19,908 nucleotides of DNA from Deltaproteobacteria bacterium RBG_13_61_14 (GTDB lineage: Bacteria > RBG-13-61-14). Within the stretch, counting starts at the first letter, position 1, and each line of letters opens with the position of its first letter. The notes under the pieces are model-generated. The model was given only the letters and a program-made list of their open reading frames with translations. It made no database searches and was not told where the DNA came from. The stretch is taken from positions 3,850-23,757 of the forward strand of contig MGQK01000077.1 of assembly GCA_001797815.1 (NCBI GenBank), read 5' to 3'. Of the stretch, positions 1-19,908 are shown piece after piece. Both the position numbers and the translations under genes were made by a program.

Positions 1-131
1 ATTGCCCGGACGCGGCCGTGGTCCGCAAGCCCGACGGCTTTTACACCGTGGACCTGGACTACTGCAAGGGGTGCGGCATCTGCGCGGCCGAGTGCTGGCC
101 GATGGCGATCAGCCTGGTGGAGGAAAGCTGA
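1..131 (+). CDS. porD: 2-oxoacid:ferredoxin oxidoreductase delta subunit (partial, C-terminus)
   Basis: Only the last 42 codons lie in the window; the first complete codon starts at base 3. The visible protein starts with CPDAAV, the end of one [4Fe-4S] motif, and carries a complete second motif CKGCGICAAEC followed by WPMAI. This is the normal C-terminus of the small bis-[4Fe-4S] ferredoxin subunit of pyruvate/2-oxoacid:ferredoxin oxidoreductases, which carries electrons from the catalytic alpha/beta core to ferredoxin. The stop is one base before the porA start codon, and a GGAGG at 119-123 inside this gene serves porA, so the two are translationally coupled. A gamma subunit is expected just upstream but is outside the window. 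The subunit assignment is firm; the exact 2-oxoacid substrate is not readable. Confidence 0.9.
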   Translation, partial: CPDAAVVRKPDGFYTVDLDYCKGCGICAAECWPMAISLVEES

Positions 132-132
132 G

Positions 133-1386
133 ATGGCTCGGGAGGGCATGGAAGTCAGCATTGCCGCGGCGGAGGCGGTCGCGCTCTGCGATACCGACTG
201 CATCGCGGCGTATCCGATCACGCCCCAGACCCACATTGTCGAGCACCTGGCCGAGCTGGTGGCGGACGGGGAGCTGGAAGCGGAGTTCATCCCGGTGGAG
301 AGCGAGCACTCGACCAGGGCCATCACCACCGGCAGCCGGAGGCTGGCCGCGATAAACATGATCTCGCTCATCAGCGCCAGCCCCTGCGAGCTGGTGGAGG
401 TGAAGGTGCGCGCCCCCGCGGCCGCGGGGGCGCGCACCTTCACCTCCACCAGCTCGCAGGGGCTGGCGCTGATGAGCGAGATCATGTTTATCGCGGCCAG
501 CCTCCGGCTGCCGGTGGTGATGGCCCTGGTCAACCGCTCGCTCTCCGGCCCGCTCTCGATCTGGAACGACCACTCGGACGTGATGAGCGTGCGGGACTGC
601 GGCTGGATCCAGGTCTTTGTCGAAGACGGCCAGGAGACAGTGGACCACATGCCCTGGGCCTTCCGGGTGGCGGAAGACCCGGGGGTCTCACTCCCGGTGG
701 CGGTCAACCTGGACGGCTTTATCCTCTCCCACGTGATCGAGCCGATCGAGCCCTGGACCAAAGAGATGATGCAGAAATTCCTGCCGCCCTTCTCGCCGGT
801 CAACCGGCTCCATCCGGACCAGCCGGTGACCATGGGCGCGTTCGCCATGCCCGACCTGTTCACGGAAACCAAGATGGCCCAGAACCAGGCCCTGCTCAAG
901 TCCAAGCCCATCATCCTCAAGGCCTGGGAAGAGCTCTTGCAGGTGACCGGCCGGCGCTACCGTCCGGTCGAGACTTACCAGACCGAGGGGGCCAAGATCC
1001 TGCTGGTGACCATGGGCTGCCTGGGCCAGACCGCCCAGTTGGCGGTGGACGCCCTGCGCGAAGAGGGCGAGTCGGTGGGGCTGGTCAAGCTCCGGCTCTG
1101 GCGGCCGTTCCCCTTCGAGGAATTCCGTAAGGCGGTGGAAGAGGCCGAGCTGCTCCTGGTGATTGACCGGGCCATCTCTTTCGGCGGGCCGGGCGGGCCG
1201 GTGGCTTCGGAGTTGCGCAACGCCCTTTACCACCAGAAGAAACCGCCGCGGGTGGTCAACATGATCGCGGGCCTGGCCGGCCGGGACGTGCAGCCGAATG
1301 ATTTCGAGCAGATGGTGGAGCAGGCCAAGGCCAAGGTGGCGGAGGGCAAGGAAGACGACTATCTGATTTACGGGGTGCGGGGATGA
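133..1386 (+). CDS. porA: 2-oxoacid (pyruvate/2-ketoisovalerate-type):ferredoxin oxidoreductase alpha subunit, interrupted by an inverted duplication
   Basis: Alpha subunit of the CoA-acylating 2-oxoacid:ferredoxin oxidoreductase (417 residues). Visible family landmarks are GMEVSIAAAEAV, YPITPQTHIVEHL and VESEHS near the N-terminus, AAGARTFTSTSSQG and LPVVMALVNRSLSGP in domain I, and a C-terminal transketolase-C-like region (KILLVTMGCLGQTA, ISFGGPGGPV). Start ATG 133 follows a GGAGG nine bases upstream. The oddity lies between EHS (about residue 60) and AAGARTF (about residue 98): the family normally has about nine residues of the AMSAVIGAS type there, but this copy has about 36, encoded by the reverse complement of the sequence that follows, forming a perfect 220-bp palindrome at 312-531. 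The frame stays open, but the product is about 27 residues too long in a conserved core region, so either the protein is altered or the sequence is an artefact. It overlaps porB by ATGA. Confidence 0.9.
   Translation: MAREGMEVSIAAAEAVALCDTDCIAAYPITPQTHIVEHLAELVADGELEAEFIPVESEHSTRAITTGSRRLAAINMISLISASPCELVEVKVRAPAAAGARTFTSTSSQGLALMSEIMFIAASLRLPVVMALVNRSLSGPLSIWNDHSDVMSVRDCGWIQVFVEDGQETVDHMPWAFRVAEDPGVSLPVAVNLDGFILSHVIEPIEPWTKEMMQKFLPPFSPVNRLHPDQPVTMGAFAMPDLFTETKMAQNQALLKSKPIILKAWEELLQVTGRRYRPVETYQTEGAKILLVTMGCLGQTAQLAVDALREEGESVGLVKLRLWRPFPFEEFRKAVEEAELLLVIDRAISFGGPGGPVASELRNALYHQKKPPRVVNMIAGLAGRDVQPNDFEQMVEQAKAKVAEGKEDDYLIYGVRG
312..531. repeat. 220-bp perfect palindrome (two 110-bp arms, no spacer) inside porA
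   Basis: Every base from 312 to 421 pairs with its partner from 531 back to 422 (position i pairs with 843 minus i), with no mismatch and no spacer; the centre is GCGGCCGC. The right arm encodes the conserved porA sequence, so the left arm is the inverted copy. Pairing breaks at 308, 309 and 311 and then resumes for 11 bp (297-307 with 536-546), where both sides encode conserved residues (VESEHS and NRSLSG), so this outer inverted repeat is probably native. The structure looks like a template-switch product. Long spacer-free palindromes are usually unstable in bacteria, so a library or assembly artefact must be considered. Confidence 0.97.
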
Positions 1387-2318
1387 GAAACCTGGAACTG
1401 TATTCGCCGGTCTTGTTGCCGCGGGAGGAGTATTTTTGCTCCGGGCACCGGGCCTGCCAGGGCTGCGCCGAGGCGCTGGCGGTGCGGATCGTGATGAAGG
1501 CGCTGGGCAGGAACTCGGTGGTGGCCATGGCCACCGGGTGCATGGAGATCGTGAGCTCGCCCCTGCCCACCACGGCCTGGGCGGTGCCCTGGATCCACGT
1601 GGCCTTTGAGAACGCGGCCGCGGTGGCTTCGGGGATCGAGGCCGGGCTGAAGATTCTGATGAAGAAGGGCAAGCTGCCCCGGAAGAAGATCCATGTGGCC
1701 GGGATGGCCGGCGACGGCGGCACCTCGGACATCGGGTTGCAGGCGCTCTCGGGCGCGCTCGAGCGGGGGCACAACTTCACCTACTTCTGCTACGATAACG
1801 AGGCGTATATGAACACCGGGATCCAGCGCTCCAGCGCCACGCCCTTTGGCGCCGCCACCACCACCTCGCCGGCGGGCAAGCGGATTCCGGGCCAGACCAC
1901 CTGGAAAAAGAACATGCCGGCCATCGCCGCGGCGCACGACATACCGTATGTGGCGACGGCCTGCTCGAGTTACCCGGAGGACTTGTTCGAGAAGGCCAGC
2001 CGGGCGATCGAGACCCCGGGCCCGGCTTACGTGCACATCCTCTCGGTGTGCCCGACCGGGTGGCGGATCCCGCCCCGGACCGCGATCAAATACGGCCGGC
2101 TGGCGGTGGAGACCGGGGCGTTTCCGCTCTACGAGGTGGTGAACGGCGAGTATTTTCTGAGCAAGGATTTTCTGAAGCTCCTCCCGGTCAAGGAATATTT
2201 CAAGGGCCACGGCCGCTTCCGGCACCTGACCGAGGACATGGTCAACCAGATCCAGGAGCGGGTGAGTGCGGACTGGGAAAAGCTGAAAGCAAAATGCGTG
2301 AACGTGAAGAAGGGATGA
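1383..2318 (+). CDS. porB: 2-oxoacid:ferredoxin oxidoreductase beta subunit (ThDP-binding)
   Basis: Catalytic beta subunit, 311 residues, the usual family length. It binds thiamine diphosphate and one [4Fe-4S] cluster and decarboxylates the 2-oxoacid with CoA to acyl-CoA, passing electrons to the delta subunit. Visible: cluster cysteines C25 and C28 (RACQGC), C53 (TGCME) and C223 (CPTGW); the ThDP/Mg motif GDGGTSDIG at 110-118 continuing to NEAYMNTG at 139-146; and SATPFGAATTTSPAGK, typical of pyruvate/ketoisovalerate-type beta subunits. The start ATG overlaps the porA stop (ATGA) and the stop overlaps the nuoE start in the same way, so porA, porB and nuoE are tightly coupled. All expected residues are present, in contrast to the disturbed porA. 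Substrate (pyruvate or branched-chain 2-oxoacid) cannot be decided. Confidence 0.93.
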   Translation: MRNLELYSPVLLPREEYFCSGHRACQGCAEALAVRIVMKALGRNSVVAMATGCMEIVSSPLPTTAWAVPWIHVAFENAAAVASGIEAGLKILMKKGKLPRKKIHVAGMAGDGGTSDIGLQALSGALERGHNFTYFCYDNEAYMNTGIQRSSATPFGAATTTSPAGKRIPGQTTWKKNMPAIAAAHDIPYVATACSSYPEDLFEKASRAIETPGPAYVHILSVCPTGWRIPPRTAIKYGRLAVETGAFPLYEVVNGEYFLSKDFLKLLPVKEYFKGHGRFRHLTEDMVNQIQERVSADWEKLKAKCVNVKKG

Positions 2319-2785
2319 CGATGGGCAAGCCGGTCAACCTCAAGGAAGTGGACAAGGTCATCAAGGAATATGATGCCGAGCCGAGCTCGCTGATCGGGAT
2401 GCTCCAGGACGTGCAAGCCAAGTATCATTACCTGCCGGGGGAGGCGCTTCACCGGATCCAGGAGAAAGTGGGCGTGCCCCTGACCCGGGTCTACGAGGTC
2501 GCCACCTTTTACAAGTCCTTCAGCCTGGTGCCCAAGGGCGACCACATCTGCACGGTGTGCCTGGGCACCGCCTGCCACTTGCGGGGCGGGCCCCGGATCG
2601 TGGAGGCCTTCCAGCGCGAGTTGGGCGTGGAAGTCAGTCAGACCAGCCAGGATGGCAAGTTTACCCTGGAGACGGTCAACTGCCTGGGCGCTTGCGCGAT
2701 GGCGCCGTTGGTCAAGGTGGATGAGGACAACCACGGCGGGATGACCGCGGTCGGGGTGAAGAAGTTGATCCAGAAGTATAAATAG
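2315..2785 (+). CDS. nuoE: NuoE/HydC/HoxE-type [2Fe-2S] thioredoxin-like diaphorase subunit
   Basis: About 156 residues, the normal length for the NuoE (24 kDa) family. An N-terminal helical part (LIGMLQDVQAKYHYLPGEAL, VYEVATFYKSF) precedes a thioredoxin-like [2Fe-2S] domain whose ligands are C82 and C87 (CLGTACH) and C123 and C127 (NCLGACAMAP). In complex I, NAD-reducing hydrogenases and bifurcating hydrogenases this subunit sits beside the FMN subunit. I chose ATG 2315 because it overlaps the porB stop as ATGA; ATG 2321 is a possible alternative. The same frame is open far upstream inside porB, but that stretch shows no family similarity. The following nuoF gene suggests the HydC/HydB arrangement of NAD-linked bifurcating enzymes rather than a respiratory complex I, because no membrane subunit genes are present. 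Confidence 0.92.
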   Translation: MTMGKPVNLKEVDKVIKEYDAEPSSLIGMLQDVQAKYHYLPGEALHRIQEKVGVPLTRVYEVATFYKSFSLVPKGDHICTVCLGTACHLRGGPRIVEAFQRELGVEVSQTSQDGKFTLETVNCLGACAMAPLVKVDEDNHGGMTAVGVKKLIQKYK

Positions 2786-2812
2786 CCGCCGGCAGGGTTG
2801 GAGAGGGAATAT

Positions 2813-4693
2813 ATGCCTAGCGTACGGATTCAAACCGCAGAAGATTTAACCAGGCTTCGGGCTTCGCTCTTGAAGAAGCGCGACCCCAAGAAGACCCGGG
2901 TCACGGTCTGCGGCGGGACCGGGTGTTTGTCCAACGGCAGCGAGAAGCTGGCCCGGGCGTTAGCCCAGGCCGTGGCGCAGAACGGGCTGAAGGCGAAAGT
3001 GGAGCTGAAGCTCTCTGGCTGCCACGGGTTTTGCGAGCACGGGCCGCTGGTGACGATAGACCCGCAAGGTATCTTTTACGAGCGGGTCGGCCGCAAGCAA
3101 CCGGACAAGGACGCGGCCGAGATCGTGGAGACCACCCTGAGCAAAGGTGATCTGGTCGAGCGGTTTTGCTACACCGATCCCGGCACCAAGCAGAAAAAAG
3201 TCCACTACGAGGAAATCCCGTTTTACGCCAAGCAGCACCGGATCGTGCTCCGCCACAACGGGCGGATTGACCCGCTGGAGATCGGGGACTACATCGCCGA
3301 GGGCGGCTACTCGGCCCTGGCCAAGGCCCTGACCCTGGACCCGGAGGAGATCATCGCCTGGATTGAGAAGTCGGGGCTGCGGGGCCGGGGCGGGGGCGGG
3401 TTCCCGGCCAGCCGCAAGTGGCGGAGCTGCCGCAACGCCCCGGGCGAGGTGCACTACATCGTGTGCAACGGCGACGAGGGCGACCCCGGCGCTTTCATGG
3501 ACCGCTCGGTGATGGAAGGCGACCCGCACTCGGTGCTGGAGGGGATGATCATCGGCGCCTACGCCATCGGCCAAGGCAAGAGCCGGGCCGAGGGCTACAT
3601 TTACGTGCGGAACGAATACCCGCTGGCGGTCCGCAACCTGCGGCAGGCGATTGCCCAGGCGGAGAAATACGGGCTTTTGGGCGAGAACATCCTGGGCTCG
3701 GGCTTTGATTTCCGGGTCAAGATCAACCGGGGCGGCGGCGCTTTTGTCTGCGGCGAATCGAGCGCGCTGATGGCCAGCCTGGAGGGCCGGGCGGGCGAGC
3801 CGCGGGCCAAATACGTGCACACGGTGGAGCGGGGCCTATTAGACCAGCCCACCAACCTGAACAACGTGGAGACCTGGGCCAACGTGCCGGAGATCATCGC
3901 CCGCGGCTGGGAGTGGTTCGCCCGGATCGGGACCAAGCAGAGCACCGGCACCAAGGTCTTCAGCCTGGTGGGCAAGGTCAAGAACACCGGCTTGGTCGAG
4001 GTGCCGATGGGCATCTCGATCCGCGACCTGGTCTTCGAGGTGGGCGGCGGCATCCTCCACGACAAGAAGTTCAAGGCCATCCAGACCGGCGGGCCTTCGG
4101 GCGGCTGCATCCCCGCCAGCCTGGCCGACCTGCCCATTGACTTCGACACCCTGACCGAGCACGGCTCGATGATGGGCTCGGGCGGGCTGATCGTGATGGA
4201 CGAGAACGACTGCATGGTGGACGTGGCCCGCTATTTCGTCAAGTTTCTGGAAGAGGAAAGCTGCGGCAAGTGCGTGCCCTGCCGGGAGGGGCTGAGAAGG
4301 CTGAAGCAGATCCTGAGCGCGATTACCACCGGCTTCGGCAAGGAGAGCGACCTAAAGCTGATGGAGGAGTTGGGCGAGGCCATGACCTGGGGGAGCCTTT
4401 GCGCCTTAGGCGGGACCGCGGCCAACCCGGTGCTGAGCACGATCAAGTATTTCCGGGAGGAGTACGAGGCGCACATCCGGGACCAGCGCTGCCCCGCCGG
4501 CGTGTGCACGGCGCTGATCACCTATTCGATTGATAAGGAGAAGTGCACCGGCTGCCACGTCTGCGCCACCAATTGCCCGCAGAAGGCGGTCAGCGGAGAA
4601 AAGAAGAAGCACCACCTGATTGATCCCAAGCTCTGCATCAAGTGCGGGATCTGTTACGAGGTGTGCAAGTTCGACTCGGTGGTGCGGATGTGA
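2813..4693 (+). CDS. nuoF: NuoF/HydB-type NAD(P)H- and FMN-binding diaphorase subunit with extra Fe-S domains
   Basis: 626 residues with the domain order of HydB/HndC-type subunits: an N-terminal thioredoxin-like [2Fe-2S] domain (C33, C38, C70, C74); the NuoF core with the NADH/FMN signatures [11 protein letters not shown] and [14 protein letters not shown]; a soluble-ligand-binding beta-grasp region (about 380-430); the [4Fe-4S] domain [12 protein letters not shown] with a later C in SLCALGG; and a C-terminal bis-[4Fe-4S] ferredoxin domain ([12 protein letters not shown] and [11 protein letters not shown]). Plain NuoF lacks both end domains; they are typical of the flavin subunit of electron-bifurcating hydrogenases and formate dehydrogenases. 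ATG 2813 has GAGAGGG just upstream and is preferred to an in-frame TTG at 2798. It follows nuoE by 27 bases. Here the partner is Por, and no hydrogenase catalytic subunit is present. Confidence 0.93.
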
Positions 4694-4702
4694 AATTCAA
4701 TC

Positions 4703-4730
4703 GTAGGGGCATGGTCTGCCATGCCCCTAC
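4703..4730. repeat. REP-like palindromic hairpin, copy 1
   Basis: A perfect 12-bp stem, GTAGGGGCATGG at 4703-4714 and CCATGCCCCTAC at 4719-4730, with a TCTG loop, lies in the gap between the nuoF-like and hoxU-like genes. The same core TAGGGGCATGG...TGCCCCTA recurs at 9187-9212, and a related GTAGGGGCGC...GCGCCCCTAC element is at 5558-5615, so it is a dispersed family. There is no U-run, so it is not a classical terminator, though it could shape mRNA stability between two operon genes. Confidence 0.85.
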
Positions 4731-4778
4731 CTGCAAGAGGATGTGCGAGAATACGGCGATGGTAAGAGGATGGTTTTA

Positions 4779-5489
4779 ATGGTCCAACTGACGGTTGACG
4801 GGAAGCAGGTCCAGGCGCGGGAAGGCGCCTATGTCCTGGAGGCGGTGCGGTCGCTGGGGATCGAGCTGCCCACGCTCTGCCATAATGATACGCTTTCGCC
4901 GGACGGCCGCTGCCGGCTGTGCATGGTGGAAGTGGAAGAGCGGGGCCGTAAGCGGATCGTGACCAGTTGCCTGTTCCCGGTCTCGGAGGGGCTTCAGGTG
5001 CGGACCGACGGGGAGCGGGCGGTGCGGGTGCGCCAGATGGTGCTGGAGCTTTATCTGGCCCGGCACCCGGAAGCGCCGGAGATCCGGAAGCTGGCCGCGG
5101 AGCAGGGGGTGACCGTGTCGCGCTTCGGGGAGGATTCGGACCACCAGCGCTGCATCCTCTGCGGGCTGTGCGTGCGGACCTGCGCCGAGGTGGTGGGGGT
5201 GAACGCGCTCGGCTTTGCCCAGCGGGGGATCGCGAAAAGGGTGGGCACTCCCTTCCTGGAGGCCTCGGAGACCTGCATCGGGTGCGGGGCCTGCGTCTTC
5301 TCCTGCCCCACCAACATCATCGTGATGAAGGACGAGGGCCCGGTGCGGAAGATCTGGAGCAAACAGTTCGAGATGCAGACCTGCGCAGCCTGCGGGCGCT
5401 ATTTTGCGCCGGTCTTCCAGCTCCAGTGGATCGAAAAAAAGACCGGGGTGCCTTATGAGAAACTCCAGGTCTGCCCGGACTGCCGGTAG
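4779..5489 (+). CDS. HoxU/NuoG-N-terminal-like iron-sulfur protein with C-terminal zinc-ribbon-like motif
   Basis: 236 residues. An N-terminal plant-type [2Fe-2S] domain has C34, C45, C48 and C64 (PTLCHND, GRCRLCMVE, TSCLFPV), followed by two [4Fe-4S] motifs at C125-C135 (CILCGLCVRTC) and C166-C176 (CIGCGACVFSC). This is the layout of HoxU and of the N-terminus of NuoG/HydA, which wire the flavin subunit to the catalytic partner. Two features differ: the His-Cys3 region has kept HP (96-97) but lost its cysteines (HPEAPEIR), and the C-terminus adds CAAC (202-205) and CPDC (232-235), resembling a zinc knuckle. ATG 4779 has AGAGG nine bases upstream; ATG 4770 and GTG 4743 are in frame but less well placed. 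It is the last operon gene before the terminator and probably links the NuoEF module to the Por subunits. Confidence 0.85.
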   Translation: MVQLTVDGKQVQAREGAYVLEAVRSLGIELPTLCHNDTLSPDGRCRLCMVEVEERGRKRIVTSCLFPVSEGLQVRTDGERAVRVRQMVLELYLARHPEAPEIRKLAAEQGVTVSRFGEDSDHQRCILCGLCVRTCAEVVGVNALGFAQRGIAKRVGTPFLEASETCIGCGACVFSCPTNIIVMKDEGPVRKIWSKQFEMQTCAACGRYFAPVFQLQWIEKKTGVPYEKLQVCPDCR

Positions 5490-5504
5490 GGTTTGGCAGG
5501 GAGT

Positions 5505-5527
5505 GCGGCGGCTTGACGCCGCTTTTT
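5505..5527 (+). terminator. Rho-independent terminator of the por-diaphorase operon
   Basis: GCGGCG (5505-5510), loop GCTTGA, CGCCGC (5517-5522) and TTTTT (5523-5527), beginning 16 bases after the stop codon of the hoxU-like gene. A perfect 6-bp GC stem plus U-run is the standard intrinsic terminator, so the operon likely ends here. Confidence 0.75.
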
Positions 5528-5557
5528 GTCGGCCCCGGTTAGCGGGGAGAACGAATA

Positions 5558-5615
5558 GTAGGGGCGCAATTCATTGCGCCCGGTCCGCCGAGGGCGCGAT
5601 AAATCGCGCCCCTAC
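5558..5615. repeat. REP-like paired-hairpin element, copy 2
   Basis: 58-bp element bounded by GTAGGGGCGC and GCGCCCCTAC. Inside are two tight hairpins: GGGCGCAAT-TC-ATTGCGCCC (5562-5581) and GGGCGCGAT-AA-ATCGCGCCC (5592-5611), joined by an 10-base linker. The ends match the GTAGGGGC/GCCCCTAC ends of copy 1. It lies between the operon terminator and the mglB-like promoter. Confidence 0.85.
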
Positions 5616-5662
5616 AGGAGGCTGTCCAAGGAAGTGGTGGCGGGCAAATCGAAAAAAAGTGC

Positions 5663-5691
5663 TTGCCATTTCTAAAGAGGTTTGTTAGAGT
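5663..5691 (+). promoter_or_regulatory. Sigma70-like promoter for the mglB-mglA pair
   Basis: TTGCCA (5663-5668), a 17-base spacer and TAGAGT (5686-5691), lying 44 bases before the mglB-like start. The -35 matches the consensus at five of six positions and the -10 at four of six. It sits just after the REP-like element and downstream of the preceding terminator, where a new transcript would be expected to begin. Confidence 0.55.
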
Positions 5692-5735
5692 AAAGTCACT
5701 TTTTGCGGCCCATTTGAAGGACAAGGAGAACGAGG

Positions 5736-6230
5736 ATGGCTGGCCCTGGCATGGTCATGTATGAGGAGGAATTCCACAAGATTTCGGCGGTGATTGACAA
5801 GCTGGTCAAGGACGCCAATGCCAAGGTGGTTTTTCTGGTGGACAAGAACGGCCAGATGATCGCCGCCTGCGGGGAAGTGGAAAACCTGGACACCACCTCC
5901 CTGGCCTCGCTCACCGCCGGCAACATCGCCGCCACCGGCGGGCTGGCCAAGCTCCTGGGCGAGAAGGAGTTCTCCATCTTGTTCCACGAGGGCGAGCGCG
6001 ATAACCTGCACATCTCCTTGATCGGCCAGCGGGTGATCCTGGTGGTGATCTTCGACGACCGTTCTTCGCTGGGCTTGGTCCGGCTCCGGGTCAAGAAGTG
6101 CGGCGAAGAGCTGGCCGGAATCTTCGACCAGTTGATGAAAAAGGCCGAGGCCGAAGCCGCCGGAGTCGGCGGGGTCTCGCCCTTTGCCGAGATTACCGAT
6201 GAAGACATTGACAACCTCTTCCGGGAATAG
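5736..6230 (+). CDS. mglB: Roadblock/LC7-domain protein, MglB-like GTPase partner
   Basis: 164 residues with one roadblock/LC7 domain at about 12-125 (ISAVIDKL, VVFLVDKNGQMIAACG, SLASLTAGNIAATGGLAKLLGE, ISLIGQRVILVVIFDD), followed by a short charged/Ala-rich tail. In Myxococcus, MglB is a homodimeric roadblock protein and the GTPase-activating protein of MglA, marking the lagging cell pole. The gene immediately downstream is an MglA-type GTPase, so this is most likely its regulator. ATG 5736 has AAGGAG seven bases upstream. The C-terminal ITDEDIDNLF segment lies outside the domain and may be a docking tail (inference). Whether the pair controls motility, polarity or something else is not shown, since no motility genes are nearby. 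Confidence 0.85.
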   Translation: MAGPGMVMYEEEFHKISAVIDKLVKDANAKVVFLVDKNGQMIAACGEVENLDTTSLASLTAGNIAATGGLAKLLGEKEFSILFHEGERDNLHISLIGQRVILVVIFDDRSSLGLVRLRVKKCGEELAGIFDQLMKKAEAEAAGVGGVSPFAEITDEDIDNLFRE

Positions 6231-6288
6231 CGATCGGGCACCGGGGCGGAAAGCAGGGGCGAGAAAGAAGAGCAGGAGTTAAAGCGGC

Positions 6289-6876
6289 ATGTCGTTCATC
6301 AATTACTCGTCGCGGGAGATCAACTGCAAGATCGTCTATTACGGTCCGGGCCTGTGCGGGAAAACCACCAACCTCCAGTATATCTACAACAAAACCAATC
6401 CCCAGGCCAAGGGCAAAATGATCTCGCTGGCCACCGAGACCGAGCGCACCCTCTTCTTCGACTTCCTGCCCCTCTCCCTGGGCGAGATCCGCGGCTTCCG
6501 CACCCGCTTCCACCTCTACACCGTGCCCGGCCAGGTCTTTTACGACGCCAGCCGGAAATTGATCCTGAAAGGGGTGGACGGGGTGGTCTTTGTCGCCGAC
6601 TCCCAGATCGAGCGGATGGAAGCCAACATCGAGAGCCTGGAAAACCTGCGCACCAACCTGACCGAGCACGGCTACGACCTGGACAAGATCCCCTACGTGG
6701 TCCAATACAACAAGCGCGACCTCCCCAATTCGGCGCCGCTCGACGAGCTGAAAAAGCTGCTCAACCCCACCACCGTGCCCGACTTCGAGGCTTGCGCGGT
6801 CTCCGGCGAAGGCGTGTTCGACACCCTCAAGGCCGTGGCCAAGCTGGTCCTGCAGGAACTCAAATCGGGAAGATAG
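6289..6876 (+). CDS. mglA: MglA-like Ras-family small GTPase
   Basis: 195 residues, the usual MglA length. G-motifs visible: G1 GPGLCGKTT at 19-27, the MglA-type G3 TVPGQ where Ras proteins have DxxG, and G4 NKRD, followed by a late [13 protein letters not shown] region matching G5. The TVPGQ and [13 protein letters not shown] signatures separate MglA from Rab/Arf-type GTPases. AGGAG at 6274-6278 precedes ATG 6289 by ten bases. It follows the roadblock gene by 58 bases and the two probably share a transcript from the promoter at 5663-5691. Expected role: nucleotide-dependent switch with the roadblock protein as GAP; the downstream process is unknown here. Confidence 0.93.
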
Positions 6877-7072
6877 CGGCCAAGGCCAGAGGCTTCAGAA
6901 AATAACTCTTGGATTCTGCCCCCCACCATCATCAATCCGAAATCTAAAATTCTTGGGTCAAAAGCCCAAAATTCCCCGCCTCAACGCTTCGATCCTCCTC
7001 AACCAATAAAGATCCCGGGAAGCCCTCGGGAGCGACCCGGGATTTAGAAAAGGCCAGGCCGATTATCCGGCG
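6877..7072. other. Intergenic gap between mglA and the minus-strand CsgG-family gene (convergent)
   Basis: 196 bases, AT-richer than its surroundings, with no open frame supported. It holds a weak TTGGG/CCCAA hairpin (6953-6957 / 6965-6969) and the stronger hairpin listed separately at 7012-7043. No promoter-like pair is seen, as expected between convergent genes. Confidence 0.5.
7012..7043 (-). terminator. Hairpin, possible terminator of the minus-strand CsgG-family gene
   Basis: ATCCCGGG (7012-7019) pairs perfectly with CCCGGGAT (7036-7043) around a 16-base loop. Read on the minus strand it begins 30 bases after the stop and is followed by CTTTATT, a poor U-tract, so intrinsic termination is only possible. 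Confidence 0.35.
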
Positions 7073-7969
7073 CTAATAAAATAATTCCAACTTGGCCTGA
7101 ACCGGATCGCCCGCTTCGATCCGGTTCGCTTCTTTCTTGCTTACTTTCATTTTACACATCGTCGGCGTCACATCCGAGGCCTGGTCTTTCGCGACTTCCT
7201 CCCGCTCATAACCGACCACCTCGCCGCTAACCGGATGCCGGATCTCCTGGCCTTGGCCCTTATAAATGATCATGCCCCGGCCTTTCTGGATGCCCCAATC
7301 CGAACCCAGGTCCACCCAGATGAATTGACCTTCTTTCTTCAACACAATGCCTTCCAGGGGAAAAGCCTTCTGGATCGGTTTGTAAAGATCCCGGCTGGCT
7401 TTGGCCATGGCGATATCAATCATACCCGGACCCGATGGCGGCGGCCCGGCGGGATCATAGTCTTGAATATGGCTGCCAACTAAGACATCCGAAAAGATGA
7501 TCTCCCCGGTCTCGACCTGGACCATGCGAATGTTCATCTTGACGATGGCGTTAGCACGGGCGCAGATCGCATTATACTTGTTTCCCTGAGAATCAACTTT
7601 CACGCACTTGTATTTTTCAACCCCGTAATCGGCGCCGTTGACATTACCCACGACGATTATTTGCGCGCCCATCTGCTTGCCCAGACTCACCGCGGTGCTT
7701 TGGTCCACCAGGTCCGTCTGCTGTTGCGACATCTCTTTCATGATCTGGTCCAGCCGATCACGCTCGAGCACGGTAAAATACTTGAGCTGGAAAAATATCT
7801 GGGTGATGCTATCCGTGGCCTTGATGGCCAAGCCCTTGCCGGTCTGGTCGCCAAGGGTGGCCACGCTCACCTTGATCTTCTCCCTTGTTGCGGCCTGTGC
7901 AACATTCAATCCTGCTACCAGTAATGCGGTCAAGACCATCCACCCCAGACCCTTTGCTTTTGCTCTCAT
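7073..7969 (-). CDS. Exported CsgG-family protein with FlgT-C-like C-terminal domain
   Basis: 298 residues. A Sec signal peptide (MRAKAKGLGWMVLTALLVA, cleavage likely after AQA near residue 26) has no lipobox cysteine, so the product is probably periplasmic or outer-membrane associated, not a lipoprotein. The mature region begins with the CsgG pattern IKVSVATLGDQTG, then FTVLERDRLDQIMKE, GAQIIVVGNV and VETGEIIFSD. From about residue 200 a second domain (GQFIWVDLGSDWGIQKGRGM, then HPVSGEVVGYEREEV) resembles the C-terminal domain of FlgT; the protein encoded at 15129 has the same two-part design. AAGGAG precedes ATG 7969, which is better than an in-frame start at 8041. No curli subunit genes (csgA, B, E, F) are present, so a role in curli export is not supported; an outer-membrane assembly or stress role is a guess. 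Confidence 0.8.
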   Translation of the reverse strand: MRAKAKGLGWMVLTALLVAGLNVAQAATREKIKVSVATLGDQTGKGLAIKATDSITQIFFQLKYFTVLERDRLDQIMKEMSQQQTDLVDQSTAVSLGKQMGAQIIVVGNVNGADYGVEKYKCVKVDSQGNKYNAICARANAIVKMNIRMVQVETGEIIFSDVLVGSHIQDYDPAGPPPSGPGMIDIAMAKASRDLYKPIQKAFPLEGIVLKKEGQFIWVDLGSDWGIQKGRGMIIYKGQGQEIRHPVSGEVVGYEREEVAKDQASDVTPTMCKMKVSKKEANRIEAGDPVQAKLELFY

Positions 7970-8017
7970 CTTTGTCTCCTTTCTTTCAGAAAGAACAAAA
8001 CCATCTCTTTTAAGCCC

Positions 8018-8045
8018 TTTATAGCAGACTAAAAAACACACACAA
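8018..8045 (-). promoter_or_regulatory. Sigma70-like promoter of the minus-strand CsgG-family gene
   Basis: On the minus strand TTGTGT (8045-8040), a 16-base spacer and TATAAA (8023-8018) precede the start codon at 7969, giving a leader of about 40 bases that contains the AAGGAG ribosome site. It separates this gene from the glycosyltransferase gene upstream. Confidence 0.55.
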
Positions 8046-8065
8046 GAAAAAAATGCTACTCCCCA

Positions 8066-9757
8066 TCACCATCTGCATTTATAAACCACCATCACATCCC
8101 CCCCGCAAATGATGTTGTCTTTCAACTCCACGGCAAAGACCGGGTAGAGCAGGTCCCGCTTCTCGACCAGGGTGGGGTACCAGTTGGGGAAGACGACCAG
8201 GTATTCGGGCTTTTCCCGGCTCAGGAATTCGAGCACGCGCTGGTCCCGGAGCGAGTTGATATGCAGGCCCTTGACGTAAGGCAGGATCTCCGGCGTGACC
8301 AGGCCGACCACGTCCAGCACCCGGCGCTTCGAGATATAGCCGATGGCCCCGATGTCGTTGGCGGCAATCACGTCCTCCGGCCGGGTGCCCCGCCGGATCC
8401 ACTCGCCGATCGCCACCTGCATCCCGTTGATGTTGTCCACCGACTGCGCGACCAGGGAGGGCCATTGCCGCACCGGCCGGCCGATGATTCGCTCCGCGGT
8501 CCGGTTCAAGAATCCCGGCCACTGCACCACCAGCGCCATGCCCCAGGCCACCATCACTGCCAGGGCCGCTCTCCGCACGCGGCCGACCGCAGCCGGCCGG
8601 CGGCGGGCCAGGAAATCGAGCGCCATTTCCAGCCCGAACAGGGAAAGCAGAATGAAGAAAGGGAGAAGGGGGATCAGGTAGCGCTGGAAATGGTATTTCA
8701 TGGGCGTAAGCAGAGTGGAGGCCGGGAGGTAGCCCACGGCCCAGAAGAAGACCAGGAGCCGGCCCGGGGGCAGAGCCTCGGTCCCTTTGCGCCAGGCCTG
8801 GACCACAATCCCGACCGCGCCGACGGGCAGAAAGAGGTGAAGGAACAGGTTATCGTAGGGCAGGAACTGGAGCACCAGGGAGAGGTATTCCCAGCTTCGG
8901 CCCCAGCGGAAATAGAGGGAGTTGGCGTGGAAGGTATTGGGGAGCAGGCTGCCGGTGGTCGCCAGAGAGAAAAGGGGGTAAGGCGCGATCAGCAGCAAAT
9001 AAAGAAGCGCGGCTTTCCAGGGAAAGCCTTTCCAGGCCAGGGTCCGCCGGCCGTCTTCCCGGCGCAGCCCCAGCGCCGCATCCAACAGGGCACAGAGGAA
9101 TAGGAGGTATCCCTCGGGCCGGGCATTGGTGGCCAGGCCGAAAAGGAGCGCGGTGAAGAGGGAAAACCGGCTTCGAGGCAAATCGGTAGGGGCATGGCAT
9201 GCCGTGCCCCTATCGATGCGGTCATCCGTGTAGCGGGTCACCGCCCAGAGCGAGAGCGCGGCGAAGAGGGTCGGCTCCATGCCCGAGGCCGCGGTCCAGA
9301 CGATGCGGCCGGTGAACAGGCACAAAAGCCCGAAGGCCAGCGCCCAGCCCCGGCCGGGCAGGAGCCTTTGGCCCAGGCCATAAGCCGCGACGGCCAGGGC
9401 CAGGTAAAAGAAGCTGCTCCAGAACAGGGCCACGTCGAGGAGGTTGTCGGTGAAGAGGCCCCCGAGCGCGAGGAGCAAGACCCAGAGCGGCGAAGTCGTG
9501 CCCGGCGTCGGCTCGCCCGGGTTAAAAGCGAAGCCCTGGCCGGCGAGCAGGTTCTCGGCAAAGCGCATGTGGATGTAGGTGTCGTCCAGCGCCGCGCTGA
9601 TGTGGCCCCGGGTCACCCGGTATTCCACCGCGTAAGTGATGATCAGCACGAAAATTCCGGCAGAGAACAGCAGCCCCCAGGCCCAAAAATCCCGGCCGGA
9701 CCGGACCGGGGTTCGGGGTTGCTCGCTCGGCCTGCTTTCTGTTAAACTGAGGGTCAT
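8066..9757 (-). CDS. GT-C-fold membrane glycosyltransferase (ArnT/PMT/AftB-like)
   Basis: About 563 residues and strongly hydrophobic, with roughly ten or more membrane segments in the first 400 residues and a soluble C-terminal domain. After the first membrane segment (about 26-44) comes LDDTYIHMRFAENLLAGQG (about 57-75), the acidic first-loop signature of GT-C polyprenyl-phosphate-dependent glycosyltransferases, then PGEPTPGTTSPLW. The C-terminal part holds VIAANDIGAIGYISKR and VLDVVGLVTPEI, common in uncharacterised members of this group. It likely moves a sugar from a lipid-linked donor outside the inner membrane; donor and acceptor are unknown. ATG 9757 is preferred because the hydrophobic N-terminus follows closely, but it lacks a clear ribosome site, and starts further upstream (to 9898) stay open. 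A REP-like repeat lies inside the coding sequence near residues 182-190. Confidence 0.8.
   Translation of the reverse strand: MTLSLTESRPSEQPRTPVRSGRDFWAWGLLFSAGIFVLIITYAVEYRVTRGHISAALDDTYIHMRFAENLLAGQGFAFNPGEPTPGTTSPLWVLLLALGGLFTDNLLDVALFWSSFFYLALAVAAYGLGQRLLPGRGWALAFGLLCLFTGRIVWTAASGMEPTLFAALSLWAVTRYTDDRIDRGTACHAPTDLPRSRFSLFTALLFGLATNARPEGYLLFLCALLDAALGLRREDGRRTLAWKGFPWKAALLYLLLIAPYPLFSLATTGSLLPNTFHANSLYFRWGRSWEYLSLVLQFLPYDNLFLHLFLPVGAVGIVVQAWRKGTEALPPGRLLVFFWAVGYLPASTLLTPMKYHFQRYLIPLLPFFILLSLFGLEMALDFLARRRPAAVGRVRRAALAVMVAWGMALVVQWPGFLNRTAERIIGRPVRQWPSLVAQSVDNINGMQVAIGEWIRRGTRPEDVIAANDIGAIGYISKRRVLDVVGLVTPEILPYVKGLHINSLRDQRVLEFLSREKPEYLVVFPNWYPTLVEKRDLLYPVFAVELKDNIICGGDVMVVYKCRW
9187..9212. 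repeat. REP-like palindrome, copy 3, inside the glycosyltransferase gene
   Basis: TAGGGGCATGGCATGCC followed by GTGCCCCTA is a 26-bp quasi-palindrome with one symmetric mismatch pair. It has the same length and ends as copy 1 at 4704-4729, differing at only a few central positions. In the minus-strand protein it encodes the stretch RGTACHAPTD between a predicted membrane segment and the next, so the repeat has been tolerated in a loop. Confidence 0.8.
9719..9748 (+). promoter_or_regulatory. Possible promoter for the CoA-transferase-family gene
   Basis: TTGCTC (9719-9724), an 18-base spacer and TAAACT (9743-9748) on the plus strand; the -10 hexamer is identical to those at 11262 and 17038. 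It overlaps the first codons of the divergent glycosyltransferase gene and would leave a leader of about 170 bases. Confidence 0.3.
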
Positions 9758-9869
9758 CCGGATCGAAGAATCGCCGCCAGAACCTTTCCCCGGAGGACAA
9801 AGGCGCGAGGAATGAGCAAAGCCAGGCGTCGCCTCGCGCCCCTGCTCCATCGTTCCACGAAACCTTTTC

Positions 9870-9898
9870 ATTTTACGAGCCTGGGGCGGAATTTGCAA
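9870..9898 (-). promoter_or_regulatory. Sigma70-like promoter for the glycosyltransferase gene
   Basis: On the minus strand TTGCAA (9898-9893), a 17-base spacer and TAAAAT (9875-9870) point toward the glycosyltransferase. Transcription from here would give a leader of about 105 bases if ATG 9757 is used, or a near-leaderless message if an upstream ATG at 9850 is used. Confidence 0.5.
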
Positions 9899-9925
9899 CC
9901 GGAAAAAGCGAAGGAGAAACCCGTC

Positions 9926-11065
9926 ATGTCTACTAAACCCTTAGCCGGCATCAAGGTGCTGGACTTGTCCCGCCAGTTCCCGGGCCCCTACGCCACCATG
10001 GTCCTGGCCGACTTCGGCGCCGAGGTGCTCCGGATCGAAGACCGCCGCTTCCTGACCGACCCCTCCGCCGCCATCGTGATGCGCAACAAGCGGCACCTGT
10101 CGCTCAACCTCAAGAGCGAGGTGGGCAAGGAGATATTTTTCAAGCTGCTGAAAAATGCCGACGTGGTGGTCGAGGGCTTCCGGCCCGGGGTCACCCAGCG
10201 GCTGGGCATCGGCTACGAAGACCTGAAAAAGAAGAAGCCCGACCTGATCTACTGCTCCCTCTCCGGCTACGGCCAGACCGGCCCCTACCGGGATATGGTC
10301 GGCCACGACCTCAACTACATCAGCTTTGCCGGCATCCTCGAACTCTGCGGCGAGCCGGACCGCAAGCCCATCATCCCCCCGGTGCAGATCGCCGACGTCG
10401 GCGGCGGGCTCAACGCCGCCATCGGCATCCTCATCGCCCTGGTCCATCGCCAACGCACCGGCCAGGGCCAATACGTGGACGTGGCCCTGATGGACGCGGC
10501 CCTCGGCTTCATGCAGCTCAACTTCATGCAGATCCTCGACGTCGGCCTGGCTGCGGAGCGCGGCCGGCAGCCCCTGACCGGGCTTTTCCCATCTTATGCC
10601 GTCTATGAGGCCAAGGACGGTAAGTTCTTCACCATCGGCGCGGTGGAGAAGCGCTTCTGGGACGCCTTCTGCGACCGGGCCGGCCGGCCGGGCCTGAAAA
10701 AGGACCACTGGGCGGTCGGCCCTCGCCGCGACCAGGTGGAGCGTGAGCTGGCGGAGCTGTTCAAGACCCGGACCCGGGACCAATGGTTCGAGGAGTTCAA
10801 GGCTACGGATATCTGCGTGGGCAAGGCGCTCTCCCTCCTGGAGGTGATGGCCGACCCCCAGGTGCAAGCGCGGGAGATGGTGCTCTCGATCGAGGACCAC
10901 GGCAAGCCCCGCACCCTCCTGGGCATCGTGCCCAAGCTCTCCGCCACCCCCGGCGACGTCCGCACTCCGCCCGCGACCTTCGGCGAGCATACCGAGGAAG
11001 TGCTCAAGGAACTGGGATATAGCAAGGAAAAAATCGCGGAGTTTGAAAAAGCCGGAGTGATCTGA
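9926..11065 (+). CDS. Family III CoA-transferase / alpha-methylacyl-CoA racemase-like protein (CaiB/BaiF family)
   Basis: 379 residues, close to AMACR/MCR length. The N-terminus PLAGIKVLDLSRQFPGPYATM and LADFGAEVLRIE, then NKRHLSLNLKS and DVVVEGFRPGV, are diagnostic of the CaiB/BaiF fold. The residues matching the racemase catalytic set are present: H127 (GHDLNY), D157 (QIADVGGG) and E240 (GAVEKRF), corresponding to His126, Asp156 and Glu241 of mycobacterial MCR. This favours an acyl-CoA racemase/epimerase over a formyl-CoA-type transferase, although the Asp also serves transferases. ATG 9926 has AAGGAG nine bases upstream and places the family N-terminus correctly; an in-frame ATG at 9812 adds an unrelated basic leader. 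It stands alone between divergent and downstream genes, so the substrate (perhaps a 2-methyl-branched acyl-CoA) is not shown. Confidence 0.88.
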   Translation: MSTKPLAGIKVLDLSRQFPGPYATMVLADFGAEVLRIEDRRFLTDPSAAIVMRNKRHLSLNLKSEVGKEIFFKLLKNADVVVEGFRPGVTQRLGIGYEDLKKKKPDLIYCSLSGYGQTGPYRDMVGHDLNYISFAGILELCGEPDRKPIIPPVQIADVGGGLNAAIGILIALVHRQRTGQGQYVDVALMDAALGFMQLNFMQILDVGLAAERGRQPLTGLFPSYAVYEAKDGKFFTIGAVEKRFWDAFCDRAGRPGLKKDHWAVGPRRDQVERELAELFKTRTRDQWFEEFKATDICVGKALSLLEVMADPQVQAREMVLSIEDHGKPRTLLGIVPKLSATPGDVRTPPATFGEHTEEVLKELGYSKEKIAEFEKAGVI

Positions 11066-11239
11066 AATTGGCGTCTGCGCCCCCGACCGACCTCTTCCTC
11101 TTAGCTTCTCGTTTTCATTTTCCCGCCCGCTTCTATCTCCATCCCCGCCCTTCATCGTTCCCGGCCGCTCGGAGGCGCGATCAATCGGACTTTTGCGCCT
11201 GTATCCCCAAAACTGGGGGTGGCAATTTTTCTTTCCGCA

Positions 11240-11267
11240 TTGACAGGAATAACCAATGGGCTAAACT
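11240..11267 (+). promoter_or_regulatory. Strong sigma70-like promoter giving a leaderless message
   Basis: TTGACA (11240-11245), a 16-base spacer and TAAACT (11262-11267). The next gene's ATG is at 11278, only ten bases beyond the -10, so the predicted start site is about 3-5 bases before the ATG and there is no room for a Shine-Dalgarno site. The promoter shares ATTGACAGG and ATGGGCTA blocks with the one at 15064-15091. Confidence 0.6.
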
Positions 11268-11277
11268 TTTACTCAGC

Positions 11278-11763
11278 ATGGCCGAGCCAAGCTCACCCGA
11301 TCGTTGGGGCAAAATCTTTCTCGATAAGGAGGGCCGGTGGTTCCACGAGGGCGTGGAGATCACCCACCTGCGCACCCTCGAGCTCTTCAGCCGGAGCGTG
11401 TGCCGCGACGCGGACGGCGGCTATTGGCTCCAAATCGGCCGCGAGCGGGCGCGGATCGAGGTGGAGGACACGCCCTACATGGTGCGGGAGGTCAGCTTTC
11501 ATGAGGCGGAGGTGGAACTGAAGCTGAACGACGGGAGCTCGGAAATCCTCGACCCCGGCACCCTCTGGATCGGCGGGGGCAATGTCCTCTATTGCAACGT
11601 CAAGAGCGAAAAGCTCCCGGCGCGGTTTTTACGGCCGGCCTATTATCAACTGGTGAGCCAGGTGGAGCAGGACGAGGACGGTTATTTTCTTGAGCTCGGC
11701 CGGAAAAAGTTTTACCTGCGGGACCCTAGCCAGGACCACGCCCTGCAACCCAGCCTGCCATGA
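11278..11763 (+). CDS. DUF1285-like protein
   Basis: 161 residues, soluble, with no signal peptide or membrane segment. Its N-terminal pattern GKIFLDKEGRWFHEGVEI, LELFSRSVCRDADGGYWLQIG and ARIEVEDTPYMV matches DUF1285 proteins, small two-domain beta-rich proteins of unknown function. A second similar motif near the C-terminus (VEQDEDGYFLELGRKKFYL) echoes the first and suggests an internal repeat. ATG 11278 is the only acceptable start downstream of the promoter at 11240-11267, and no ribosome site precedes it. The frame remains open further upstream, to 11068, but that part shows no family similarity and crosses the promoter. The stop overlaps the rsmE start (ATGA), so the two genes are co-translated; this gives no direct functional clue. 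Confidence 0.75.
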   Translation: MAEPSSPDRWGKIFLDKEGRWFHEGVEITHLRTLELFSRSVCRDADGGYWLQIGRERARIEVEDTPYMVREVSFHEAEVELKLNDGSSEILDPGTLWIGGGNVLYCNVKSEKLPARFLRPAYYQLVSQVEQDEDGYFLELGRKKFYLRDPSQDHALQPSLP

Positions 11764-12533
11764 GTCCGGGTCCCGGTTACGGCTCCGGCCACCGGCCGCC
11801 CCGGTTTTTTCTCCGGCCCCGGCGCCTTCACCACGAGGCCCCGACGCCCTGGGCGGAACTGGACCCGGACAACATCCATCGCCTGCGCCACGTGCTCCGG
11901 CTGGGCCCGGGCGCCCAGGTCCTCCTTTTCGACGGCTCCGGTCAGGAATACCTGGCCGAGGTGACCGAGTCGCGGCCGACGCGGGTGGAATTGAAAATCC
12001 TTTCCCGCCAAAAGCCCCGGGTGGAATCGCCGCTTCGCCTCACCCTGGCCCAGGCCCTGCTCAAGGGCAATGCCTTTGACCGCGTGCTCACCGATGCCAC
12101 CGAGCTCGGCGTGCAGGCGATCGTGCCCATGGTCACGGCCCGGACCGTGGTGCAACCGCGGCCGCGGGAAGAGGAAGCCAAGGTGCGGCGGTGGGAGAAA
12201 ATCCTGGAGGCCGCCGCGGCCCAAAGCGGCCGGGTGAAAGTCCCGAGGGTTGATTACCCCACGCCTTTTGCCGAACTCCTGAAACGGGATTGGGCGGGTC
12301 TCAAATTGCTCCTGTGGGAAGGGGCGCCATCGGATGCGAGCCTGCCCGCGACAAAAACGCGGGAGGTCGTGCTTTTAGTCGGCCCGGAAGGCGGCTTCGC
12401 AGAGAGCGAGGTGGAGGCCGCAAAGGAAGCCGGCTTTCAGCTCTTGTGCCTGGGCCCCCGCATCCTCCGCGCCGACACCGCCGGACCCGCGGCGCTCGCG
12501 GTCCTGCAATACCGCTTCGGGGATCTCAGCTAA
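11760..12533 (+). CDS. rsmE: 16S rRNA (uracil-1498-N3)-methyltransferase RsmE
   Basis: 257 residues, the normal size. RsmE is a SPOUT-class dimeric enzyme that methylates U1498 of 16S rRNA in the assembled 30S subunit using S-adenosylmethionine. An N-terminal PUA-like domain (about 14-85: RFFLRPRRL, HRLRHVLRLGPG, VLLFDGSGQEYLAEV) is followed by the knotted SPOUT domain with QALLKGNAFDRVLTDATELG, IVPMVTART and the SAM-binding knot motifs LLVGPEGGFAESE and LCLGPRILRADTA. ATG 11760 overlaps the preceding stop (ATGA) with no Shine-Dalgarno site, so translation is probably coupled. The first 13 residues (MSPGPGYGSGHRP) are non-conserved. The gene ends 28 bases from the stop of the convergent cyclophilin gene, with no visible terminator between them. 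Confidence 0.95.
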   Translation: MSPGPGYGSGHRPPRFFLRPRRLHHEAPTPWAELDPDNIHRLRHVLRLGPGAQVLLFDGSGQEYLAEVTESRPTRVELKILSRQKPRVESPLRLTLAQALLKGNAFDRVLTDATELGVQAIVPMVTARTVVQPRPREEEAKVRRWEKILEAAAAQSGRVKVPRVDYPTPFAELLKRDWAGLKLLLWEGAPSDASLPATKTREVVLLVGPEGGFAESEVEAAKEAGFQLLCLGPRILRADTAGPAALAVLQYRFGDLS

Positions 12534-12561
12534 AAGTAAGCTTGAAACCCGGCGTCCGCGC

Positions 12562-13236
12562 CTATGGTATCTCCTCAATAGATACTTTCTTCATCACCTG
12601 CGGCTCGAGGGGCCGATCGCCCGGGCCGGTCGGGGTGGCGCCGATCTTGTCCACCACCTCCTGGCCGGAGGTCACCTGGCCGAAGACCGTGTATTGGCCG
12701 TTCAGTCTGGGCTGGGCTTCCAGGCAGATGAAGAACTGCGAGCCGGCGCTGTTGGGGTCCTGGGCCCGGGCCATGGAGACCGTGCCCTTGAGGTGGGGCA
12801 GGTCGGAAAATTCGGCGTTGACGTTCCAGCCCGGCCCGCCGGAGCCGGTGCCTTGCGGGTCGCCGCCCTGGATCATGAAGCCCGCGATCACCCGGTGGAA
12901 GATCAGGCTGTTGTAAAACCCGCTTTGCGCGAGCTTGATGAAGTTGCGGCAGTGGTTGGGGGCCTGCTCCGGGAAAAACTTGAACTTGATCGCGCCCTGA
13001 TTGGTCTCGATTACGGCCTGCAGCTTCTCCATGTCCGCGACAGTCAGGTCCTCGGCTTTCTTCTCCAAGATGGCGCTGCCTTGGCTCGGGGCCGAGCTCG
13101 GAGCCGGCGCCGGTGTCGGTGCCGGTGTCGGCGCCTGACTCGACTTGCACCCGATCACGGCCAGCGCCGTGACGACCCACACCAGCAGGAAAACTTTAGC
13201 CCCAGCCGTCCGACTGGATTTCCCTTCTTGTTTCAT
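12562..13236 (-). CDS. Lipoprotein peptidyl-prolyl cis-trans isomerase (cyclophilin type)
   Basis: 224 residues. ATG 13236 follows a GGGAGG site and starts a lipoprotein signal (KVFLLVWVVTALAVIGC, lipobox AVIGC) followed by a Pro/Ala/Thr-rich linker made of PTPA-type repeats, then a cyclophilin domain from about residue 75. The domain has FHRVIAGFMIQGGDP, GPGWNVNAEF, DPNSAGSQFFICL and NGQYTVFGQV, the usual active-site and core segments. It isomerises peptidyl-prolyl bonds and is probably anchored in a membrane facing the periplasm. It is clearly paralogous to the cytoplasmic cyclophilin encoded just upstream at 13467-14015: both share ADMEKLxAVIET, PNSAGSQFFICLE and the ending RPLEPQVMKKVSIE. 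The two genes are separated by a MITE-like element. Confidence 0.92.
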   Translation of the reverse strand: MKQEGKSSRTAGAKVFLLVWVVTALAVIGCKSSQAPTPAPTPAPAPSSAPSQGSAILEKKAEDLTVADMEKLQAVIETNQGAIKFKFFPEQAPNHCRNFIKLAQSGFYNSLIFHRVIAGFMIQGGDPQGTGSGGPGWNVNAEFSDLPHLKGTVSMARAQDPNSAGSQFFICLEAQPRLNGQYTVFGQVTSGQEVVDKIGATPTGPGDRPLEPQVMKKVSIEEIP

Positions 13237-13263
13237 CTCGTGTTTCCTCCCTTGAATAAAGTT

Positions 13264-13458
13264 GGGGTCAGGTCCTGACAATTCACAATTTCGGGTTAAA
13301 AGCTGATCGAGCCTTGTTCCAGCAGGATCGAGCCCGCCGAACCTCTGCATCTCATTTCCAGACCCATTTCCAGACCCAATCGGGTCACCCATCTCCCGAG
13401 GAAGCGCCTCTGTTTTATGCTCATTTAGATAAATTGTGAATTGTCAGGACCTGACCCC
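13264..13458. mobile_element. MITE-like element with 28-bp perfect terminal inverted repeats
   Basis: Bases 13264-13291 (beginning GGGGTCAGGTCCTGAC, ending CACAATTT) are the exact reverse complement of 13431-13458. Each end contains the small palindromes GTCAGGTCCTGAC and AATTCACAATT. The 139-base interior codes for nothing and holds two tandem copies of CATTTCCAGACC. The element fills almost the whole gap between the two cyclophilin genes: eight bases from one stop and about 15 bases from the ribosome site of the other. No clear target duplication is seen. Similar GGGGTCAGGTC ends are known from small dispersed elements mobilised by Y1 transposases, but that link is recall, not shown here. 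Confidence 0.8.
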
Positions 13459-13466
13459 GATAGAAG

Positions 13467-14015
13467 CTAACCGATCTTTTCGATCGAGACTTTCTTCATC
13501 ACCTGCGGCTCAAGCGGCCGGTCCCCGGCGCCGGTCTTGGCGGCGCCGATCTTATCCACCGCCTCCTGGCCGGAGGTCACCTGGCCGAAGACGGTGTATT
13601 GGCCGTCCAGGAAAGCTTGTCTCTCCAGGCAAATGAAAAATTGCGAGCCGGCGCTGTTGGGGTCCTGGGCCCGGGCCATGGAGAGGGTGCCCTTGTTGTG
13701 GGGCAGTTTGGAAAACTCGGCGTTCACGTTCCAGCCGGGTCCGCCGGTGCCGTTGCCCTTGGGGTCGCCGCCCTGGATCATGAAGCCCTTGATCACGCGG
13801 TGGAAGACGAGGCTGTTGTAGAAGCCCCGGCTCGCGAGCAGGATAAAGTTTTTGCAGTGGTTGGGAGCCTGCGCCGGGAAGAACTTGAGCTTGATCGTGC
13901 CCGCGTTGGTCTCGATCACCGCCAAGAGCTTCTCCATGTCCGCCGCGGTCAGCTCGGCCACGCTCTTGCTTAAAACCGTCTGAGTCTTCTTCGTCTCTTC
14001 TTCAAACTTGCCCAT
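13467..14015 (-). CDS. Cytoplasmic peptidyl-prolyl cis-trans isomerase (cyclophilin type)
   Basis: 182 residues with no signal peptide. ATG 14015 follows an AAGGAG site; the frame is open further upstream but lacks similarity. A short charged N-terminal extension (MGKFEEETKKTQTVLSK, VAELTAADMEKL) precedes a complete cyclophilin domain from about residue 36: FHRVIKGFMIQGGDP, GPGWNVNAEF, DPNSAGSQFFICL, DGQYTVFGQV. Alignment by eye with the lipoprotein copy downstream shows most residues identical through the domain, so they arose by tandem duplication and one acquired (or one lost) an export signal and linker. It accelerates proline isomerisation during protein folding in the cytoplasm. Confidence 0.92.
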   Translation of the reverse strand: MGKFEEETKKTQTVLSKSVAELTAADMEKLLAVIETNAGTIKLKFFPAQAPNHCKNFILLASRGFYNSLVFHRVIKGFMIQGGDPKGNGTGGPGWNVNAEFSKLPHNKGTLSMARAQDPNSAGSQFFICLERQAFLDGQYTVFGQVTSGQEAVDKIGAAKTGAGDRPLEPQVMKKVSIEKIG

Positions 14016-14106
14016 TGTTACTCCTTGACCGCTCACTGACGCGATCTGGTCGCATCTTATCACAACCTTCCATAAATCACTAACTTGATGGAAGTTGCAG
14101 GAATTC

Positions 14107-14877
14107 CTACTGCTTTTCCGCGGCCCGCGCGAACCATTCGTGGTCAAAGCGGTTCATCATGCCCAGGTTGAGGAGCCATCCGGAGTAAAACTTCTGGCTG
14201 GCATGGGTAGAGAGCGCCAGGCCCTTGAGCTTCTTCACCGGCGCGATGTCCACCTTGACCGTGGCCGGCTGCGGCCGCAGCTTGGCCTCGTTCGGAAAAA
14301 CCCCGCTCCAAAACCGGGACAGGCTCACGTAATAGAGCCTTTGCGCCTGGCTCTGCGGGAAAGCGGCGAAGACCGCGGCGCTCAAGGCCCGGTGGTCCGA
14401 GTGGCCGGTCATCCCGTCCGGGCCGTAGGTGATCACCACCTCCGCGCCGGTGCGCTCGATAATCTCCCGCACCTCTTCCGCCAATGCCTCCGGCGGGAGC
14501 TTGGGCAGGCCCTGGTCCGGATGGTCAAGCTGGATCAGCTCGTCCACCCGGAGCACCGTCGCCGCGCTTTGGAGTTCCTCGATCCGAATTTTCGCCAGCT
14601 CCTCGCCGGTGATGTGCAGGTAGTCCCTGGCGCTGGAGAGGTCGCCGAGCGTGAAGCAGACGATGTGGGTGCGCACCCGCGGGTCTTGCTTGGCGATAAG
14701 CAGCGTGCCGCCGACAAAGATGGTCTCGTCATCCTGGTGCGGGAAAATGGTGACCACGTCAATCTTGCCGTCCGGGCCGGGCCGGATGCCGTCCAGGATG
14801 CTGCCCTCCCGCGGCCGGCCCAGGGCGGCCGAGCCGAGGAGCAGACTCAACCCAATGGTCAGAATCATTTTCCTCAT
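14107..14877 (-). CDS. Exported PIG-L/LmbE-family zinc-dependent deacetylase
   Basis: 256 residues. A Sec signal peptide (KMILTIGLSLLLGSAALG, cleavage near residue 20, no lipobox) precedes a PIG-L domain. Metal-site motifs are PHQDDE at 46-51 (usually PHPDDE; H47 and D50 are ligand positions) and GHSDH at 158-162 (usually HPDH; H162 is the ligand position). D49 is the probable general base. Family members remove acetyl groups from N-acetylglucosaminyl lipids, mycothiol or bacillithiol precursors; most are cytoplasmic, so an exported form probably acts on a cell-surface or periplasmic glycan. The Pro-to-Gln and Pro-to-Ser changes do not touch ligands, so activity is expected. AAGGA precedes ATG 14877 by about eight bases. 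It is divergent from the CsgG-family lipoprotein gene. Confidence 0.87.
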   Translation of the reverse strand: MRKMILTIGLSLLLGSAALGRPREGSILDGIRPGPDGKIDVVTIFPHQDDETIFVGGTLLIAKQDPRVRTHIVCFTLGDLSSARDYLHITGEELAKIRIEELQSAATVLRVDELIQLDHPDQGLPKLPPEALAEEVREIIERTGAEVVITYGPDGMTGHSDHRALSAAVFAAFPQSQAQRLYYVSLSRFWSGVFPNEAKLRPQPATVKVDIAPVKKLKGLALSTHASQKFYSGWLLNLGMMNRFDHEWFARAAEKQ

Positions 14878-15063
14878 TTCGGTTGTCCTTATAAAAAGAT
14901 TTAGATGAAAAAGATGTTACCAAAAGACCTTCGGCCAGACAAGCTCAAGAGCAAGGGCATCTGGCCGGGGATAAGAAAGGATTTCTTGCACTTCAGCACC
15001 TCACTTCACTTAATGGTTTGATTTTTCCGGCACCAGGGCCAGGCACATAACTTGCTCTTCGGA
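14878..15063. other. Divergent intergenic region between PIG-L and CsgG-lipoprotein genes
   Basis: No gene is supported here. It contains a nested hairpin: outer stem CGGCCAGA (14932-14939) with TCTGGCCG (14960-14967), and inside the loop GCTC-AA-GAGC (14943-14952). On the minus strand this would lie in or near the PIG-L leader. I see no clear minus-strand promoter; the plus-strand promoter is listed separately. Confidence 0.5.
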
Positions 15064-15091
15064 TTGACAGGTCCTTGGTATGGGCTAGTAT
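15064..15091 (+). promoter_or_regulatory. Sigma70-like promoter of the CsgG/GNA1162 lipoprotein pair
   Basis: TTGACA (15064-15069), a 16-base spacer and TAGTAT (15086-15091). The transcript should start near 15098, giving a leader of about 31 bases with AAAGGAG before ATG 15129. An in-frame ATG at 15099 would lie at the extreme 5' end of that RNA. Confidence 0.65.
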
Positions 15092-15128
15092 CAATACTAT
15101 GGCAGATTTCGCGGAAAGGAGAACGGAA

Positions 15129-16073
15129 ATGAAGCCAATGCGATGGATCGCTCTCGGAATCATGACGCTCATGATTTTGCACCTGGCCGGCTGCGGGGCC
15201 AAGAAAAAGCCGGAGCCGACCGCGGCGCCGGTGCTGACCCCCCGCGAGCCGACCGCACTTTCCGGACCGAAGAAGCGGGTGGGCATCTTCGAGTTCGAGA
15301 ACAAGAGCCGCTACGGCCAGAACAAGCTCTCGCAGGCCGCGACCGATGTGATGTATTCCGAGTTGGACAAGGCCGGCCGCTTCCTGCTCTACGAGCGCGC
15401 GAACCTGGCCGAGCTGGAGAAGGAGCATCGGCTGATCGAGTCCGGCCGGGTCAACCCCGCCACCGCGGCCCGCTTCGGCGAGCTGACCGGCATCCAGGCG
15501 GTGGTGATCGGCACCATCACCCAGTTCGGGATCTGGGAGGAGGCCAAGGACTACGGCGTCTATAAGAAGAAGGTGGAGATCGCCGAGGCCACGGTGGACG
15601 TGCGGGTGGTGGACGTGACCACCGGCCGGGTCATCTTCTCCGACGCCGGCACCGGCCGGACCGAACACGAGCTGGAGAGCGTGCTCGGCTTTGGCGAGAA
15701 AGCGAGCTACGACGAGACTGCGGCGGACAAGGCGCTCCGGGCGGCCCTGGCCCAGTTCATGGGTCGGATGGTCAAGGCGGTGGACGGCATCGCCTGGGAA
15801 GGCCGGGTGGCGGAGGTGGACCAGGTCGGCGGGGTGGAGCGGGTTTACATAAACGCCGGCCGGCGCTCGGGGATGCAGGTAGGACAGAAGGTGGTGGTCC
15901 AGCAGGTGATCGGCGAGATCACTGATCCGGTGACGAGCGAGTTCATGGGTTACAAGACCCGCACCTTGGGCGAGGGCACGGTGGAGGAGTTGAGCGGAGA
16001 AGACCTGAGCATCGCCCGCATGAACGGCTCGCCCGGGGTCAAGCGCGGGGACCTGGTGGTCCTGGCCGAATAG
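15129..16073 (+). CDS. CsgG-family lipoprotein with FlgT-C-like C-terminal domain
   Basis: 314 residues. The lipoprotein signal WIALGIMTLMILHLAGC has lipobox LAGC with Cys near residue 22, followed by a Lys/Pro/Ala-rich linker. The CsgG domain begins at about residue 50: RVGIFEFENKS, FLLYERANLAELEKE, GIQAVVIGTITQFG, VDVTTGRVIFSD. After about residue 215 a second beta-rich domain (ERVYINAGRRSGMQVGQKV, DPVTSEFMGYKTRTLGEG, GVKRGDLVVL) resembles FlgT-C and matches the layout of the CsgG protein at 7073-7969. CsgG proteins build outer-membrane assemblies in the periplasm, with curli export the best-known case. ATG 15129 has AAAGGAG eight bases upstream. The downstream GNA1162 lipoprotein gene is its likely partner; this pairing recurs in other proteobacterial gene clusters (recall). 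Confidence 0.85.
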   Translation: MKPMRWIALGIMTLMILHLAGCGAKKKPEPTAAPVLTPREPTALSGPKKRVGIFEFENKSRYGQNKLSQAATDVMYSELDKAGRFLLYERANLAELEKEHRLIESGRVNPATAARFGELTGIQAVVIGTITQFGIWEEAKDYGVYKKKVEIAEATVDVRVVDVTTGRVIFSDAGTGRTEHELESVLGFGEKASYDETAADKALRAALAQFMGRMVKAVDGIAWEGRVAEVDQVGGVERVYINAGRRSGMQVGQKVVVQQVIGEITDPVTSEFMGYKTRTLGEGTVEELSGEDLSIARMNGSPGVKRGDLVVLAE

Positions 16074-16107
16074 GCAGAAGCTCTTGGTGCGGGGATCGGG
16101 GCGCGCC

Positions 16108-16890
16108 ATGCCCAGGCGCTCGGTTCATCTCTTCGCGGTCCTGGCGCTTCTGGCCGGGGGAGGGCTTTTTTCGTGCGCGCCCAAGGAAGTGGGCGTCCCC
16201 TCCCTTAACCCCGACTACCAACAGATCTGGCCCCGCACCGTCGCCGTCCTGCCTTTTGACAACATGAGCACCGACCTCGACGCCACCCCGCTCATCCGGC
16301 CGATTGTGAACGAGCGCCTGCGGGCCAAGGGCTTTCAGATGAAGGACCTGGCCGAGGTGGACCAGGTCCTGCAGGAAAACGGCGTCCTCATCTCCCACGA
16401 CGTTTATGCTTTCACTCCCGAAGAACTGGGCGAGATGCTGCAGACCGACGCGGTGATGTTCGGCACGGTCACCGACTTCAACACCAAGTATGTAGTTTTG
16501 TATTCCTCGGTCTCGGTGGGGATCAAGCTGGAGCTGACCGACTGCCGGACCGGCGAGGCGCTCTGGCAGGACAACGCCCGCTCCAGCCGCAACACCTTGA
16601 TCGAGACCCTCCTCATCCTGCTCCTGGAAGAAGACAAGACCCGCGCCTTGATCGCGGCCGCGGCCTATAACACCGCCTTTGCCGTGCTCAAGTCCTACCG
16701 GCCCTACGCGGAGGACGCCGCGCGTCTGATGCTGGCCAGCCTGCCGCCTGGGCCCCTGGGCCTGCGGCCCTATGCCTGGGACCTGGACCCGGCTTGGGCG
16801 GCCGGCGACGCGGTGGAAATCTGGATCGGCCTACACCACGGCATCGTCACCGTAGCGCCCAGCGCGACTTTCCAGATTCATAGGCCGTGA
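16108..16890 (+). CDS. GNA1162/DUF799-family lipoprotein
   Basis: About 260 residues. A basic N-terminus and hydrophobic core end in a lipobox (LAGGGLFSC, Cys near residue 23). The mature protein shows the DUF799 pattern: RTVAVLPFDNMSTD, LIRPIVNERLRAKGFQ, LGEMLQTDAVMFGTVTDFN, YSSVSVGIKLELTDCRTGEALWQDNARSS and YRPYAEDAARLMLASLP. Proteins of this family are outer-membrane or periplasmic lipoproteins of unclear function, often encoded beside CsgG, as here (34-base gap). The start is uncertain: ATG 16108 fits the signal peptide best, but GTG 16087 and TTG 16084 are in frame and no good ribosome site is visible. The last residues (HHGIVTVAPSATFQIHRP) are echoed by a decayed copy at 17728-17796. 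Confidence 0.82.
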   Translation: MPRRSVHLFAVLALLAGGGLFSCAPKEVGVPSLNPDYQQIWPRTVAVLPFDNMSTDLDATPLIRPIVNERLRAKGFQMKDLAEVDQVLQENGVLISHDVYAFTPEELGEMLQTDAVMFGTVTDFNTKYVVLYSSVSVGIKLELTDCRTGEALWQDNARSSRNTLIETLLILLLEEDKTRALIAAAAYNTAFAVLKSYRPYAEDAARLMLASLPPGPLGLRPYAWDLDPAWAAGDAVEIWIGLHHGIVTVAPSATFQIHRP

Positions 16891-16966
16891 GCCGAGGAGA
16901 CTATGTCGTATGTGGCAAATCAGAATAGATAGAACGGCGAAAACCGCGCTCCGTAGCAAATTGTCG

Positions 16967-16989
16967 CCGCGACCACTCTTCGGTCACGG
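16967..16989 (+). terminator. Hairpin downstream of the CsgG/GNA1162 pair, possible terminator
   Basis: CCGCGACC (16967-16974) and GGTCACGG (16982-16989) form a stem with one mismatch and a seven-base loop, followed by ATTAATTTGG. The U-tract is poor, so the assignment is weak. The rest of 16891-17014 holds no supported gene. Confidence 0.3.
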
Positions 16990-17014
16990 ATTAATTTGGC
17001 TTGCATCGCTCCAC

Positions 17015-17043
17015 TTGACCATGAACAGGCGCTCGGATAAACT
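17015..17043 (+). promoter_or_regulatory. Sigma70-like promoter of the mntA-hepT module
   Basis: TTGACC (17015-17020), a 17-base spacer and TAAACT (17038-17043), 53 bases before the mntA start. No operator palindrome is evident, in line with this module type being controlled mainly by AMPylation rather than autorepression. Confidence 0.6.
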
Positions 17044-17096
17044 AAAGCTTGAAGCTTGAGCGGATCCGGGAGAAAAATAGAGGACGGAGCGGATTC

Positions 17097-17384
17097 ATGG
17101 GATTGAAGGAATTAAGAGCGCGGCGGGAGGAAATCCTGCGCGTAGCCGCTCGGCGGGGGGCAAGGAACCTCCGGGTTTTCGGTTCGGTGGCGCGCGGCGA
17201 GGACGATCCGGAGAGCGACGTGGATTTCCTGGTCGAGATGGAACCCGGCCGAAGCTTGCTCGACCTGGGCGGACTCTGGACTGACCTCCATCAACTGCTC
17301 GGGGTCAAGGTGGACCTGGTCACCGCGAACGGCCTCCGGGAGCGCATCCGGGAGCGGGTCCTGAAAGAGGCCGTGCCCCTATGA
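17097..17384 (+). CDS. mntA: MNT-domain nucleotidyltransferase, antitoxin of a HEPN/MNT module
   Basis: 95 residues, one minimal nucleotidyltransferase domain. Motifs: the pol-beta signature GSVARG at 29-34 followed by SDVDFLV at 40-46 (D41 and D43 as metal ligands), and a third acidic position in KVDLV near residue 75. In the characterised Shewanella MntA/HepT system this enzyme AMPylates a tyrosine in the HEPN toxin and so inactivates it. ATG 17097 is chosen over upstream non-ATG starts: it has CGGAG about eight bases upstream and matches family length. The stop overlaps the hepT start as ATGA, a normal order for these modules. Function is by family analogy. Confidence 0.9.
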
Positions 17385-17716
17385 AAGACGACCGCGAGCG
17401 GCTCCGGCATATCCTGGATGCCATCGCCATGATCGAAAAATACAGCCGCGAGGGCGAGGCAGCGTTTCGCCGGAGCGATTTGATTCAGAACTGGATGGTG
17501 AGGCACATCCAGGTGATCGGAGAAGCCGCCCGGGCGCTTTCCCCCGAACTGCGCCGGCGCCACCCCGAAATCCCCTGGGCTGACATCATTGGTATGCGCC
17601 ATATCCTGGTCCACGACTACTTCGATATTGATCTCAACCTGGTCTGGCTGGTCGTGAGCCACGATCTGCCCTCCTTTCAACAGGAAATCCAGGCCATCCT
17701 TAAACAAATAGAATGA
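17381..17716 (+). CDS. hepT: HEPN-domain (HepT/DUF86) toxin, predicted RNase
   Basis: 111 residues, all-helical HEPN fold. The catalytic RX4HXY motif is intact: R73, H78 and Y80 in RHILVHDY. Earlier helices include [13 protein letters not shown] and [12 protein letters not shown], also typical of HepT (VIGEA). HEPN toxins cleave RNA as dimers; the motif tyrosine is the one AMPylated by MntA. The gene overlaps mntA by ATGA, and both catalytic sites look functional. The pair sits between the GNA1162 lipoprotein gene and a decayed second copy of that gene's 3' end, suggesting the module arrived by insertion or rearrangement. Confidence 0.92.
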
Positions 17717-17727
17717 GCCGCGGATTT

Positions 17728-17796
17728 GGGGGAGCGCGCCACGGCATCGTCACCGCCGGCCCGGCCGCGGAGTTCCGCATCCACCGCCATCCCTGA
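17728..17796 (+). pseudogene. Remnant of the 3' end of a GNA1162-family gene
   Basis: In one frame this region reads HGIVTAGPAAEFRIHRHP and a stop at 17794-17796, matching the end of the lipoprotein encoded at 16108-16890 (HGIVTVAPSATFQIHRP, stop). The 17 bases CCACGGCATCGTCACCG are identical; the rest is diverged, so it is an older or paralogous copy. Upstream similarity is lost after about residue HG, immediately next to hepT. No start or domain is left. Confidence 0.65.
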
Positions 17797-17806
17797 CCTA
17801 TTGGGA

Positions 17807-18054
17807 TCAGTGCTCAATGCTGTTCAGTTAAGAAAGGATTTTCACGCCAAGACGCAAAGGCGCAAAAATTTTATACGATTGGCGGCTTAAAATCCTTTGC
17901 GACTAAGCCGGCCGACTTGAGCCGGAGAAGAGGATGAGTTCCCAAGGCGCCAAGCCTCTTGGCTTTGTCAGCCTTTGCTACTTTGCGGCTTTGCGCGAGA
18001 ATTCCTCCTTCTGAGATCTCCCTTAAGTGAACAGCATTAGGTCAGTGCTTCAAT
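17807..18054. mobile_element. MITE-like element with terminal inverted repeats and apparent target duplication
   Basis: AATGCTGTTCAGTTAAG at 17816-17832 is matched in inverted orientation by CTTAAGTGAACAGCATT at 18022-18038, 16 of 17 positions. Outside these, TCAGTGCTCAAT (17807-17818) and TCAGTGCTTCAAT (18042-18054) form a direct repeat differing by one base, as after insertion with target duplication, although it overlaps the end of the left inverted repeat. The interior is AT-richer and contains TTCACGCCAAGACGCAAAG and, inverted, GCGCAAAGCCGCAAAGTAGC, which belong to a widely dispersed bacterial repeat type. There is no transposase, so it would need one supplied from elsewhere. Confidence 0.65.
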
Positions 18055-18173
18055 TTTCAATTAAGCAAGTCTGAATAGCAATGCTGACCGGCGAGAAAGC
18101 CTGTTTCTGATCTTCTTTACTCTTCCTTTTGCTCGTGCAATAATACCGCGAGTTTTTTCGAGGGACTTTATCT

Positions 18174-19908
18174 TTGCGTGAACGCCTGCTCAAGCGCATC
18201 TCCGACCTGATCTACCTGCACCACCGCCTGATCCTCCTCCTGGCCGTGATCGTCACCGGCCTGGCCGGATACTTCTACTCCAAGCTCGAGCTCCACCTCA
18301 CCTTTTTGGACATGCTCTCCGAGGACGAGCCGGCAGTCAAACAATACCGCTACGCCACCCGCAACTTCGGCTCGCTCTCCTTCCTCTTCGTGGTGCTCTC
18401 GGCCGAGGACGTGGACAAAGCCAAGGCCTATGCCGATGCCCTGGCCCCCCGGCTGCTCCAGCGCCCGGAATTCGTCAAGCGCGTCCACTACAAGGTGGAC
18501 CTCGACCTTTTCCTGGATCACGGCCTCTTGTTCCTGCCCGAGCCGGCGCTCAAGGAGCTGGCCCGGATGGTGGAGGAAAACCCCGAGGTGCTGAAAGATC
18601 TGCACGACCGGCCCGGGCTCCTCGGAGTGGTCCACGGCCTCGACCGCGTCCTCGAGCGCCTGCTCAGCCGGGGCCAGCTCCCCGACAAGCCCGAAGAGTT
18701 CAACTTGGCCGAATTCCTCACCCCGCAGAAGGAACTGGTCGCCTATTTCAAGGACTACGGTCTCCACGGCCCGTCCCAAGCCCGGTCCTCTGCTCTCCGC
18801 GAAAGCCTGTTCTCAAGCTTCCTCGGCCAGGGCCAGAAGCTGCCCTTTGACCTCTCCGACGCTTACCAGCTCTCCCGCGACCGCCGGCACCTCCTCTTCC
18901 TGGTCGAGCCGGCCCGGCCAGCCGAGAACTTCGAGTGGTGCACCCGGTTCATGGAGTTCGTGGAGGGCGAGATGGCCGCGGTGGACCAGGAGATCCCGGG
19001 GGTCTGGCACGGCGCGACCGGCAACGCCGCGGTGATGCGCGACGACAACCGGGTGATCCGGCGGGACATGATGCGGACCACGCTCATCGCCTACTTCCTG
19101 ATCATGGCGCTCTTCGCCTACTCCTTCCGCTCGCTGTCCTCGATCCTGATCGTGGGCTTTTCCCTGGGCCTGGGCATCCTCTGGTCGCTCGGCGCGGCCT
19201 ACCTGATCTTCGGCTACCTCACCCCCATCACCGCCATCTTCGGCGCCATCCTGCTGGGCCTGGGCATTGACTACGCCATCCTCATCCTCTCCCGCTACAC
19301 CGAAGAGCGCCACCGCGGCTACACCATCAAGCAGGCGCTCGACATCACCCTGACCAAGGCGGGCAAGGGCATCCTCACCGGCGCCCTCGCCACCTCCATC
19401 GCCTTCTTCACCATCACCGCCGGAAGCTTCCGCGGCTCCCAGGAAATGGGGATCGTGGCCGGCACCGGCATCCTCATCTTCCTCGCGGTCATGCTCTTGG
19501 TCCAGACCTCGCTGCTCATCACCTGGGACGGCCGGCGCACCCTGCGCGGCCCGGCCCAGGCCCGGGTCAACCCCCGGATCATGCGGCTTTTGGCGAGGGG
19601 GGTGGGCCGGGGCGCGCCCGTGATTTTCCCGGTCCTGGCCCTGGCCGTCGCCGGCCTGGCTTATGTCTCGCCCCGCTATTCCCTGGAATACAACTATCTG
19701 AACCTGGAGCCGGCCGGGGTCGAGAGCATCCAACTCATCAACCAGATCCCGGAATGGTTCAACATTGACACCAACTTCGGCCTGATCGTCTCCGGCTCGA
19801 TGGAGGAAGACCGCGAGTTTTCGCGGGCGCTGAGAGATAAGCCCACGGTCAGCCTGGTGGATTCGATCAGCGCCTACCTGCCGGAAAACCAGGGCCAGAA
19901 GCTGCCTT
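18174..19908 (+). CDS. RND-superfamily MMPL/HpnN-like transporter (partial, N-terminal part)
   Basis: 578 codons are visible and the frame is still open at the window end. It starts at TTG 18174, nine bases after GAGGG; no ATG gives the first membrane segment (about 19-36), and an in-frame stop at 18141 limits the upstream side. A large exported loop (about 37-295) is followed by membrane segments 2-6, with the MMPL signature GLGIDYAILILSRYTEE (D366 in the middle), and then a further membrane segment (about residues 480-500) opening the second half, YSLEYNYLNLEP. This is the duplicated 2 x (TM + loop + 5 TM) plan of RND permeases, in the branch that moves lipids such as hopanoids and other hydrophobic compounds. 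Substrate cannot be read. Expected full length is about 850-900 residues, so about a third is missing. Confidence 0.88.
   Translation, partial: MRERLLKRISDLIYLHHRLILLLAVIVTGLAGYFYSKLELHLTFLDMLSEDEPAVKQYRYATRNFGSLSFLFVVLSAEDVDKAKAYADALAPRLLQRPEFVKRVHYKVDLDLFLDHGLLFLPEPALKELARMVEENPEVLKDLHDRPGLLGVVHGLDRVLERLLSRGQLPDKPEEFNLAEFLTPQKELVAYFKDYGLHGPSQARSSALRESLFSSFLGQGQKLPFDLSDAYQLSRDRRHLLFLVEPARPAENFEWCTRFMEFVEGEMAAVDQEIPGVWHGATGNAAVMRDDNRVIRRDMMRTTLIAYFLIMALFAYSFRSLSSILIVGFSLGLGILWSLGAAYLIFGYLTPITAIFGAILLGLGIDYAILILSRYTEERHRGYTIKQALDITLTKAGKGILTGALATSIAFFTITAGSFRGSQEMGIVAGTGILIFLAVMLLVQTSLLITWDGRRTLRGPAQARVNPRIMRLLARGVGRGAPVIFPVLALAVAGLAYVSPRYSLEYNYLNLEPAGVESIQLINQIPEWFNIDTNFGLIVSGSMEEDREFSRALRDKPTVSLVDSISAYLPENQGQKLP

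Follow-up and report, generated by a model that had tools for sequence, protein, structure and literature searches.

How does a perfect palindrome of 220 bases come to lie inside the open reading frame of a conserved enzyme? The question is raised by a stretch of 19,908 nucleotides (the window, as we call the whole stretch of DNA analyzed) from the draft genome of Deltaproteobacteria bacterium RBG_13_61_14, a single ungapped piece that starts at base 3850 of the 40,088-base scaffold C77. At 133-1386, on the plus strand, there is an ORF in which an earlier note, made from the sequence alone, had recognized porA, the gene for the alpha subunit of pyruvate/2-oxoacid:ferredoxin oxidoreductase. Our analysis confirmed this identity by the Pfam domains POR_N, found in two stretches interrupted by an insert, and PFOR_II, and also by the structure PDB 9bt4_B, whose residues 15-75 and 77-385 align to the window residues 7-66 and 95-403, the alignment being split exactly at the insert. 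The gene of the beta subunit, porB (1383-2318, plus strand, with a TPP_enzyme_C domain), is intact.

A perfect palindrome without spacer had been described at 312-531, and when we compared positions 312-421 with 422-531 base by base, 110 of the 110 pairs turned out to be complementary, with zero mismatches and zero spacer. The centre is located at 421|422, and the surrounding 42 bases have a G+C of 81%. By repeat search, the whole structure is detected as arms 297-421/422-546 that are 98% complementary. Arms of 110 bp are far above chance, since the runner-up among the inverted repeats with spacers of up to 60 bp had arms of only 26 bp in the 2.07 Mb of this genome that were searched (44% of it), and the longest arms, with the same spacers, were 16 bp in 0.54 Mb from other genomes. 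No second palindrome of this kind was found in the 2.07 Mb of the genome nor in the 0.54 Mb of the others.

The ORF stays open throughout the palindrome and the frame is kept. We aligned its product with PorA homologues, a check that the earlier note had proposed (93 rows, corresponding to about 90 distinct genes with identities of up to 62%). In the interval between its residues 56 and 101 the window has 45 residues and the homologues 18, in 93 of the 93 rows, and the inserted segment is absent from all of them, including both order-mates, which are the nearest relatives compared. The order-mates read VESEHS-AMSVCAGSS/V-AAGARTFT and the window VESEHS-TRAITTGSRRLAAINMISLISASPCELVEVKVRAPA-AAGARTFT, i.e. 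36 foreign residues are found where the homologues have 9, very close to the figures given before (about 35 for about nine). The insert starts two residues past the conserved SEH motif, whose glutamate we take to contact thiamine diphosphate in the pyruvate:ferredoxin oxidoreductases. The right arm (422-531, plus strand) encodes AGARTFTSTSSQGLALMSE...LPVVMALV and aligns without gaps to all the homologues. The right arm is thus native porA and the source of the left arm (312-421, minus strand), which is its inverted copy in the place of about 29 native bases, namely nine conserved codons, now missing, and some edge bases. The net change amounts to +81 (110 bases gained and about 29 lost). The protein of ORF 133-1386 should not be used as written, as the earlier note had warned; the rest of the window is independent of the palindromic segment.

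The same alignment bears on the idea that the palindrome is ancient or under selection, kept in porA as a functional hairpin or as a coding palindrome. There is a precedent in the mitochondria of Nematomorpha, where perfect coding palindromes of similar size (up to 284 bp) are found within protein genes (PMC6649704), but in them conserved residues are encoded by both arms and the palindromes reappear in related species. In porA a single arm encodes such residues, the left one encodes foreign residues that neither the order-mates nor any other homologue possesses, and the divergence between the arms is zero. We consider this origin very improbable.

The palindrome is bracketed by an 11-bp inverted repeat, with its left half, GGAGAGCGAGC, at 297-307 (plus strand), in the codons of the conserved (V)ESE(H), and its right half, GCTCGCTCTCC, at 536-546 (minus strand), in those of the conserved RSLS. 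Since both halves lie in conserved codons and 8 of the 11 bases are present in one order-mate (G002), the repeat is native. Inverted 11-mers no more than 250 bp apart are not rare by themselves, with 26 of them in the remaining 19.4 kb of the window. The palindrome is in register with this one, and a run of 11 nt would fall in register next to two randomly chosen breakpoints with a probability of only about 1.1e-5, so the native inverted repeat most likely guided the switch of strand. Four native left-hand bases, ACTC (308-311, plus strand), come before the switch point, and their mirror at 532-535 is AACC, equivalent to GGTT, giving one match in four and three mismatches. As the product retains ACTC, and these three mismatches separate the repeat from the switch point, the 11-bp repeat is no clean primer for the product as written. 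The role proposed for it before, as the primer of a strand-switching polymerase, holds in that the repeat is native, sits in conserved codons and brackets the palindrome, and has to be qualified in that the junction is left untouched by it and the mismatches intervene.

The neighborhood of the palindrome in the assembly is also informative. Position 1 of the window borders a scaffold gap of 96 Ns (C77:3754-3849), and on the right the window ends at another (C77:23758-23767). The palindromic structure starts 297 bp from the 96-N gap, beyond which there is a contig scrap of 277 bp and then a further gap (C77:3421-3476). Only 9.3% of the positions are as close as 311 bp to a gap, so the draft is locally fragmented where the palindrome is located. 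It has 337 N-runs in the 2.07 Mb read, with lengths from 6 to several hundred. The reading frame was kept over 46 of the 76 gaps where this could be tested, against an expectation of one third if the lengths were random and of nearly all if they were exact, and accordingly the N-runs behave as approximate size estimates like those derived from paired reads. A simple explanation of the gaps by GC dropout found no support (G+C of the gap flanks 0.62 versus 0.61). Three contigs, C17, C33 and C95 (L131, L147 and L214), open with runs of 149-364 Ns, which is unusual for scaffolds, so that some N-runs are perhaps masking by the collection instead.

A draft with many small gaps could also hide a collapse of mixed strains, in which two strains were merged by the assembler, one of them bearing the palindrome or some rearrangement. 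However, the contamination stated for the genome is 0.5% (with a completeness of 95%), and the arms are identical base by base whereas two strains usually differ. This is to our judgment even less probable than a selected feature.

The explanation that we favor, and hold to be probable, is that the palindrome arose as an in vitro chimera or through a local mis-assembly, in a scaffolded draft with gaps, the join having been primed at the native inverted repeat. Four observations argue for it: the gap nearby, the uniqueness of the structure in 2.07 Mb, the zero divergence of the arms and the broken conserved site, as most members of a population are unlikely to carry a destroyed version of a universally conserved stretch beside SEH. 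Besides, the left junction has the published features of the chimeras generated during library preparation by sonication. According to the PDSM model, these form at natural, nearly perfect inverted repeats with internal mismatches (PMC10908179). Like them, the junction found here has a natural near-perfect inverted repeat (11 bp plus 1/4 further matches) and, following it, a sequence that is the inverted complement of the one between the arms (312-421 versus 422-531). Unlike them, it is present in the consensus and accompanied by a second junction without spacer, while each PDSM chimera has one junction, ending at a fragment end, and is seen in reads of low frequency; the contig, in fact, runs from the centre into the native sequence from 422 onward.

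In the chimera account, a single strand whose end lay in the left flank (GGAGAGCGAGC-ACTCG) would have paired, through the native inverted repeat, with a strand of porA of the same polarity. The paired end would then have been extended backwards along 531->422, up to the end of the template, and the new end would have been fused in head-to-head orientation to the native sequence from 422, either as one molecule or during contig joining beside the gap. We infer here the place of the event, the direction of the synthesis and the closure of the centre with zero spacer. The published mechanism covers only the left junction and not the return at 422 without spacer, which counts against the chimera, as does the finding of no further foldback chimera in 2.07 Mb, by which the data set is not one full of such artefacts. 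De Bruijn assemblers, moreover, normally need reads over both the centre and the junction, a further point on the same side.

The centre without spacer resembles an amplification artefact. Palindromes produced by whole-genome amplification, that reached 40-50% of the reads in amplified Arabidopsis data (Pacasus, PMC6218980), are like this one head-to-head copies without spacer, made when the polymerase continues along the product already made, but they are very frequent and here there is one short event in 2.07 Mb of assembly. Neither the library-preparation chimera nor the amplification palindrome alone yields the whole structure, so either one library-type chimera plus a second joining step is needed or one molecule with two switches. 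We discarded a foldback hairpin of a single strand as the origin of the centre, since hairpins require a loop and the spacer is zero.

The main competitor, to which we give a minor but real share of credence, is a real and very recent template-switch mutation in the cell. In the four-point model of short-range template switching (L->1, 2->3 in reverse, 4->R; PMC7954356) the window corresponds to 1=311, 2=531, 3=422 and 4=422 relative to the homologues. The polymerase would have left the template at 311, reached the other strand at 531 via the inverted repeat, copied to 422 and returned at 422. The model accounts for the two switches as well as for the lost bases, and its order 1-4-3-2, which makes single inverted repeats (PMC7954356), would yield the whole structure in a single event, losing about 29 bp and gaining 110. 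The switch would have to be inter-strand, given the zero spacer and the copied segment lying ahead of the switch point. As in the four-point switches, a short piece of native sequence has given way to an inverted copy from nearby, and the register between repeat and switch (about 1.1e-5 by chance, as above) and the open reading frame are in favor as well. Homology at the switch is usual, yet the model does not require it. On the other hand, the three mismatches beside the priming repeat are retained here and the case is known from an assembly alone, unlike the published switches. With ACTC kept, a proofreading polymerase would have to extend beyond three mismatches, and the sampled population would need to have as its consensus a product that disrupts a stretch shared by all the homologues. 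The palindrome also adjoins an assembly gap, and the spacer inversions described in yeast genes are far shorter, with substitutions of 2-5 bp (PMC8604942). Small inverted triplications are similar in that they have segments of about 150 bp and short inverted repeats at the breakpoints; they are eliminated in E. coli plasmids (PMC13334657). They differ by their DUP/INV/DUP arrangement and spacers of about 30 bp, in place of the inverted copy plus deletion without spacer of the window.

Two properties of the genome make a real palindrome biologically conceivable. The first one is that the gene may be dispensable. There are at least four strong POR_N matches in further POR-alpha genes of the genome, plus several weaker ones, so that the loss of the porA of the window need not be lethal and could be compensated. 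The description of the locus as a central metabolic enzyme needs the caveat of these other copies. The second is the apparent absence of SbcCD. The earlier note had preferred the chimera on the grounds that nucleases of the SbcCD type cut palindromes of this size; in E. coli plasmids, inverted structures become more stable when sbcC or sbcD is lost (PMC13334657). We found no match to the SbcC_Walker_B domain in this genome (G000) or in its order-mates G001 and G002, while 12 of 14 genomes used as controls had one, and no SbcD above the cut-off in any of these three genomes, which are all those of the order that were examined. The SbcC profile gives in this genome short N-terminal matches alone, at C118 and C94; the C118 protein, with AAA_23/SMC_N domains, was discarded as SbcC. 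The only SbcD match, of 89 residues and below the cut-off in a C125 protein, was discarded too, being a short N-terminal match in a general metallophosphoesterase of 252 aa. G002 has a weak SbcD match (44 bits, below the cut-off). A lineage-wide loss of this palindrome nuclease across the three genomes is possible, and its absence, if anything, makes a real palindrome more tolerable. As the nuclease was found neither in the genome nor in its two order-mates, the argument from SbcCD cannot be used here. The choice posed by the earlier note, recent switch or chimera with preference for the second, is nevertheless upheld on other grounds, the chimera being better argued from the gap 297 bp away and the match to the library-preparation artefact (PMC10908179).

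Other repeats are present in the window. An inverted pair of GGGGTCAGGTCCTGACAATTCACAATTT is located at 13264-13291 and 13431-13458. This motif has 38 copies in the genome at up to two mismatches, and some of them (C11, C27) adjoin genes of Y1 transposases, for which the genome has 19 matches (PF01797). It looks like a dispersed repeat family of the REP/RAYT type. Two tandem genes resembling peptidyl-prolyl isomerases (12562-13392 and 13467-14147, minus strand) have long stretches of DNA with 85-87% identity, and the dispersed inverted repeat is found between them and around their ends. Short palindromic elements of the form GTAGGGGC...GCCCCTAC are found at 4703-4731 and 9185-9212 and recur in many contigs of the genome.

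The case matters mainly for quality control, as it illustrates that a plausible ORF of a draft genome can conceal a chimeric join; an automatic pipeline would release PorA with 36 spurious residues next to the conserved SEH motif. The biological scenario, a living population of a bacterial lineage devoid of SbcCD in which a fresh 220-bp palindrome arose in porA by an inter-strand switch and was caught before being lost, appears to us rather doubtful. Should it be true, it would offer a rare view of how a long perfect palindrome originates in bacteria, in a lineage without a detected palindrome nuclease.
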